Shown: positions 1 through 64,000, counted from the first letter of the stretch. The stretch is 64,000 nt of DNA from a bacterium (GCA_021790935.1 JAJYFL010000003.1:107001-171000); one strand, 5' to 3'. Notes: generated from the letters alone by a model not told the origin. A program made the numbers and translations.

Positions 1-201
1 ATCGTTGACCGCGACCTTGACGGTCCCCGACGAGACGACGGAGTCCGCCAGCGCGACGATCTTGATTTCGTCGAGCGTGCCGGCACTGTTGGTCGTGAAC
101 AGCGGAGTGTCCCCGTCCCAGTGCAGCGTCTCGTAGGCCATCGTGCCGGTCGCGTTGGTGCCGGTGCGCATGTACGCTTCTTGCGAGAGCAGGTCGCCCA
201 C
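1..201 (-). CDS. RHS/YD-repeat-like protein, partial at left edge
   Basis: The leftward frame is open to the window edge and reads through motifs such as ETLHWDGDTPLFTTN and DEIKIVALADSV. These resemble the strand-turn-strand units of RHS/YD-repeat proteins, which form large secreted or surface shells around a C-terminal toxin or effector. Only about 67 residues are visible. A GTG at 199-201 is the first plausible start just after the HxlR gene, but the frame stays open upstream and the visible part looks like the middle of such a protein, so it may be a 5'-truncated gene or relic. No signal peptide is seen. The family call rests on motif resemblance alone. Confidence 0.4.
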   Translation of the reverse strand, partial: MGDLLSQEAYMRTGTNATGTMAYETLHWDGDTPLFTTNSAGTLDEIKIVALADSVVSSGTVKVAVND

Positions 202-209
202 ATCTGCTT

Positions 210-842
210 TTAACTTGCGCGGGCGAGGCGCAAGAGAACGCTGCGATCCCCTTTGTAGGTGACGCCGCGCTTGCGTGCTTGGGCGAGCGGCGCCTTCGCG
301 AGAAGCACGCGCGCGACTTCGCTTGCGGGTCCGGCGAGAATTGCATCGGGTCGCTCGACGCGGCCGATCCTCGAGCGAACCGTTCCATTCCCGATATGCA
401 GCGTCACCGGATCGTCACCGGCACGGATTTCCAACGCCGCCGGCGGAAGCCCAGGCTCGCCGTCAGTGAGAAAGAGTTCGGCGGGAAGAGCAATCCAATA
501 ACCGCGCACCTCGTCGCCCGGATCGGTTTTGGCGAGGAGCGGCGCTCCCCATCGCCCGAGCTCGCGCAACACCGGCCGTAGCGCCTCACCGAACGCAGTC
601 AAGCCGTAGAGCGTCGTCGCGATCGGCGCGGGGGCCTCCTCGCGCACGACGATGCCCGCAGATTCCAGTTCGCGCAGGCGTTCGGAGAGCAGGTTCGAGG
701 CGATACCCGGAAGACCGGCCCGCAGCTCCGTGTACCGCGCGCGTCCGCGCGTCATCAGTTCGCGCACGATCAGGAGCGTCCAACGATCGCCCACGAGATC
801 GAGGGCTTTGGCGAGAGCGCAGAACTGGCCATAGGTTCGCAT
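210..842 (-). CDS. HxlR-family transcriptional regulator with C-terminal SCP2-like domain
   Basis: The first 100 residues form an HxlR-type winged helix (CALAKALDLVGDRWTLLIVR, then a recognition region around TELRAGLPGIASNLLSERL and a wing ending near TLYGLTAFGEAL). The last 90 or so residues resemble the sterol-carrier (SCP2)-like domain common in longer HxlR proteins, which may bind a small ligand. It is divergent from the SnoaL/VOC pair, with a perfect 15-bp inverted repeat between them, so it probably controls that pair and itself. The ATG lies 6 nt after a consensus -10 box, so the mRNA is probably leaderless. The family assignment is firm; the inducer is unknown. Confidence 0.9.
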   Translation of the reverse strand: MRTYGQFCALAKALDLVGDRWTLLIVRELMTRGRARYTELRAGLPGIASNLLSERLRELESAGIVVREEAPAPIATTLYGLTAFGEALRPVLRELGRWGAPLLAKTDPGDEVRGYWIALPAELFLTDGEPGLPPAALEIRAGDDPVTLHIGNGTVRSRIGRVERPDAILAGPASEVARVLLAKAPLAQARKRGVTYKGDRSVLLRLARAS

Positions 843-848
843 GCTGCC

Positions 849-877
849 ATTGTAGTCGTGCTTTATTATTTTGTCAA
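849..877 (-). promoter_or_regulatory. Promoter of the HxlR regulator, leaderless layout
   Basis: On the minus strand TTGACA (877-872), a 17-nt spacer and TACAAT (854-849) form a near-perfect sigma-A-type promoter. The ATG begins at 842, so the predicted transcript start falls on or next to the start codon and leaves no room for a Shine-Dalgarno sequence. Confidence 0.75.
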
Positions 878-887
878 GTCACTTGAC
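873..887. promoter_or_regulatory. Palindromic operator between divergent promoters
   Basis: GTCAAGT-C-ACTTGAC is a perfect 7-bp inverted repeat around one central base. It overlaps the -35 elements of both divergent promoters, where a dimeric winged-helix repressor would block both directions. Assignment to the adjacent HxlR protein is inference from position and symmetry. Confidence 0.65.
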
Positions 888-911
888 TTTTTAAACTACA
901 ACTGCTACGCT
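883..911 (+). promoter_or_regulatory. Promoter of the SnoaL/VOC pair
   Basis: TTGACT (883-888), a 17-nt spacer and TACGCT (906-911) lie upstream of the gene starting at 941. The -35 box is embedded in the palindrome at 873-887. An AAAGGAAG ribosome-binding site sits at 928-935. Confidence 0.6.
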
Positions 912-940
912 AAGCGAACGCGAAACGAAAGGAAGCCGCA

Positions 941-1327
941 ATGCAAAATATCTCCGATCTCAAAGGACGGACCGTCCGGTATATCGAGGCGTCGGGCTCG
1001 AAGGACTACGATACGGTACGCGAGATTCTCACGCCCGATGTCTCCTTCAAGGGACCCTTCATGAAACTCGGCTCCTCGCAGGCGTTTATCGCAGGACTGG
1101 AGCGCATGGCGCCGATTTGGGAGCGCAACGTCGTTCAGAAGGTCTTGAGCGACGGCAATCAGGTCTGCGTTCTCTACGATTTTGTGACGAACACGGCGGC
1201 AGGCGCAGTGCCGTGCATCGAACTGCTTAAGTTCGAGGACGATCGCATCTCGAGCGTGGAACTGTTCTTCGACCGCGCTCAGTTCGCGCCAGCACAGGAA
1301 GCGCTCGCAAAGCGCGCCGCTTCGTGA
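941..1327 (+). CDS. SnoaL-like / NTF2-family protein
   Basis: This 128-residue protein has the length and pattern of a cone-shaped SnoaL/NTF2 domain: an N-terminal helix with YIEASGSKDYDTVREILTPD, the FKGPF strand, and a C-terminal sheet with CIELLKFEDDRISSVELFF. Such folds serve as cyclases, isomerases, hydrolases or non-enzymatic binding domains, and no catalytic dyad can be assigned confidently. The start has a good RBS 5 nt upstream. It is translationally coupled (GTGA) to the next gene and faces the HxlR regulator across a shared operator. The substrate is unknown. Confidence 0.8.
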   Translation: MQNISDLKGRTVRYIEASGSKDYDTVREILTPDVSFKGPFMKLGSSQAFIAGLERMAPIWERNVVQKVLSDGNQVCVLYDFVTNTAAGAVPCIELLKFEDDRISSVELFFDRAQFAPAQEALAKRAAS

Positions 1328-1692
1328 TCGCTGCGCTCGGGGCGCGCGTGCATTTGCTCGTGCGCCCCGTCCATCGCGGAGCGTTCACAGTACTCTTCCG
1401 CGACGCGCTCTCGTGCGATATGCGCGAGTTGGACTTTGGCTTACTGCTTCCGATCCTGCTCGTATCTTTTCCGGACGGCAGCGCGTTCAGCGTAGAGTTC
1501 GCTTCCGATCCGCCGGAAGAGTCAAGCGGAACATGGATCGAGTTCCGAACCGATAATGTGCCGGCGGTTCAACAAAAGTTACGTGAGGCGGGAGTTGTCA
1601 GTTTTCGCCACCCTGGGAGTTCGCACGACTATTTCAGAGCACCGGGCGGACAAGTGTTTCGAGTTCTCGACGTTGGATACCGCGGTCCCTAA
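1324..1692 (+). CDS. VOC (glyoxalase-like) domain protein
   Basis: Reading begins at a GTG that overlaps the stop of the SnoaL-like gene (GTGA). The 122-residue product has one vicinal-oxygen-chelate-like unit: a first half with MRELDFGLLLPILLVSFPDG and a second half with WIEFRTDNVPAVQQKLREAG and the typical ending FRAPGGQVFRVLDV. VOC proteins act as dioxygenases, isomerases or drug-binding proteins. The metal ligands are not obvious, so it may only bind a ligand. Co-regulation with the SnoaL-like protein suggests a shared small-molecule response. Confidence 0.7.
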   Translation: MIAALGARVHLLVRPVHRGAFTVLFRDALSCDMRELDFGLLLPILLVSFPDGSAFSVEFASDPPEESSGTWIEFRTDNVPAVQQKLREAGVVSFRHPGSSHDYFRAPGGQVFRVLDVGYRGP

Positions 1693-1802
1693 AAGGTGAT
1701 TCGGCAGCGACTCCGCTCGCAATAGATCAGAGTTGCCTTAAATGAGCCGACCCAGGCAGTCTTGTTCATGAGAAGCACAGCTCAGGAAGGAGCAGGACTT
1801 AC

Positions 1803-2148
1803 GTGTATTCGCCCAAGTTTGCGAGAGTTTTCGTAGCGGTTGCAGCCATGGGACTTGTCTCGAGCGGCTTGGCGCGTACGAATTGTGGCCGAAACGCGAC
1901 CCCGAGTTACCGAGATATCACCACGATTCGCTATTACGCGTCAGACTGCCATGGGAACTGCCCGATTTACGAGGTGCTCTTCTCCCCTACCTATCGCGTT
2001 GCATCTGTCTCGCGCAGCGTAGACTCGTCATCGCAGTTTTGGTTTTATCCGGGCCACGTCGCTGCTTGGAAATTCTGCTGATCCACACGTACTTATCGTG
2101 ACCACATCGGGGTGTCACAATTATATCCGTAATGACGCCATCGGCTAG
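1803..2148 (+). pseudogene. DUF6438-like secreted protein, probably frameshifted
   Basis: A GTG-initiated frame of 92 residues (1803-2081) begins with a signal-peptide-like segment and contains TTIRYYASDCHGNCPIYEVL, which matches the N-terminal pattern of DUF6438 (a D-C-x-G-x-C-P-x-Y core). It stops early, about half-way through such a domain. A neighbouring frame continues with HVLIVTTSGCHNYIRND up to a TAG at 2146-2148, as expected after a single frameshift near 2078. A short genuine gene cannot be excluded. GGAAGGAG lies upstream of the GTG. The family is one of unknown function. Confidence 0.4.
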
Positions 2149-2520
2149 GAACTCCCGAGCTCTGCCAGCGCGAAGAGAAAGGTGTTTCTCGACCTTTTCG
2201 TGCTCCACACTCGCAATGTCAGCGTTGTTTCCTAGATACACAAGGAACCGCTCCACTCGCCTGCCGTCGAGGGCTGTATAGGTCTCCGAGAAATGCCAGA
2301 TTCACGAATATAACACCACCCACGCGCGCGCCCATGCTATTGTTCTGGAAACCTGGCAAGGGAACCGAAATTATGAGCAGATCAGCCACCCGGCAGCTCG
2401 CGCCCCATTAGGCAACGGCCGGGCGGTTCCTTGTCGGCGACAGGCGGGCAGGGCGTCCGCGCGCGAGATTTCTAGAGAGGAGCTTCTATCGGGCCGGCAC
2501 GGCCCAGATCTCCGGCCGTC
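2149..2520. other. Intergenic stretch without a recognisable gene
   Basis: About 370 bases separate the broken DUF6438-like gene from the monooxygenase-like gene. Short open frames exist on both strands but none has a family signature, a good RBS or sensible composition. The part before 2350 is less GC-rich than its surroundings. No tRNA, terminator-grade hairpin or repeat copy is seen. Confidence 0.5.
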
Positions 2521-2853
2521 TTAGGCCAGCGTGTCGAGCGGGGGCCGGTACTCGTCGGGGCCCTCGTAGAATCCGAGCAGGTGTTCCTCGAGCTTGAGCA
2601 TCCCAAGCCTGCGGTCGAGTTCGGCAGACTCCTCGCCGAAACGGCCGCGGAAATCCTCCCAATCTGCCTGGCTCTCCCATACGCCGATCATCACGTAAAC
2701 CGCCGGGTCTTCGCGGTGACGGAAGAGGCGAACCCGCCGGAAGCCGCCGTGCCGCCCGAAGAGTGCCGCCCATGGGCCGGTCGAGCCGTATGCGTGCTCG
2801 AAGGCTCGCGCCTGCGCCGGATGCACGCGGTACCGGCGGAAAATCTCAACCAT
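2521..2853 (-). CDS. Antibiotic-biosynthesis-monooxygenase-like (dimeric alpha/beta barrel) protein
   Basis: The 110-residue product has the ABM-like ferredoxin fold pattern: a first strand (MVEIFRRYRVHPAQ), a helix (ARAFEHAYGSTGPWAALF), a second strand (RVRLFRHREDPAVYVMIGVW) and an ESQADWEDFRGRF helix. Such proteins are small oxygenases, heme-degrading enzymes or dimeric binding modules; no catalytic residue is evident. It starts 8 nt inside the 3' end of the BNR-repeat gene and is probably co-transcribed and translationally coupled with it. Confidence 0.7.
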   Translation of the reverse strand: MVEIFRRYRVHPAQARAFEHAYGSTGPWAALFGRHGGFRRVRLFRHREDPAVYVMIGVWESQADWEDFRGRFGEESAELDRRLGMLKLEEHLLGFYEGPDEYRPPLDTLA

Positions 2854-5800
2854 TCGGCTTATGCATCTCGGGTTTGCGCGTCAGGTGCGTCAGCGGAGGA
2901 ACTTTGGCCGCGCGCAATCGCGCATCCACGGATCTTAGGCCGCCCGCGGCAAAGCGGCGAACCGCATCGAGGCGCTCGTTCGCGAGCGCGTGCAGGACCG
3001 CGGTCTCGCGCGCTTCGGGTTGCGTGGGAGGCGCGAAGGTGCCGCCGGACGCGTCGATTTGCGTCTGCAGGCGCTCGCGCAGCATATCCTGCAGAAAGTC
3101 GTTGTCCTGATCGTTGCGCGGATTGGAGGTGATCGATGCCATGAGAACCTTGGCCGCGGCAGCCGCCTGTGCCACCGCGAGGGCCGTTGACCCGTCCCCG
3201 GGGCGCCGCAGCGCTCGCACGCGCGACGGCGCTTCGCGCACGACGGTGCCGAGCAGGTTCAGCGCCCGGTCCACGCGCGCGTAATCGCCATAGAGCTCGC
3301 GCTCCATCGCATAGCGGGCCCGTAGCTGCGCGGCCGTCCAGCGCGTCCGCGGATCCTGTTTCACGGTCACCGGAGCTCGCAGCGCCAGGGCACCGGCACG
3401 GACCTCGACCGTATAGGTTCCCGGCAAGACCGGCGGACCGGCGTCGTAGTAGTTGTTCCAGGCCGGCGTAAACTTCCAGGCCGGCGGCTTCGTCGAACGC
3501 AGATCCCACACGAAGCGGTTCATTCCGGCTTGCCCGGTCACGCGGGGAGCGATCCAGACGACACGGCCGGAGGCATCGCGCACCTCGGCCCGGACGCGAG
3601 CTGCCGGCCGGTTGAGCCAAAACGTGACGATCGCTCCGTAGGGCGGCGCTTCCCCATCGCTACGAGTATTCCAGTACGAGTGCTCGTTCCATTCGTAGGC
3701 CGGGCGCACGGGGAAAAGCGTAGGCGCGCTGCGGGGGAGGTGCGCGACGGGCGCCGCGTCGTCCAGTATCCAGACGCCGCGACCATGCGTGGCGAGGATG
3801 AGGTCGTGCGTATCGGGCTGCACGCGAATATCGCGAATCGATGTCGCCGGCAGATTCTGATTGAAACTCTGCCAGTGCGCGCCGCCGTCGAGCGAGACCC
3901 AGAGGCTCTCCTCGAGCCCCGCATAGAGCACGCTCGGGTTGCCGGGATCGACGCGTACGCTGCGCACGGGTTGCCCAGCCGGCAGACCGTGGGCGATCGA
4001 ACGCCAACGGCGGCCGTAGTCGTGCGTAACGTACAGGTGAGGTGCAAAATCGCCGGCCATATGACGATCGTAGGCCGCGTAGAGCGTGCCCGCATCCTGA
4101 TGGGACGCCGAAAGACTCGCAAAACGGCCCCACGGCGCAATGCCCGGCGGCGTGACGTTTTCCCAATGCTTGCCGCTATCACGCGTGAGCTGCACCAAGC
4201 CGTCGTCCGTCCCGATCCAGATCTCGCCGCGCCTTACGACGGACGGTGCGATATAGAGAATCGTATCGGAGGTCTCGGCACCGGTTCCGTCCAGCGTGAT
4301 GCCGCCCGTCACCACCTGATGCGCTCGATCGTTGCGCGTGAGATCGGGGCCGAGCACGCGCCAGTGCGAGCCGCGATCGCTCGTCGCAAAGAGCACGTTG
4401 CCGCCGTAGTAGGCGACGTGCGGATCGAACGGGTCGAATGCGATCGGCGCCTCCCAGTTGAAACGGTATCGCAAAAGTTTCGGGTCGACGGCGTTTTGAT
4501 CGCGCATGTACGGCGGGATCGATCGCACCGCACCGGTACGCGTATCCGCGATGGCGATATCGGCTTGATAGTTACCGCCGGCGCTCGAGGTCCAGATCAG
4601 ATGCGGATCGAGCGGGTCTGGGAGCGCCCACGTTCCGTCGCCGCCGCCTACGTACCGCCACTGGCTCGACGAGAGGCCGCGCGGGTCGAGCGGGTTGGAC
4701 GGCGCGCACCACACGCCGTTGTCCTGCAGCGGCGCGCAGACGCGATACGGATTGCGGCGATCGTAGCCGACGTGGTAGAGCTGCGAGATCGGCAGGGCGT
4801 TGTCCCACGTCCAGGTCGTACCGCCGTCGTATGAAAACGCAATGCCGCCGTCGTTCCCTTCGATGATGCGCTTGCCGTCGCCGGCGATCCACATCGCGTG
4901 GTTGTCGCCATGCACTCCGCGCGCCGTGATACGGAACGTCTCTCCGCCATCGGCGCTGACGGTGTTGTGGACCGAGAGCGCCCACAGGCGGTTTTCGTCG
5001 GTCGGATCGACGAAGACGTGCGTGTAATAGAACGGCCGCTCGTCGATGAGCGTGTTGTCGCTCACCATTCGCCAACTCGCGCCCGCGTCGTCGCTGCGCC
5101 ACAGCAAACCCTCTTTGGATTGGATCAGCGCGTAGACGCGTTTGGGGTTCGACGGTGCGACGGCGATGCCGATGCGTCCCTCTTCGCCGCTCGGCAAGCC
5201 GTGGCCGGCAAGTTTGGTCCACGTGCCGCCAAAATCGGTCGACTCGTACAGGCCGTCGTGCGGTCCACCGCTCTGCAGGCTCCATCCCGTACGCCGGAAC
5301 TCCCACAGCCCGGCGTAGACGACCCCAGGCGCCTTCGCGGCATCCGCCATATCGGAGACGCCGGTATCGGGAGCGAGATAGAGCGTCTTGTTCCACGTCT
5401 TTCCGCCATCGGTCGTCCGGTAGACGCCGCGCTGCGGGCTCGCCGCAAACGGGTCCCCTAGGACGCCGACCAGGATCCGCTGCGGGTCGACGGGGTCGAT
5501 CAGAATCTTTGAGACGAGCGTATCGGGTAACACCAGGACGTGGCGCCACGTCTTCCCGCCGTCGCGCGTGAGATAGACGCCATCGCCCTCGATGACGTCG
5601 TTGCGCGGCGCGGCTTCGCCGGTGCCGACCCAAACGACGTTCGTATTCTGCGGATCGATCGCAATCGCGCCGATCGATGCGTCGTCTTCCGCATCGAATA
5701 CGGGCGACCACGTCTGCCCCGCGTTCGTGCTCTTCCAAACGCCGCCACCGGCAGCGCCAACATAGTAGAGATACGGATCGCGGTTGGTCCCGGCTACCGC

Positions 5801-5950
5801 ACCCAGCCGGCCACCGGAGACTGCCGGTCCGATGCTGCGCCAGCGTAATTGCGCGAGCGGCGACGGCACGCGATCGCGCGCAACGGCTCCCGCCCCACAC
5901 GCAAAGACCGCGGCAACGGTTACTGCGAGAAACCTCCGAAGTCGGCCCAT
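2846..5950 (-). CDS. Secreted BNR/YVTN-repeat beta-propeller protein
   Basis: This 1034-residue protein starts with a signal peptide (RRFLAVTVAAVFACGAGAVA). Roughly the first 700 residues hold many Asp-box/BNR units of the form TxDGGxTW or STNAGQTW, typical of sialidase-, sortilin/VPS10- and xyloglucanase-like double propellers. A FATHGRGVWILDD motif follows, and then a C-terminal beta-sandwich (GPPVLPGTYTVEVRAGALAL) and a helical tail. Homologues are often labelled glycosyl hydrolase, but no catalytic acid can be assigned here, so this may be a binding or scaffold protein. It is secreted or periplasmic and is followed in overlap by the small ABM-like gene. Confidence 0.85.
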   Translation of the reverse strand: MGRLRRFLAVTVAAVFACGAGAVARDRVPSPLAQLRWRSIGPAVSGGRLGAVAGTNRDPYLYYVGAAGGGVWKSTNAGQTWSPVFDAEDDASIGAIAIDPQNTNVVWVGTGEAAPRNDVIEGDGVYLTRDGGKTWRHVLVLPDTLVSKILIDPVDPQRILVGVLGDPFAASPQRGVYRTTDGGKTWNKTLYLAPDTGVSDMADAAKAPGVVYAGLWEFRRTGWSLQSGGPHDGLYESTDFGGTWTKLAGHGLPSGEEGRIGIAVAPSNPKRVYALIQSKEGLLWRSDDAGASWRMVSDNTLIDERPFYYTHVFVDPTDENRLWALSVHNTVSADGGETFRITARGVHGDNHAMWIAGDGKRIIEGNDGGIAFSYDGGTTWTWDNALPISQLYHVGYDRRNPYRVCAPLQDNGVWCAPSNPLDPRGLSSSQWRYVGGGDGTWALPDPLDPHLIWTSSAGGNYQADIAIADTRTGAVRSIPPYMRDQNAVDPKLLRYRFNWEAPIAFDPFDPHVAYYGGNVLFATSDRGSHWRVLGPDLTRNDRAHQVVTGGITLDGTGAETSDTILYIAPSVVRRGEIWIGTDDGLVQLTRDSGKHWENVTPPGIAPWGRFASLSASHQDAGTLYAAYDRHMAGDFAPHLYVTHDYGRRWRSIAHGLPAGQPVRSVRVDPGNPSVLYAGLEESLWVSLDGGAHWQSFNQNLPATSIRDIRVQPDTHDLILATHGRGVWILDDAAPVAHLPRSAPTLFPVRPAYEWNEHSYWNTRSDGEAPPYGAIVTFWLNRPAARVRAEVRDASGRVVWIAPRVTGQAGMNRFVWDLRSTKPPAWKFTPAWNNYYDAGPPVLPGTYTVEVRAGALALRAPVTVKQDPRTRWTAAQLRARYAMERELYGDYARVDRALNLLGTVVREAPSRVRALRRPGDGSTALAVAQAAAAAKVLMASITSNPRNDQDNDFLQDMLRERLQTQIDASGGTFAPPTQPEARETAVLHALANERLDAVRRFAAGGLRSVDARLRAAKVPPLTHLTRKPEMHKPNG

Positions 5951-6048
5951 GCCAGCCCATTAGCCAGGATCGGGCGCGTCGCCTTTGCGCTGCAGCCCGC
6001 CAAGCGCGTGTCAAGCGGAGTTTCCCCGCCTACCCGGAAGCACGTGCG

Positions 6049-6900
6049 ATGAACGTTTCCCGACCCAACTGGCCCAACGGCCTCGGGCTGCTCGGCATCC
6101 ACCTCGGTGCGCTGCTGGCGTTCCTGCCGGGATTCTTTTCGTGGTCGGGCCTTGCGGTTGCGGGCATCCTCACCTACGCGACGGGCGCGCTCGGCGTAAC
6201 GCTCAACTACCACCGAACGCTCACGCACCGCAGCCTCAGGATGATCAAACCGATCGAGTACGCCACCGCAATCCTTGGGATGCTCGCCCTGCAAGGCGAT
6301 CCGATTGCATGGGTCGCGACGCATCGCATCCATCACGCGCACTCCGATCGGCAGGGCGATCCGCACACGGTCCGGCGCGGTCTTTCCTGGGCGCATCTCG
6401 GATGGCTTTTCAGAGCCAACAAGTACGTACCGGCCAGCGCCGAACGGGAGCGTTACTGCCCGGATTTGCACGCCGACCCGTTTTACCGCGCGCTGCCCTA
6501 CGCAAACGTCCCGCTGCAGATCGCCCTCGCAGTCGCGCTCTTCGCGATCGGCGGCTGGTCGTGGCTGGTCTGGGGCATCTTCGCGCGCCTGGTCTTCACA
6601 TTTCACACCACCTGGCTCGTGAACAGCGCCTCGCACTATGCCGGCTATCGTACCTATCGCACGACCGACCGCTCGACCAACTCCTGGTGGGTCGCGTTGC
6701 TCTCGTTCGGCGAAGGCTGGCATAACAACCACCACGCCTTCCCGTTCTCGGCGCGCCACGGCATCGCGTGGTGGGAGCTGGATCTCACGTGGTGGAACAT
6801 CAGAGTGCTGGCGGCGTTGAAGCTGGCCGACCGAGTGCGCGTGCCGTCGCAGGCGATGCTTAATAGGTTACGCCTGCCCGCTCCCGCACGCTCCGCGTAG
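6049..6900 (+). CDS. Membrane acyl-CoA/acyl-lipid delta-9 fatty acid desaturase
   Basis: The product introduces a double bond into acyl chains at a membrane di-iron site. All three histidine boxes are present: HRTLTH, HRIHH and HNNHH, with the spacing of the stearoyl-CoA desaturase family, together with about four hydrophobic segments. The chosen ATG gives 283 residues, about normal for bacterial enzymes; a longer open frame upstream lacks family similarity. The gene is divergent from the BNR protein with a 98-bp gap. It ends 19 nt before the exonuclease start, so the two may share a transcript. Confidence 0.92.
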   Translation: MNVSRPNWPNGLGLLGIHLGALLAFLPGFFSWSGLAVAGILTYATGALGVTLNYHRTLTHRSLRMIKPIEYATAILGMLALQGDPIAWVATHRIHHAHSDRQGDPHTVRRGLSWAHLGWLFRANKYVPASAERERYCPDLHADPFYRALPYANVPLQIALAVALFAIGGWSWLVWGIFARLVFTFHTTWLVNSASHYAGYRTYRTTDRSTNSWWVALLSFGEGWHNNHHAFPFSARHGIAWWELDLTWWNIRVLAALKLADRVRVPSQAMLNRLRLPAPARSA

Positions 6901-6919
6901 GTACCACGCGCTGGAAGAC

Positions 6920-7468
6920 GTGCTTAACTCCGATAGCCTCCTAGGCTCCATCGACTTGCGCCGCAGCTATGCCGTAATCGACGTCGAGACGACTGGCTTC
7001 AATCCGGCGGTGGATCGAGTAGTCGAGGCTGCCTGCGTGCAGATTCGCGATGGCGATATCGTCGGCACCTGGAGCTCGCTCGTCAACCCGCAACGCCCCA
7101 TCCCGCCCCAAGCCAGCGCCGTTCACGGAATCTATGATGAGGACGTCGTCAACGCCCCCGCCTTCGAGCATGTAGAGGCGCACCTGCTCGGCCTCTGCAG
7201 TGAAAGCGTCGTCGTGGCGCACAATGCATCGTTCGACCTCGGCTTCCTGCCTGCGCTCGCCGCCGCTCGCCCGTCGCTCTGTTCTCTGCAGCTGGCGCGG
7301 CGCGCCTTTCCGCTCGCACCCAACCACAAGAATCAGACCCTCCGCTACTACCTTCGGCTTGACGACGACCCGCTCATCGCAAGCCTCGGCGCGCACCGGG
7401 CGTTGGCCGATGCGCTCGTCACGACCGCGATCTTCCTGCGCTGCATTCGAACTTTACGGCGGCCGTAA
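6920..7468 (+). CDS. DnaQ-like 3'-5' exonuclease (DEDDh)
   Basis: This 182-residue protein carries the DEDDh exonuclease motifs: YAVIDVETTGF (ExoI; D and E metal ligands), HNASFDLGFL (ExoII) and HRALADALVTT (ExoIII with the His-5-Asp pair). It resembles the epsilon proofreading domain or a stand-alone DnaQ/PolC-type exonuclease. A GTG at 6920 is the likely start, but the first dozen residues (LNSDSLLGSIDL) are encoded by a solo repeat end at 6922-6943, so the ancestral start may have been the TTG at about 6956. It converges on rpoC with only 8 bp between stops and no visible terminator. Confidence 0.88.
   Translation: MLNSDSLLGSIDLRRSYAVIDVETTGFNPAVDRVVEAACVQIRDGDIVGTWSSLVNPQRPIPPQASAVHGIYDEDVVNAPAFEHVEAHLLGLCSESVVVAHNASFDLGFLPALAAARPSLCSLQLARRAFPLAPNHKNQTLRYYLRLDDDPLIASLGAHRALADALVTTAIFLRCIRTLRRP
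6922..6943. repeat. Solo terminal end of the dispersed repeat family (D)
   Basis: GCTTAACTCCGATAGCCTCC followed by TA matches the right terminal inverted repeat of the copy at 13014-13180 in 20 of 22 positions. The body of the repeat is missing. It sits at the start of the exonuclease gene and encodes its first residues. Confidence 0.65.
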
Positions 7469-7476
7469 GAAGCATC

Positions 7477-11280
<3,804 letters not shown>

Positions 11281-11404
11281 CTATTCCTCGAAACCCGGTT
11301 GCGCGGTGCCGCCAAAAGCGCATAGCAAACCTAGGGGCGGCGTCCGCCCACGGACGCCTTCCTGCTCGGTCTGCTCAGTTATGAGGTTCGGGGCACAGAC
11401 GAAC

Positions 11405-11433
11405 AGTATAACACGCACTCCGGGAGGCGACAA
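11405..11433 (-). promoter_or_regulatory. rpoC promoter
   Basis: TTGTCG (11433-11428), a 17-nt spacer and TATACT (11410-11405) on the minus strand. The predicted leader is about 118 nt and contains a perfect 8-bp stem with a 4-nt loop at 11339-11358 (GGCGTCCG...CGGACGCC) with no U-run, so it is more likely structural than a terminator. Confidence 0.65.
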
Positions 11434-11505
11434 GGCGGCGGCGAACCCGGCCGAATCGCACCGCTCTCGGGGTGTGCGGCGGAGCGAATTGGGTAAGACC
11501 ATAGC

Positions 11506-12072
11506 ATGATCGTCGGCATCATCGGCTCCAACGACCGGGCGGCAGCGATCGGGCGTCTGCTTGCTCGTCGCCATACTCTCTCCTTCAGCGACCCAAGCGA
11601 CCCGGAGCGCGCCAAGCAGCTCGCCGCAGCCATCGGACCGCCAGCCACGGTTGTGGCCCCATACGAACAGATCATGCGCAGCGATGTCGTGATCCTCGCG
11701 CTCGCCTGGAAAGACGTCGACCGCGCGCTGGCGGCCGCCGGACCCTTCGACGGCAAGATCGTCGTCGACGCCACCAACGCGGACCGTGCTACGGCCGTCA
11801 CCTCGAGCGAACTGATCGCGCGCAAGATCAATGAGGACCACGTCGTCAAGGCCTTCAACATGCTGCCGCCCGATACGCTACTGCGCGATGCGGAGCAGGG
11901 CATCGCGCTCTACTACTGCGGCGACGAACGCCACGACAAAGCCGTCGCGGCAGATCTCATTCGGGATGCGGGCTACGCGCCGATCGACCTCGGACAATTG
12001 CGCAACGGCCGAGAGATAGAACCGGGCGGCCCGCGTTTCGGCGCAGAGATTCCCGCCGATCAAGCCGCCTGA
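11506..12072 (+). CDS. NADPH-dependent F420-reductase-like dinucleotide-binding protein
   Basis: The 188-residue product has a Rossmann fold with a variant N-terminal dinucleotide motif (IVGIIGSNDRAAAIGRLL), followed by the segment DVVILALAWKDVDRAL, the strand KIVVDATNA and the conserved VVKAFNMLPP, all typical of the F420-dependent NADP oxidoreductase/YqeB-like family. Such proteins pass hydride between NADP and F420 or other partners; the partner cannot be told from sequence. It is divergent from rpoC and is the first of three rightward genes separating rpoC from rpoB. Confidence 0.8.
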   Translation: MIVGIIGSNDRAAAIGRLLARRHTLSFSDPSDPERAKQLAAAIGPPATVVAPYEQIMRSDVVILALAWKDVDRALAAAGPFDGKIVVDATNADRATAVTSSELIARKINEDHVVKAFNMLPPDTLLRDAEQGIALYYCGDERHDKAVAADLIRDAGYAPIDLGQLRNGREIEPGGPRFGAEIPADQAA

Positions 12073-12148
12073 CGCCTCGCCCACCCCCTCCCGGGCGGAA
12101 CGCCGCCGAGATGCACTGCGTTACACCGGAAACGGAGGACTTACGTCA

Positions 12149-12613
12149 ATGAATATCAAGCAGGTAATCGCCGGCACGGCGCTGGCCGCGCTCCTCGCCG
12201 GGCTCGCGCCGGCGGCCCCGGTACTCGCCAATGGCGCCGCCAGTACGCGCAACATCATCCTGGGCGCGGCTGCGGCCACCTACCTCATCATCCAGCATAA
12301 TCGCAAGGTACACGAGAGATACGCCCAGGACGCGCAGCGCCAAGCGCAGCTCTCGCAGCAGGCAAATAATGCCTGGGCCGCCTATCACGCGGAGCGGCGA
12401 GCCTACGATCAAGAAGCCGTAGCCAACGCCGACCTCAAGCGCGAGGTCGCCTTCCAGCACAACGTCGTCGTTCAACAGCGCCACGAGCTCGCGATGGCGC
12501 ACTTGCAGCCGTCGTTCGCGATCTCCTCGGTTGCGGCCGGCACGCCGCATTCCGGCAACCGCGCCGCCGCAAACCAGGTAGCGATGGTCTCCTACGGCTG
12601 GGGAACCCTGTAG
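12149..12613 (+). CDS. Hypothetical secreted or membrane-anchored protein
   Basis: I do not recognise a characterised family. The 154-residue protein has a signal peptide (QVIAGTALAALLAGLAPAAPVLA), then AASTRNIILGAAAATYLI, a motif with a short hydrophobic stretch, and a Gln/Ala/Arg-rich helical section from residue 50 to 110. A GGAGG ribosome-binding site lies 10 nt before the ATG. It precedes a small lipoprotein gene by 7 bp, and the two are probably co-transcribed. An envelope role is likely from the targeting signal only. Confidence 0.7.
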   Translation: MNIKQVIAGTALAALLAGLAPAAPVLANGAASTRNIILGAAAATYLIIQHNRKVHERYAQDAQRQAQLSQQANNAWAAYHAERRAYDQEAVANADLKREVAFQHNVVVQQRHELAMAHLQPSFAISSVAAGTPHSGNRAAANQVAMVSYGWGTL

Positions 12614-12620
12614 CGGCTTT

Positions 12621-13016
12621 ATGAAGCCTACGCACGCAACCCCGACCCTGACCGCTGCTGCCCTGCTGGGCGCCCTGCTCGCCGGATGTTCCGCCCATGG
12701 TACGTCGGCGGGCGCGGCTCAGAGCATTGCGGCCGGGATAACGAACGCAGCCTATAACGACGACGTGGCGAAAGTCACGAAACCGTTCGACCCGGCACTC
12801 CTGCGCCAAGTCACGCGCGCCGAGGTGGGGGCCCTCTCCGACCAGATGCACGCTCACGGCGCATACAAAGGCTTGACGCTGCTGAGCGTCGATGCCGCGA
12901 AGAGCGAGTTCACCTATCGCGCCGACTTCACGAAAGGGTCGGCGAACGTGGTCTTGCGGCTCGATCCAAATGGCAGCGTCAGTGCCTACCGCGTCTTCTT
13001 CCCGAGCGCGAATTAG
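12621..13016 (+). CDS. Hypothetical lipoprotein
   Basis: The 131-residue protein carries a lipoprotein signal (ALLGALLAGCS, lipobox Cys about residue 23). The mature part is predicted alpha/beta with TYRADFTKGSANVVLRLDPNG near the C-terminus; I do not recognise its family. It follows the preceding secreted protein gene at once. Its TAG stop codon is formed by the first three bases of a dispersed repeat (13014-13016), so the original C-terminus may have been different. Confidence 0.7.
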   Translation: MKPTHATPTLTAAALLGALLAGCSAHGTSAGAAQSIAAGITNAAYNDDVAKVTKPFDPALLRQVTRAEVGALSDQMHAHGAYKGLTLLSVDAAKSEFTYRADFTKGSANVVLRLDPNGSVSAYRVFFPSAN

Positions 13017-13180
13017 GAGGCTGTCGGGGTTGAGCCGTTTTCGGATTTGGCGCCGAATTTTGTTCGGAGACGAGGCGCGAAGAAGGAGCGAAGCCGTAGC
13101 TTCGTGACTGATGAGCAACGAAGTATTCGGGCAAAAGGCGGCCCAAAGACGGAAACGTGCTTAACTCCAACAGCCTCCTA
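13014..13180. repeat. MITE-like dispersed repeat, copy A
   Basis: A 167-bp element bounded by imperfect terminal inverted repeats: left TAGGAGGCTGTCGGGGTTGA and right starting GCTTAACTCCAACAGCC. The interior includes GGCGCGAAGAAGGAGCGAAG and the hairpin GAAGCCGTAGCTTCG, shared with copies at 19.2 and 31.3 kb. No frame is conserved enough to propose a protein. The left tip supplies the stop codon of the lipoprotein gene and the right end lies 17 bp from the rpoB terminator. Confidence 0.85.
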
Positions 13181-13196
13181 AGAGCCTACGCCACAT

Positions 13197-13237
13197 AAAG
13201 CAAAGAGCCCGGTGCGATCGCACCGGGCTCTTTGCTT

Positions 13238-13238
<1 letters not shown>
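13197..13238. terminator. rpoB terminator, perfect 42-nt palindrome
   Basis: AAAGCAAAGAGCCCGGTGC-GATC-GCACCGGGCTCTTTGCTTT is perfectly self-complementary over 42 nt. It abuts the rpoB stop codon (13238-13240). Leftward transcripts would end in a GC-rich stem followed by a weak U-rich tail (TTTGCTTTATG); because of its symmetry it could also act rightward, on the transcript of the small lipoprotein gene. Confidence 0.85.
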
Positions 13239-17104
<3,866 letters not shown>

Positions 17105-17189
17105 TCGTTCTCTCTCGCACCGTTAATAAGGAAGCGCGCTTTGTCGTATGCGCCCGGCTTCTCGCGACCGGTCGGTTCGCGGGCACACC

Positions 17190-17231
17190 AAAAAGGACCG
17201 AGCCATCCACCGGGGTCAATGCGCTCGTCCT
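17190..17231 (-). terminator. Candidate attenuator in the rpoB leader
   Basis: On the minus strand AGGACGAGC (17231-17223) can pair with GCTCGGTCCT (17203-17194) with one bulged base, immediately followed by TTTTT (the last stem base runs into it). This intrinsic-terminator-like hairpin lies between the rpoB promoter and its start codon. The upstream GGACCCCACGAG could form a competing structure. Regulation by attenuation is inference. Confidence 0.45.
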
Positions 17232-17269
17232 CTCGTGGGGTCCTTAGAAGCCGCGGGGCATAGGCAAGT

Positions 17270-17298
17270 AGTATAGCACCGGGTCCCCGGAGCGTCAA
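17270..17298 (-). promoter_or_regulatory. rpoB promoter
   Basis: TTGACG (17298-17293), a 17-nt spacer and TATACT (17275-17270) on the minus strand, in the gap between degV and rpoB. The -10 box and spacing are identical to those of the rpoC promoter. The leader would be about 160 nt. Confidence 0.7.
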
Positions 17299-17310
17299 AT
17301 GCCTCCTTGG

Positions 17311-18159
17311 CTACTCCTCAATCGTGAAGATCGCGATACCTCCGGGACCGCTGTTGGCTGCAATCGTCGGGCCGGCTTCGTGGATCGTCAGTTCCTTTGG
17401 AGTCGCGTCAAGTTTCTTGCGCAGCTCGGCCTCGACGTAGGCGGCCAGGGCCGGATCGTGCGAATGCACGATGATGATGCGCGCCCGATTCGGATGCTCT
17501 AGTCTGCGAACGGCTATATCCACGACCATCGCCTTGGCAAGTTCGAACGTCTTGACGTTGGCTTCGGCCTTCAGCGTTCCATCCGCGTCCAGGCGCACGA
17601 TCGGAACAACGTGCATCATCTGGCCGAGCAGTAACTGCGCTTTGTTGATGCGCCCGCTCTTGGCAAGAAACTGCAGATCCGGATACGCAGCGAACCCGTG
17701 TTGGGAGGCAATCCAGCGCGCGATCGACGCCCGAATCGCCGAAGCGTCCGCGCCGCCGCGAGCCAGCCGCGCAGCGCCGGTCGCCAGCAGACCGGCACCG
17801 CCCGACAGCGATTTCGTGTCGATCACGTGAACCTGCCCCGAGAAGCCGGCCGCCGCCGCTTCGGCGTTGGCATATGTTTGCGAGATTTTCGAGGAGACCG
17901 TCAAGCAGATGACTTCTTGCCCCGCATCCACGTGGCTCTTGAAGGTGCTCGCGAACGCACCGGCCGGTGGAGGAGCCGTGGTCGGCAACTCGCCCGCAGG
18001 ATCGAGTCTGCGGTAAAAATCCGCCAGTTCCAGGTCGACGCCGTCTCGGTACTCGGCCGCACCGAAACGCACCAGAATCGGAACGAGATCGATCCCCTGC
18101 GAGAGCGCCTCCAGCGGATGAAGATCACACGTGCTGTCGCTGACGATGGCAACCGGCAT
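17311..18159 (-). CDS. DegV-family fatty-acid-binding protein
   Basis: The 282-residue protein starts with VAIVSDSTCDLHPLE and contains LPTTAPPPAGAFASTF and VICLTVSSKISQTYANAEAAA, the standard motifs of the two-domain DegV fold, which holds a fatty acid between an alpha/beta domain and an EDD domain. Related proteins (FakB) present fatty acids to a FakA kinase for phospholipid synthesis; no fakA is in this window, so the partner is unknown. It reads in the same direction as rpoB, which has a separate promoter after it. Confidence 0.93.
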   Translation of the reverse strand: MPVAIVSDSTCDLHPLEALSQGIDLVPILVRFGAAEYRDGVDLELADFYRRLDPAGELPTTAPPPAGAFASTFKSHVDAGQEVICLTVSSKISQTYANAEAAAAGFSGQVHVIDTKSLSGGAGLLATGAARLARGGADASAIRASIARWIASQHGFAAYPDLQFLAKSGRINKAQLLLGQMMHVVPIVRLDADGTLKAEANVKTFELAKAMVVDIAVRRLEHPNRARIIIVHSHDPALAAYVEAELRKKLDATPKELTIHEAGPTIAANSGPGGIAIFTIEE

Positions 18160-18200
18160 CTCGGAACCCCTTTCCCCCTCGTTCGACCACTCCGGCGGGG

Positions 18201-18217
18201 AGTCCGGCAGCCTCCTA
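18201..18217. repeat. Partial terminal end of the dispersed repeat family (E)
   Basis: AGTCCGGCAGCCTCCTA matches the last 17 bases of the repeat right end at 13180 in 14 positions. Its final CTA is the reverse complement of the TAG stop of the leftward hypothetical gene at 18215-18532. The body of the element is absent, so this is a weaker call than the full copies. Confidence 0.4.
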
Positions 18218-18532
18218 GTTCTCGGTGAGCCGGATCTCGATGCCGACGAAACGCTTCTTTGGAATCGACCGGCGCTGCGGCATCAGGTCACGCGCGTGCC
18301 ATTCGGCAACGACGATCTGTTCTGCGTGCGGGTCGTCGAGTTGCTTTTGCAACGCCTTCAGCGTTGCGGAGTCGATGCGAACGCTGCGCAGCGTGCTTCC
18401 ATCCCTGTCACCGTGGAACCAGACGAAATGCTGGCTGCTCGTAGTGCTGCTAGACACGTCCTTACCCCAAATCTTCCGCGCGCGTTCGCCTTGGCGTACC
18501 TGCCGATCATCCGCTACGGATCCAACGCTCAT
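18215..18532 (-). CDS. Hypothetical protein
   Basis: I do not recognise this 105-residue protein. Its middle (QHFVWFHGDRDGSTLRSVRI) and the helix SATLKALQKQLDDPHAEQI look like real protein, with a basic C-terminal stretch (QRRSIPKKRFVG). No signal peptide or membrane segment is seen. It lies upstream of degV on the same strand, 56 bp away. The stop codon comes from a partial repeat end. The start is uncertain because no good RBS precedes the ATG. Confidence 0.45.
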   Translation of the reverse strand: MSVGSVADDRQVRQGERARKIWGKDVSSSTTSSQHFVWFHGDRDGSTLRSVRIDSATLKALQKQLDDPHAEQIVVAEWHARDLMPQRRSIPKKRFVGIEIRLTEN

Positions 18533-18672
18533 AGTATCGGACGTTCGCTTGCGTTCGCGGTCGACTTTTGCCGAACCCTTACACGAGCTTTGCGCACGCG
18601 TTACACAATCCCACCCGGCGGGCGGCTTATACGCCCGCCTGCTTGGCCGCGGCCGGCACGGAAGGTGGGGAG

Positions 18673-19200
18673 ATGCAGGTCACGCCTTCTGAGATCGCCC
18701 TGCTCCTTGCGATGTCGCTCTTCTTCGGGCTCGCGTACGAGGAGTTTGGCGCGCAAGATATCCCCAACCGCCCCGGTGCCGTCCCGACGTTCCCCCTGCT
18801 GGCGCTGGCCGGAGCCGCCCGGAGCCGCCCTCTACACCGTCGAGCCCACCTGCGCACTGCCTTCATCGCCGGCCTCGGTCTCCTCGGAACCTGGATCTAT
18901 GCATATTATCTATCGCCGGCGAGCGCGGCAACATTCGAATGGGGCCGCATCCGAGGGCGAATTTGTCGTTCCGGTCTGCAAATATCTTGGCCTACACCCT
19001 GGGCGCTCTGGCTCTCACCCAGCCTGCCTGGGCACTCGTGGCCGTAACCGTCATCGCGACGCTCCTCCTGGCTGGGCGGCGAGAGCTGCACCGCATCGCA
19101 GCCCGCGTGTCGATCGAAGAGGTTTTCAGCGTCGGAAAGTTCCTGCTGCGGCGCATGCAGCTGCCCGCAATCTCGCTATTCGCGCTCGCCGCAGTGGGTT
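18673..19200 (+). pseudogene. MgtC/DUF4010-type membrane protein, frameshifted relic
   Basis: Pieces of one membrane protein are spread over three frames: VTPSEIALLLAMSLFFGLAY and VPTFPLLALAGA, then ALYTVEPTC, then FIAGLGLLGTWIYAYYLS, then EGEFVVPVC, then ILAYTLGALALTQPAWALVA and RRELHRIAARVSIEEVFSVG. This order matches MgtC/SapB-DUF4010 proteins. The first break coincides with a tandem duplication of GGAGCCGCCC around 18809-18828. The 3' end is cut where repeat copy B begins, removing the C-terminal half. No intact copy is in the window. Confidence 0.75.
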
Positions 19201-19204
19201 GGGC

Positions 19205-19345
19205 GTCGAACCGTTTCCGGATTCGGCGCCGGATTTTGTTCGGAAACGAGGCGCGAAGCCGTAGCTTCGTGACCAATGAGCAACGAAGTAATCGAGCAGA
19301 AGGCCGTCCAAAGGCGGGAACGTGCTTGACTCCGACAAACTCCTA
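19205..19345. repeat. MITE-like dispersed repeat, copy B (left end degraded)
   Basis: The interior matches copy A (GCGCCGGATTTTGTTCGGAA, GGCGCGAAGCCGTAGCTTCG) apart from an 11-bp internal deletion. The right end GCTTGACTCCGACAAACTCC-TA is intact at 19324-19345; the left inverted repeat is mostly lost next to the MgtC-like relic. It lies just upstream of the efflux pump start and could carry part of its promoter or leader. Confidence 0.8.
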
Positions 19346-19354
19346 GCCCGTCAC

Positions 19355-20851
19355 ATGCAGAACCCATTCCGCCACCGTCAGAATGCGTCCGTCGCACTCA
19401 TAACGCTGACCGTCATGCTGGGCACGATCATGGCGATTATCGACTCGACGATCGTGAATGTGGCACTCGACAACATTGCCGGCAATCTCGGCGCGTCAAT
19501 CGACGAAGTCTCGTGGGTGGCCACCGGGTACATTCTCGCCAGCGTCATCACCATGCCACTAAACGGCTGGCTAACGGCCTACTTCGGGCGCAAACGCTTT
19601 TACGCAGGCTGCCTGACGATATTCACCGTCGCATCCTTCATGTGCGGCACCGCACATAGCATCTGGCAGCTCACCTTTTACCGTATCATTCAGGGCTTCG
19701 GCGGGGGAGCGCTCCAGCCGACGGCCCAGGCTATTCTCTTCGAGATCTACGCGCCGGAGAAGCGCGGCAACGCGATGGCGATCTTCGGCTTGGGCGCCAT
19801 GGTCGGACCGGCTATCGGCCCGACGCTCGGAGGCTACCTCGTCGACAACGCGAGCTGGCCCCTGATCTTCTTCATAAATATCCCCATCGGCATCGCCGCT
19901 ATTCTCATGACTCTGGCGTTCATCCCGAATCCGACCTTCCACCAGAAGCCTAAAGGCGCCATCGATTGGTTCGGCTTGAGCTTGCTCTCGGCCGGGCTCG
20001 CATCGCTGCAGTACGTGCTCGAACGAGGCCAGCACGACGATTGGTGGAGTTCGCATACCATCACGACGCTCGCATGCGTCGCGGTAATCGCCCTGACGTG
20101 GTTCGTCGTCAAAGCGCTCCGCGATAAACACCCGCTGGTGGATCTGAGCGTCTTCCGTTTCAGGACGTTTACCTTTGCAAATATCATCGGCGTCATCACG
20201 GGCTTTGGCCTCTTCGGAACGGCCCTAGTGATGCCGCTCTTCTTCCAAACGATCATGGGCCTAACGGCTTTCGACACCGGACTCGCGCTCTTGCCGGGCG
20301 CGATCGCGACGGCCATCGCGATGCCAATCGTCGGGCGCCTGGTCAACATGATCGATGGGCGCATCCTGGTCGGGACCGGCATGCTGCTTTTTGCGTTATC
20401 TACGTGGCTGCTCGGAGGGCTAGACCAAAACGCCGGGTACTGGAACATCTTCTGGCCACGGGTCATTCAAGGATTCGGGCTAGGCTTTCTCTTCGTCCCG
20501 CTCTCTACCGTTATGCTGGCCGCGGTCCCGCGCGAAGCGCTCGCGGGCGCCACGGGTGTGGCAACGCTGCTGCGCCAGATCGGTGGCAGCTTCGGAATCG
20601 CGATTCTCACGACACTGCTGACTCGGCGCGCGGCGACGGCCTGGAACGACCTCGCCGGCGGCGTAACGCAGACGCACGGCTATTCCATCGCTACGCTGAC
20701 GGGCCTCGTCGCGCAGGCTTCGGCGGTCATCTCCTACGATTACGTCTTCCGCCTCTGCGCCATCGTTTTTCTCGCGGCCCTGCCGATCGTCTTCTTCATG
20801 CGCCCGTCACGCCGACGCGGCGGCGCCCCCATCCCCGTCCTCGCCGACTGA
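19355..20851 (+). CDS. DHA2-family (EmrB/QacA-type) drug:proton antiporter
   Basis: The 498-residue major-facilitator protein has about 14 predicted membrane segments. Motifs include MAIIDSTIVNVALDNIAG in TM1 (the DHA2 acidic motif), GWLTAYFGRKRFYAGCLTIF (loop 2-3, motif A) and FGLGAMVGPAIGPTLGG (motif C of exporters). It should export hydrophobic compounds in exchange for protons. The ATG at 19355 is chosen because the 11 upstream codons of the open frame are encoded by a repeat end. No EmrA-type membrane-fusion partner is adjacent, so it probably acts alone in the inner membrane. Confidence 0.92.
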   Translation: MQNPFRHRQNASVALITLTVMLGTIMAIIDSTIVNVALDNIAGNLGASIDEVSWVATGYILASVITMPLNGWLTAYFGRKRFYAGCLTIFTVASFMCGTAHSIWQLTFYRIIQGFGGGALQPTAQAILFEIYAPEKRGNAMAIFGLGAMVGPAIGPTLGGYLVDNASWPLIFFINIPIGIAAILMTLAFIPNPTFHQKPKGAIDWFGLSLLSAGLASLQYVLERGQHDDWWSSHTITTLACVAVIALTWFVVKALRDKHPLVDLSVFRFRTFTFANIIGVITGFGLFGTALVMPLFFQTIMGLTAFDTGLALLPGAIATAIAMPIVGRLVNMIDGRILVGTGMLLFALSTWLLGGLDQNAGYWNIFWPRVIQGFGLGFLFVPLSTVMLAAVPREALAGATGVATLLRQIGGSFGIAILTTLLTRRAATAWNDLAGGVTQTHGYSIATLTGLVAQASAVISYDYVFRLCAIVFLAALPIVFFMRPSRRRGGAPIPVLAD

Positions 20852-20917
20852 CGGCACGCGCCCGCGCCTCCCTTGCCGGCGAGAGGCCGCGGCGGGCCGC
20901 GCGCGGTAAACCCGGGG

Positions 20918-21958
20918 ATGCGCACGTTCGCGAGCGACAACAACGCACCCGTTGCACCGGAGATCCTGGACGCGCTTCTGGCCGCCAACCACGGCGATGC
21001 CATCTCCTACGGGGACGACGAGTACACGCACCGCGCGCGCGCGGCGTTCCAACGGCATTTCGGCGAACGAACCGACGTCTATTTCACCTTCAACGGAACG
21101 GGCGCCAACGTCGTCGCGCTCGCGTCGCTCCTCAAACCACACGAAGCGGTGATAGCGCCGGCATCGGCACACCTGGAGACCGACGAATGCGGCGCATTCG
21201 AACGCTTCGCAGGCTGCAAGATTCTCGCCGTCGCGACGGCTGACGGCAAACTGCGCGTTCCCGACGTCGCTGCGGCCATCGGACACTCCGGCGACCAGCA
21301 CCACGTACAGGCTCGCGCTATTTCGATTTCGCAGTCTACGGAGTTCGGCGGCGTCTATACGCGCGAGGAGGTTCGCGAGCTCAGCGCGTTCGCACGCGAG
21401 CACGGACTCTTCGTTCACTGCGACGGAGCTCGCATCGCCAATGCAGCCGAATCTCTGGGCGTCGAACCACGCGAGATTACCGCCGACGCGGGCGTCGACG
21501 TCCTGACCTTCGGCGGAACGAAGAACGGCTTAATGTTCGGCGAGGCGATCCTTTTTTTCGACCCGGCGCTCCATGCCGGAGCCGCGCCTTTCGTACGCAA
21601 GCAAGCAGCACAGCTGGCCTCGAAGATGCGTTACATCGCCGTACAGTTCGAGGCACTGCTTGTGGAGGACCGTTGGCGACGATACGCGGCTCATGCCAAT
21701 GCGATGGCCAAGCTCCTGGAAGAACGCGCGCGCCGCATCCCGGGCGTGCGGATCACGCGACCGGTCGCCTGCAATGCGGTCTTTGCAACGCTCGACCGGA
21801 CGGCGATCGAAAGGATCCAACGCGAATTTTTCTTCCACGTCTTCGACGAAACGCTACCGGAGGTCCGCTGGATGACCTCCTTCGACACGACGCCCGAAGA
21901 CGTCACGCGATTTGCCGGCGCCATAGCGCGCGGCTGCACCGCCGGAGGCGATCGCTAG
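20918..21958 (+). CDS. Low-specificity L-threonine aldolase (PLP enzyme)
   Basis: The 346-residue fold-type I PLP enzyme begins with RTFASDNNAPVAPEILDAL, the usual start of threonine aldolases. The cofactor site is visible: FTFNGTGANVVALASLL, HCDGARIANAAESLG and the Schiff-base lysine in LTFGGTKNGLMFGEA. It cleaves L-threonine or L-allo-threonine to glycine and acetaldehyde; related beta-eliminating lyases share the fold, so substrate is inferred. The ATG at 20918 has a purine-rich leader. Its stop overlaps the end of the convergent leftward gene by 4 bp. Confidence 0.9.
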   Translation: MRTFASDNNAPVAPEILDALLAANHGDAISYGDDEYTHRARAAFQRHFGERTDVYFTFNGTGANVVALASLLKPHEAVIAPASAHLETDECGAFERFAGCKILAVATADGKLRVPDVAAAIGHSGDQHHVQARAISISQSTEFGGVYTREEVRELSAFAREHGLFVHCDGARIANAAESLGVEPREITADAGVDVLTFGGTKNGLMFGEAILFFDPALHAGAAPFVRKQAAQLASKMRYIAVQFEALLVEDRWRRYAAHANAMAKLLEERARRIPGVRITRPVACNAVFATLDRTAIERIQREFFFHVFDETLPEVRWMTSFDTTPEDVTRFAGAIARGCTAGGDR

Positions 21959-22485
21959 CCTTTCGAGACGCGCGGCGGACGGCGCCGCGACTTAAGCGAG
22001 CGGCCGCGCAAGAAGCCTTTGAACGGCTCGTCCGCGTGGTACCGCTCCTCGATGCACGCGCCGATGGTTCGCAGAAGTTCGCGCCCCGTCATCGATGCGA
22101 CGCGCGCACCCGAGATCACGTCGAGCATCTGGCTCGCCGTGCCCACCGGGGGCTCGTAATCACCTTCGAGTTCGAGGACGGCTTTCGTATAGTCCTCGTC
22201 AGCCACGAGCGCGAGGGTGCCCACGAAATCGGGGTAGACGCCATCGGTCGAAGGCGACCAACGCACCGCCCAAGGGCGGTCGAACTGGCCCAGCGCGTGC
22301 TCCCTATCGTAGGAAACCCTGAGTTCTCGCGCGAGCCCGGCCCCGAAAGCATGCACGGCAATCGGCACCTTCAAGGCAATCGTCTTGCTCCAGCCGCACT
22401 CCGATGCGTCCTGCATCGCCCGCTCGAGGTAGCCCCGCGCACCGTGGTACGGACAACGGACCCGCAACCGTTCGAGTACGTGCAT
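21955..22485 (-). CDS. Hypothetical protein, SRPBCC-like
   Basis: The 176-residue product is not confidently assignable. Its features (LRVRCPYHGARGYLERAM, TIALKVPIAVHAF, ALVADEDYTKAVLELEGDYE, GARVASMTGRELLRTIG) are compatible with a helix-grip/SRPBCC ligand-binding fold, with a basic tail (RSLKSRRRPPR). No signal peptide or membrane segment is seen. The start at 22485 is the first ATG after low-complexity upstream sequence. It converges on the threonine aldolase gene with a 4-bp overlap. Confidence 0.6.
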   Translation of the reverse strand: MHVLERLRVRCPYHGARGYLERAMQDASECGWSKTIALKVPIAVHAFGAGLARELRVSYDREHALGQFDRPWAVRWSPSTDGVYPDFVGTLALVADEDYTKAVLELEGDYEPPVGTASQMLDVISGARVASMTGRELLRTIGACIEERYHADEPFKGFLRGRSLKSRRRPPRVSKG

Positions 22486-22624
22486 TATGGACCGTATCCT
22501 ACGCCGGAGGAGGGAAACGCTAGAGAACATCGCGCCCAAAGCTCCACACCGGCGGGCTACCCGCGCCCCTGATTCTTTCGTTGTAGAGAACATCTCGGGA
22601 AGCGGCTTCCGGCGGCCGGCAGAT

Positions 22625-23512
22625 TCAGTCGGCGACGAGGCCCCGCGCAAGCGGGTCGAGCGCCCGGGCCCGCCACCGCTGCTCGTAGTTGGCCGCCAGG
22701 AGGGCGTTGCGAGCGCGGATCCACGGCGAACGCTGCGCCTCGCGTACGAGCTCGAGCGCGCGTAACTGGTCGGCGCGATACCGTTCGCGCAAGAGCGCTA
22801 TCGCGCGGGCGGCGGCCTGCGGATGTTTCCCGCGAAACGGCAACAGCGTCGGCCAAATCGTCCGGAAATAATCGGCTACGTCGATGCGGTCGAGTTCCTC
22901 CCGTGCGACGATCGCACCGGCTTGCCCAAGGCTTGAGTATTGCCGGCCCTTCTCGGCGTGACGCCGCGCGGAGAGCACGTGCCCGTAGTGTGCGTACACG
23001 TACGGAAGCGCCAACCGTTTGCCGCTAAGTCCGACGAGCTGCTCGTGGACGCGACCGCGCCAGCGTAGATCCGGCCTGAAGCGAAAGAAGGCCATCCGCC
23101 GCTCGATCGACGTGTAAAGATCGAACGACGCGAAGAAATGCCACGTATAGCCGTCGACAAAATCGTAGGACGAAGGAACCAGCGAAAGGCGGCGCGCGAC
23201 GTTACGGATAGTCGCACCGTGAACCTCGTCGGCGTCGACGAAGGCGACCCACGTGCCGGCCTCGAGCTCCGCGTGCATGCGCAGGCAGGTATTACGCGCG
23301 GCCGAGAAATCGGTGAACGGCGTACGGTCGACGGCCACTTGTCCGCTTCGGCCGAACCAGCTCGCGCTCAAAGCGTCTGCGTGTGGAGAGGGGTCGGGCG
23401 CGTTGTCGTTGACGATGAGCCGGTCGACCGCACCGACCAGCGAATCGAGCAACGTACCCAGGAACGGCTCGTCGCGCGGTCCGAGGATGAGGTGCGCGGC
23501 GACGTCGAGCAT
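22625..23512 (-). CDS. Glycosyltransferase family 2-like protein
   Basis: The 295-residue protein has a GT-A-type start (LILGPRDEPFLGTLLDSLVG, VDRLIVNDNAPD), a DFSAARN motif and the metal-binding DxD site in WVAFVDADEVHG. It then has the RWRGRVHEQLV signature common to GT2 proteins that precede TPR-like tails (the C-terminal 90 residues are helical and Arg/Ala-rich). It should transfer a sugar from a nucleotide donor, probably to a surface glycan. It follows the GT4 gene by 49 bp on the same strand, which suggests joint action. Confidence 0.85.
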   Translation of the reverse strand: MLDVAAHLILGPRDEPFLGTLLDSLVGAVDRLIVNDNAPDPSPHADALSASWFGRSGQVAVDRTPFTDFSAARNTCLRMHAELEAGTWVAFVDADEVHGATIRNVARRLSLVPSSYDFVDGYTWHFFASFDLYTSIERRMAFFRFRPDLRWRGRVHEQLVGLSGKRLALPYVYAHYGHVLSARRHAEKGRQYSSLGQAGAIVAREELDRIDVADYFRTIWPTLLPFRGKHPQAAARAIALLRERYRADQLRALELVREAQRSPWIRARNALLAANYEQRWRARALDPLARGLVAD

Positions 23513-23561
23513 GCGCGTTGTTTCGACACGGGCCCTGCGGCCCGCTTCTAGGTGGTTACCC

Positions 23562-24596
23562 CTAGGCCCGCATCGCAGATCGTAGAACCTCCACGACTCC
23601 CCCCGCGGTCCGATCCCACGAAAACGACGCCGCGCGCCGTAGACCGCGCTCGCGCAGAGCCGCGCGCAGGCTCTCCTCCGACGCGATACGTCGTAGCGCG
23701 GCAGCCCACTCCTCCACGCTGCGGGGCCGTTCTACGTAGAGCGCCGCGTCGCCGCACACCTCCGGCAGCGACGATGCTCGCGACGCAACAACCGGCGTCC
23801 CGCAGGCGAGTGCCTCGAGCGGCGGAAGGCCGAAGCCCTCGTAGATCGAGGGTGCGGCAAGGCAGAGAGCCCCGCGGTACACGTCGCGCAACGCTTCGAT
23901 GCCCAGACGGCTCAAGTGGACGACATCGCCGGGAACGGCATCTGGAGTGACGATTGCGAGCGCGACCTCGCGCATCGGGAAAGCCTCACGCCACGCCTCT
24001 ACGAGCGTCGCTACGTTCTTGCGCGATTCGATCGCGCCGACGCACGCAACGTATCGCCGGCCGCGCAGAGCGGCAAATGCGAACTGCGGTTCGCCCGGCG
24101 TGTAGCGCGCATCCGCGGCAAGCGGCACGACGGCGATGCGCTCGGGCACGACGCCGAGATACCGTACGATCTCCGTCTTAGTGAACAGCGAGTCGGCCAC
24201 GATGCGCGCCGCCGTTCGTGCGGTGCGCTCGATCGGCTCTTGCTGCGACCGCCGCTGCGCTGCATCAGCCGAGGGGAAGGCAAACGGCGCTACGTCGTGG
24301 ACGGTCGCGACATTCGGCGTGCCCGGCCGCGGCCGAAAGAAGGTACCATTCCACGGATGCCAGGCTACGTCGGCCCCCCGCGGAAGCCGCGACCCTACGC
24401 GAAAGTTCGAACGGCCCCCGAGTTCGCGAACGAGCGCCGCCTTCGATAACACCGCCAACATCGCCGGCGGATGCTCCACGAGTAGCGTGATATCCACGTC
24501 GTCGCGGTCGAGGAGGCGCTCGAGGACCGCGCGCACGTATACGCCGATCCCGCGCCGATCGGTGAGAAGGTTTCCGGCGTCGACCGCGAGGCGCAT
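23562..24596 (-). CDS. Glycosyltransferase family 4 (group 1)
   Basis: The 344-residue GT-B enzyme begins LAVDAGNLLTDRRGIGVYVR, typical of mannosyltransferase-like GT4 proteins. It carries VHDVAPFAFP, the donor-domain strand RYVACVGAIESRKN and the E-x7-E motif within YEGFGLPPLEALACGTPVVAS. It should retain anomeric configuration while adding a hexose to a lipid- or polysaccharide-linked acceptor. An open frame continues 57 codons upstream but without family similarity, so the ATG at 24596 was chosen. It is divergent from the NUDIX gene and upstream of the GT2 gene. Confidence 0.9.
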   Translation of the reverse strand: MRLAVDAGNLLTDRRGIGVYVRAVLERLLDRDDVDITLLVEHPPAMLAVLSKAALVRELGGRSNFRVGSRLPRGADVAWHPWNGTFFRPRPGTPNVATVHDVAPFAFPSADAAQRRSQQEPIERTARTAARIVADSLFTKTEIVRYLGVVPERIAVVPLAADARYTPGEPQFAFAALRGRRYVACVGAIESRKNVATLVEAWREAFPMREVALAIVTPDAVPGDVVHLSRLGIEALRDVYRGALCLAAPSIYEGFGLPPLEALACGTPVVASRASSLPEVCGDAALYVERPRSVEEWAAALRRIASEESLRAALRERGLRRAASFSWDRTAGGVVEVLRSAMRA

Positions 24597-24689
24597 GGCG
24601 CGCCCATTCGCCGTAGATTCTGCCGTCTCAGCCCGGCGCGGTGCGGCTGGCCGCAGGAGCGCGCGGACGGCTTCGGTAAAGCCGAATGC

Positions 24690-25148
24690 GTGCATCTGTG
24701 CACCGGGCTCCTTCGGCGGAACGACAGCATCTTGCTGGTAGCCTCCGTCTACGCAAATCATGCGCAACCGCTATGGAATCTGCCCGGCGGCCGCCAGCAA
24801 CGGCACGAACTCTTGCGCGACACCCTCGCTCGCGAAGCCTTCGAGGAGACGGGACTGCACGCGCGCGTCCGCGAGTTGCTCTACGTGAGCGAATCCTACG
24901 ACGGCGACCGGCGGTTTACGAACTTCACCTTCCGAATCGAGGCCGACGGCGAACCGCGCCGGCCCGACGGCGGCACCGATCATGTCGTCGGCGTCGCGTG
25001 GGTACCCATCGACGAGCTCGAGGTGCGAATCGCCGTGCGAGTCGTACGCGACCCCTTGCTCGCTTACTTGCGCGGAGCGAACCGCGATCGTTACACCGGT
25101 TATGCCGATGCGGGCATCACGATACAATGGCCCGAATGCACGAAATAA
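24690..25148 (+). CDS. NUDIX hydrolase
   Basis: The 152-residue protein carries a full NUDIX box: G-x5-E-x7-REAFEETGL starting at WNLPGG near residue 30. It hydrolyses a nucleoside diphosphate linked to another group; the substrate cannot be read from sequence. The GTG at 24690 places the first strand (HLCTGLLRRNDSILLVASVY) correctly. It diverges from the GT4 gene with a 93-bp gap and ends 63 bp before the cupredoxin gene. Confidence 0.9.
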   Translation: MHLCTGLLRRNDSILLVASVYANHAQPLWNLPGGRQQRHELLRDTLAREAFEETGLHARVRELLYVSESYDGDRRFTNFTFRIEADGEPRRPDGGTDHVVGVAWVPIDELEVRIAVRVVRDPLLAYLRGANRDRYTGYADAGITIQWPECTK

Positions 25149-25211
25149 TCGACGAGAGGAACCGCACCGTAGCGCACTTCGTTCACCTCTGTTGAGAGGA
25201 GTACCATTCCC

Positions 25212-25733
25212 ATGCACCGTCCATTCGCCGGTCTCCGGCTAGCAGGCGTCATAGCCGCGTTATGCCTTCTCGCGGGGTGCGCGCAGGCCCGCGCGATCGC
25301 GAACGCGCCCGTCTACGTGCACATGAACGGCTCGAACGATTTTCTGGAGCCCATCGTCGCGGTACGGCCCGGCGAACCCGTCGTCTTCGTCAACCAGGAC
25401 ACCGGGATGCACACCATCGTCGGTTACGATCCGCTGACCGGGGCGCCGGATGCGGCCATCGACGGGATGGTTGCCGGCACGCCCGGGGCGGGGCATCACC
25501 TCCCTACCTACACCGTGCGATTGACCAAGCCAGGCGTCTACGCGTACTATTGCTCGGTGCACGCCGTGCTCCTCAAAACCTTTGACCACGCGGTCCAGCC
25601 CGCCCACAAGCCCGGCGCGGACGGGTTAGGATCGATGGCCGGCTACATCATCGTCACGACGGATCCGGCTCTACCCAAGAGCAACCCACCGACCAGCAGG
25701 GAGCGAATCGTCCCCGGCTATTTCGGAGGCTGA
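25212..25733 (+). CDS. Cupredoxin (plastocyanin-like) lipoprotein
   Basis: The 173-residue protein has a lipobox (CLLAGC, Cys23) and a cupredoxin fold with candidate copper ligands His67 (DTGMHTI), Cys114 and His117 (YYCSVHA); the axial ligand is unclear. It would be a membrane-tethered electron carrier outside the cytoplasmic membrane. A short hairpin (CCTCT-GTTG-AGAGG) overlaps the Shine-Dalgarno GAGAGGAG. It is the first gene of the tightly spaced operon that ends in the heme-copper reductase, 19 bp before the regulator, and is a plausible electron donor to the CuA subunit. Confidence 0.85.
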   Translation: MHRPFAGLRLAGVIAALCLLAGCAQARAIANAPVYVHMNGSNDFLEPIVAVRPGEPVVFVNQDTGMHTIVGYDPLTGAPDAAIDGMVAGTPGAGHHLPTYTVRLTKPGVYAYYCSVHAVLLKTFDHAVQPAHKPGADGLGSMAGYIIVTTDPALPKSNPPTSRERIVPGYFGG

Positions 25734-25752
25734 GCCGCGTGGGGCCGCCTGC

Positions 25753-26673
25753 GTGATCATCGACGTGCGGACGATCCCGACGTGGCAGCGGCATCCGCGG
25801 ATATTCGCGGCCTTCGACAAGCTCGCCGAGGGTGAGGAACTCCAACTGCGGACCGATCATGAACCGCGGCCGCTACGCGTACAATTCGGCGAGCAACGCA
25901 GCGGTCAATACCTCTGGATTCAGCGCATGCTGGGCAACGGAGACTGGCAAGTGCAGATACGCCGCATCTCCGCCGGCGGCGCGGCCGACCGATGCATCGA
26001 GGACGAGCTAGCACGCTTGGCCGTCTTCGCCGATGCGAGCGAAGCGACGCTGCACAGTCTGGCGGCGATCGCGACCGTGAAGGTGCTGCGCAAACGCCAA
26101 GCGCTTGTCGAGCAAGGCGCAGCCTGGCCGCATCTCGGCGTAGTGCTCGCGGGGACGCTGCAGGCTTTAGTCACGACGCCACTCGGACGCGAGCAGGCGC
26201 TCTACGACATCGTCGGCGGCGAGCCGTTCGGGCACACCTGGCTGCTCGACGGCGGCGTGGCTATCGCCCGCTTCGTGGCGCCCTCCAAAGGGGTGCGTAT
26301 CGCGGTCTTTCCGGCCGGCGCGGTGCGCGCGGCAGCCGACCGCGACCCTGGCTTCGCACGCGCGCTGGCGGTGGCATCGGCGCAGACGACGCGCTCGATA
26401 GCGGAACGCTTCGCCGCCCACCTCTCGCAACCGACGGTATCGCGCGTTGCTGCGGCGCTGCTGCCCTACGCGGCGCCTGAGGCCGGCCTAACTCCCGCGC
26501 TGGCAGGGCTGCGCGGACTAAGCCAAAGCCAGCTGGCAGCGAGCGCCGGTACGGTCAAGGAAGTCGTCAACCGTGCGCTCGCCGAACTCGAACGCGAACG
26601 CGCGATCGTTCGGGCCGAGGGCCACGTCGTACGCTTGGACCGCTCGCTTCTCACCGAGATTGCCAACCGGTGA
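25753..26673 (+). CDS. DUF2249 - Crp/Fnr fusion transcriptional regulator
   Basis: Residues 1-72 form a DUF2249 domain (GTG start; DVRTIPTWQRHPRIFAAFDKL, then DHEPRPLRVQF). Residues about 90-200 resemble a cyclic-nucleotide-binding beta roll (ALVEQGAAWPHLGVVLAGTL). Residues about 215-290 form a Crp-type winged helix (GLSQSQLAASAGTVKEVVNR). DUF2249 genes often sit beside NO and N-oxide reduction genes, and Crp/Fnr relatives such as NNR, DNR and NsrR-independent NO sensors control them, so this may sense NO or redox state. No cysteine cluster typical of Fnr is seen. The fusion of the two domains is unusual. Confidence 0.88.
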   Translation: MIIDVRTIPTWQRHPRIFAAFDKLAEGEELQLRTDHEPRPLRVQFGEQRSGQYLWIQRMLGNGDWQVQIRRISAGGAADRCIEDELARLAVFADASEATLHSLAAIATVKVLRKRQALVEQGAAWPHLGVVLAGTLQALVTTPLGREQALYDIVGGEPFGHTWLLDGGVAIARFVAPSKGVRIAVFPAGAVRAAADRDPGFARALAVASAQTTRSIAERFAAHLSQPTVSRVAAALLPYAAPEAGLTPALAGLRGLSQSQLAASAGTVKEVVNRALAELERERAIVRAEGHVVRLDRSLLTEIANR

Positions 26674-26948
26674 TGCCGGTCAATGCGCCGCCGGCCCGTG
26701 GCCCTTACGATACCGGCATGACCGCATCCAACGAACTCGACGTGCGCGTGATCGAGCCCCGCTACAAGCACCCGACCATCCACTCGCGCTTGGAGGCGCT
26801 TGCGGCCGGCGAAACCCTGCAAATCGTCAACGACCACGACCCGCGCCCGTTACGTTTCGAAATCGACCACGATCGTCCGGGCGTCTTCGCCTGGAACTAC
26901 GTTGAAAGCGGACCGGAAGTCTGGCGCGTAGACATTACGCGCGTATGA
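26673..26948 (+). CDS. DUF2249 protein
   Basis: A small DUF2249 domain (DVRVIEPRYKHPTIHSRLEA, DHDPRPLRFEI, WRVDI). An ATG at 26673 overlaps the regulator stop as TGATG, favouring coupling; a more family-like start is the ATG at 26718, giving 76 residues. Function of the domain is not established. It is often found with hemerythrin-like, NO-reductase and heme-copper genes and has a TusA-like fold according to family descriptions. It is second of four DUF2249 units in this operon. Confidence 0.85.
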   Translation: MPVNAPPARGPYDTGMTASNELDVRVIEPRYKHPTIHSRLEALAAGETLQIVNDHDPRPLRFEIDHDRPGVFAWNYVESGPEVWRVDITRV

Positions 26949-27169
26949 CCGATGTCACGCTCGACGTGCGCCCGATTCTCGCACGCGGCGAAGAACCTTT
27001 CGACGAGATCATGAGCGCGGTGAGCGCGCTGCGCGAGGGCGAACGCCTGCTCTTGATTGCGTCATTCGAGCCGAAGCCGCTCTTTCGTGTGATGGAACGC
27101 AAAGGCTTCACGAACGAATGCCGGCAGGTCGGGCCCGACGAGTACCACGTGCTCTTCGCGCGAGCGTAG
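26945..27169 (+). CDS. DUF2249 protein
   Basis: This 74-residue single-domain DUF2249 protein reads LDVRPILARGEEPFDEIM, then ALREGERLLLIASFEPKPLF, then VGPDEYHVLF. Its start overlaps the previous stop (ATGA). It differs from its neighbours in carrying FEPKPL where they carry DHDPRPL, so the His of the canonical motif is absent. It lies 3 bp before the NnrS-like gene. Confidence 0.85.
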   Translation: MTDVTLDVRPILARGEEPFDEIMSAVSALREGERLLLIASFEPKPLFRVMERKGFTNECRQVGPDEYHVLFARA

Positions 27170-27172
27170 GCC

Positions 27173-28369
27173 GTGCAAGCGATCGACGCGAGCGTCAGCG
27201 ACCCGCGCGGCAGCGGCGGCGTACTGACGCTTGCGCTGGCGTTCTTCGCAGCGGGCTGCGTACTCGCGCTGACGACCGGTGCCTCGCTGGCCGCGCTGCA
27301 TGCCTTTGCCGCTTTCATCGTCCTCGCGTTCGTGGCCGCGAGCAACCAGCTGATTCCGGTCTTGACCGGCGCCGCGGTGAGCGCACCGCGTGCGGTGCTC
27401 GTGGCCGCCGCGCCGCTGGCGGCAGGTTTCGCGTTGCTGATCGCTTCCTTTCTCGGCGCGCCGCTCTTCGAAGGTGCGGGAGTGCTGCTGCTGCTCGGAG
27501 CGGTGGGCTTGGGCGGGTGGACGATCTCGCGCCTGCTGGGCGCTCCGCGCGAGCGCTCGATCGCCGGCATGATCGGCTTTGCCGCCGTCGCATTCGTTGC
27601 CGCCGCAACGATCGGCGCGGCGATGACTTTCGCATTGGCCGGCCGCGTTGCACCGGGTGTGCTTGCGCTCGCGCCGATGCACGCACTGCTCGCGCTGGCG
27701 GCGTTCGCGAGCACGGCCATCGTCGCCGTCTCCGTTCGCTTCGTCCCCATGTTCGCGCTCGCCCACGTCGCCGAGAACCGCCGCCAGGCGATCGCACGGT
27801 GGACGTTCGTCGGGGCTACCGCGTTCGCCGCGGCGTGCTTCGACCGTCCGGACGCGTTACGAGCCGCGCTGGTCGTGATGCTGGGCGCGCTCGGCATCGC
27901 CGGCTCGAGCCATCTGCACGAACTCCACGTACGCCTTCGCAGGCATCTCGACATCAGCTTACGCTATGCGGGTATCGCCTGGATCTGCGCGATGCTGGCC
28001 GTCGCCGCAGCCCTCTCCGCCACCTGGTGGCCGCCCGCCGCCTATGCCGCCGTCGCCCTAGCGGTGCTCGGCTGGGCGAGCATCACCATCGTCGGTTACG
28101 CGTATAAGATTGCCGGATTCCTCGCCTGGCAGTTCGCTCGGAAGCGCAGGCCCGGAGCCGCATTACCCGCATTGAGCGCAGCCGTTCCCGAGCGGTGCGC
28201 GATTATAGGACTTCTCCTGCTAGCCACCGGAACGCTCGCGACCGCCTCGGCCCTCGCAGTCGCTCCAGCATACGTGCGTTGGGCCTTCGTGCCATATGCC
28301 GGCGGCGCGATCGCCGTCTTCGTTTCCTACGCACGGCTGGCGCAGCCGTACGTCGGAGGTACGCGATGA
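27173..28369 (+). CDS. NnrS-like / heme-copper-related polytopic membrane protein
   Basis: The 398-residue protein has about 12 predicted membrane helices and two internally similar segments, one around His43 (LHAFAAFIVLAFVAAS, NQLIPVLTG) and one around His170 (MHALLALAAFASTAIV, VRFVPMF). The His-plus-IP pattern recalls the low-spin heme helix of heme-copper subunits and NnrS proteins, which relieve NO stress. The GTG start lies 3 bp after a DUF2249 gene and the stop overlaps the next DUF2249 start (ATGA). Assignment to NnrS is tentative; a heme-binding membrane protein of this operon is the safer statement. Confidence 0.6.
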   Translation: MQAIDASVSDPRGSGGVLTLALAFFAAGCVLALTTGASLAALHAFAAFIVLAFVAASNQLIPVLTGAAVSAPRAVLVAAAPLAAGFALLIASFLGAPLFEGAGVLLLLGAVGLGGWTISRLLGAPRERSIAGMIGFAAVAFVAAATIGAAMTFALAGRVAPGVLALAPMHALLALAAFASTAIVAVSVRFVPMFALAHVAENRRQAIARWTFVGATAFAAACFDRPDALRAALVVMLGALGIAGSSHLHELHVRLRRHLDISLRYAGIAWICAMLAVAAALSATWWPPAAYAAVALAVLGWASITIVGYAYKIAGFLAWQFARKRRPGAALPALSAAVPERCAIIGLLLLATGTLATASALAVAPAYVRWAFVPYAGGAIAVFVSYARLAQPYVGGTR

Positions 28370-28581
28370 TCGTCGATCTCGACAACCGGGGACTGCCGCC
28401 GCCCGAGCCCATGATGCACATTCTCGAAGCGCTCGACACCTTGGCGCGCGGCGACGAAGTCCGGGCGCTACTCGACCGCGAACCGCTCTTTCTCTATCCG
28501 GAGTTGGACGATCGCGCACTCGCCTACGATTGCTCGCGTAACGACGACGGCAGCTATACGCTCCGGGTACGCTACCGGTGA
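28366..28581 (+). CDS. DUF2249 protein
   Basis: The 71-residue domain reads IVDLDNRGLPPPEPMMHILE, then ALLDREPLFLYPELDDRAL, a DUF2249 variant resembling those paired with heme-copper subunits. It is coupled at both ends, with ATGA overlapping the membrane protein and GTGA overlapping the DUF59 gene. It is the fourth DUF2249 unit within 2.6 kb. Confidence 0.85.
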   Translation: MIVDLDNRGLPPPEPMMHILEALDTLARGDEVRALLDREPLFLYPELDDRALAYDCSRNDDGSYTLRVRYR

Positions 28582-28880
28582 GCGCCGCACGGGAAGAGGA
28601 GGTGCGCGAAGCGCTTGGCGGCGTGATCGATCCGGAGCTCGGAATCGACATCGTTAACCTCGGTCTGGTCTACGGGATCGGCATCGAAGAGAGCGACGTC
28701 GATATCGTCATGACCTTGACGGTGCCCGGATGCCCCATGCACGCCACCATCACCCGCGACGTGGAGTCCGCAGTCCGGGGGTTATCGTGGCCGCGCGAGG
28801 TGCGCGTGCACCTGGTCTTCGAGCCGCCTTGGAGCCCCGAGAAGCTCAGCCCGCAGGGGAGAGCTCTGCTCGGGCGGTAA
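28578..28880 (+). CDS. DUF59/MIP18-family protein (SufT-like)
   Basis: The 100-residue protein shows the full DUF59 signature: VIDPELGIDIVNLGLVYGI, then VDIVMTLTVPGCPMH with the conserved Cys, and VHLVFEPPWSPEKLS. The family helps mature or repair iron-sulfur proteins (SufT, PaaD and MIP18 relatives). The GTG start overlaps the preceding stop. In this operon it could help assemble metal centres, though the reductase itself has heme and copper; a role with the regulator or DUF2249 proteins is also possible. Confidence 0.9.
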   Translation: MSAAREEEVREALGGVIDPELGIDIVNLGLVYGIGIEESDVDIVMTLTVPGCPMHATITRDVESAVRGLSWPREVRVHLVFEPPWSPEKLSPQGRALLGR

Positions 28881-28945
28881 AGCGACGCCGCTTCGGTGAC
28901 CGCCGTCATCGCATTTCACCCCGTCTCTTTGAGAGAATCGAAAAG

Positions 28946-29479
28946 ATGGCTAAAGGACCGCTCGTACTGCCCGCCTTCCTCGTGCTCGCCGTCGCCGCGA
29001 TGGCGGTACTGTTGCTCGTCGCGCTCTCGACGCGGCTCTCGCCGCTTCCGTATTCGCAAGTGCAGCCCGAGGGCTACAAGCTCCGGCGATGGTGGTTCCT
29101 CATACTGAGCGTGGGACTCGTTGCAATCTTTGCCGTGACGTTGCCGTGGTTTCCCTATCCGCCGCTCCGCGCCGCGGCCCACGCGACGAAGAACGGTACG
29201 CTCTACGTGAAGGTCACCGCGCAACAGTATGCCTTCACGATGCCCTCGGTGCTCCCGCTCGACCGGCGTATCGTCTTTGAAGTGACGTCGCTCGACGTAA
29301 ACCACGGCTTCGGCATCTACGATCCGCGCGGACAGATCGTCGCGCAGGTGCAGGCGATGCCCGATTACGTCAACCACTTGCCGGTGACGTTCACCAGGGC
29401 CGGGCGCTACACGGTCCGGTGCCTCGAATACTGCGGCATCGGGCACGCCTCTATGCAAGGGGGCTTCGACGTAAGATGA
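28946..29479 (+). CDS. Heme-copper reductase subunit II with CuA site
   Basis: The 177-residue protein has two N-terminal membrane helices (about residues 6-28 and 49-69) and a C-terminal cupredoxin domain. The CuA ligands are all visible: His120, Cys159, Glu161, Cys163, His167 and Met170 in CLEYCGIGHASM. It accepts electrons outside the membrane and passes them to subunit I. It is shorter than A-type CoxB and closer to small B-type or NO-reductase-associated subunits. Its stop overlaps the subunit I start. The upstream cupredoxin lipoprotein is a plausible donor. Confidence 0.92.
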   Translation: MAKGPLVLPAFLVLAVAAMAVLLLVALSTRLSPLPYSQVQPEGYKLRRWWFLILSVGLVAIFAVTLPWFPYPPLRAAAHATKNGTLYVKVTAQQYAFTMPSVLPLDRRIVFEVTSLDVNHGFGIYDPRGQIVAQVQAMPDYVNHLPVTFTRAGRYTVRCLEYCGIGHASMQGGFDVR

Positions 29480-30909
29480 CGATGGCGCGACGCGTTCTCT
29501 GGACCTACCTCCTCACGGGCATTGCCGTCTTCACGCTGATGATGCTTCTCGGCATCGCAATGCGCGCCGAACAGGCTCGCTGGGTCGCTTTCGGTCCACA
29601 AATCTTCTACGCGATGCTGACGCTACACGGAGCCGGCATGATCACCTCGGTCGCGCTTTGCGGCATGGGCGGTCTCTGGTATCTGATGCGGCGGGAAGGC
29701 GAGCTGAGCGCGGGCGCGGCGCTGGTCGCCTACGCGCTCGTCGTACTGGGCGTCGTCGCCGTGCTGCTGAGTGTCTTCCCGGGAGGCTTCGCGGCCGGAT
29801 GGACGTTCTTGTACCCGCTGCCGTTCGTCGGAGCCACGTGGCCGTCTTGGGCCACCGGCACGTTCTTGACCGGCATCATGCTCGTGAGCCTCGGCTGGAC
29901 GGCATGGTGCTTTCAGATGCTCGGTTTCACGCTGACGCGTTACGGCGGCTGGGCCGGCGCGTCGGGATGGAATCTCGTCTTCAAGCGCGATGCAGACCCG
30001 CACGAGACGCCGCCGCCGCAATCCATCGCAGCCTTCGTCGTGGCGGTCGACGGTATCCTCACCGGAATGGCCGGCATGACCATCGGGGTCGCACTGATCG
30101 CGCACTGGCTCAACCCGTCGGTGCTCGTCGACCCGCTGTGGGCAAAGAACGTGACCTTCTTCTTCGGCCATGCGTTCGCGAATCTGACCATTTACATGGC
30201 GCTTGGGTGGGTCTACGTCGGGATGGCGCGGTACACCGGGCGCGAGTATCACACGACGAAGATCTTGGCGATCGCATGGTGGGCGACGCTGGTTTTCGTC
30301 GCGATTGCGTATTTCCACCACCTCTACATGGACTTCGTACAGTACCGCCCGCTGCAATACGTCGGGGAGATCGCTTCGTATCTCTCGGCGATACCGGCGA
30401 CGGCGGTCTCTGTCTGGGGCTCGATGCTCCTGGTCTACCGGTCGCGGATGCGGTGGACGCTGGGATCGATCTTCCTCTTCACGGGGCTCGTCGGCTGGGT
30501 GGTCGGCGGCATCGGTGCGCTCTTGGATGCCTCGATTCCGCTGAACTTCGACCTGCATAACACGCTCTGGGTGCCCGCGCACTTTCACACCTATCTTCTC
30601 GGCGGCGTCTTTCTCTTCGCGCTCGGCCTGATCTATATGCAACTCGAAGAGCGCTCGGGCAGATGCTCGCCGCCGCTTCTGCGTTGGATCGTCGGGCTCA
30701 CCACGTTCGGCGGTATGACCGTATTCTTGCTCGGTTTCTATGTGGCCGGCGCGAACGGCGTCCCTCGCCGTTACGCGGTCGAGCCGGCTCCGGGACCGCT
30801 AACGGCCTCGTGGGCTACCGTGGGAGCGCTGCTGCTCCTGCTCGGGTTGATCGTCGTCTTGATCGAGGCGATCCGGCTTGCACGATTACCTGCGGAGGAC
30901 CCGGCGTGA
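29476..30909 (+). CDS. Heme-copper superfamily subunit I, probable nitric oxide reductase type
   Basis: The 477-residue protein has about 12-13 membrane helices. All six metal-binding histidines are present: His51 (LHGAGM), His232 (FGHAFANLTIY), His281 and His282 (YFHHLYMD), His369 and His371 (VPAHFHTYL). The tyrosine that crosslinks to the first CuB histidine in A- and B-type oxygen reductases (His+4) is Asn236. The cbb3-type alternative, six residues before the HH pair, is Val275. Lack of both argues against O2 reduction and fits a B-type-derived NO reductase with CuA subunit. The start overlaps subunit II (ATGA). Confidence 0.88.
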   Translation: MTMARRVLWTYLLTGIAVFTLMMLLGIAMRAEQARWVAFGPQIFYAMLTLHGAGMITSVALCGMGGLWYLMRREGELSAGAALVAYALVVLGVVAVLLSVFPGGFAAGWTFLYPLPFVGATWPSWATGTFLTGIMLVSLGWTAWCFQMLGFTLTRYGGWAGASGWNLVFKRDADPHETPPPQSIAAFVVAVDGILTGMAGMTIGVALIAHWLNPSVLVDPLWAKNVTFFFGHAFANLTIYMALGWVYVGMARYTGREYHTTKILAIAWWATLVFVAIAYFHHLYMDFVQYRPLQYVGEIASYLSAIPATAVSVWGSMLLVYRSRMRWTLGSIFLFTGLVGWVVGGIGALLDASIPLNFDLHNTLWVPAHFHTYLLGGVFLFALGLIYMQLEERSGRCSPPLLRWIVGLTTFGGMTVFLLGFYVAGANGVPRRYAVEPAPGPLTASWATVGALLLLLGLIVVLIEAIRLARLPAEDPA

Positions 30910-31337
30910 ACTCGTCGCGGAGGATCGCCGCCTACCTGATCGGCGCGCTGACCCTGGCGGCGGCGCTCGCACCGCTCGTAAGGAACGAAGACGTTTCGAT
31001 TCCCGAACATCATCTGTTGCATGCCGCGCTGCTCGCAGGAGCCGTTGCGACCGCGCTGCTCGCGAGCCCAGATACCGCGGGAGATCGTAACGGCGCATGG
31101 CTGGTCGCGGTCGTAGGCTCGCCGCTACTCGTCATGTTTCTGATGTGGCCTTCCTCGTACGCATATCTCGACGCGCACCCGATAGCACACGCCGGCGATC
31201 ATCTTTCGATCGCCCTGCTAGGCTTCTTGTGCACCTGGAGCGGACAGCGCTACGCGCGCGGCATCGGGTGGATCGGCGGCATCGCTACGGTTTCAATGGC
31301 CGTCCTGGCCGCCGGCGGTTTCGGCGTCGTTCGCTAG
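30906..31337 (+). CDS. His-rich four-helix membrane protein of the reductase operon
   Basis: The 143-residue protein has about four membrane segments. It carries His36, His37 and His40 in one loop/helix edge (PEHHLLHA) and His91, His95 and His99 in another (DAHPIAHAGDH), an arrangement suited to metal or heme binding. It recalls DUF1404/CtaG-like proteins near heme-copper genes, but I cannot assign a family firmly. The GTG start overlaps the subunit I stop. It may be an assembly factor or accessory subunit. The TAG stop is formed by the tip of repeat copy C. Confidence 0.7.
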   Translation: MNSSRRIAAYLIGALTLAAALAPLVRNEDVSIPEHHLLHAALLAGAVATALLASPDTAGDRNGAWLVAVVGSPLLVMFLMWPSSYAYLDAHPIAHAGDHLSIALLGFLCTWSGQRYARGIGWIGGIATVSMAVLAAGGFGVVR

Positions 31338-31500
31338 GAGTTTGTCTGACTTGGGCCGTTTTTGGATCCGGAGGCGATTTTTGTTCGAAGACGAGGCGCG
31401 AAGAAGGAGCGAAGCCGTAGCTTCGTGACTGATGAGCAACGATGTATTCGGCAAAAAGCGACCCGGAGACGGAAACGCGCTCAAGTCAGACAAACTCCTA
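31335..31500. repeat. MITE-like dispersed repeat, copy C
   Basis: A 166-bp element with almost perfect 22-bp terminal inverted repeats (left begins TAGGAGTTTGTCTGACTT; right ends AAGTCAGACAAACTCCTA; 21 of 22 positions match). The interior shares GACGAGGCGCGAAGAAGGAG and the hairpin around GAAGCCGTAGCTTCG with copy A. Its left tip is the stop codon of the upstream rightward gene and its right tip is the stop codon of the leftward acetyltransferase gene. Confidence 0.9.
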
Positions 31501-32070
31501 GCGTACTGCGGCGACCCCGTCAATGCCGGCGTTCCGCTCCCAGCGCTCCCGCACCATCACATGCGAAAGCACGTCGACCGGCCGTCCGCTTACCGATGCG
31601 CCGCGCGCCAAGACGCTCTCGCGTGTGAATCCGAGCCGTTCGAGTACGCGCCGCGACGCCTGGTTCTCCGGCACGCAATAGGCGCGAACGAGCGATAGGC
31701 CGGCAGACGCGAACCCTTCATCGATGAGCGCAGAGACCGCTTCAGTCGCGATGCCGCGCGCGCGAAATTCGCGCACGACGCTATATCCGATCTCCGCCGC
31801 GCCCGGCTCGCCGGCAGAGACGCGCAACGATACCCAGCCCAAGGCCCTGCGAGACCGCTGCATGTACACCAGCCACTCGAAGCGACCCACGGCCCCTTCG
31901 GTCAGGCACCGCGGGCGTCTTCCGACCATCCCTTCGAACGTGGCCGCGCCGACGCTAGGCAGATCTTGATACGCGCGCAGATCCGGCTGCTGCAGCACCT
32001 GCCATAACTCGGCGGCGTTGCGCTGCGTCACGGGGACCAGGCGGAGGCGCGGCGTTCGAAGCGTTCTCAT
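31498..32070 (-). CDS. GNAT-family N-acetyltransferase (RimJ/RimL type)
   Basis: The 190-residue protein starts RTLRTPRLRLVPVTQRNAAE and has the acetyl-CoA motif region EIGYSVVREFRARGIATEA followed by YCVPENQASRRVLERLGF, the standard RimJ/RimL pattern. It should acetylate an amino group on a protein or small molecule; substrate unknown. The stop codon is formed by the right tip of repeat copy C, so the C-terminal tail (GIDGVAAVR) may be recent. It is convergent with the reductase operon across the repeat. Confidence 0.88.
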   Translation of the reverse strand: MRTLRTPRLRLVPVTQRNAAELWQVLQQPDLRAYQDLPSVGAATFEGMVGRRPRCLTEGAVGRFEWLVYMQRSRRALGWVSLRVSAGEPGAAEIGYSVVREFRARGIATEAVSALIDEGFASAGLSLVRAYCVPENQASRRVLERLGFTRESVLARGASVSGRPVDVLSHVMVRERWERNAGIDGVAAVR

Positions 32071-32160
32071 AGATGGCGTCTCATAAGTCTACCACGCTGC
32101 CGGGGTCCCGTACTAGCGGCCGCGCCTTCGCCGCGTGAAGGATGCGGTGGAGGTACGCGC

Positions 32161-32490
32161 ATGGATTTTCGAACTGCCTACGCCGGCTCGAAGCCGTCGG
32201 AAGTGACCTTTGGGGCCGTCGTCACGTCGGCGCCGCATTTCTTCCAGGGCCGCTACTCGCATGCAACGCACGAAGCATTCGATGCCTCCACGGCTGCCGG
32301 AGAGGTGGAGATCGTCGACAACGTCTCGATCGCGCCTCGCGTCCCGGTCTCACCCGGCGATCGCATCGAGGTCCGCGGCGAGATGGTTCACGATCCCGGC
32401 CGGCCGCCCATAGTGCACTGGACGCATCACGACCCCGAAGGCACGCACGCGAACGGTTTCATTCTCCACCGGGGGCGGGTGTATGCGTAG
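32161..32490 (+). CDS. DUF3465 protein
   Basis: The 109-residue protein matches DUF3465 across nearly its whole length: VEIVDNVSIAPRVPVSPGDR, then VRGEMVHDPGRPPIVHWTHH, then GTHANGFILHRGRVY. The dense cluster of conserved histidines (VHWTHHD, GTHANG) suggests metal binding, but the biochemical role is unknown. An acceptable GGAGG lies 8 nt before the ATG. Its last 32 bp overlap the end of the opposite-strand deacetylase gene. Confidence 0.88.
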   Translation: MDFRTAYAGSKPSEVTFGAVVTSAPHFFQGRYSHATHEAFDASTAAGEVEIVDNVSIAPRVPVSPGDRIEVRGEMVHDPGRPPIVHWTHHDPEGTHANGFILHRGRVYA

Positions 32491-33262
32491 CACCTTTCCC
32501 CAGTTTGATGAGCTCGGGTACCGTTACGAAACGGTACCCTTCGCGCTTGAGCGTGCCGACGATGATTCTTGTCGCCGCAATATCCTGCGTGCGGTCGCAG
32601 ATGTGGGGATTGAGGTGCTTCGGCCCGCATAGCCGCCCCCGGTTTCCGTCGTGCAACACGATGATCGAGCCGTCGCCGACGTACCGAAGGATGCGTTTGG
32701 CAATAACCGGTGCAGCCGGGTACTCCCAGTCCTTGGCGAGCGGTACCGACCACATCACCACCGTATAGCCCATGCTGTGCACGACGTGTAGCACGAGCCA
32801 ATCGCGCGCGCCGAACGGGGGGCGCATCAAGTGCGTGTGAATGCCTGCGGCCGCATAGATGGCATCGGCAGTGCGTTGCAGCGAACGGCGGATCTCGGCA
32901 CGCGTCATCATGATGAGGTGGTGATGACCCCAGGTGTGATTTCCGATCGCATCGCCGTCCCGAACTTCACGGCGTACCTCCCAGGGGTATGCCGCGACGG
33001 CGCGGCCCACCACGAAAAACGTCGCATGCACGTGCTCGCGTTCAAGCACGTCCAGAATCCGATCGGTGTACGGGGGGTTCGGCCCGTCGTCGTAGGTCAG
33101 GGCCACGACCTTTTGGTTTGGCGGGCCGTGGACGAAGGTGCGCCCCCAGATTTGGCTCGTGGGCTGCTCGAACAGCTCGTAGCCTCCGACGATCGCGAGC
33201 GCCAGGATGACGACCCCGACCACGGTGCGCAAGAGCAGCCGCGGCAGCCGGCGATGGCTCAA
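32459..33262 (-). CDS. Polysaccharide deacetylase (NodB-like, CE4)
   Basis: The 267-residue protein has one N-terminal membrane anchor (LLRTVVGVVILALAIVGGYE) and a NodB domain. Motifs are ALTYDDGP (catalytic base and metal Asp), GNHTWGHHHL (metal His pair), MRPPFGARD and IIVLHDG. It removes N-acetyl groups from chitooligosaccharide- or peptidoglycan-like polymers outside the membrane. Its start overlaps the stop of the upstream secreted-protein gene (ATGA), so the two are coupled. Confidence 0.92.
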   Translation of the reverse strand: MSHRRLPRLLLRTVVGVVILALAIVGGYELFEQPTSQIWGRTFVHGPPNQKVVALTYDDGPNPPYTDRILDVLEREHVHATFFVVGRAVAAYPWEVRREVRDGDAIGNHTWGHHHLIMMTRAEIRRSLQRTADAIYAAAGIHTHLMRPPFGARDWLVLHVVHSMGYTVVMWSVPLAKDWEYPAAPVIAKRILRYVGDGSIIVLHDGNRGRLCGPKHLNPHICDRTQDIAATRIIVGTLKREGYRFVTVPELIKLGKGATHTPAPGGE

Positions 33263-33909
33263 TGGCTCGCCTCAACCAGCGCGCGAGCCTGCTGGACTTT
33301 CCGGCGAAACGACGGCGGACCAAAGCTGCGGAACGCAGTGACGATCTTTTCGTAGCGCGGGTCGGCGAGCGTGGTGCTCTGAAGTTTGAGCAGATTCGGC
33401 ACGGGCTGATTCTTACTCAGCGTGATCTGGTACTGCCGGCCCGCATTTACGGCCCACCAATGCGGGTCCGTGAAGGTCACCGTTCGCGAGCCCGTCTGCT
33501 TCTGGACGACCTGTTTGACGTAGACCGTGTAGTGGACGCTCGTATTGCCGCGGGGCGGCCTGTTCGTAATCTTCCAGATGCCGTCTTGCACGAGCCGGCC
33601 AAAGAAGAACGAAACCGTGTAGACCTTGTCGGGCGGCGCGGTGATGGTGACCACCTTCCCGCTGTAGCCGGTAATCCGGTACTGCGAAGTCGAGATGCCG
33701 TTGACGTCCTGCATCCGCCAGCGCTCTTCGTAGATCGGTGGTTTGTCGTACCGTACCGTCAAGCCGAGATAGATGGCGCTGGGCGCGTTGACGATCCGGG
33801 CGACGCGACCGCTCCGAGCGAGCTCGAACCCATGAAGGTGAAACAGTACCGCGACAACGCCGACGATGATGAAGGCGGCGACGAGAAACGAAAACACGCT
33901 ACGGCGCAT
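33259..33909 (-). CDS. Hypothetical membrane-anchored protein, partner of the deacetylase
   Basis: I do not recognise this 216-residue protein. It has a single N-terminal membrane segment (FSFLVAAFIIVGVVAVLF) and an extracytoplasmic, mostly beta region (YRITGYSGKVVTITAPPDKV, HYTVYVKQVVQKQTGSRTV), with a basic C-terminus. It is translationally coupled to the polysaccharide deacetylase (ATGA overlap) and follows RNase HI by 9 bp. Context suggests a role in the cell envelope. Confidence 0.7.
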   Translation of the reverse strand: MRRSVFSFLVAAFIIVGVVAVLFHLHGFELARSGRVARIVNAPSAIYLGLTVRYDKPPIYEERWRMQDVNGISTSQYRITGYSGKVVTITAPPDKVYTVSFFFGRLVQDGIWKITNRPPRGNTSVHYTVYVKQVVQKQTGSRTVTFTDPHWWAVNAGRQYQITLSKNQPVPNLLKLQSTTLADPRYEKIVTAFRSFGPPSFRRKVQQARALVEASH

Positions 33910-33918
33910 CGAAGCAAC

Positions 33919-34392
33919 TCACTTTCCGGCAGAGCGGGCCTCCTGGTCGAGGACCCGGTTTACGACGGCGTCGGCGTGCTTGTTTTGGTTGCGCGGCACG
34001 TGCCGAACGTCGACGTGTGAGAAAGCCCGCAGCACCGCCTTAACGCGCTGGTAGAGGGGCTGCAGGCTCGGATGCTTCACGCGGTACTCGCCACGCAATT
34101 GTTTGACCACGAGCTCGCTGTCCAGCCGAATCGCCAGGGAGTGCAGCCCCAGATCGCGCGCCGCCTCCAGCCCAGCCAGGAGCCCCGTCCACTCGGCGAC
34201 GTTGTTGGTCGCGATGCCGAGATACCGGCCCACCTCGAGCAGTACGGTGCCATCGGCGGCAAAGAGGACCGCGCCGCCGGCAGCCGGACCGGGATTACCC
34301 CGCGAGCCGCCGTCGGCGTAGAGCGTGGCTTCAGGCGGAGCCCCAGCGGAGGACGATCCCATCGCCGCCGACAGTTCGGCGGCCATGCGCAT
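33919..34392 (-). CDS. Ribonuclease HI-family protein
   Basis: The 157-residue protein has the four acidic residues of RNase HI: Asp in LYADGGSRGNPGPA, Glu in TNNVAEWTGLLAGLE, Asp in AIRLDSELVVKQL and Asp in NKHADAVVNRVLD. This variant resembles the stand-alone RnhA-like proteins of Gram-positive bacteria. It would cut RNA in RNA-DNA hybrids. The N-terminal 20 residues before EATLYADGG are probably extra or a start-site artefact. It follows MsrB directly with no gap. Confidence 0.9.
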   Translation of the reverse strand: MRMAAELSAAMGSSSAGAPPEATLYADGGSRGNPGPAAGGAVLFAADGTVLLEVGRYLGIATNNVAEWTGLLAGLEAARDLGLHSLAIRLDSELVVKQLRGEYRVKHPSLQPLYQRVKAVLRAFSHVDVRHVPRNQNKHADAVVNRVLDQEARSAGK

Positions 34393-34806
34393 TTACCGCT
34401 TCTCGAAGTCGAGCGCTAGCGAGTTGATGCAGTAGCGCGTCCCTTGCGACCCGGGAGCGTCGTCGAAGACGTGGCCCAGATGCGAGTCGCACTTCCGGCA
34501 GCGTACCTCGGTACGAATCATTCCGTGGCTGCGATCTTCCAGCAACCGGACGTTCTGAAGCTGGTAGGGATGCGTGAAGCTCGGCCAGCCGCAGTGGGAT
34601 TCGAACTTGGCCTCCGAGGCGAAGAGCGGCGCTCCGCAGCCCCCACAGCGGTAGGTGCCGGCCTCGGCGTTGTGCAGCAGCGCCCCCGTGTTCGGGGGCT
34701 CGGTCGAAGCCCCTCGCAAGATCCGATAGCGTTCGGGGCCAAGGTCGCGTAGCCATCGCTCTTCGCTCCTGACGATTTCGGGGTTGCCGTCGGGCGTTTT
34801 CATCAC
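34393..34806 (-). CDS. msrB: Peptide-methionine (R)-S-oxide reductase
   Basis: The 137-residue enzyme repairs R-methionine sulfoxide in proteins. It has the zinc-binding pairs CGGC and CRKC, a resolving-side segment FESHCGWPSF (usually SGCGWPSF; here His replaces Gly) and the catalytic cysteine in RYCINSLAL. The start may be the GTG at 34806 or the adjacent ATG at 34803. It heads a leftward group with RNase HI, an envelope protein and the deacetylase. Confidence 0.95.
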   Translation of the reverse strand: MMKTPDGNPEIVRSEERWLRDLGPERYRILRGASTEPPNTGALLHNAEAGTYRCGGCGAPLFASEAKFESHCGWPSFTHPYQLQNVRLLEDRSHGMIRTEVRCRKCDSHLGHVFDDAPGSQGTRYCINSLALDFEKR

Positions 34807-34887
34807 TTTCTTAAGACGCGCCCCAACGGCTCAGGGATGCGTCGCCGTTCCAAGCCTTCCCACAGCCGGGCGTGCGAGCATACGATC

Positions 34888-35256
34888 ATGGAACGGCAGC
34901 ATCGAGCCCTCGAGGCCAAGACGGTTTATATCGAACTGATAGGCGAACTCGAAAGGCGAGCCGTCGACGCGCTAGACACGGCGGTTGCCGAGATCGGCGA
35001 CGCCGCAGTGGTCGTGTCGCTCAAGCGCGCGCACGGAACGCGCTGGAATGCCTTGCTGGCGCTTGCCGATCTGTGCGCGAAGCAGCGCGCCTCAGGCCGC
35101 GTCATCCTGCTCTCTACCTCGCGCACCGTGCGCACGCTTCTACGCGCGATAGATCCGTCGCTCACCTGGCTAAAGGACGGCGAATCCCCAACTTTCTGGC
35201 GGCACGTCATCATCGCTCAAACGAAACGCGCGGCGCAGGCCGCTTCCGCGACCTGA
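34888..35256 (+). CDS. STAS-like protein
   Basis: The 122-residue product from the ATG at 34888 shows an alternating strand-helix pattern (TVYIELIGELERRAVDAL, AVVVSLKRAHGTRWNALLAL, GRVILLSTSRTVRTLL) like STAS/anti-sigma-factor-antagonist domains. The usual phosphorylatable Ser in the DxSG loop is not evident (KRAHGTRW at that position), so it may be a non-phosphorylated relative. An upstream in-frame ATG at 34837 adds 17 basic residues of doubtful value. It diverges from msrB and lies upstream of the ArnT-like gene. Confidence 0.5.
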   Translation: MERQHRALEAKTVYIELIGELERRAVDALDTAVAEIGDAAVVVSLKRAHGTRWNALLALADLCAKQRASGRVILLSTSRTVRTLLRAIDPSLTWLKDGESPTFWRHVIIAQTKRAAQAASAT

Positions 35257-35326
35257 TAGGGCCACGGAGCCGTCCCTTATCGCGGCGCCGCATGAGCTTG
35301 CCAACCTAGGGCGAAGTTACGCGGCC

Positions 35327-36808
35327 GTGCGAAAGGACGGCGATTCCAAGGTTCCCGGCGCGGCGCTGCTAATCGTCGGCCTGGCGACGCTCTTCCGCCT
35401 CGTCGCGGCAGCGCGAATCCCGCTGACCGAAGACGAAGCCTACTACTGGTCGTGGAGCCGGCATCTCGCGTTCGGCTACCTAGATCATCCGCCCGCGATC
35501 GCCTGGGCCATCGCTTCTACGTCGTTTCTCGGCCGCAGTCCGCTTGCCGTTCGGCTCTCATCCATCGTTTTCGAAGCGCTGGCGGCTCTCGCGCTCGGCC
35601 GAACCGCGAGATTACTCGCCGGCAATGCGCGCGCCGAGATCGCTGCAGTCACGATCTTCACGCTGCTGCCCGAGCCGAGATTGCTCATCGGTGAAGCGCT
35701 CCCCGACGGCCCGTTCCTCTTCTCTTGGGCGCTGACGCTTTGGCTCGCGGTTCGCGCGACCAAGTGGCCGGCGCCGCGCACGATGGCGTTGCTGGGGCTG
35801 GCGCTCGGCGGGGCGCTCCTTTCGCGCTATTTCGGCTGGCCGCTGCTCGCAGGCGTCGTCGCCTATTCGCTCGCGCCCGAGCGGCGCAGCCTCTGGAAGC
35901 ACGGCTTTTGGATCGCACCGCTGGTCGCCGCAATCGTATACGCGCCGTTCATCGTGTGGAACGCGACGCACGACTGGATCAATCTCGCGTTCACGCTCGT
36001 CAACCGGCAGATGCCGCATGCGTTTTCGATCGGAAGTATCTTCTATTACTCGACGCTGCGAACGTTCGTGGTTGGATTGGTGCTCTGGGTTGTCGCCTAT
36101 TACACGGTCATTCGCCCGAGATACACGCTCCTCGCCTGGACTGCGCTGCCGTTCGCGTCGCTGCTCCTTCTCCTCGCCTTCTTCGAGACCGTCGAATCCT
36201 ACTGGTTGCTCGGCCCGCTCGCGTCCTTATGCGTCGGAATCGGAATCGCGTACGCGCGCCGGCCGCAGCGCACGCGCCGCTTGTGGGCACTGCTCTGGGC
36301 ACTCCCGGTCGCTTACAGCTTGGCGGCGGTCATCTTTTGGGTGGTCCCCCAAGGCCTGCAAGCATCCATACTGCGCGCATCGCACGAGGGGCTGAAGGGA
36401 CCGCTCTACTCATCGGTCTACGTCTACGAGCCGCTAGCCGCTCAGACGCGGTCGCTCGTCGCACCGCGCGGCGCCGCCGTGCTGACGAACGAGTACGAGA
36501 TCGCCTCCGAACTCGCATTTAACGGCCTATCGCCCCTGATCGTCGGCTCGGCGCCGCAAGTCGCGCAGTGGCGGATGTGGAACGCAAGCCCGATCCCCGC
36601 TCGCGCGCTCGTCCTCACATTCCTACCTATCGCGCGCACGCCCGGATTCGAGCGGCTGCTCGAGCACGCATTCGCACGCGTAAGCCCCGGTCCGACGCTG
36701 CGCTACACCTTTGCCGGCACGAGCGAAGGTACGTTCTATTCGACGTGGTGTTCCCGGCCGGTACGCGACGCCGCCGTAATTCTCTACGGCCGCTTCAACG
36801 ACTTGTAG
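35327..36808 (+). CDS. ArnT/PMT-like membrane glycosyltransferase (GT-C)
   Basis: The 493-residue protein has an N-terminal helix, then the lumenal-loop signature PLTEDEAYYWSWSRH with the catalytic Asp/Glu, LDHPP, and around 11 membrane segments, as in GT39/GT83 enzymes. Such enzymes move sugars from polyprenyl-phosphate donors to lipids or proteins outside the membrane. The start is a GTG. It converges on the ABC permease gene with only 14 bp between the stops. Confidence 0.9.
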   Translation: MRKDGDSKVPGAALLIVGLATLFRLVAAARIPLTEDEAYYWSWSRHLAFGYLDHPPAIAWAIASTSFLGRSPLAVRLSSIVFEALAALALGRTARLLAGNARAEIAAVTIFTLLPEPRLLIGEALPDGPFLFSWALTLWLAVRATKWPAPRTMALLGLALGGALLSRYFGWPLLAGVVAYSLAPERRSLWKHGFWIAPLVAAIVYAPFIVWNATHDWINLAFTLVNRQMPHAFSIGSIFYYSTLRTFVVGLVLWVVAYYTVIRPRYTLLAWTALPFASLLLLLAFFETVESYWLLGPLASLCVGIGIAYARRPQRTRRLWALLWALPVAYSLAAVIFWVVPQGLQASILRASHEGLKGPLYSSVYVYEPLAAQTRSLVAPRGAAVLTNEYEIASELAFNGLSPLIVGSAPQVAQWRMWNASPIPARALVLTFLPIARTPGFERLLEHAFARVSPGPTLRYTFAGTSEGTFYSTWCSRPVRDAAVILYGRFNDL

Positions 36809-36822
36809 GCCAGCGCATCCAT

Positions 36823-37950
36823 TTAGTCGATGCGCTTGCGAAAGCGCAGCACGGCGGTCGCGAAGACGGCGAATCCGAAGAGCATGAGCAGCAGGATCTG
36901 GGGCCAGAGGTAGCCGATGCCGACCCCCTTTACGATGATACCGCGAACGATCGTCAGGAAGTACGTCAGTGGGACCAGATACGAGGACCATTGCAGGACG
37001 CGCGGCATCGCAGCGACCGGAAAGATGAATCCTGAGAGCAGCATGCTCGGCAACAAGAAGAATTGAACGAGTTGGACGGCCTGAATGTAGGTTTTGGCAA
37101 TGGTCGAGATCAGCGTTCCGAGACCGAGCGTTGTGAAGAAAAAGACGAGCACCGTGAAGTAGAGGAGTAGGACGCTCCCCGCAATCGGCACACCGAACCA
37201 GAATACCGCGAGCAGCAGTATGGTCGTCACGTTGATGTACCCGATGGTCATGAGCGGGATCATCTTGCCCACCAAGAGTTCTGAGGACCGGATCGGGCTG
37301 ACGACCAACTGTTCGAGCGTGCCCAGCTCGCGCTCGCGTACGATCGTACTCATGCTCAAGAAGGTCATCGTGAACTGCATGACGAGCGCGAGCACGCCGG
37401 GCACGAGAAACAACTCCTGGCGCAATCCCGGGTTGTACCAGGCGCGAGCGCGAATGTCGACGCCGACTCCGGGAGCCGCAGCCCCGCTCATCTGAAGCTC
37501 TTTGATCTGCATCCGCTGCGTAACATTGGAGCCGATTGCCTGAGCGACCGAGAGAGCGGTGCGCGCCGCGGTCGCATCCGAGGCATCGACCGCAACCATG
37601 ACCTTCGGAATCTTTTTCTGGTGCAGCAGCGTTGCGTAGTCCGGCGGTATTACGATGCCCGCAAGCGCTTGACCGCTGTCGATGCGCCGCACGACGCCGT
37701 CCATGCTCTTGGCGACGTACTTGATCGAAAAGTACTCCGAGTTCGTGAAGGCGTGCAGCAGTTGGCGGCTCTCCGCGGTTTGGGAGAGGTCCCATACGAC
37801 CGTGGGCTGATACCGAACGTCGGTCGAGAGATAGCCGTACAACACGACTTGGATCAGTGGCAGGAGCATCGTCGCGGCGACCGTGCGCCGATCGCGGAAA
37901 AACTGCGTGTATTCTTTTACGGCGATCGTCCAGACCCGGTTCCAGTTCAC
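36823..37950 (-). CDS. ABC-2 type transporter permease (YhhJ/YbhR-like)
   Basis: The 375-residue permease starts with a cytoplasmic stretch and one helix (TMLLPLIQVVLYGYLSTD). A large extracytoplasmic domain (about residues 45-170) and five further helices follow, with the conserved FLSMSTIVRERELGTLEQL and TYFLTIVRGIIVKGVG motifs. It is the last of four coupled genes (MFP, two ATPases, permease) that match the YhiI-RbbA-YhhJ and YbhG-FSR export systems. The substrate is unknown. Its start overlaps the second ATPase stop (ATGA). Confidence 0.93.
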   Translation of the reverse strand: MNWNRVWTIAVKEYTQFFRDRRTVAATMLLPLIQVVLYGYLSTDVRYQPTVVWDLSQTAESRQLLHAFTNSEYFSIKYVAKSMDGVVRRIDSGQALAGIVIPPDYATLLHQKKIPKVMVAVDASDATAARTALSVAQAIGSNVTQRMQIKELQMSGAAAPGVGVDIRARAWYNPGLRQELFLVPGVLALVMQFTMTFLSMSTIVRERELGTLEQLVVSPIRSSELLVGKMIPLMTIGYINVTTILLLAVFWFGVPIAGSVLLLYFTVLVFFFTTLGLGTLISTIAKTYIQAVQLVQFFLLPSMLLSGFIFPVAAMPRVLQWSSYLVPLTYFLTIVRGIIVKGVGIGYLWPQILLLMLFGFAVFATAVLRFRKRID

Positions 37951-38882
37951 GCCGGTCTCCCCGCCTTCACGATGCCCGCGAAGACGTCTTCGAGCGAAGG
38001 CGTGATCGGCGCGATCCGCTGGACTCCAAGACCGCGCGCGTCGATCGTATGCTGCAGTCGCGCGACGTCATCGCTGCGCTCGACCGTGACGTGCAGCGAG
38101 GCTCCGTACATCGACGCGCTGCGCACAAACGGCGCATCCTCGACGGCATCGAGAATCCGCAGGTTCTCCCGCGAGAGAATCTCGACGGTGACGCCCGCGT
38201 TGGGTGCGCGCTTGAGCTGCGCAGGGGCGCCGAGCGCGATGATGCGCCCGCCGTAGATGAAAGCGAGCCGGTCGCAGTGCTCGGCTTCATCCAGGTAGTG
38301 TGTCGTGACCATAACTGTCGTGCCATCCTCTGAAAGTTGCACGATCAGATCCCAAAACTCGCGCCGTGATAGCGGATCGACGCCGGAGGTCGGCTCGTCG
38401 AGAAAAACCATCTGCGGCTCGTGCAGCAGGGTGCATGCCAAAGCGAGACGCTTGCGGTATCCGCCCGGCAAGGATCCTGCGAGCTGCGTGCGGCGCTGCG
38501 CCAGACCGATCCGCTCCGTCCATTCCTCGACCGCCGCGCGCTGCTGCGCGCCGTACATCCCAAAGAGGCCGGCATAGAGACGCATGTGCTCCTCGACCGT
38601 CAGGTCGCTCCACAGGGTCGATCCTTGCGACATGTAGCCGCTCCGCATCTTGACGGCCTCCGGATCGCGTGCGACATCGTATCCGAGGACCTCCGCGCGA
38701 CCGGCGGAGGGCTGCAAGACACCGCAGAGCATGCGGATCGTCGTCGATTTCCCGGCGCCGTTCGGCCCGAGGAATCCCCATATCTCGCCGGCGCGGATCT
38801 CGAACGAGATGCCGTCCACGGCAACGAAATCTCCAAACCTCCGCGTGAGCGACTCGGCGCGCACGGTCGTCGCGCCGATCAC
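37947..38882 (-). CDS. ABC transporter ATP-binding protein (second ATPase)
   Basis: The 311-residue nucleotide-binding protein has Walker A GPNGAGKSTT, an ABC signature variant LPGGYRKRLALAC (LSGGQ replaced by LPGGY), Walker B MVFLDEPTSGVD and the switch His in VTTHYLDEAEHCD. The C-terminal 80 residues are a DUF4162-like accessory domain. Start and stop overlap both neighbours by 4 bp, so it is coupled in the exporter operon. Confidence 0.95.
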   Translation of the reverse strand: MIGATTVRAESLTRRFGDFVAVDGISFEIRAGEIWGFLGPNGAGKSTTIRMLCGVLQPSAGRAEVLGYDVARDPEAVKMRSGYMSQGSTLWSDLTVEEHMRLYAGLFGMYGAQQRAAVEEWTERIGLAQRRTQLAGSLPGGYRKRLALACTLLHEPQMVFLDEPTSGVDPLSRREFWDLIVQLSEDGTTVMVTTHYLDEAEHCDRLAFIYGGRIIALGAPAQLKRAPNAGVTVEILSRENLRILDAVEDAPFVRSASMYGASLHVTVERSDDVARLQHTIDARGLGVQRIAPITPSLEDVFAGIVKAGRPA

Positions 38883-39796
38883 AAGGCCATCTTCGCCACG
38901 AAGGCATCCTCGAGCGACGGCGGGATCTCGCGTAGCGACACCTCGCCGATCCCGGCGCCGAGCAGTCGCGTTCGTATCTGCGGAATCGCCTGCGAGGCCG
39001 ACGCGACCAGGGCATGCAGCGTCTCGCCGAATATCTCGACGCTGCGCACGAGCGGCTCCTCGCGCAACGCGCGTCTCGCGATGCTGCGTTGCGCGCAGAG
39101 GACCTCGACCACGTTGCCCTGGAGGCTTCGCTTCAGTTCATCCGGCGTGCCTTTGCTCAAGAGTGCGCCGTGCGTGATGAATGCGACGCGAACCGCGCGT
39201 TCGGCTTCGTCCATGTACGGTGTGCTCACGAAAATCGTCGTGCCGTTGCGATTGATGTCGTAGAGAATACGCCAGAACTCTCCGCGCGAAACCGGATCGA
39301 CGCCGGCCGTAGGCTCGTCGAGCAGGATCGTCGACGGCCTGTGAATCAGCGTACAGGCCAGCGCGAGCTTCTGCTTCATTCCTCCGGAAAGCTCTTCGGC
39401 AAGCCGGCGACTGAAGGGCGCCAGAGCGAACTCCTCCAGCAGCTCCTTTGCGTGCGTGGCGAACTGCCCTGACGGCACACCGAAAATGTCGCCGTAGAAG
39501 CGCAGGTTTTCTATGACGGTAAGGTCGGGGTAGAGGCTGAAGCGCTGCGGCATGTAGCCGATCGACGCCTGCACCCGCGAAGTCTCCCGCATCACGTCGA
39601 CGCCCTCTACCTGCAGTACACCTCCGTCGAGCGCGAGAGCGCCGCAGATTAGCCTCATCAGCGTGGTCTTGCCGGCGCCGTCGGGGCCAACCAGCGCAAA
39701 GATCTCTCCTTCGAAGACATCGAGCGACAGGCGATCGACGGCGAGCGTCGTGCCGAAGCGCCGCGTGACCTCGGATATCTCAATCGCGGCAGCCAT
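38879..39796 (-). CDS. ABC transporter ATP-binding protein (first ATPase)
   Basis: The 305-residue ATPase has Walker A GPDGAGKTTL, signature LSGGMKQKLALAC, Walker B TILLDEPTAGVD and a His-less switch (VSTPYMDEAER, Pro in place of the usual His). The missing switch His suggests reduced hydrolysis, so this subunit and the second ATPase probably form an asymmetric heterodimer, as in the two halves of RbbA. It directly follows the membrane-fusion protein, sharing one base. Confidence 0.95.
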   Translation of the reverse strand: MAAAIEISEVTRRFGTTLAVDRLSLDVFEGEIFALVGPDGAGKTTLMRLICGALALDGGVLQVEGVDVMRETSRVQASIGYMPQRFSLYPDLTVIENLRFYGDIFGVPSGQFATHAKELLEEFALAPFSRRLAEELSGGMKQKLALACTLIHRPSTILLDEPTAGVDPVSRGEFWRILYDINRNGTTIFVSTPYMDEAERAVRVAFITHGALLSKGTPDELKRSLQGNVVEVLCAQRSIARRALREEPLVRSVEIFGETLHALVASASQAIPQIRTRLLGAGIGEVSLREIPPSLEDAFVAKMAL

Positions 39797-40908
39797 CAGA
39801 CCCGGATGACGGCATCGGCGGGGAGACCCGGCTTGAGCGATTGCGTCGTATCGATGAACTGTATCTTGACACGGAAGACCAAGTACTCGATTCGCTCGGC
39901 CTTCGTCTGTACGTTTTCCGGCGTGAACTCGGCGGTGTTGCTTATCTCGGTCACCGTTCCTCTGAAGATTCGGTTCGGCATACCGTCGAGCGAGACGTCG
40001 GCACGCATGCCCGTCTTGATGCGAGGCAGCTCCGACTCGCTGACGTACACGTAGAGATACGGGTGAACGAGGTCGCCGATCGTCATCACGGCCGAGCCGG
40101 GTTGAACGAGGTCGCCCACCTCGAAGTTGTGCGAGAGAACGACACCGTCGAACGGAGCGCGTAACAAGGTTTCACCGAGATTTCTCTGCGCCAGGCCAAG
40201 CGCCGAGCGCGCCTGTGCGAGTTGGCCTTGTGCCGCCTGCACCTCCGCATACCGCGCCCGAACCTGCTGCATCTGCGCTCGTGCGGACTGCACGGACGCT
40301 TGCGCCTGTGCGCGCTGCGCCCTCACGACGTTGACCGACGATCCCGCAGCGTGCACTTGTTCGTAGGCATTCGTGTATGCCGCGCGCGCCGCATCGAGCA
40401 CTGCGCGCGCCTCGTCGCCGGTCGCTACCAGGCTGCTCGCGCGAGCGTAGTCGATGCGGGCTTTTTCGTAGGTCGCCAGAGCAGCGGTTCGTGCCGCCCT
40501 CGCCGCGGCGACCTGGTTTCGCGCGATACGTTCGCCCGAGAATGCCTGCGCGAGCGTCGTGCGGTAGGTCGCCAACTGGAGCGAGTATAGAGCCCGCGCT
40601 GCGGCGACTCGTGCCTGCGCGGCGGCGACGTTCCCCGCGGCCTGGTCGACGCTCAAACCCAAGTCCCGCCTCCCAAGCACCCCGACGATCTCACCGGCTC
40701 TCACCGGATCGCCGTCATGCACCCGCAGTTGTACGAGCCGCCCCTCGACCCTCGGCGAAACTTCGCTTTCGGTCGCTTCGATGGTGCCGGATGCTCGAAT
40801 GACCGAACTCGTGCGCGGGCGCAACGCTATCATGGCGGCAATGATCAGGGCCAGCAGCAATACACCCGCGATCTGGATCGGGCGAAGCCGCTTCGCATCG
40901 AGACGCAT
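39796..40908 (-). CDS. HlyD-like membrane fusion protein of the exporter
   Basis: The 370-residue protein has a single N-terminal membrane anchor (IQIAGVLLLALIIAAMIAL), a first lipoyl half (RVEGRLVQLRVHDGDPVRAG) and a long Ala/Arg/Gln-rich coiled-coil hairpin (about residues 90-230). The second lipoyl half and beta barrel (LLRAPFDGVVLSHNFEVGDL, MRADVSLDGMPNRIF) follow. It would bridge the ABC pump to the outer envelope; a TolC-like channel is not in the window. AAGGAG lies 13 nt before the ATG. It is the first gene of the operon. Confidence 0.93.
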   Translation of the reverse strand: MRLDAKRLRPIQIAGVLLLALIIAAMIALRPRTSSVIRASGTIEATESEVSPRVEGRLVQLRVHDGDPVRAGEIVGVLGRRDLGLSVDQAAGNVAAAQARVAAARALYSLQLATYRTTLAQAFSGERIARNQVAAARAARTAALATYEKARIDYARASSLVATGDEARAVLDAARAAYTNAYEQVHAAGSSVNVVRAQRAQAQASVQSARAQMQQVRARYAEVQAAQGQLAQARSALGLAQRNLGETLLRAPFDGVVLSHNFEVGDLVQPGSAVMTIGDLVHPYLYVYVSESELPRIKTGMRADVSLDGMPNRIFRGTVTEISNTAEFTPENVQTKAERIEYLVFRVKIQFIDTTQSLKPGLPADAVIRV

Positions 40909-41327
40909 CTGTTGGGGGACTCCTTGTCAAAACTTGAAGACCGCCACCTTTTGAGCACGCTTTCCACAAGCCTTCGCCCGAGCACTTCGTCAAAGGTACG
41001 TATGGCGGCCTCGATCGGCTCGCCGTAGACGGCGCACAGTGCGCTGCCGGCAACGGCGCCAAGCCGCCGAACGGTAACTTGCCCGCGAGCGCTGGGAAAG
41101 GTGAAACCGCCGCGGTGATACCACGAAAAGTCGATCGAGCGGGCGCACGTGCGCGGGGCTTCCGGCGTGGTTAGCCCTTTCTCCGGGAAGAACGGAGGAA
41201 GGTTCTGCCGACGAGCCACAGCAAATGTCCTGCAAGCCGCGGTGAATTTCCTCGCCGATTCTTCATTGCCCGTTATGCTCCTCACGCGCGGGCCCGCGCT
41301 CGCGCACATATGAGGAGGGAACAAGAG
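40909..41327. other. Intergenic region between exporter operon and BON gene
   Basis: About 420 bases hold both divergent control regions. A leftward open frame crosses it (up to 41687), but most of it is antisense to the BON gene and it shows no family signature; the part around 40935-41240 (FDEVLGRRLVESVLKRW) has somewhat protein-like composition and could be a decayed gene. A strong GAGGAGGG ribosome-binding site for the BON gene lies at about 41311-41319. No RNA gene or repeat copy seen. Confidence 0.4.
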
Positions 41328-41981
41328 ATGCTGACATTGACGAGTGAGGAGCTCCGGGATGACGTTTTGGCGGAGCTGGACCTCGACCCGCAGGTGGATT
41401 CCTCGAGGATCGGGGTTGCGGTTCAAGACGGCATCGTGACACTGACCGGAAAGATTCCCACGCTCTCGGCCAAATGGGCCGCGGAAGAGGCGGTGGGGCG
41501 CGTGAAGGGCGTGCGCGGTATCGCTCAGGAGATGGAGATAGATCTGCCGGCAACGCACGTGCGCGACGACTCCGATATTGCTCGCGCTGCCGCCGAAGCG
41601 CTCGCGTGGGATTCCACGCTTTCCTCGCCGATCCAGGTGAGGGTCCAAGATGGACGCGTGACGTTGCGCGGCGAGGTTGAATGGCACTATCAGCGGGCCG
41701 AGGCCGAGCAGGTTGTGCGGCGCTTGGTCGGCGTTCGCGAGATCATCGATCTCCTGACGCTGCGGCCGTCGGTTTCAGCCGGCGACATCCGAGCGCACAT
41801 CCAGCGCGCCTTCCATCGCTTCGCCCAGTTCGATGCGAACCGGATCAAGATTCACACCGATGGGGGAACGGTCACCTTGACGGGGAGCGTCCCGACGTGG
41901 TTCGAACGCAATCGTGCGTGGCAGGCAGCCTGGACCGTCCCCGGCGTTGCTAAAGTCGAGAACCGGATTACCGTGGGTTAG
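41328..41981 (+). CDS. Triple BON-domain protein
   Basis: The 217-residue protein consists of three tandem BON domains (about residues 5-70, 72-140 and 145-216). Each shows the pattern of a helix, then VxVQDGxVTLxGxV, then a second helix and V-x-V-x-N or equivalent, e.g. VAVQDGIVTLTGKI, VRVQDGRVTLRGEV and IHTDGGTVTLTGSV. BON domains bind membranes or proteins and occur in osmotic-shock and general-stress proteins such as OsmY. No signal peptide is seen, so this copy is likely cytoplasmic. The ATG at 41328 is preceded by a strong RBS, which an earlier in-frame ATG at 41310 overlaps. Confidence 0.92.
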   Translation: MLTLTSEELRDDVLAELDLDPQVDSSRIGVAVQDGIVTLTGKIPTLSAKWAAEEAVGRVKGVRGIAQEMEIDLPATHVRDDSDIARAAAEALAWDSTLSSPIQVRVQDGRVTLRGEVEWHYQRAEAEQVVRRLVGVREIIDLLTLRPSVSAGDIRAHIQRAFHRFAQFDANRIKIHTDGGTVTLTGSVPTWFERNRAWQAAWTVPGVAKVENRITVG

Positions 41982-42082
41982 GAGGAATATCCCTTGACCG
42001 GCGGCGAGCCCGCTCGAATCGACGCATGCCGGTACGCTTCGAATATCTCGCCGCCGGCCAAATCTATCTCGAGGCTTCGTAT

Positions 42083-42159
42083 GGTCGGGCTGACAGGATT
42101 CGAACCTGCGACCTCTTGACCCCCAGTCAAGCGCGCTAACCAAGCTGCGCTACAGCCCG
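42083..42159 (-). tRNA. tRNA-Pro (anticodon GGG), CCA encoded
   Basis: On the minus strand the molecule starts CGGGCTGTAGCGCAG and ends GGTTCGAATCC...CAGCCCGA-CCA. The acceptor stem CGGGCTG pairs with CAGCCCG; the anticodon stem TTGAC/GTCAA encloses the loop TGGGGGT, giving anticodon GGG. The T loop is canonical and the 3' CCA (42085-42083) is encoded. With CCA it is 77 nt. It lies 20 bp before the GNAT gene end, on the same strand. Confidence 0.97.
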
Positions 42160-42179
42160 ACGTTTTGCCCGCCGGAGAC

Positions 42180-42824
42180 TCAACCGCGAAGTGAGCCCGC
42201 CGGGATTGGCCCGGGACTGGCGACCATGACGACCCACTCCCCTTCGAGGTCGCGCGTCCGCCCTACTTCGCGCCAGCCCGTACGCGTGTAGACCGCTAGC
42301 GCCGCGCCGTTCCACGGGCGGACCTCCAAGCGAACCTCGGGCACGCCCAGCGTCCGCAGCAAGCGTAACCCCTCGCTTACGAGCGCCGTCGCCACGCCGC
42401 GCCCCCGCGCCTCCGGATGAACCGCGACGTTTAGCAGCTGGGCGTCACCGACGCTACGGTACCGGCGTTCGCTCGTGAGGAATAGCACCTTATTTCGCAC
42501 GATGCGCCACATCGAACGCAGCCGCAGATCGAATGCGCCCCCGAGCGCCCTAGCCGCCCAGCGCAGCGCCGCCCCGGAGAGCACGGCCTTGCGCTGGATC
42601 GCTCGTAGGCTCCGCACGAAGATCGCGTACCCGAGAAGGCGCCCGTCTTCGCGCGCGGCAAGGAACCCCTGCGGCTCCGCGTCAAGCAGAAAACGCCATA
42701 CGTCGACAAAGGCGGTAGGAAGAACACGCCCGCGAAAACGCGCGGCGTGCTCTTCCGCAAACGCAAGCTGAAATATTTCAACAGCTTGCGGTAACTCGTC
42801 CGGCCTGAGCGGACCGACGCTCAG
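42180..42824 (-). CDS. GNAT-family N-acetyltransferase, probable CTG start
   Basis: The C-terminal part has the acetyl-CoA motif (LLNVAVHPEARGRGVATALV, then LEVRPWNGAALAVYTRTGW), as in RimI-like enzymes. The first ATG/GTG/TTG-type start is a GTG at 42617, which would drop the N-terminal strands and helices. The same frame stays open upstream and encodes LRPDELPQAVEIFQLAF and GFLAAREDGRLLGYAIF, a normal GNAT N-terminus, back to a TAA just inside the HU gene. The only start-like codon there is a CTG at 42824-42822 overlapping the HU stop as CTGA, so translation is probably coupled to HU. That gives about 214 residues. Confidence 0.8.
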   Translation of the reverse strand: MSVGPLRPDELPQAVEIFQLAFAEEHAARFRGRVLPTAFVDVWRFLLDAEPQGFLAAREDGRLLGYAIFVRSLRAIQRKAVLSGAALRWAARALGGAFDLRLRSMWRIVRNKVLFLTSERRYRSVGDAQLLNVAVHPEARGRGVATALVSEGLRLLRTLGVPEVRLEVRPWNGAALAVYTRTGWREVGRTRDLEGEWVVMVASPGPIPAGSLRG

Positions 42825-43168
42825 CGCTTGCGCCCGCCCTTTTTAGCAGGGGTCTTCTTCGCGGTCGCCTTCTTCGCGCCGGCGCTCTTACGGACGCCGC
42901 CGATGGCCTCTTTAAGCCCCTTACCGGCAACGAACGCCGGAACTTTGCGAGCGGCGATCTTGATCTTCGCGCCAGTCTTGGGGTTGCGGCCTTCGCGCGC
43001 CTTGCGCTGACGAACGACAAAGCTGCCAAAGGGAGTCAGGGCGACGCGCTCGCCTTTCTGGAGGGCCGTCTTTATTTCGTCCAGGACAAGGTCCACGATC
43101 TCGCCGGCCTGGCGCTTGGACAGTTCGGATTCGGCGGCAACGGATTCGATTAGATCGGCTTTCGTCAA
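42821..43168 (-). CDS. HU-family DNA-binding protein with Lys/Ala-rich tail
   Basis: A TTG start (43168-43166), preceded by AAGGAG at the right spacing, yields a 115-residue protein beginning with TKADLIESVAAESELSKRQA, the normal HU N-terminus. The DNA-binding arm is FVVRQRKAREGRNPKTGAKI. The last 25 residues are an Ala/Lys-rich histone-H1-like tail (KKATAKKTPAKKGGRKR), as in actinobacterial and some other HU proteins. It compacts DNA. The longer ATG-initiated frame (43270) has no family similarity in its first 34 residues. Confidence 0.93.
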   Translation of the reverse strand: MTKADLIESVAAESELSKRQAGEIVDLVLDEIKTALQKGERVALTPFGSFVVRQRKAREGRNPKTGAKIKIAARKVPAFVAGKGLKEAIGGVRKSAGAKKATAKKTPAKKGGRKR

Positions 43169-43318
43169 ATGAAATCTCCTTAGCGGCTCTGTGAAAGCAA
43201 TAGCGGTGGGCTGGCCGCCTAGGGAGTGGGTATACGCAAACGCGGCGCTCCCTCCTCCCCAAAAAACCATCGGAAAGTCCTTAATCTACAAGGGTTTCCG
43301 CAGCACCAGCCTGCAGGA

Positions 43319-43744
43319 CTATCGTGCCGCCGCGGCGTGAAGCGCCAGCACGTACGAGAGCGGGCCAAACCCGGCGATGCTCCCGGCGCAGACCGGCGCC
43401 ACGACGCTCTGGCGCCGGAACGCTTCGCGGGAGTACACGTTAGAAAGGTGGACTTCTATTGCCCGAATCGCCACTGCGGCGATGGCATCGGCGATGGCGT
43501 AGGAATAATGGCCGTACGCGCCCGGGTTGATCACGATCGCCCCGCAGTCCTTACGCGCCGCGTGAATCGCATCGACAATCCCGCCCTCGTCGTTGTGCTG
43601 CTGTATGCGCACCTCGATGCCAAGGCTCGAGGCGGTTCGTTCGATCAGCTCGTCGATCTGCGCGAGCGTCTGCGTTCCATAGACGCCCGGTTCGCGCTCG
43701 CCCAGCAGATTGAGGTTCGGGCCATGTATGACCAGCACTCGCAT
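43319..43744 (-). CDS. aroQ: 3-dehydroquinate dehydratase type II
   Basis: The 141-residue enzyme of the shikimate pathway turns 3-dehydroquinate into 3-dehydroshikimate. Motifs: IHGPNLNLLGEREPGVYG with the catalytic Tyr22, QHNDEGGIVDAIH, INPGAYGHYSYAIADAI with the conserved Asn, and EVHLSNVYSREAFR with the catalytic His. Length is normal. It lies 49 bp after the small zinc-ribbon gene on the same strand. Confidence 0.96.
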   Translation of the reverse strand: MRVLVIHGPNLNLLGEREPGVYGTQTLAQIDELIERTASSLGIEVRIQQHNDEGGIVDAIHAARKDCGAIVINPGAYGHYSYAIADAIAAVAIRAIEVHLSNVYSREAFRRQSVVAPVCAGSIAGFGPLSYVLALHAAAAR

Positions 43745-43793
43745 GCTGCGCAATTCGGGAAGAGCACGCCGCTGCCCTCGAAAAGCCGGGCGG

Positions 43794-44024
43794 TCAACCG
43801 ACTGGAAACAGCGTCGGCGGTGGTACGCGATACGGCTCGATCCGCTGCCAATACGCCTCTTTGAGGGCACCACCTCGATTCTCGTACCACCAACCGCACT
43901 CGCAACGAATGGGGCGCCCGCCCGGTTTCGGATAGGCGTACCGGCGCCCGCATCGCTTGCAGACCAAAGCCCGGCCTTCGACGGGCGGCAACGACGACGT
44001 GTAAGTGACCGCTGTATCTGCCAT
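43794..44024 (-). CDS. Small zinc-ribbon protein
   Basis: The 76-residue protein has two cysteine pairs (VCKRCGRRYAY and IRCECGWWY) spaced to bind one zinc as a rubredoxin-like ribbon. I cannot give a function. AAAGG precedes the ATG by 5 nt and the gene starts 2 bp after tyrS, so it is probably translated from the tyrS mRNA. Small ribbons of this kind are often RNA- or protein-binding modules. Confidence 0.7.
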   Translation of the reverse strand: MADTAVTYTSSLPPVEGRALVCKRCGRRYAYPKPGGRPIRCECGWWYENRGGALKEAYWQRIEPYRVPPPTLFPVG

Positions 44025-44026
44025 AA

Positions 44027-45229
44027 CTACCTTTCGTTTGGCACGACGCGAACGAATTTGCGCGACCCGACCGAAAGGACGGCCGCCCTCGACGCGCTCC
44101 ACGCCGCCTTCGGATCCGTAACGAGTATACCATCCACCCTGACCCCGCTCCCTGAGATCAGCCGCTCGGCGGCCCGCTTGCTCTCCGCGAATCCCGCCGC
44201 AAGGATAACGTCTGCGACGCGGCGGCCGCCTTCCAGGCGTAGTTCCGGCAGCGCTTCGGCGGGCAGTTCTTTGCGCTGCACGGTGCGCTCGAAACGCTCG
44301 CGCGCCGCCCGAGCGGCATCCGCACCATGGTAGCGGGCGACGATCTCTTCGGCGAGGCGCTTCTTCTCGTCCATCGGATGCGCCCTCGTACCTCGCAACG
44401 CCGCACCGAGCGCCTCGCAATCCGCTTGCGGCCGAAAGGCGGCCAGGCGCGCGTACCGTGGGATCAGCTCGTCTGGGATGCGCATCAACTTGCCGAACTG
44501 CTCGTGCGCCGGCTCGGTCAAGCCAACGTAGTTTCCGGTCGACTTCGACATCTTTTTCACGCCGTCGAGCCCCTCGAGCAGCGGTAGCGTCATGCAGACT
44601 TGCGGCCGCCGGTTCTCGTGCGATTGGTAGTGCCGGCCCATCAGCAAATTAAAGAGTTGGTCGTTCCCGCCGAGTTCGACATCGGCAGCCAGCGCGACGC
44701 TGTCGTACGCTTGTGCGACGGGATAGAGAAACTCGTGGAGGGATATCGGCGTCCCCGCCGCGTACCGGTCGTGGAAATCGTTACGTTCGAGCATCTGCGC
44801 GACCGTGACGCGAGAGAGCAGCCGCAGCAGATCCGCGAGCGACAGGCCCGCGAGCCACTCCGAATTGTAGCGTAACTTTACGCGCGCTAGGTCGAGCAGC
44901 ATACCGGCCTGCTCCGTGTAGGTGCGCATGTTCGCTTCGATCTGTTCGGGCGTCAGCGGCGGCCGCATCTCGTTGCGGCCCGACGGGTCGCCGATACGCG
45001 CCGTGAAATCTCCGATCAATAGCGTGACGTCGTGACCGCACTCGACGAACTGCTGCATCTTCCGCAAGACGACTGCGTGCCCCAGGTGCAGGTCCGGCGA
45101 TGTCGGATCGAGCCCGAGTTTGACGACCAGCGGCCTGCCTTCCGCGATACGTTCCAAGAACTCCGCGCGCGTCTCGACACGATCGAAGCCGTCCAACAGC
45201 AATTCAGCATGGTCGCGCATTGAAGTCAA
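44027..45229 (-). CDS. tyrS: Tyrosyl-tRNA synthetase
   Basis: The class I synthetase has about 400 residues. Its HIGH motif is HLGH (residues 48-51, DPTSPDLHLGHAVVLRKMQQ), the tyrosine-site region is GGNDQLFNLLMGRHYQ, KMSKS is exact (GVKKMSKSTGNYVGL), and a C-terminal S4 RNA-binding domain runs from about residue 335. The short TyrZ-like architecture with F-V-E-C-G-H after HLGH suggests the second bacterial TyrRS group. The start overlaps the mutS2 stop (4 bp), with an alternative ATG at 45220. Confidence 0.96.
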   Translation of the reverse strand: MTSMRDHAELLLDGFDRVETRAEFLERIAEGRPLVVKLGLDPTSPDLHLGHAVVLRKMQQFVECGHDVTLLIGDFTARIGDPSGRNEMRPPLTPEQIEANMRTYTEQAGMLLDLARVKLRYNSEWLAGLSLADLLRLLSRVTVAQMLERNDFHDRYAAGTPISLHEFLYPVAQAYDSVALAADVELGGNDQLFNLLMGRHYQSHENRRPQVCMTLPLLEGLDGVKKMSKSTGNYVGLTEPAHEQFGKLMRIPDELIPRYARLAAFRPQADCEALGAALRGTRAHPMDEKKRLAEEIVARYHGADAARAARERFERTVQRKELPAEALPELRLEGGRRVADVILAAGFAESKRAAERLISGSGVRVDGILVTDPKAAWSASRAAVLSVGSRKFVRVVPNER

Positions 45230-47607
45230 CGCAGTTCGAAGACCGTGACGCCTCCGCCTCCCTCGTTTTCGTCGCCATAGCGGACGTTCTTGACGGCGGG
45301 GTGACCGCGCAGGTACTCCTGCAACCCGCGCCCGAGCATGCCGGTGCCCTTGCCGTGAATGAGCCGCAGCGAGGCGCTGCCGGCAAGCTGCGCGTCGTCG
45401 ATCCAGCGCTCCACCAGCGGTTCGGCCTCGGCATAGCGTTTTCCGCGCACGTCGAGTTCCGCCGTCGTACGAGCCGCAGCGTCGAGCCGGGCGTCGCCGC
45501 CGCGGCTGCGATCCGCCCGCGGGCGGACCCGTTGCTCGCCGCCGCCGCAGAGCCGAACGTCGTCTTTAGAGACGAGCGTGCGCATCGGACCGATCGCCAC
45601 CAAGAGGTTCTCACCGTTGACGGCAATCACCGTCCCCTCCTGGCCGAAGGAAAGCACGCGGACGCGGTCGTCCCGCGCGTATACGGCCTGCAGCGGCTCG
45701 CCGCCATGCTCGGGCTCGATGCCCAAATCCCGGCGCATCTGCTCGAGCGTGCGCGAAAGGAGCGCGCTCTGCGCCGACGTGACCTTGGGGCGCCGGGTCC
45801 GTTCGTCCCGGTCTTCGCGCAGCTCGGCGCGGCGCTGCAGTTCGTTCGTGAACTCTCGCAGCGCTTGCTGCATGCGAAGCTCGGCAGCCTCCGCGAACGC
45901 GCGCCTCTCGCCGGCCAGTGCCTCGCGGCGCAGGCGGAGCTCCTCGGATTGACGCTCCAGATCGACGCGTTCGCGAACCACCTCGTCGCGCTCTGCGTGA
46001 AGCGCCGCGTTCGTTTCGGAGAGCTCCGCCAGCGCATTTTCGTACTCGCGCTCGCGCGTACCGATCAAAGACTCCGCGCGCGCGACGAGTTCCGCCGGAA
46101 TGCCGAGCGACCGCGCCAGCGGAAAGGCTAGCGACAGGCCCGGCATGCCGACGTCCAACTGGTAGGTCGGCGCGAACGTCTGGGGATCGAAACGCACTCC
46201 AGCGTTGACCACGCCAGGCGTGGCATGCGCGAAGAGTTTGAGCTCCGTCGCGTGCGTCGTAACGATACCGCAGGCTCGTACCGCAAGCAGCCGCTCCAGT
46301 ATCGCAATAGCCAGCGCCGCGCCGCCGGCCGGTTCCGTACCGCCGCCGATCTCATCGATGAGGACGAGCGATCGGTCGTCGGCGGCGTCTACGATCTCAC
46401 GAATGCGCCCGAGATGTGCCGAGAACGTCGAGATATTCTCGAGGATCGATTGCTCGTCGCCGATATCGGTGAAGATCCGGGTGAAGCGCCCGATTCGCGT
46501 ACCGCTGCCAGCCGGCAGCTGCATGCCCGCGTAGGCCATGGCCACGAAGAGCCCGGCCATCTTTAGCGCGACCGTCTTGCCGCCCATGTTGGGCCCGCTG
46601 ATCGCGATCAAACGCGTCCGCTCGTCGAGCGCGAAGGACTGCGGAACCGCACGCGCGCCGAGCAGTGGATGGCGACCCTCGCAAAGTACGATAGTCGACT
46701 CCTCGACCAGCTCCGGCGCGACGGCGTCCATCGCTACGGCGAGGAGCGCTTTCGCCGCGAGCACGTCCAACCGCGCGAGCATCTCGACGTTCGTTTCGAT
46801 CTGCGCCGCGGCGGCGCCGACCCGGCGCGAGAGTTCCTCGAGAACGCGTGTGACCTCGCGCTCTTCGGCCACGCGAAGCGTGCGCAGCCGGTTGTTGGCC
46901 TCGAGCGCCGCGAGCGGTTCGATGAAGAGCGTCTGCCCGGTGGAACTGGTGTCGTGCACGATTCCCGGAACCGCGCCGGAGAACTCGGCCTTCACCGGCA
47001 CGACGAAGCGGCCGTCGCGGATCGTGACGACGGTATCCTGGATCGCCTTGGCGTAAGCGGGCGAGCGCAAGAGCGATGCCACGCGGTCGCGCGCGTCGGC
47101 GTTCGCCTGCTTGAGGTCCTTGCGCACGCGGGCAAGTGCCGGCGACGCGCGATCCAGCACGTTAGCGCGTTCGTCGATAGCGTCGACGAGCGCGCGGTGC
47201 AGATCCGGCAGCGCTCGATAGGAGGCAGTCAACGACGCGATCGTTTCGCTCGGCCGTTCGCGCGTCTTCTTGAACGCGGCGGCCGCCGCCGAGATCGCAT
47301 CGGCCACCGAGCGCAGAGCCGCAGCCGGCAGAGCCATCCCCGCCTCGGCAGCCGCCGTCGCGTCCGCGGTGTCGATCGCCGGGAGCGCGTAGAAATCCGC
47401 TCCCGAGATCAGCTCGCGCATCTCTGCGGTAGCACGCTGCTCGAAACGCACGCGAGCGAAATCGCCGAACGGCGTCAGCTCCCCCGCGATGCGGCGTCCG
47501 CGCTGCGTGCGCGCGCCGGCGGCGGCGCGTTCGCGAATCGTCTGGAAGTCCAGCGTCTCGAGAGTGCGCTCGTCGGCGCACCCGGCTACCCTCGGGGCGG
47601 CCTCCAC
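45226..47607 (-). CDS. mutS2: MutS2 endonuclease/ribosome-rescue ATPase
   Basis: The 793-residue protein has a MutS core and clamp (GRFVVPVKAEFSGAVPGIVH), an ABC ATPase with Walker A GPNMGGKT and Walker B LVLIDEIGGGTEP, a charged coiled coil (about residues 500-620) and a C-terminal Smr nuclease domain (LDVRGKRYAEAEP, LIHGKGTGMLGRGLQEYL). Homologues suppress recombination or split collided ribosomes. Unlike MutS it has no N-terminal mismatch domain. It follows gatB by 4 bp and is overlapped by tyrS. Confidence 0.95.
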   Translation of the reverse strand: MEAAPRVAGCADERTLETLDFQTIRERAAAGARTQRGRRIAGELTPFGDFARVRFEQRATAEMRELISGADFYALPAIDTADATAAAEAGMALPAAALRSVADAISAAAAAFKKTRERPSETIASLTASYRALPDLHRALVDAIDERANVLDRASPALARVRKDLKQANADARDRVASLLRSPAYAKAIQDTVVTIRDGRFVVPVKAEFSGAVPGIVHDTSSTGQTLFIEPLAALEANNRLRTLRVAEEREVTRVLEELSRRVGAAAAQIETNVEMLARLDVLAAKALLAVAMDAVAPELVEESTIVLCEGRHPLLGARAVPQSFALDERTRLIAISGPNMGGKTVALKMAGLFVAMAYAGMQLPAGSGTRIGRFTRIFTDIGDEQSILENISTFSAHLGRIREIVDAADDRSLVLIDEIGGGTEPAGGAALAIAILERLLAVRACGIVTTHATELKLFAHATPGVVNAGVRFDPQTFAPTYQLDVGMPGLSLAFPLARSLGIPAELVARAESLIGTREREYENALAELSETNAALHAERDEVVRERVDLERQSEELRLRREALAGERRAFAEAAELRMQQALREFTNELQRRAELREDRDERTRRPKVTSAQSALLSRTLEQMRRDLGIEPEHGGEPLQAVYARDDRVRVLSFGQEGTVIAVNGENLLVAIGPMRTLVSKDDVRLCGGGEQRVRPRADRSRGGDARLDAAARTTAELDVRGKRYAEAEPLVERWIDDAQLAGSASLRLIHGKGTGMLGRGLQEYLRGHPAVKNVRYGDENEGGGGVTVFELR

Positions 47608-47611
47608 GTAC

Positions 47612-49066
47612 CTATCCCAACTTCTGTGCGAGCAGCTCTCCGGCGAGCGCGGGATTGGCCTTGCCCCGGCTCTGCTTCATCACCTGGCCGACGAGGAATC
47701 CCATGACGTTCGTCTTACCCGCCTTATAGTCGGCGACCACCTTTGGATGCGCGGCGAGCACCTCGTCGACGAAGCGCTCGACAGAGCCCGGATCGCTCGT
47801 CTGCGCGAGGCCTTCGTGCTCGACGAGAGCCTTCGGCGAGCCTCCGCCGTTCCACATGCGCAGCAGCAGATCTTTGGCGATCTTAGAGTTGATCGTCTTG
47901 CTCTGCACTAAGCCGATCAATTCGGCGAGATCCTGCGGCGCGACGGAGGATTCCCATACGGGCGTCTGCGTTTCGTTGGCCAGGCGAGAGAGATCGCCGA
48001 GCACGAAATTTGCCGCCTGCTGCCCGCCGCCCCCGGCGCCGACGCAGGAGTCGAAGTACTCGGCCAACTGCGGCGTATCGACGAGCTGCGTCGCCTGCGC
48101 GACGCCCAGGCCGTAGCTCCCGCGGTAGCGCTCGAAGCGCGCGATCGGCAGATCCGCCATCAGGCTGCGAAGACGCTCTACCACGGTACGATCCACTTCG
48201 ATCGGCACCAGATCGGGATCGGGGAAGTAGCGATAGTCATGCGCCTCTTCCTTGCTGCGCATCGAGTGCGTCGTGCCGGCCAGTTCGTCCCACCCGCGGG
48301 TCTCCTGCACGACCCGTCCGCCCGCCGCGACGACCGCAATCTGCCGTGCGATCTCGCTCTCGATCGCACGGGAGACCGAACGGAACGAGTTCATGTTCTT
48401 GATCTCCGCCTTCGTACCGAGATCCTTCGACCCTACCGGACGGATGGAGACGTTGGCGTCGCAGCGCAGCGAGCCTTCCTCCATTTTGACGTCGCTCACG
48501 CCGAGCTGCACGAAGGTGCGCTTGAGCGCATCGAGAAAGCCGACCGCCTCCTCCGCGCTGCGGATATCAGGCTCGGAGACGCACTCCATGAGCGGCACGC
48601 CGGCGCGGTTGAAATCCACCAGCGAGTAGCTGCTGTGCGCGATGCGGCCGTCGCCGCTGCCGGCATGCGTAGACTTCCCGGTGTCCTCCTCCAGATGGAT
48701 GCGCGTGAGCCGGCACTCCTTCGTGGTGCCGTCGTCGAGCCAGTAACGCACGACACCGCCTTGCGCGAGCGGCATGTCGTACTGCGAGATCTGATAATCC
48801 TTCGGCATGTCGGGATAGAAGTAGTTCTTCCGGTCGAACTTCGAGAAAGCGGGAATCTCCGCGCCGAACGCGAGCCCCGCACGAATCACCTGCAGGATCG
48901 CTTCCTCGTTCGCGACCGGCAGAGCGCCCGGCAACGCCAAGCAGACCGGGCAGACGTGGGCGTTAGGTTCGCCCCCGAAGCGGTTTGGGCAGGCGCAGAA
49001 CATCTTGCTCTTCGTTTTGAGTTCCACATGACATTCGATGCCGATCACGGCCTCGTACTGCGTCAT
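47612..49066 (-). CDS. gatB: Asp-tRNA(Asn)/Glu-tRNA(Gln) amidotransferase subunit B
   Basis: The 484-residue kinase/transamidase-coupled subunit starts YEAVIGIECHVELKTKSKMF. The zinc region is CACPNRFGGEPNAHVCPVC, the kinase segment includes GVPLMECVSEPDIRS, and the C-terminus is a GatB/YqeY helical tail (TNVMGFLVGQVMKQSRGKAN). The start overlaps the gatA stop (ATGA). The open frame extends further upstream through the gatA end, but only the ATG at 49066 gives the family N-terminus. Confidence 0.97.
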   Translation of the reverse strand: MTQYEAVIGIECHVELKTKSKMFCACPNRFGGEPNAHVCPVCLALPGALPVANEEAILQVIRAGLAFGAEIPAFSKFDRKNYFYPDMPKDYQISQYDMPLAQGGVVRYWLDDGTTKECRLTRIHLEEDTGKSTHAGSGDGRIAHSSYSLVDFNRAGVPLMECVSEPDIRSAEEAVGFLDALKRTFVQLGVSDVKMEEGSLRCDANVSIRPVGSKDLGTKAEIKNMNSFRSVSRAIESEIARQIAVVAAGGRVVQETRGWDELAGTTHSMRSKEEAHDYRYFPDPDLVPIEVDRTVVERLRSLMADLPIARFERYRGSYGLGVAQATQLVDTPQLAEYFDSCVGAGGGGQQAANFVLGDLSRLANETQTPVWESSVAPQDLAELIGLVQSKTINSKIAKDLLLRMWNGGGSPKALVEHEGLAQTSDPGSVERFVDEVLAAHPKVVADYKAGKTNVMGFLVGQVMKQSRGKANPALAGELLAQKLG

Positions 49067-50541
49067 AACGCACCTTCCGGGCGCCGTTGGCGCGCGTGCT
49101 GCGTCGCGCATTCGTATGCATTTGCCGCCGCCAGCAGTTGCGCTTCGCCGAAGAGCGGCGCTGCGAGCTGCAACCCCATCGGCATCGGCCGGCTCGATCC
49201 TTCGGGCAGGACGTAGCCGCATGGCACCGAGAGCGCGGGCAGCCCCGCGAGCGAGATGGGAATCGTGTAGTAGTCCATCATATACATGCTATATGGATCG
49301 CTCTTGGCGTCAAACGCGAACGCCGGCGAACTCGCGGCGGGCGAGGCGATCAGATCGCAGCGCTCGAACGCGCGCTTGAAGTCGGCCCCGAACATCGTGC
49401 GGGCCTTCTGCGCTTTCACGTAATAGGCGTCGTAGTAACCGCTGGAGAGCGCGTAGGTGCCGATGAGGATCCGCCGCTTCACCTCGGGCCCGAACCCCTC
49501 GGCACGCGTGCGCTCGTACATCCGGCCGACATCCTCGCCGTCGACGCGCAGCCCGTAGCGGACGCCGTCGAAGCGCGCGAGGTTACTCGAACATTCGGCC
49601 GGTGCGATGAGATAATACGTCGCCAGCCCATACTCGGCGGTCGGGAGCTCCACGTCGACCAGCGTCGCCCCAAGCTTTTCCAAATCGAGGTACGCGCGCC
49701 GGTAGAGGCTATCGATCTCCGGACCGAGCCCTTGCGTGCCGAACTGCTTGACGATACCGACGCGAACGCCGCGCAGATCGGAGCGCAGCGCCGTGGCAGC
49801 CGGTTCAACCGGACGATCGACGCTGGTGGAATCCATCGGGTCCTTGCCCGCCATCACGTCGTATGCGAGTGCGGCGTCTTCCACCGAGCGCGCGAGCGGA
49901 CCGATCTGATCGAGGCTCGATGCAAACGCGATGAGGCCGTAGCGCGAGACGCGCCCGTACGTAGGCTTGAAGCCCACGAGATTGCAGAAGGCCGCCGGCT
50001 CGCGAATGGAGCCGCCGGTATCGCTGCCCATGCCTATCGCCGCTTCGTAGGCCGCGACCGCAGCGGCCGAACCGCCGGAGCTGCCGCCCGGCACGCGCCC
50101 CAAATCGTAGGGATTGCACGTCTTCCCAAGCGCGCTGTTCTCGCACGAACTGCCCATCGCAAACTCATCCATATTCGCCTTGCCGACGGGCACCGCCCCG
50201 GCATCGAGCAGCCGCGCAACGGCGGTGGCGGTATACGGCGCTACCCAGCCTTCGAGCATCTTGGAGCCACACGTCGTGCGCGTGCCCGCAAGGCACATGT
50301 TGTCCTTCACGGCTACCGGCACGCCCGCTAGCGGCAGATGCTCGCCGGCTTTGATCCGCGCGTCGACCCGGCCGGCAGATACGCGCGCCAAATCGTGCAG
50401 CCGCGTGAGGTATGCGCCGAGCCGGTCGTCGACGGCATCGATCTGCGCGAGCGCGGCATCGGTGACTTCACGTGCCGAGACCTCTCCGGCATTAACGCGG
50501 CGCGCGATCTCTGCGGCGCTCAGTTCCATCGCCTCGCTCAT
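49063..50541 (-). CDS. gatA: Asp-tRNA(Asn)/Glu-tRNA(Gln) amidotransferase subunit A
   Basis: This amidase subunit releases ammonia from glutamine. The catalytic triad is visible as Lys79 (VPVAVKDNMC), Ser154 (VPGGSSGGSAA) and Ser178 (MGSDTGGSIREPAAF). Length is 492 residues. Presence of gatCAB, together with no glutaminyl- or asparaginyl-tRNA synthetase in this window, indicates the indirect route for Gln-tRNA and/or Asn-tRNA. It lies 19 bp downstream of gatC. Confidence 0.97.
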   Translation of the reverse strand: MSEAMELSAAEIARRVNAGEVSAREVTDAALAQIDAVDDRLGAYLTRLHDLARVSAGRVDARIKAGEHLPLAGVPVAVKDNMCLAGTRTTCGSKMLEGWVAPYTATAVARLLDAGAVPVGKANMDEFAMGSSCENSALGKTCNPYDLGRVPGGSSGGSAAAVAAYEAAIGMGSDTGGSIREPAAFCNLVGFKPTYGRVSRYGLIAFASSLDQIGPLARSVEDAALAYDVMAGKDPMDSTSVDRPVEPAATALRSDLRGVRVGIVKQFGTQGLGPEIDSLYRRAYLDLEKLGATLVDVELPTAEYGLATYYLIAPAECSSNLARFDGVRYGLRVDGEDVGRMYERTRAEGFGPEVKRRILIGTYALSSGYYDAYYVKAQKARTMFGADFKRAFERCDLIASPAASSPAFAFDAKSDPYSMYMMDYYTIPISLAGLPALSVPCGYVLPEGSSRPMPMGLQLAAPLFGEAQLLAAANAYECATQHARQRRPEGAL

Positions 50542-50560
50542 CTCCGGTGGTCCCGCACTT

Positions 50561-50857
50561 TCAACTTTCCTCGGAGATTATGCGAGGCACGCGGAAAAAC
50601 GCACCCTGGCGCTGCGGCGCCATCTGCATCACGGTTTCGTGCTCCAGGCATCGGCCGACCGCGTCGGCGCGCGCGACGTTGCGGGATTCGACCACTTGCG
50701 CCGTAGCGGGCACTGCGGCGGTGTCGAGGTCGTGCAGCGTCTTTACGTGCTCGAGCAAATCGCCGAGCTGCCGGCCGAACCGCTCCACTTCATCGTCGGT
50801 GAGCTCGATGCGGGCCAACTTCGCTACGTAGCGGATATCGATATTATCGGATGACAA
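50561..50857 (-). CDS. gatC: Asp-tRNA(Asn)/Glu-tRNA(Gln) amidotransferase subunit C
   Basis: The 98-residue helper subunit stabilises GatA-GatB. It begins IDIRYVAKLARIELTDDEVE and ends with the wrapping region RADAVGRCLEHETVMQMAPQ. Length is normal. Its start overlaps the end of the RlmD-like methylase gene by 14 bp and it is followed by gatA. Confidence 0.95.
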   Translation of the reverse strand: MSSDNIDIRYVAKLARIELTDDEVERFGRQLGDLLEHVKTLHDLDTAAVPATAQVVESRNVARADAVGRCLEHETVMQMAPQRQGAFFRVPRIISEES

Positions 50858-52349
50858 ACTCTGGATACTCCGATGCGCTCCGGCTGCGAGTAAAATCGTC
50901 GTCGGCCGGCCATTGCGGGACCGGCACGTTCTCGAAGGCCTCCTCCACCCGCGTGGCGCTCGCGGGCCGTTCTCGATAGAGGGTGACGAACGTCTCGACG
51001 TGCCCGGTGTAGGGGAACATGTCGAACGGCTGAACGACCCCGAGGGCGTATCCTTTGGCGGCCAGAAACTTTAAATCCCGGGCGAGCGTCGCGGGATCGC
51101 AGGAGAGGTACCAGACGTTGGGCGTTCCGGCCGCTGCAATCGCCTCGAGGACCGTTTCGTCGCAGCCCTTGCGCGGCGGATCCAAAAAGACGATCTGCGC
51201 GGCGCGAAGCGCCTCGCGCCCCTCGCGCTCGCGTACCCGGTCTTCGACTCGTCCTGGGCGGAAGGCAACGCGCCCGGCTAAGCCGTTGAGCTCGGCGTTC
51301 TCATTCGCTTCGGCGATCGCACCAGGGCTCTCCTCGATACCGAGCACGTCGTTGCCGTGCCATGCGAAGTAGAGGGCGAAGGTCCCGGCGCCGCAGTAGA
51401 GATCGACGATCCTGCGCGGGACGGTCAGCCCGGGCTTCATGAATTCGAAGATGCGCTCGAGGATCTCGACGTTGACCTGAAAGAACGAGCCGCCGGAGAC
51501 GCGGTAGCGCACGCCGGCGATCTCCTCCTCGATCTGCGGCTGCCCGGCAAGGAGCCGCTCCTTGCGGCCGACGACCGCATTCGCGCTCGACGGATCGTAC
51601 GAGTTGGTCAGGCCGACCGCGCCGGGCAGGCGTTCGAGCAGCGCGGCGGCCACGCGGCTCAGGTCTTCGTCCGGAAGGGCCGTCGTAAAGGAGACCACGC
51701 TCTGGCCGGTGGCTCGGGCGCTGCGCGCGACGACGTGCAGCGCCCGAGCGAACGCCGGCGCCGTAGCGGGATCGTCGCAGGCGGCGTTCAGCCGCTCGAT
51801 ATGCGCGTTGAGTTGCGGCGTGACGACGGGACAGGCGTCGATCGGCACGATATCGTGCGAGCGCTGCTGGTAGAAGCCGATCTGCGGCCTCCCGAAGCGG
51901 TGTTCGATCACCAGCGACATCTTGTTGCGGTATCCGCGCGGATCGGCCATGCCGATGGCATCCCGTACTTCCGCGTGCGCGAGGCCGCCGATTCGCGCCA
52001 AGGCGCCGCGCACGACATCGCGCTTCCACGCGAGTTGACCCGCATAGGCCAGGTGCTGCACCTGGCAGCCGCCGCAGGCTCCGAAGACCCCGCAGAACGG
52101 CTGTGCGCGCAGCGGCGAGGCCAGCGTGATCTCGCTCATCTCGGCTACGGCGTACTTGGGTTTGACGGCCGTGACGCGCACGCGGGCGCGCTCCTGCGGC
52201 AGCGGACCGAAGCAGAAGATCACCAAACCGTCGGCACGACCGACGGCCTGCCCGTTCGCTAGCAGGTCGCTGAATCCAAGTTCGACGTCGGTCCCGACCC
52301 GTAGTGCGGCGGGGCCGGGCGGCTTACCCAGTGCTCTTCTGATCGTCAA
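50844..52349 (-). CDS. 23S rRNA (uracil-C5)-methyltransferase, RlmD/RlmCD-like
   Basis: The 501-residue SAM enzyme has an N-terminal TRAM beta barrel, an iron-sulfur site of the RumA type (Cys86, Cys92, Cys95 in CGVFGACGGC plus DACPVV further on), the SAM motif VDLYCGAGTFALYFAW and the catalytic motif WYLSCDPATLARDL. It methylates C5 of specific uridines in rRNA, in the position range of RlmD, RlmC or RlmCD. An alternative start inside cannot be excluded because the first 26 nt overlap the upstream gene. Confidence 0.93.
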   Translation of the reverse strand: MTIRRALGKPPGPAALRVGTDVELGFSDLLANGQAVGRADGLVIFCFGPLPQERARVRVTAVKPKYAVAEMSEITLASPLRAQPFCGVFGACGGCQVQHLAYAGQLAWKRDVVRGALARIGGLAHAEVRDAIGMADPRGYRNKMSLVIEHRFGRPQIGFYQQRSHDIVPIDACPVVTPQLNAHIERLNAACDDPATAPAFARALHVVARSARATGQSVVSFTTALPDEDLSRVAAALLERLPGAVGLTNSYDPSSANAVVGRKERLLAGQPQIEEEIAGVRYRVSGGSFFQVNVEILERIFEFMKPGLTVPRRIVDLYCGAGTFALYFAWHGNDVLGIEESPGAIAEANENAELNGLAGRVAFRPGRVEDRVREREGREALRAAQIVFLDPPRKGCDETVLEAIAAAGTPNVWYLSCDPATLARDLKFLAAKGYALGVVQPFDMFPYTGHVETFVTLYRERPASATRVEEAFENVPVPQWPADDDFTRSRSASEYPEFVIR

Positions 52350-52572
52350 GCGTCTTGAGGAGCGTGTTGGCTTCGTCGATCAACTGCTGGATGCGCAAAC
52401 TCGTCGGATCGGCGGGCCGACGCTTGACGAGTGCGCGTACGAGGGCAAAAGTGAGCGCCGCCGAAAGGCCGGCCACGCCGATCCACATCAGCGTGCGGCC
52501 TAGGGCCTGCCGGTCGCGGTACCCCGGTCCTCGGCCGTTGCTTTGCATCTCTGTGGGCTGCGCCTGCGTCAA
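52324..52572 (-). CDS. Small single-pass membrane protein
   Basis: The 82-residue protein has a hydrophilic N-terminus, one predicted helix (TLMWIGVAGLSAALTFALVR) and a short helical cytoplasmic or periplasmic tail (LRIQQLIDEANTLLKTLDD). I do not recognise a family. It is upstream of the methylase gene with a 26-bp overlap and is the first gene of the leftward series. Confidence 0.6.
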   Translation of the reverse strand: MTQAQPTEMQSNGRGPGYRDRQALGRTLMWIGVAGLSAALTFALVRALVKRRPADPTSLRIQQLIDEANTLLKTLDDQKSTG

Positions 52573-52692
52573 GGTCTCCTGCTCCTATTGTCGTGCCGTG
52601 GGCTCATTCGCTACGCGGCTGCAAAATGCTTGCGAAGCCGCCCCGCACGGCAAATCGCTTGCACAACGGGTTTCTCCGCAACTTGTTAAGGA

Positions 52693-53505
52693 ATGTCGTT
52701 TCCAAAAACGGAACAGAACGGCATGCTGAGATTAGCCGGCACCCTGGCGGCGAGCGCCGTGCTCGCCCTGTCGCCCGTTTCAAGCGGCAGCGTCTCGGTC
52801 GCCTACGCGGGTTCACTCGTGCAGACCATGCAGGGTCCGCTGGCCGCGGCCCTGCAGCGCGATACGGGCCTGCGGTTCGCAGGCGAACCCGGGGGAAGCA
52901 AGGAGCTCGCAAACCTCATCCGAGCGGGATTGCGCGAGCCTGACGTTTTCATCACAGCGGATCCGTCACTGTTGCGGAGGCTACCGGTCGAGGACGTACA
53001 GGTGCTCGGTCACGCGCGCCTGCTGATCGGTTACTCGCCACACTCACCCTACCGCAAGCTCTTCGAACAAGCCGCTCGAGGGCGACGTTCTATCTTAAGC
53101 GTGCTAGAGACGGCCGGCGTGAAGATTGGGCGCACCGATCCACGGCTCGATCCGAAGGGCTCGCTCACGATCCGCGCGGTCGAGATGCTGGCCCGCGACG
53201 AGCACGATCCCGGCGCCGCCGCAACGATCCTGCGCCGCGCAGCGGTCTTTCCCGAGGAGAGCCTGTTCGTGCGCGTAGAGACGGCGAATCTGGACGCGGG
53301 TTTCTTCTACTCGACGGAGACGAGCGGAAAGCGCCTACGCGCGATCGAGCTGCCGCCGAACGCTGCTCTCTCGCACGAGATTACCTATGCGGTCGCCATT
53401 CCGCGCGCCGCTCCGCATCCGCGCGCCGCGCGCATCTTCGTCCACTACATCATGCAGGGACGCGGGCGAGCTATCTTGCAGCAAGCCGGACTCGACACCA
53501 CCTAA
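52693..53505 (+). CDS. Extracellular molybdate/tungstate-binding protein (WtpA/ModA-like)
   Basis: The 270-residue protein has a signal peptide (MLRLAGTLAASAVLALS) and a class II periplasmic-binding fold. It begins VSVAYAGSLVQTMQGPLAAA with FAGEPGGSKELANLIRAG, the oxyanion pocket motifs of the WtpA/ModA group, and has DAGFFYSTET and the C-terminal HYIMQGRGRAILQQAGL. It binds molybdate or tungstate; which one is unclear. The start could be 52693 or the ATG at 52723, which gives the cleaner signal. No modB/modC-type permease or ATPase is adjacent. It diverges from the methylase operon. Confidence 0.88.
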   Translation: MSFPKTEQNGMLRLAGTLAASAVLALSPVSSGSVSVAYAGSLVQTMQGPLAAALQRDTGLRFAGEPGGSKELANLIRAGLREPDVFITADPSLLRRLPVEDVQVLGHARLLIGYSPHSPYRKLFEQAARGRRSILSVLETAGVKIGRTDPRLDPKGSLTIRAVEMLARDEHDPGAAATILRRAAVFPEESLFVRVETANLDAGFFYSTETSGKRLRAIELPPNAALSHEITYAVAIPRAAPHPRAARIFVHYIMQGRGRAILQQAGLDTT

Positions 53506-53507
53506 CG

Positions 53508-54317
53508 GTGCGCCGCTTCCGGAGCCGCGCGCAGCGCGTCTTCATCTGGGCACTCGTGCTCTCGACGCTGCTGCATTTTGTCGCCGGACCGCTGTTCGCG
53601 CGTCTCTTCGGCTTGCCGGTGCCGTTCTCCAAAGCCCAGCGGCCGATGCAAACGTTCATCGTGACGTCGAGCGCACGCAAGATCCGTCATCGCACGCACC
53701 CGCTCTTGCCCCAACCGGTGAGGCCGCCGGTTCCGCAGCCGCAGCCCCCGCAGCCCCGGCCGCAACAACCGCAGCCGGCACCGGTGCGGCCGCAGCACCG
53801 GCCGCCCCCGGTGCTGCTCTCGCGGCGGTCGCGCAATGCGCCGCCGCAGCCACGACACGAGAGTCTCTCGCCTTCGACGATCGCGCAGCAGGAACAACAG
53901 TTTTCAAAGACGATCGCGCGATTGCGAGCTGCGAACAACCCGGTCCTTGCGGCGACGCAAAAAGACGTGCGCCCTTCGACCATGAGGCGCTACAACCTCA
54001 ACCTCTTCGGCATGCAGGGCGCGCCGAACGAGGGGCAGGGCATCCTCTATCCGCTCAAGCGGTGGCGCGTAGGCGGCTACAACTACTACTACGTACGCTA
54101 TTGGGTGCAGTATCCCGACGGAAGTTCGGAAGAGGGAATCGTGCCGTGGCCGATCCGTTTCCCGGTGGGAAACGATCCGCTGGCCGCAGGGGCACGCAGC
54201 ATGCCGCTGCCCGGACCGATGTCGAATTACGTTCCGCCGCCAGGAACCATCATGAAACCGCTGGTGCGGTTCTGTTACGAACGCCGGTTCGCGGACTGCC
54301 CGATCGCTCACGGCTAG
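53508..54317 (+). CDS. Proline-rich, membrane-anchored protein (TonB-like in layout)
   Basis: The 269-residue protein starts at a GTG 2 bp after the binding-protein gene. One N-terminal helix (FIWALVLSTLLHFVAGPLF) is followed by a long Pro/Gln/Arg-rich linker (about residues 65-125; PQPRPQQPQPAPVRPQHRPP) and a globular C-terminus with Tyr-rich strands (GGYNYYYVRYWVQYPDG). This is the architecture of TonB or TolA, but the C-terminal TonB fold is not evident. Its last bases overlap the end of dnaE2. A periplasm-spanning role is inference. Confidence 0.65.
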   Translation: MRRFRSRAQRVFIWALVLSTLLHFVAGPLFARLFGLPVPFSKAQRPMQTFIVTSSARKIRHRTHPLLPQPVRPPVPQPQPPQPRPQQPQPAPVRPQHRPPPVLLSRRSRNAPPQPRHESLSPSTIAQQEQQFSKTIARLRAANNPVLAATQKDVRPSTMRRYNLNLFGMQGAPNEGQGILYPLKRWRVGGYNYYYVRYWVQYPDGSSEEGIVPWPIRFPVGNDPLAAGARSMPLPGPMSNYVPPPGTIMKPLVRFCYERRFADCPIAHG

Positions 54318-57300
54318 TGGAAATCGTGCGAACGCAAGCCTTCGAGCGCTGCACCGAGAGCGAGCGGCCAAAAGCGCCGTGCGAGCAGATCGACGCAGCC
54401 GCCCTTCTTCTGCAGCGTGCCTTCCACGAGCAGCGCTCGCGACCGCCGGATCGTGCGGCGGTAGCGTTCGTACACGTCGGGTCTTACGATCACGTTCACC
54501 AGCCCCGTCTCGTCCTCGAGCGTCAAGAACACGAAGCCCTTGGCCGTGCCCGGGCGCTGGCGCGTTATCACCATGCCGCCACTCCGGCACGAACGATTCG
54601 CGGGCACTGCCTGTATCTGCATGGCCGTCAGCGCGCCGCGCATCTCCAAGAATGGTCGAACGTGTGCGATCGGCTGTTGTTTCGGCGTGATGCCGGTCGA
54701 CCAGAGATCGAACGCCGTCTCCTGCAGCGGGACGAGCCGCGCGAAATGCGCTTGCGGTTCCTCGATATCCATCCTACGGCCGAGTTCGCCGCGCGCCTCG
54801 CGCTCGTCGAGCCCGCGTAACGACCACATCGCTTCGCGCCGCGACGCGAACCACGGCGCGAACGCGCCCGCGACCGCGAGGCTTTCGAGCGCGTCTTTCT
54901 CGAGCCGCGTACGGATCGCGAACTCGCGCAGATCTTCGAAAGAGCCGCGCGCGAGCGCCGTCTCCAAACGCCGCCGCTGCGCTTCCCCCAGATCGCGCAC
55001 GAGGTGGAACCCCAAGCGCAACGCGCCCTCCGCGTCGACGTAACTCCAAAACTCGCTCGCGTTCGCCTCGATCGGCTTGACCGTCACGCCGTGCCGCTTG
55101 GCGTCGTTCACGAGCACCTCGGTCGAATAAAACCCCATCGGCTGCACGTTGAGGATCGCGGCCGCAAAGACCGCCGGATAGTGGCATTTCACATACGCCG
55201 ACGCGTAGGTGAGCAGCGCGAAACTCGCCGCGTGCGATTCGGGAAACCCGTAATCGGCGAAGCCTTCCAGCATGTGGAAGAGCCGCTCGGCGGCGGCTCG
55301 GTCGATGCCGTTTTCGACCATGCCTTCGACCAGCTTCGGATAGATTTCGCGCATGCGCCCCTGCGATCGCTTGTGGCCCATCGCGCGCCGCAAGCGATCG
55401 GCCTGCCCCGGCGAGAAGCCGGCCGCTTCGATCGCCATGCGCATCCCCTGCTCTTGAAAGAGCGGCACCCCAAGCGTGCGCGCGAGAATCGGTTCGAGTT
55501 TCGGATGGGGATAGGTTACCGGCTCGAGCCCTTCACGGCGACGCAAAAACGGATGGATCATCCGGCCTTGAATCGGGCCCGGGCGGATGATTGCGATCTG
55601 CATCACGATATCGAAAAAGCACGCAGGCTTCATACGCGGCAGCATCGACTGCTGCGCGCGCGATTCGACCTGAAAGACGCCGATCGTGTCTGCTCGCTGC
55701 AGCATAGCGTAAGTTTCGGGATCGCCGGGGGGGATGCTGTGAAGCCCTAGCGGCGCAGGCCGGGGGAGTGCCCCCGCGGCACCGCTCTCGGTGCGCGCTT
55801 GAAGGGCGAAGGCCTCTCTCAAGAGCGAGAGCATGCCCAGGCCAAGTAGATCGATCTTGATGAGACCCAAATCTTGGAGGTCGTCTTTATCCCATTGGAG
55901 GACCGTACGGTCGCGCATCGTCGCCCACTCGACCGGCGCAACGCGCACCAACGGATCGCGCGTGATGACCATCCCACCCGAGTGAATCCCCATGTGACGT
56001 GGGAAAGCATCGATACGCTTGCACAACTCGAGCAATTGCCTGCCGGTTGCGCCGGCGAGCGATTCGCACGTATCGTATTCGCGCGCGACCGCTTCGACTT
56101 GCGCGAGCGTCATCCCGATGGCTTTGCCTACGTCTCGAATCGCCGAGCGGGCGTGGTAGGTAACGACCTCCGCCGCCATCGCCGCGTGCGCGCGGCCGTA
56201 CCGCTCGTAGACGTACTGAATTACCCGCTCGCGGTCTTGGTGCGCGAAATCGACGTCGATATCCGGAACTTCCCTGCGCTCCTCCGAAAGAAAACGCTCG
56301 AAGAGCAGCCGGCTGCCGATGGGGTCCACCGCCGTGATGCCGAGCGCGTAACAGACCGCCGAGTTCGCCGCCGAACCGCGGCCCTGGCAGAGTACGCCCA
56401 TCTCGCCGGCCGCGCGCACGATATCCCATACGATCAAGAAGTAGCCGGCCAGATCGAGCTTCGCGACGATCCCCAATTCGTACTCGATCTGACGTTCGAC
56501 TTCCGGAGCGAGCGCGCTTCCATAGCGTTCGGCCGCGCCGCGGTAGACGAGTTCGCGCAGGTAACGTTGCCGCGTATATCCTATGGGAGCCGGAAACAGT
56601 GGAAACTGCCCGTCGAGGCGATCGAGCCGAAACGCGCACCGCTCGGCTATCGCCATCGTGTTGGCGACGGCTTTTGGATAGCCGGCAAAGATCTGCGCCA
56701 TCATGCGCGGCTCTTTGAGATGGTACTCCGCGTTGGGGCGCAGCAGCGTTTTTGCGCGCGCGTGTGAGAGATTCGTTTTGTGCTTGATGCAGAGCAGAAC
56801 GTCGGCCAGGCGCGCGTCGCTCTTGCGCGCGTAGACGACGCCGTTAGTCGCAACGCACGATACCTGCAGATCGCGCGCGAGTTCGAGCAGCGCCTTGCAG
56901 CGGCGCGCGTCGGCGGGGTGCAAGTGCATCTGCAGTTCCAAATACAAACGCTCGCCGAAGAGGTCGCGTAACGTCGAAGCTAGTCGAACGGCTTCCGCCC
57001 GCTCGCCGCGGAGCAGCGCGCGCTCGATCGCACCGCCCGCACCGCCGGAGACGAGCACGATCCCTTCGGCCCGCCCGTCGAGATCCTCGACCCGCAGGCG
57101 CGCGTCGCCTTTGCTTCCTCGTAATTGGGCGACCGATATAAGTTCGCAGAGGTTGGCATACCCCCGCTCGTTTTCGACCAACAGCACGATGCGGCCGCCG
57201 TCTTCGAAGGCGAGCTCGCTTCCGACGATCGCCGGTAGGCCGCGTGCCTTCGCGTGTTTGGAGAAGCGCACCGCAGCGTAGAGGCCGTCGCGATCGGTCA

Positions 57301-57424
57301 GCGCCAGCGCTCTCAGGCCGAGTTCCAACGCCCGGTCGACCAGATCTTCGGGATGCGACCCACCCTCGAGAAACGTAAAATTCGACCAGCAGTGCAGCTC
57401 GGCGTATTCATTTGTGCCAATCAA
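54314..57424 (-). CDS. dnaE2: Error-prone DNA polymerase III alpha subunit (ImuC)
   Basis: The 1036-residue DnaE2-type polymerase has an N-terminal PHP domain (YAELHCWSNFTFLEGGS), palm aspartates in PDIDVDFAHQDRERVIQYVY, the GQADRLRRAMGHKRS fingers motif, tandem HhH segments and a C-terminal OB domain (KGFVFLTLEDETGLVNVIV). DnaE2 lacks the long tail that binds the replicase in DnaE1. It extends past damaged templates together with ImuB and ImuA. The start overlaps the imuB stop and the gene is in the LexA-box operon. Confidence 0.95.
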   Translation of the reverse strand: MIGTNEYAELHCWSNFTFLEGGSHPEDLVDRALELGLRALALTDRDGLYAAVRFSKHAKARGLPAIVGSELAFEDGGRIVLLVENERGYANLCELISVAQLRGSKGDARLRVEDLDGRAEGIVLVSGGAGGAIERALLRGERAEAVRLASTLRDLFGERLYLELQMHLHPADARRCKALLELARDLQVSCVATNGVVYARKSDARLADVLLCIKHKTNLSHARAKTLLRPNAEYHLKEPRMMAQIFAGYPKAVANTMAIAERCAFRLDRLDGQFPLFPAPIGYTRQRYLRELVYRGAAERYGSALAPEVERQIEYELGIVAKLDLAGYFLIVWDIVRAAGEMGVLCQGRGSAANSAVCYALGITAVDPIGSRLLFERFLSEERREVPDIDVDFAHQDRERVIQYVYERYGRAHAAMAAEVVTYHARSAIRDVGKAIGMTLAQVEAVAREYDTCESLAGATGRQLLELCKRIDAFPRHMGIHSGGMVITRDPLVRVAPVEWATMRDRTVLQWDKDDLQDLGLIKIDLLGLGMLSLLREAFALQARTESGAAGALPRPAPLGLHSIPPGDPETYAMLQRADTIGVFQVESRAQQSMLPRMKPACFFDIVMQIAIIRPGPIQGRMIHPFLRRREGLEPVTYPHPKLEPILARTLGVPLFQEQGMRMAIEAAGFSPGQADRLRRAMGHKRSQGRMREIYPKLVEGMVENGIDRAAAERLFHMLEGFADYGFPESHAASFALLTYASAYVKCHYPAVFAAAILNVQPMGFYSTEVLVNDAKRHGVTVKPIEANASEFWSYVDAEGALRLGFHLVRDLGEAQRRRLETALARGSFEDLREFAIRTRLEKDALESLAVAGAFAPWFASRREAMWSLRGLDEREARGELGRRMDIEEPQAHFARLVPLQETAFDLWSTGITPKQQPIAHVRPFLEMRGALTAMQIQAVPANRSCRSGGMVITRQRPGTAKGFVFLTLEDETGLVNVIVRPDVYERYRRTIRRSRALLVEGTLQKKGGCVDLLARRFWPLALGAALEGLRSHDFH

Positions 57425-58692
57425 TCATACGCCCCCCGCACGTACCAGCGCTCGCCTTGGCGATAGATGCGATAGAGCGCGCCGTCTTCGAGAAGAACGT
57501 CGAACTCGTCGCGCGCGACGGGCGTATCGAACCAGCCTTCATCGATACGCCACGGCCCCGCGCAGTCGATCACCGCTCGCGGCGGAGAACCGACGAACGA
57601 CGGCGCGTTACCGCGGAGCACGACGTCGATCTCGCGTACCGCTAGCAAGCGCAACTGCGGAACGGTAGACGGTGCGACCGGCTCCGCAAGAGCGTCGTGC
57701 GCAAAGGGCGCCGGTGGAAGGAATACGTCGTACGCGAAACGCGCCTCCACGCGGCGCGCCGGCACGACGCGCGCGCGGGAACCGCTCGCACCCAATACCG
57801 CTTCCAGCCGTGCGAGCGCCACGGCCACGGCCTGTGGATCTGGTTCGCCGCACGCAAAGAGCGCGGCCGGCGTGCCGCCCTCTTCCAACCGTGCCGCGCG
57901 CAGATGCAAGCCGGATATCGGAGCGCCGAAGGACGCGCCTTCGATCTTCGCGCGCAGGACGTCCAGCATCGCGCGCGGATCGCTCGTCGCTCGCGCTAGC
58001 CCAACCTGCAACTCGCGCACGTCGCCGTTCTCACATTCGAGAGTCACCTGCAACAGCGCCGCGGCCTTACCCGCACGGGAGAGATCGCAGCAGACGCGCT
58101 CGACGAGCAGGCGCAGCGCGAAATACACCTGCTCCGCACGCTCCGCCGTACCTTCGCCGTAGAGCGATGCGTCGATCTGTAGTTCGCGCGCGCGCGGAGA
58201 TACCGGTTCCGGGTCGACGCCGCAGGCGTGTGCGTGCCAAAGCGACGCCGCGCGGCCGAAACGCCGCACGAACGGACCGTGCGGCAGGCCTGCCAGTTCT
58301 CCGAGGGTACGAACGCCGAAAAGGTGCAGGCGTTCCAGCGTCGGCGGATCGAGCCCGAGCAGATCGAGCGGCAGCGGTGCGACCAGCGCCCGCTCGCCTC
58401 CCGGTTCGCAGATGCATCCGTCACGTACGCTCGCCGCCGCGCGGGCGACGAACTTGTTCGCGGCGACGCCGACTCGTAATGGGAGGCCGAACTCCGCGAG
58501 GGCGCCGTGCGCGCGCCGCACCCAGTCGCCGGGCGCGCCGTCGATGCCGCGCATATCGAGGTAGGTCGTGCCTTCGGCCAGGTCGTCGACGAGCGGCGAG
58601 AGCGCGTCGAGAGCGTCGAGCATGGCGTTCCACACCTCGCGCGTGCGGGTAACGGCCACCGCAAAACCTGGAACCTGGATGCAGAGCAACAT
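57421..58692 (-). CDS. imuB: ImuB, Y-family polymerase-like mutasome adaptor
   Basis: The 423-residue protein keeps the Y-family thumb and little-finger parts (YLDMRG, RVGVAANKFVARAAASV, DLLGLDPPTLERLHLFGVRT), but the N-terminus is abbreviated. LLCIQVPGFAVAV, which replaces the DVNAFFASVE-type motif, is followed by only about 30 residues before the YLDMRG strand, where homologues have roughly 80. The catalytic acids are therefore absent, as expected for ImuB, which bridges the sliding clamp, ImuA and DnaE2. The start at 58692 is chosen from this alignment. It lies 16 bp after imuA. Confidence 0.88.
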   Translation of the reverse strand: MLLCIQVPGFAVAVTRTREVWNAMLDALDALSPLVDDLAEGTTYLDMRGIDGAPGDWVRRAHGALAEFGLPLRVGVAANKFVARAAASVRDGCICEPGGERALVAPLPLDLLGLDPPTLERLHLFGVRTLGELAGLPHGPFVRRFGRAASLWHAHACGVDPEPVSPRARELQIDASLYGEGTAERAEQVYFALRLLVERVCCDLSRAGKAAALLQVTLECENGDVRELQVGLARATSDPRAMLDVLRAKIEGASFGAPISGLHLRAARLEEGGTPAALFACGEPDPQAVAVALARLEAVLGASGSRARVVPARRVEARFAYDVFLPPAPFAHDALAEPVAPSTVPQLRLLAVREIDVVLRGNAPSFVGSPPRAVIDCAGPWRIDEGWFDTPVARDEFDVLLEDGALYRIYRQGERWYVRGAYD

Positions 58693-58708
58693 CGTGACGC
58701 CGGCGCAG

Positions 58709-59404
58709 TTAAAGCGCGCCGCCGCGCTTTGCGAGCGCGTGCACGCGCGCGACCGTGCCCGGTATCGCGCGCCGCCGCTTGAGCACGCGCGCGCCGATCT
58801 CGTATCCCGCGAGTTCGCAGAACGGCCCCGGCGCACCGGTCCACGAAACGCGCTCGATCGCACAGTGCAGGCGCGCGCTCGCAAACGATGCGAGATCGCT
58901 CTCCGCCTGCGTGCCGACGACGAGGAGCAGCGCGGCGGCCTTCTGCGCGAGATCCCGAAGGCGAGACCAGAGCGCCGTCCGTAACGGCGCCTGCGCGAGG
59001 AGCACCACGCCGAAGGCTCGCGAGCGCAGCAGAATATCGGCCGCGCGCGCAATCTCGAGCGGGCGTTCGGCCGGGACCACCAGCAGCCGCTCTAGGGCCA
59101 CGCCCGCCCGCGCGAGATCGGGCGGATAGAGCCCCCCGTCGTCGACGGCCGCAGCCAGCCCGCGCGCCGTCGCTTGCGCCAGGAAACGTGCGGCGATGGC
59201 CATCCGCCCCGAGCTCGGATTCCCTTCGAGGATAGCGATCCCACCCCGCGGCAGCCCTCCGCAAAGGGCGCGGTCGAGCTCCGCGAAGCCGCTGGGCAGG
59301 ATCGCCTCGTCCTCCACGGCCGTCGCCGAGCGCATATCCAGGCTCGCCTTCAAGGCCTGAAAGATCTCGGACCGGGCGGTTGCGGAGGGGGCCGTCAGTG
59401 CCAT
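58709..59404 (-). CDS. imuA: ImuA-like RecA-fold protein
   Basis: The 231-residue protein has a RecA-like core (LPSGFAELDRALCGGLPRGG, then EGNPSSGRMAIAARFL). The P-loop at residues 61-68 is GNPSSGRM, so the Walker A Lys is Arg and the Ser/Thr is Met; ATP hydrolysis is doubtful. ImuA proteins recruit the mutasome to RecA filaments. The gene follows a LexA-regulated promoter by about 9 nt and leads imuB and dnaE2. Confidence 0.85.
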   Translation of the reverse strand: MALTAPSATARSEIFQALKASLDMRSATAVEDEAILPSGFAELDRALCGGLPRGGIAILEGNPSSGRMAIAARFLAQATARGLAAAVDDGGLYPPDLARAGVALERLLVVPAERPLEIARAADILLRSRAFGVVLLAQAPLRTALWSRLRDLAQKAAALLLVVGTQAESDLASFASARLHCAIERVSWTGAPGPFCELAGYEIGARVLKRRRAIPGTVARVHALAKRGGAL

Positions 59405-59412
59405 GGGAGACC

Positions 59413-59441
59413 ATCCTAATCGAACATACGTTCGATGTCAA
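59413..59441 (-). promoter_or_regulatory. SOS promoter of the imuA-imuB-dnaE2 operon
   Basis: Minus strand TTGACA (59441-59436), a 17-nt spacer and TAGGAT (59418-59413). The whole spacer is occupied by the LexA box. The -10 ends 8 nt before the imuA ATG, so the mRNA is probably leaderless or has a leader of at most a few nt. Confidence 0.75.
59421..59434. promoter_or_regulatory. LexA (SOS) box
   Basis: CGAACATACGTTCG fits the Bacillus/Actinobacteria LexA consensus CGAAC-RNRY-GTTCG exactly; the dyad extends one further base on each side (TCGAAC...GTTCGA). It lies between -35 and -10 of the imuA promoter, where bound LexA would exclude polymerase. Confidence 0.88.
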
Positions 59442-59506
59442 TGCTCCGCTGAGGGAGGCTCGCAGCGCCCGAGGCCTGCCGCAACGCCCGTTGAACCACC
59501 GCAACG

Positions 59507-61585
59507 ATGCCGCTCACACTGCGCGTCGGGATCGACGTCGGGGGAACGTTCACCGATCTCGTCGCCGTCGACACGCATACGGGCGATCTGACCGCACTCA
59601 AGGTCGCCACGACTCCACGCGCCCCCGAACTCGGTGTGCTGGCAGCGCTCGATGCGCTCTTCGCACGCCACGCGCAAAGACCGGTCGTCGAGTTCCTCTC
59701 GCACTCTACCACCATCGCGACCAACGCACTGCTCGGGCAGATGCATCTCGAACTTCCACACGTTGCGTTCGTCACCACGCACGGGTTCCGCGACGTCATC
59801 GAGATCGGCCGCCAGAACCGCAGCGAGGTCTATAACCTCTTCGTCAAGCGACCGCATCCGCTCGTAGCACGTGAAGACCGCATCCCCGTGAGGGAACGCA
59901 TCGACTATCGCGGCGATACGATCGTTCCGCTCGACGATGCCGAGATCGAACGCGTCGTCGGCGAACTGCGCGCGCGCGGAGTGGTCGCCGTCGCGATCGG
60001 ATTGCTGCACAGCTACGCGAACGACGCGCACGAGCGCCGCTTGGCCGATGCGATCGCACGCGCGCTTCCGAATATCGCGATCGCGCGATCTTCGGAGATC
60101 GATCCCGAGTACCGCGAGTACGAGCGTTTTTCGACGGCGATCGTGAACGCAGCGCTGCTGCCGATCGTTCGTAGATACGTCGACCGGCTCGCCGACGGGC
60201 TGCGGCAGCGCCGCGTCGATGCGCCCCTCTACGTCATGCAGAGCGACGGCGGCATGGCTACCGCCCGCCGCGCCGCAAGCCGTCCGGCAAGCATCATCGA
60301 AAGCGGACCCGCGAGCGGCGTCATCGCTGCGGCGAGTGCCGCCCGTTCCCTCGGTATGCGCCGCCTGCTCTCGTTCGATATGGGCGGCACTACCGCGAAG
60401 GCCGGCACGGTCCTCGACGGCGTCGTGCAGGTCGTAGGGGAGTTCGAAGCGGCCGGTATGACGCACGGCGGACGCGCCGTCAAGGGGAGCGGGTACCCCG
60501 TTCGCTTCCCCTTCGTCGATCTGGCCGAGATCAGCGCTGGCGGTGGAACGATCGCCTGGATTGACGACGGCGGTTCGCTGTGCGTCGGCCCGGTCTCCGC
60601 CGGGGCGGATCCTGGTCCGGCGTGTTACGGCCGCTCAGAGCGTGCGACGGTTACCGACGCGAACGTCGTGCTCGGGCGCCTGAACCAAACGCACCTGCTG
60701 GGCGGCACCTTCCCGATCGACGCGCGCCGCTCGCAGCGAGCCATCGCAAAGCTAGCCGGGCGGCTAGGAATGACGCCCTGCGAGACCGCCGCCGGCATCG
60801 TCGAAATCGTCGATGCCCAGATGGCCAAAATTTTGCGCATCGTTACGATCGAACGCGGATTGGATCCGCGCGATTTCACGATGATCGCGTTCGGCGGCAA
60901 CGGCCCGCTGCACGGTTGTGCGCTCGCCGAAGAGCTCGGCATCGCGCGCGTCTTCGTTCCCCGCCATCCCGGCCTCTACTCCGCTCACGGCTTACTCGTA
61001 GCCGAGCTGCGTGCGCGGGCTGTTGCGCCGGTCCTGAGGGAGGCGGCACAACTCGACGTCGGCGACCTCGAGAGGCTCTTCGCGCGCCTCGAAGACGACG
61101 GGCGGCGTACCTTACGGGAGCAAGGCGTTGCGGAAGATGCGATCTCTTTTTCTCGCGAGTACGACGCGCGCTACCGTGGACAGAGTTTCGAGATCGGCCT
61201 CCCGCACGAGCCAACGATCCAAGCGCTGATCGCCGCTTTCCACGAAAGGCACCGGCAACGATACGGTTACGCGGTGCCCGAAGAGACGGTCGAGATCGTG
61301 AACGCGCGATCGACGGCGATCGGAACGTTGCCGGAGCGCGTGCGCCGGCCCGTAGCCGCGCGCGCTCGGACCGGCGCTCCGGCCGCGTCGCGAAAGCTCT
61401 GGCTGGAGGGTGGCTTCGTCGAAGCCCCGGTCTACGCGCGCGACGGCGTGGCGCGCGGCGCCGCCATAGACGGCCCGGCGTTCGTCGAACAGTACGACGC
61501 GTGCGGCTATGTGCCGCCGGGTTGGAGCGCGCGAGATGACGGCGAGTATCTGCGGTTGGAACGCGGATCGCATGCCGCTCGCTGA
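59507..61585 (+). CDS. HyuA-type hydantoinase/oxoprolinase subunit A
   Basis: The 692-residue protein has the ASKHA-like N-terminal nucleotide fold (RVGIDVGGTFTDLVAVDTHT), the STTIATNALL loop, and the MGGTTAKAG and GNGPLHGCALAEELG motifs of HyuA, 5-oxoprolinase and acetone carboxylase-beta proteins. With HyuB it would hydrolyse a cyclic amide or related ring at the cost of ATP; the substrate is not defined. It diverges from the imu operon (102 bp) and is separated from hyuB by two overlapping CHAD-type genes. Confidence 0.9.
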   Translation: MPLTLRVGIDVGGTFTDLVAVDTHTGDLTALKVATTPRAPELGVLAALDALFARHAQRPVVEFLSHSTTIATNALLGQMHLELPHVAFVTTHGFRDVIEIGRQNRSEVYNLFVKRPHPLVAREDRIPVRERIDYRGDTIVPLDDAEIERVVGELRARGVVAVAIGLLHSYANDAHERRLADAIARALPNIAIARSSEIDPEYREYERFSTAIVNAALLPIVRRYVDRLADGLRQRRVDAPLYVMQSDGGMATARRAASRPASIIESGPASGVIAAASAARSLGMRRLLSFDMGGTTAKAGTVLDGVVQVVGEFEAAGMTHGGRAVKGSGYPVRFPFVDLAEISAGGGTIAWIDDGGSLCVGPVSAGADPGPACYGRSERATVTDANVVLGRLNQTHLLGGTFPIDARRSQRAIAKLAGRLGMTPCETAAGIVEIVDAQMAKILRIVTIERGLDPRDFTMIAFGGNGPLHGCALAEELGIARVFVPRHPGLYSAHGLLVAELRARAVAPVLREAAQLDVGDLERLFARLEDDGRRTLREQGVAEDAISFSREYDARYRGQSFEIGLPHEPTIQALIAAFHERHRQRYGYAVPEETVEIVNARSTAIGTLPERVRRPVAARARTGAPAASRKLWLEGGFVEAPVYARDGVARGAAIDGPAFVEQYDACGYVPPGWSARDDGEYLRLERGSHAAR

Positions 61586-61982
61586 ATCCGTCCGCGCGTG
61601 GGGCGGCGCGCTGGTCCGTACGCAAAGTGAGGCCGCCGAGGACGCCTTGCGCAGCCTGCGCGAGAGACCGCGCTCGGCGCGGCGGCTACATACGGCGCGG
61701 ATCGCGCTGGCGCGCTTGCACGCGGCGCTCGAGGATCTTGGCGGTTGCCTCCCGCGCGCCGCAGAACTAAGGGCTCGCGTCAAAGCCGCGAGGGACCTGT
61801 GCGGCCGCGCACGCGATGCGGACGTACTGCTCGAGCGTCTGGACGGCTATCGCGCCGCTACCGACGGAAGGGAACGCGCGGAATTGGAAGGTCTCGCACG
61901 CGCCGTACGCAAACGCCGCGGGCGCGCCCTCAGACGGCTCGAGAACGCGCTACGTCGCGGGCGTGCGGAGCTTGGCGCGTGA
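61572..61982 (+). CDS. CHAD-type helical protein, N-terminal half
   Basis: The 136-residue Arg/Ala-rich helical protein begins inside the end of hyuA (14-bp overlap). The pattern RERPRSARRLHTARIALARL and RAARDADVLLERLDGYRA-like segments resemble the first three- to four-helix half of a CHAD domain, which binds polyphosphate through basic histidine-rich helices. It stops at TGA overlapping a GTG that starts the second half (GTGA). Confidence 0.7.
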   Translation: MPLAESVRAWGGALVRTQSEAAEDALRSLRERPRSARRLHTARIALARLHAALEDLGGCLPRAAELRARVKAARDLCGRARDADVLLERLDGYRAATDGRERAELEGLARAVRKRRGRALRRLENALRRGRAELGA

Positions 61983-62440
61983 GCGCCCGCAGCATCGACT
62001 TCGAAGACGCGCGCGATCCGTTCGAAGCGACGGGGCGCATCGTTGCGATTCGGTTTGCCGAATGCTTGGCGGCGGGCGTCGCGATCGTTTCCGAAGATGA
62101 AGACCGCCTCCACGCGTTGCGGATCGCGTGCAAGCGCATGCGCTACGCGCTCGAGCGTTTCGCTCACGAGCTGCCGCAGATGCAACCGGCAGCCACGCAG
62201 CTGGTCGAGATCCAAGACGCGCTCGGCAGCGTGCACGATTGCGCCCTGCTGCGGGACCTCGCGCGCAAACGCGGCGCCCACTCGATGCTACGGCGGGCCG
62301 CGCACGAGTACGCGGAGAACCTACGCCGGGCGCGGCAGCTTTGGCGCGATGCGTTCGCGTACGGCGGCCCGTTTGAAGCGCTGATTCGTTATGCCGGATT
62401 CGAAGGATACCGGGATGCAGATCGACCCGATCGCAACTGA
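61979..62440 (+). CDS. CHAD-type helical protein, C-terminal half
   Basis: The 153-residue product starts at a GTG overlapping the previous stop. DRLHALRIACKRMRYALERF is the characteristic second CHAD half with conserved His, Lys and Arg, and LVEIQDALGSVHDCALLRDL matches the following helices. Together the two genes equal one CHAD domain of about 290 residues. It may be a genuine two-chain domain or the result of a frameshift. It overlaps the hyuB start by 26 bp. Confidence 0.75.
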   Translation: MSARSIDFEDARDPFEATGRIVAIRFAECLAAGVAIVSEDEDRLHALRIACKRMRYALERFAHELPQMQPAATQLVEIQDALGSVHDCALLRDLARKRGAHSMLRRAAHEYAENLRRARQLWRDAFAYGGPFEALIRYAGFEGYRDADRPDRN

Positions 62441-64000
62441 GCTCATCAAGAGCTCGCTCGTCTATGCGAGCGAAGAGATGGGCATCGCGGTGCGCAACAG
62501 CGCCTACTCGCCCAACATCAAGGAGCGCCTCGACCACTCGTGCGCGCTCTTCGACCGCCACGGCCGCCTGACGGCACAAGCCGAGCACATTCCCGTGCAT
62601 CTCGGCTCGCTGCCCTGGGGCCTGCGCGAAACGCTGCGAACGATTCGAGAGGAGTATGGCGGCGTCCGGGAAGGCGAGATGTGGGTCGTCAACGATCCGT
62701 ACGTCTCCGGAACGCATCTCAACGACGTCACCGTGGTGCGCCCGATCTTCTTCCGCGGTGCGCTCGCCGGCTACGCGGCCAATAAAGCACACCATGCAGA
62801 CGTGGGCGGAATGGCTCCCGGCTCGATGCCGGCCGACGCCCAGGATCTCTTCGCCGAAGGCCTCATCGTACCGCCGACGCGCCTTGTCGAGCGCGACGAA
62901 ATCGTCGCGGCGACGGTCGCACTCTTTCGCGCCAACTCGCGGACGCCGCAGGCACGCTCCGGCGACCTGCGCGCCCAGATCGCGGGAGCGTTTACCGGCG
63001 AGCGACGGCTCTTGGAATTATACGAACGTTTCGGAGCAGCGCCGGTCGAAGCCGCAATCGAGCGGATTCTCGGCGCAAGCGAGCGGCGCATGCGCGCCGC
63101 GCTACGCACGTTAGGGGACGGCGTCTTTGAAGGCGAGGACTTTCTCGAGGACCGCAATGGAGCAGCGTCGATCCGCATCGCGCTACGGCTCGAACTGCGC
63201 GACGGCACGGCACATTTCGATTATGCGGGCACTAGCGCACAACTGCCGTTCCCCATGAACGCGGTATACGGGGTCACGCTCTCGGGAATACATTATGCTC
63301 TGCGCGCGGTAACGGACCCGACGATTCCGATGAACGACGGCTGCTTCCGGCCGGTCTTTGCCGACGTGCCGGACGGCACGCTGCTCAACCCGCGGCGGCC
63401 CGCCCCCGTTTCGGGCGGCAACGTCGAGACGAGCACGCGAAATGCCGACGTCGTGCTCCAGGTTCTAGCGCTTGCGGCGCCGGAACGCGTGCCCGCCGCA
63501 AGCGGCGGCACCATGAGCAACGTTACGATGGGCGGCGTACGCGGCGACGGCACCGGGTGGGCTTTCTACGAAACCAACGGCTGCGGAATGGGTGCGCGAC
63601 CAACGATGGACGGCATCGACGGCATCCAATGCCACATGACCAACACCCGCAACACACCGATCGAAGCGATAGAACGCGACTATCCGCTGCGGGTCACGCG
63701 GTACGAATTCGCCGATGGTACCGGCGGTGCCGGCCGGCATCGTGGCGGCGACGGGTTGATTCGCGCACTTCAGATAACCGACGGAACGGCACGCGTCTCG
63801 CTGCTAGCCGAGCGCCATACCCTTCGGCCGCCGGGCGCGCGCGGCGGCACGCCGGGAGCGACCGGCCGGCATGCAATCGTGCGCGGCGACTGCGAAGAGG
63901 GCGTGCCCGCCAAGTGCACGCTAACGCTCGCGGCCGGCGAAACGCTCGTAGTCCAGACGCCGGGCGGCGGCGGTTACGGTGTTGCGGAGGGTCCCGGCGA
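62415..64000 (+). CDS. HyuB-type hydantoinase subunit B, partial at right edge
   Basis: The frame from the ATG at 62415 runs open past the window end (about 528 codons visible). The start DPIATELIKSSLVYASEEMG, ERLDHSCALFDRHGRLTAQA and VHLGSLPWG are the classical N-terminal motifs of N-methylhydantoinase B/oxoprolinase, and a Gly-rich segment (TPGGGGYGVAEG) near 63960 shows the C-terminus is close. It is the catalytic partner of HyuA and overlaps the upstream CHAD-type gene. Confidence 0.9.
   Translation, partial: MQIDPIATELIKSSLVYASEEMGIAVRNSAYSPNIKERLDHSCALFDRHGRLTAQAEHIPVHLGSLPWGLRETLRTIREEYGGVREGEMWVVNDPYVSGTHLNDVTVVRPIFFRGALAGYAANKAHHADVGGMAPGSMPADAQDLFAEGLIVPPTRLVERDEIVAATVALFRANSRTPQARSGDLRAQIAGAFTGERRLLELYERFGAAPVEAAIERILGASERRMRAALRTLGDGVFEGEDFLEDRNGAASIRIALRLELRDGTAHFDYAGTSAQLPFPMNAVYGVTLSGIHYALRAVTDPTIPMNDGCFRPVFADVPDGTLLNPRRPAPVSGGNVETSTRNADVVLQVLALAAPERVPAASGGTMSNVTMGGVRGDGTGWAFYETNGCGMGARPTMDGIDGIQCHMTNTRNTPIEAIERDYPLRVTRYEFADGTGGAGRHRGGDGLIRALQITDGTARVSLLAERHTLRPPGARGGTPGATGRHAIVRGDCEEGVPAKCTLTLAAGETLVVQTPGGGGYGVAEGPG

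What the first reader, a model, noticed from the sequence alone, without database searches (positions are those of the whole stretch)
25212..31337. Ten-gene operon for a probable unconventional nitric oxide reductase
Seen: cupredoxin lipoprotein, DUF2249-Crp regulator, three DUF2249 proteins, an NnrS-like membrane protein, DUF59, CuA subunit II, heme-copper subunit I and a His-rich membrane protein follow each other, mostly with overlapping stop/start codons. Known: DUF2249, NnrS and Crp/NNR regulators associate with NO and N-oxide metabolism. Inference: the operon is an NO detoxification or respiration unit with its own electron donor and regulator. I am not aware of a description of this exact set.
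Basis: partly seen in the sequence, partly recalled or inferred. Interest (0 to 1): 0.85.

Follow-up and report, generated by a model that had tools for sequence, protein, structure and literature searches.

The report
sNOR-type nitric oxide reductase operon
A bacterium of the phylum Vulcanimicrobiota (Eremiobacterota) carries a ten-gene operon that joins a known but biochemically unproven kind of nitric oxide reductase to an accessory gene set that elsewhere sits beside other nitric oxide reductases, which is new indirect evidence that this enzyme family really works on nitric oxide.

Summary
The ten genes are real and where stated. Subunit I is not a new kind of NO reductase: it belongs to the sNOR family ('qCuANOR type II'). 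It clusters with the published Ruegeria pomeroyi sNOR, apart from A-, B- and C-family O2 reductases (SH-aLRT 100). Asn replaces the A/B-family cross-link Tyr in 75 of 75 rows, and the C-family Tyr is absent too. The core (CuA subunit II, subunit I, and a third membrane protein that I identify as CtaG-like) is found in 60 loci across many phyla. The cassette DUF2249, DUF2249, g5, DUF2249, DUF59 plus a DUF2249-Crp regulator recurs in other genera. In Rhizobium etli, Ensifer and Mesorhizobium its counterpart lies beside norCBQD, nnrS, nirK or nosZ, which ties the operon to NO. The 'NnrS-like' protein is not Pfam NnrS; its low-confidence model has a NorB/heme-copper-oxidase fold. No convincing NirK, NirS or NosZ was found in the genome, so scavenging of outside NO is likelier than full denitrification. 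NO reductase activity is inferred, not shown; high-affinity O2 reduction is the main rival. New variant of a known kind, moderate interest.

The parts
25212..25733 (+). g1: cupredoxin lipoprotein (173 aa), possible electron donor; lipobox LAGC, type-1 Cu ligands H67, C114, H117, no Met at the usual axial place
   Evidence: PF00127 E 9e-4, under cut-off; best PDB match is a Cu nitrite reductase entry whose C-terminal cupredoxin domain aligns, then plastocyanins; homologues found only in the genus
25753..26673 (+). g2: DUF2249 fused to a Crp/Fnr-type regulator (306 aa)
   Evidence: PF10006 2.7e-20, cNMP_binding, HTH_Crp_2; the same fusion lies next to sNOR in L057, L059, L062, L066, L067, L068, L069, L071
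26670..26948 (+). g3: DUF2249 protein (92 aa from GTG; 76 aa from ATG 26718)
   Evidence: PF10006 1.5e-26
26945..27169 (+). g4: DUF2249 protein (74 aa)
   Evidence: PF10006 9.7e-19
27173..28369 (+). g5: polytopic membrane protein (398 aa), heme-copper-oxidase-like fold, invariant H43 and H170
   Evidence: No Pfam match; AF2 model pLDDT 64, pTM 0.66; Foldseek best matches NorB 4xyd_A 5.3e-4 and 3o0r_B 9.1e-4, then cbb3; homologue beside norCBQD and nirK in R. etli and Ensifer
28366..28581 (+). g6: DUF2249/TusA-like protein (71 aa)
   Evidence: PF10006 4.3e-17
28578..28880 (+). g7: DUF59 / SufT-like Fe-S assembly protein (100 aa)
   Evidence: PF01883 4.3e-23
28946..29479 (+). g8: CuA subunit II (NorS-like, 177 aa), two N-terminal helices, CuA motif CLEYCGIGHASM
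   Evidence: PF00116 5.8e-8; helices 7-25 and 51-69; CuA ligands conserved in relatives; 33% to R. pomeroyi and 43% to T. roseum subunit II
29476..30909 (+). g9: heme-copper subunit I (NorY-like, 477 aa); H51, H232, H281, H282, H369, H371 present, Asn236 at the cross-link Tyr position
   Evidence: PF00115 8.6e-48; tree; residue columns
30906..31337 (+). g10: CtaG-like four-helix membrane protein (143 aa), invariant HHxxH, Tyr85, H95xxxH99
   Evidence: A6 alignment; 3 of 28 members match Caa3_CtaG, best 2.5e-5; in register with T. roseum CtaG, p 0.001

Best explanation
The operon encodes an NO-scavenging unit built round an sNOR-type heme-copper NO reductase. The DUF2249-Crp regulator switches the operon in response to NO or low O2 (inferred). 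Electrons come from the cupredoxin or a cytochrome c (inferred) to the CuA centre of subunit II and then to the low-spin heme and heme/CuB site of subunit I (ligands present), where two NO are reduced to N2O (inferred from the Asn-for-Tyr active site and the family). The CtaG-like g10 helps insert copper (inferred). The cassette of small DUF2249 proteins, g5 and DUF59 protects, repairs or assembles metal centres, or relays the NO signal (inferred from its company with NO reductases). With no canonical NO-producing nitrite reductase found, the likeliest use is removal of outside NO.
For: Clade with R. pomeroyi sNOR apart from A-, B- and C-family references, SH-aLRT 100. Asn at the A/B cross-link Tyr column in 75 of 75 rows and no Tyr at the C-family column; Asn is the published sNOR/CuANOR residue (PMC8756737). 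Two helices in subunit II and a short subunit I fit qCuANOR type II (PMC3475470). Counterpart of the cassette beside norCBQD, nnrS, nirK and NnrR-type Crp in R. etli and Ensifer, and near nnrS and nosRZ in Mesorhizobium. DUF2249-rich genomes co-occur with sNOR (10 of 14 versus 5 of 46, p 2.7e-5; genera 6 of 10 versus 4 of 40, p 0.002). DUF2249 within 10 kb of 6 of 18 sNOR loci versus 1 of 47 other oxidase loci (p 0.0013). COG4309 linked earlier to nor genes and to NnrR/NsrR regulons (PMC1274295). RIC and hemerythrin genes near planctomycete sNOR.
Against: No biochemical proof for any sNOR: transcription in N. europaea fits a high-affinity oxidase (PMC6967387). All other residues needed for O2 chemistry except the Tyr are present. 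The full ten-gene set is confined to the genus. No conserved operator was found. Sequences of eNOR, bNOR and gNOR were not in the tree. No convincing NirK, NirS or NosZ in the genome, so the NO source is unknown.
Confidence: 0.72

Rival explanations
1. It is a high-affinity O2 reductase of the sNOR type, made at low O2; the neighbouring NO-linked genes only protect the cell or the enzyme.
For: sNOR transcripts rise 2.7- to 10.8-fold in O2-limited N. europaea and an oxidase role was proposed (PMC6967387). All heme and CuB ligands are conserved. Invariant Tyr240 and Tyr247 lie on the same helix as the CuB ligand His232.
Against: Neither the A/B-type nor the C-type cross-link Tyr is present in any of 75 rows. 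The genome already has two other full-length COX1 genes; the one that I aligned, L120, groups with the B-family reference and has the Tyr. DUF2249 association is rare for other oxidase loci, and the cassette accompanies cNOR in rhizobia.
Confidence: 0.2
2. The enzyme reduces NO, but as part of energy-conserving respiration in a denitrification chain rather than detoxification.
For: Respiratory-type architecture with CuA and a cupredoxin; the same cassette sits in full denitrification islands of rhizobia.
Against: No convincing NirK, NirS or NosZ in a 98.8% complete genome. Published tables give sNOR no proton channel (PMC8756737), and ba3 Tyr244 of the K channel is replaced here.
Confidence: 0.2
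3. The ten genes are two neighbouring units, an sNOR core and an unrelated DUF2249 cassette, brought together by chance.
For: In G037-G039 the cassette and sNOR lie apart in the same genome; a 65-nt gap separates g7 and g8 in the window; the full set is genus-specific.
Against: The two recur together in L059 of another genus in a different arrangement, and beside a broken sNOR subunit I in G112; genome-level co-occurrence p 2.7e-5.
Confidence: 0.05

Closest known systems
sNOR (norSY-senC-orf1) of Nitrosomonas and Ruegeria (Silicibacter) pomeroyi; qCuANOR type II of Bacillus and Geobacillus
   Same: Subunit I clade, Asn at the Tyr position, CuA subunit II with two helices, short subunit I, small polytopic third protein
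   Different: CtaG-like g10 in place of the SenC/SCO gene and orf1; joined to the DUF2249-g5-DUF59 cassette, a DUF2249-Crp regulator and a cupredoxin; g10 shows no homology to the R. pomeroyi orf
DUF2249 - hypothetical - DUF2249 - metal-sulfur cluster assembly factor genes between norCBQD and nnrS-nirK in Rhizobium etli p42f and Ensifer canadensis pT173d
   Same: Same families in the same order, with a g5 homologue (22% identity) and a Crp-type regulator close by
   Different: There the NO reductase is cNOR; a separate true NnrS is present; the Crp has no recorded DUF2249 fusion
bNOR / qCuANOR type I of Bacillus azotoformans
   Same: CuA subunit II and Asn at the Tyr position (PMC3475470)
   Different: Type I has a longer subunit I with 13 helices and one helix in subunit II; the window has 477 aa and two helices. 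No type I sequence was available for the tree.
NnrS (PF05940)
   Same: Polytopic protein of NO-linked clusters; a weak colinear profile match with an R-x-x-P-x-F motif in register
   Different: g5 gets no Pfam match, and R. etli, Ensifer and Mesorhizobium each have a separate NnrS near the g5 homologue

Membership tests
sNOR (qCuANOR type II) | Subunit I clusters with a published sNOR, apart from O2 reductases | tested here: met
   Clade of 77 with R. pomeroyi, SH-aLRT 100
sNOR (qCuANOR type II) | Asn at the cross-link Tyr position | tested here: met
   N236, Asn in 75 of 75 rows and in both sNOR-type references; rule from PMC8756737
sNOR (qCuANOR type II) | CuA subunit II with two N-terminal helices and short subunit I | tested here: met
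   Helices 7-25 and 51-69, CuA ligands complete, subunit I 477 aa
sNOR (qCuANOR type II) | SenC/SCO gene in the operon | tested here: not met
   None of the ten ORFs is SCO; SCO and another membrane protein are found with the Bacteroidota-type and R. pomeroyi loci. I treat this as an accessory, variable feature.
sNOR (qCuANOR type II) | NO reductase activity | not testable with these tools
   Not proven for the family either (PMC6967387, PMC11388526)
eNOR / gNOR | Gln (eNOR) or Asp (gNOR) at the Tyr position | tested here: not met
   Asn
bNOR (qCuANOR type I) | Subunit I with 13 helices and about 560 aa; one helix in subunit II | tested here: not met
   477 aa and two helices; no bNOR sequence in the tree
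A-, B- or C-family O2 reductase | Cross-link Tyr on helix VI (A, B) or helix VII (C) | tested here: not met
   N236 and V275
NnrS (g5) | Match to PF05940 | tested here: not met
   No match for g5 or ten relatives; profile comparison p 0.028 only
Heme-copper oxidase fold (g5) | Twelve-helix subunit I fold | tested here: inconclusive
   Foldseek to NorB and cbb3, TMq 0.63-0.67, from a model of pLDDT 64; sequence link to CcoN depends on distant members (versus 117)
Caa3_CtaG (g10) | Match to PF09678 and its His/Tyr motifs | tested here: inconclusive
   3 of 28 members match, best 2.5e-5, the window member does not; motifs in register with T. roseum CtaG, p 0.001

The most novel reading that the evidence does not exclude
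DUF2249, g5 and DUF59 form an uncharacterised NO-response cassette that serves unrelated NO reductases (cNOR in rhizobia, sNOR here); g5 is a catalytically silent protein of the heme-copper-oxidase fold that has kept only a bis-His (H43, H170) heme site and acts as NO or heme sensor, or cofactor carrier, upstream of the DUF2249-Crp regulator.
Probability: 0.3. Interest if true: 0.7.

Novelty: new variant of a known kind. Interest (0 to 1): 0.5.

Why it matters
Whether sNOR reduces NO or O2 is open and bears on nitrous oxide budgets, because these genes are usually annotated as cytochrome c oxidases. Here the enzyme is wired to a regulator and a cassette that otherwise accompany cNOR and nirK, which argues for NO and offers a compact system to test. 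It also points to a wide branch of sNOR with a CtaG-like third gene, common in acid-mine, peat and soil genomes, and to an unstudied cassette conserved from Vulcanimicrobiota and Bacteroidota to rhizobia.

Tried and rejected
NnrS identity of g5: PF05940 gave no match in 60 genomes, though the control genomes were silent too; a true NnrS found through the loci and nine from plasmids gave only a weak profile match. Link of g5 to cbb3 CcoN by sequence: E 1.5e-6 with a mixed alignment but nothing with orthologues only, so I rest on fold alone and mark it inconclusive. FNR/DNR-type operator upstream of g1 and g8: no conserved palindrome, scattered hits in some relatives only. g10 against the third membrane proteins of R. 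pomeroyi and L102: no support. Denitrification genes in the genome: none convincing. Defence-system models: none. A DOI that I tried for the paper defining eNOR, bNOR, gNOR and nNOR is not held, and no named eNOR, gNOR or bNOR sequences were retrieved.

Full report
Observation. Family scans confirm DUF2249 in four of them, one fused to a Crp/Fnr-type regulator, a DUF59 protein, a CuA subunit II and a heme-copper subunit I. ORFs on either side (judged by eye: NUDIX and glycosyltransferase types upstream, acetyltransferase and polysaccharide deacetylase types downstream) look unrelated. The window lies in a 2.65-Mb, 98.8% complete genome. Named relatives are Vulcanimicrobiota (Eremiobacterota, WPS-2), and two species of the same genus keep all ten genes in order.

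Subunit I. All heme and CuB histidines are present. The place of the A/B-family cross-link tyrosine (ba3 Tyr237) is Asn236, and the C-family tyrosine column is Val275; no Tyr stands at either place in 75 rows. A published table gives Asn for sNOR and CuANOR, Gln for eNOR, Asp for gNOR and Tyr for oxygen reductases (PMC8756737). The best named relatives in the plasmid collection are Thermomicrobium roseum (41%) and Ruegeria pomeroyi (40%); the latter, formerly Silicibacter, is in that table as an sNOR holder. In a maximum-likelihood tree of 84 rows, the window, 74 relatives, R. pomeroyi and T. roseum form one clade apart from A-, B- and C-family references (SH-aLRT 100; quick search, long branches among the references). 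A short subunit I and two N-terminal helices in subunit II fit 'qCuANOR type II' rather than type I/bNOR (PMC3475470). I therefore file it as sNOR, with the reservation that no bNOR, eNOR or gNOR sequence was in the tree.

The core. Subunit II, subunit I and g10 are together in 60 of 84 loci, from Vulcanimicrobiota, Planctomycetota, Verrucomicrobiota, Methylomirabilota, Acidobacteriota, Bacillota, Actinomycetota and Deinococcota. g10 has invariant HHxxH, Tyr85, His95 and His99. Three of 28 members reach Caa3_CtaG (best 2.5e-5), and the motifs align in register with a CtaG-annotated protein of T. roseum (p 0.001). Bacteroidota and R. pomeroyi have SCO and another membrane protein instead. Copper insertion is the likeliest role of g10; this is inference.

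The cassette. DUF2249, DUF2249, g5, DUF2249, DUF59 and a DUF2249-Crp gene occur in this order in G037 and its congeners, on contig stretches away from sNOR; variants occur in other genera, among them G112 beside a truncated sNOR subunit I, and L059 next to an intact sNOR with the regulator turned round. In Bacteroidota L110 and L116 a related cassette with an Rrf2-type gene lies near sNOR. In Rhizobium etli p42f and Ensifer canadensis, DUF2249, a g5 homologue, DUF2249 and a metal-sulfur cluster assembly factor lie between norCBQD and nnrS-nirK-Crp; in Mesorhizobium loti g5 and DUF2249 lie between nnrS and nosRZ. Rodionov et al. 2005 noted COG4309 (DUF2249, by my own knowledge) co-transcribed with nor genes and in NnrR and NsrR regulons, and thought it relevant to NO reductase (PMC1274295). 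DUF2249 genes of Haloferax mediterranei are induced in denitrification (PMC11218638), and DrpA of Thermus is a DUF2249 protein of nitrate respiration (PMC6282519).

Statistics. Among 60 relatives, three or more DUF2249 genes are found in 10 of 14 sNOR genomes and 5 of 46 others (p 2.7e-5); by genus, 6 of 10 versus 4 of 40 (p 0.002). A DUF2249 gene lies within 10 kb of 6 of 18 sNOR loci and 1 of 47 other oxidase loci (p 0.0013). Related species are not independent, so the genus figures are the safer ones; the cut-off of three genes was chosen after seeing the data.

g5. No family library names it. The AF2 model has low confidence (pLDDT 64, pTM 0.66), but Foldseek places it with NorB of cNOR, cbb3 and other subunit I structures. 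His43 and His170 are invariant in nine homologues reaching to rhizobia. A sequence match to CcoN was lost when only orthologues were used, and the relation to NnrS is suggestive only.

Mechanism and limits. Shown: gene content and order, family placement of subunit I, ligand residues, loss of both cross-link tyrosines, recurrence of core and cassette. Inferred: NO reduction, electron route, signal of the regulator, role of g10, protection or repair by the cassette. NirK, NirS and NosZ were not convincingly found, which favours removal of outside NO. The chief rival is high-affinity O2 reduction, proposed for the sNOR of N. europaea (PMC6967387).

Noticed in passing
G000:C10:258258-259295 (L166:7190-8323): A second, distant g5-like membrane protein in the same genome lies beside two radical SAM genes close to NirJ1/AhbC and TIGR04053/AhbD heme-biosynthesis families, although no convincing NirS was found.
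   Followed up: partly
L160:8634-9326: In genome G112 the cassette is intact but the neighbouring sNOR subunit I is cut short, as if decaying.
   Followed up: partly
L058, L060, L064, L074: Methylomirabilota, the phylum known for NO-dismutating methane oxidisers, carry sNOR of the same branch as Vulcanimicrobiota; three of the four loci also show g10.
   Followed up: no
L164:11872-12381, L165:4701-5135, L046:12368-12883: Small membrane proteins of 144-171 aa with an H-x-H helix look by eye like a single arc of a heme-copper oxidase; NCBIfam does not name them.
   Followed up: no
window:29476-30909 (subunit I Y240 and Y247): Tyr240 is invariant in the sNOR clade but not in A-, B- or C-family references; it lies two helix turns from the CuB ligand His232 and might be a proton donor.
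   Followed up: no
L185:5928-7181, L187:6257-7549: DUF2249-Crp fusions also occur away from sNOR, next to g5-like genes, in other genera of the phylum; most genomes hold at least one DUF2249 gene in a long frame.
   Followed up: partly
L075:4636-14537: A planctomycete sNOR locus is surrounded by Crp, DUF1858, DUF59, DUF2249, cupin, a 397-aa unnamed protein, hemerythrin and RIC (ScdA_N plus hemerythrin) genes, an NO-stress-like set.
   Followed up: partly
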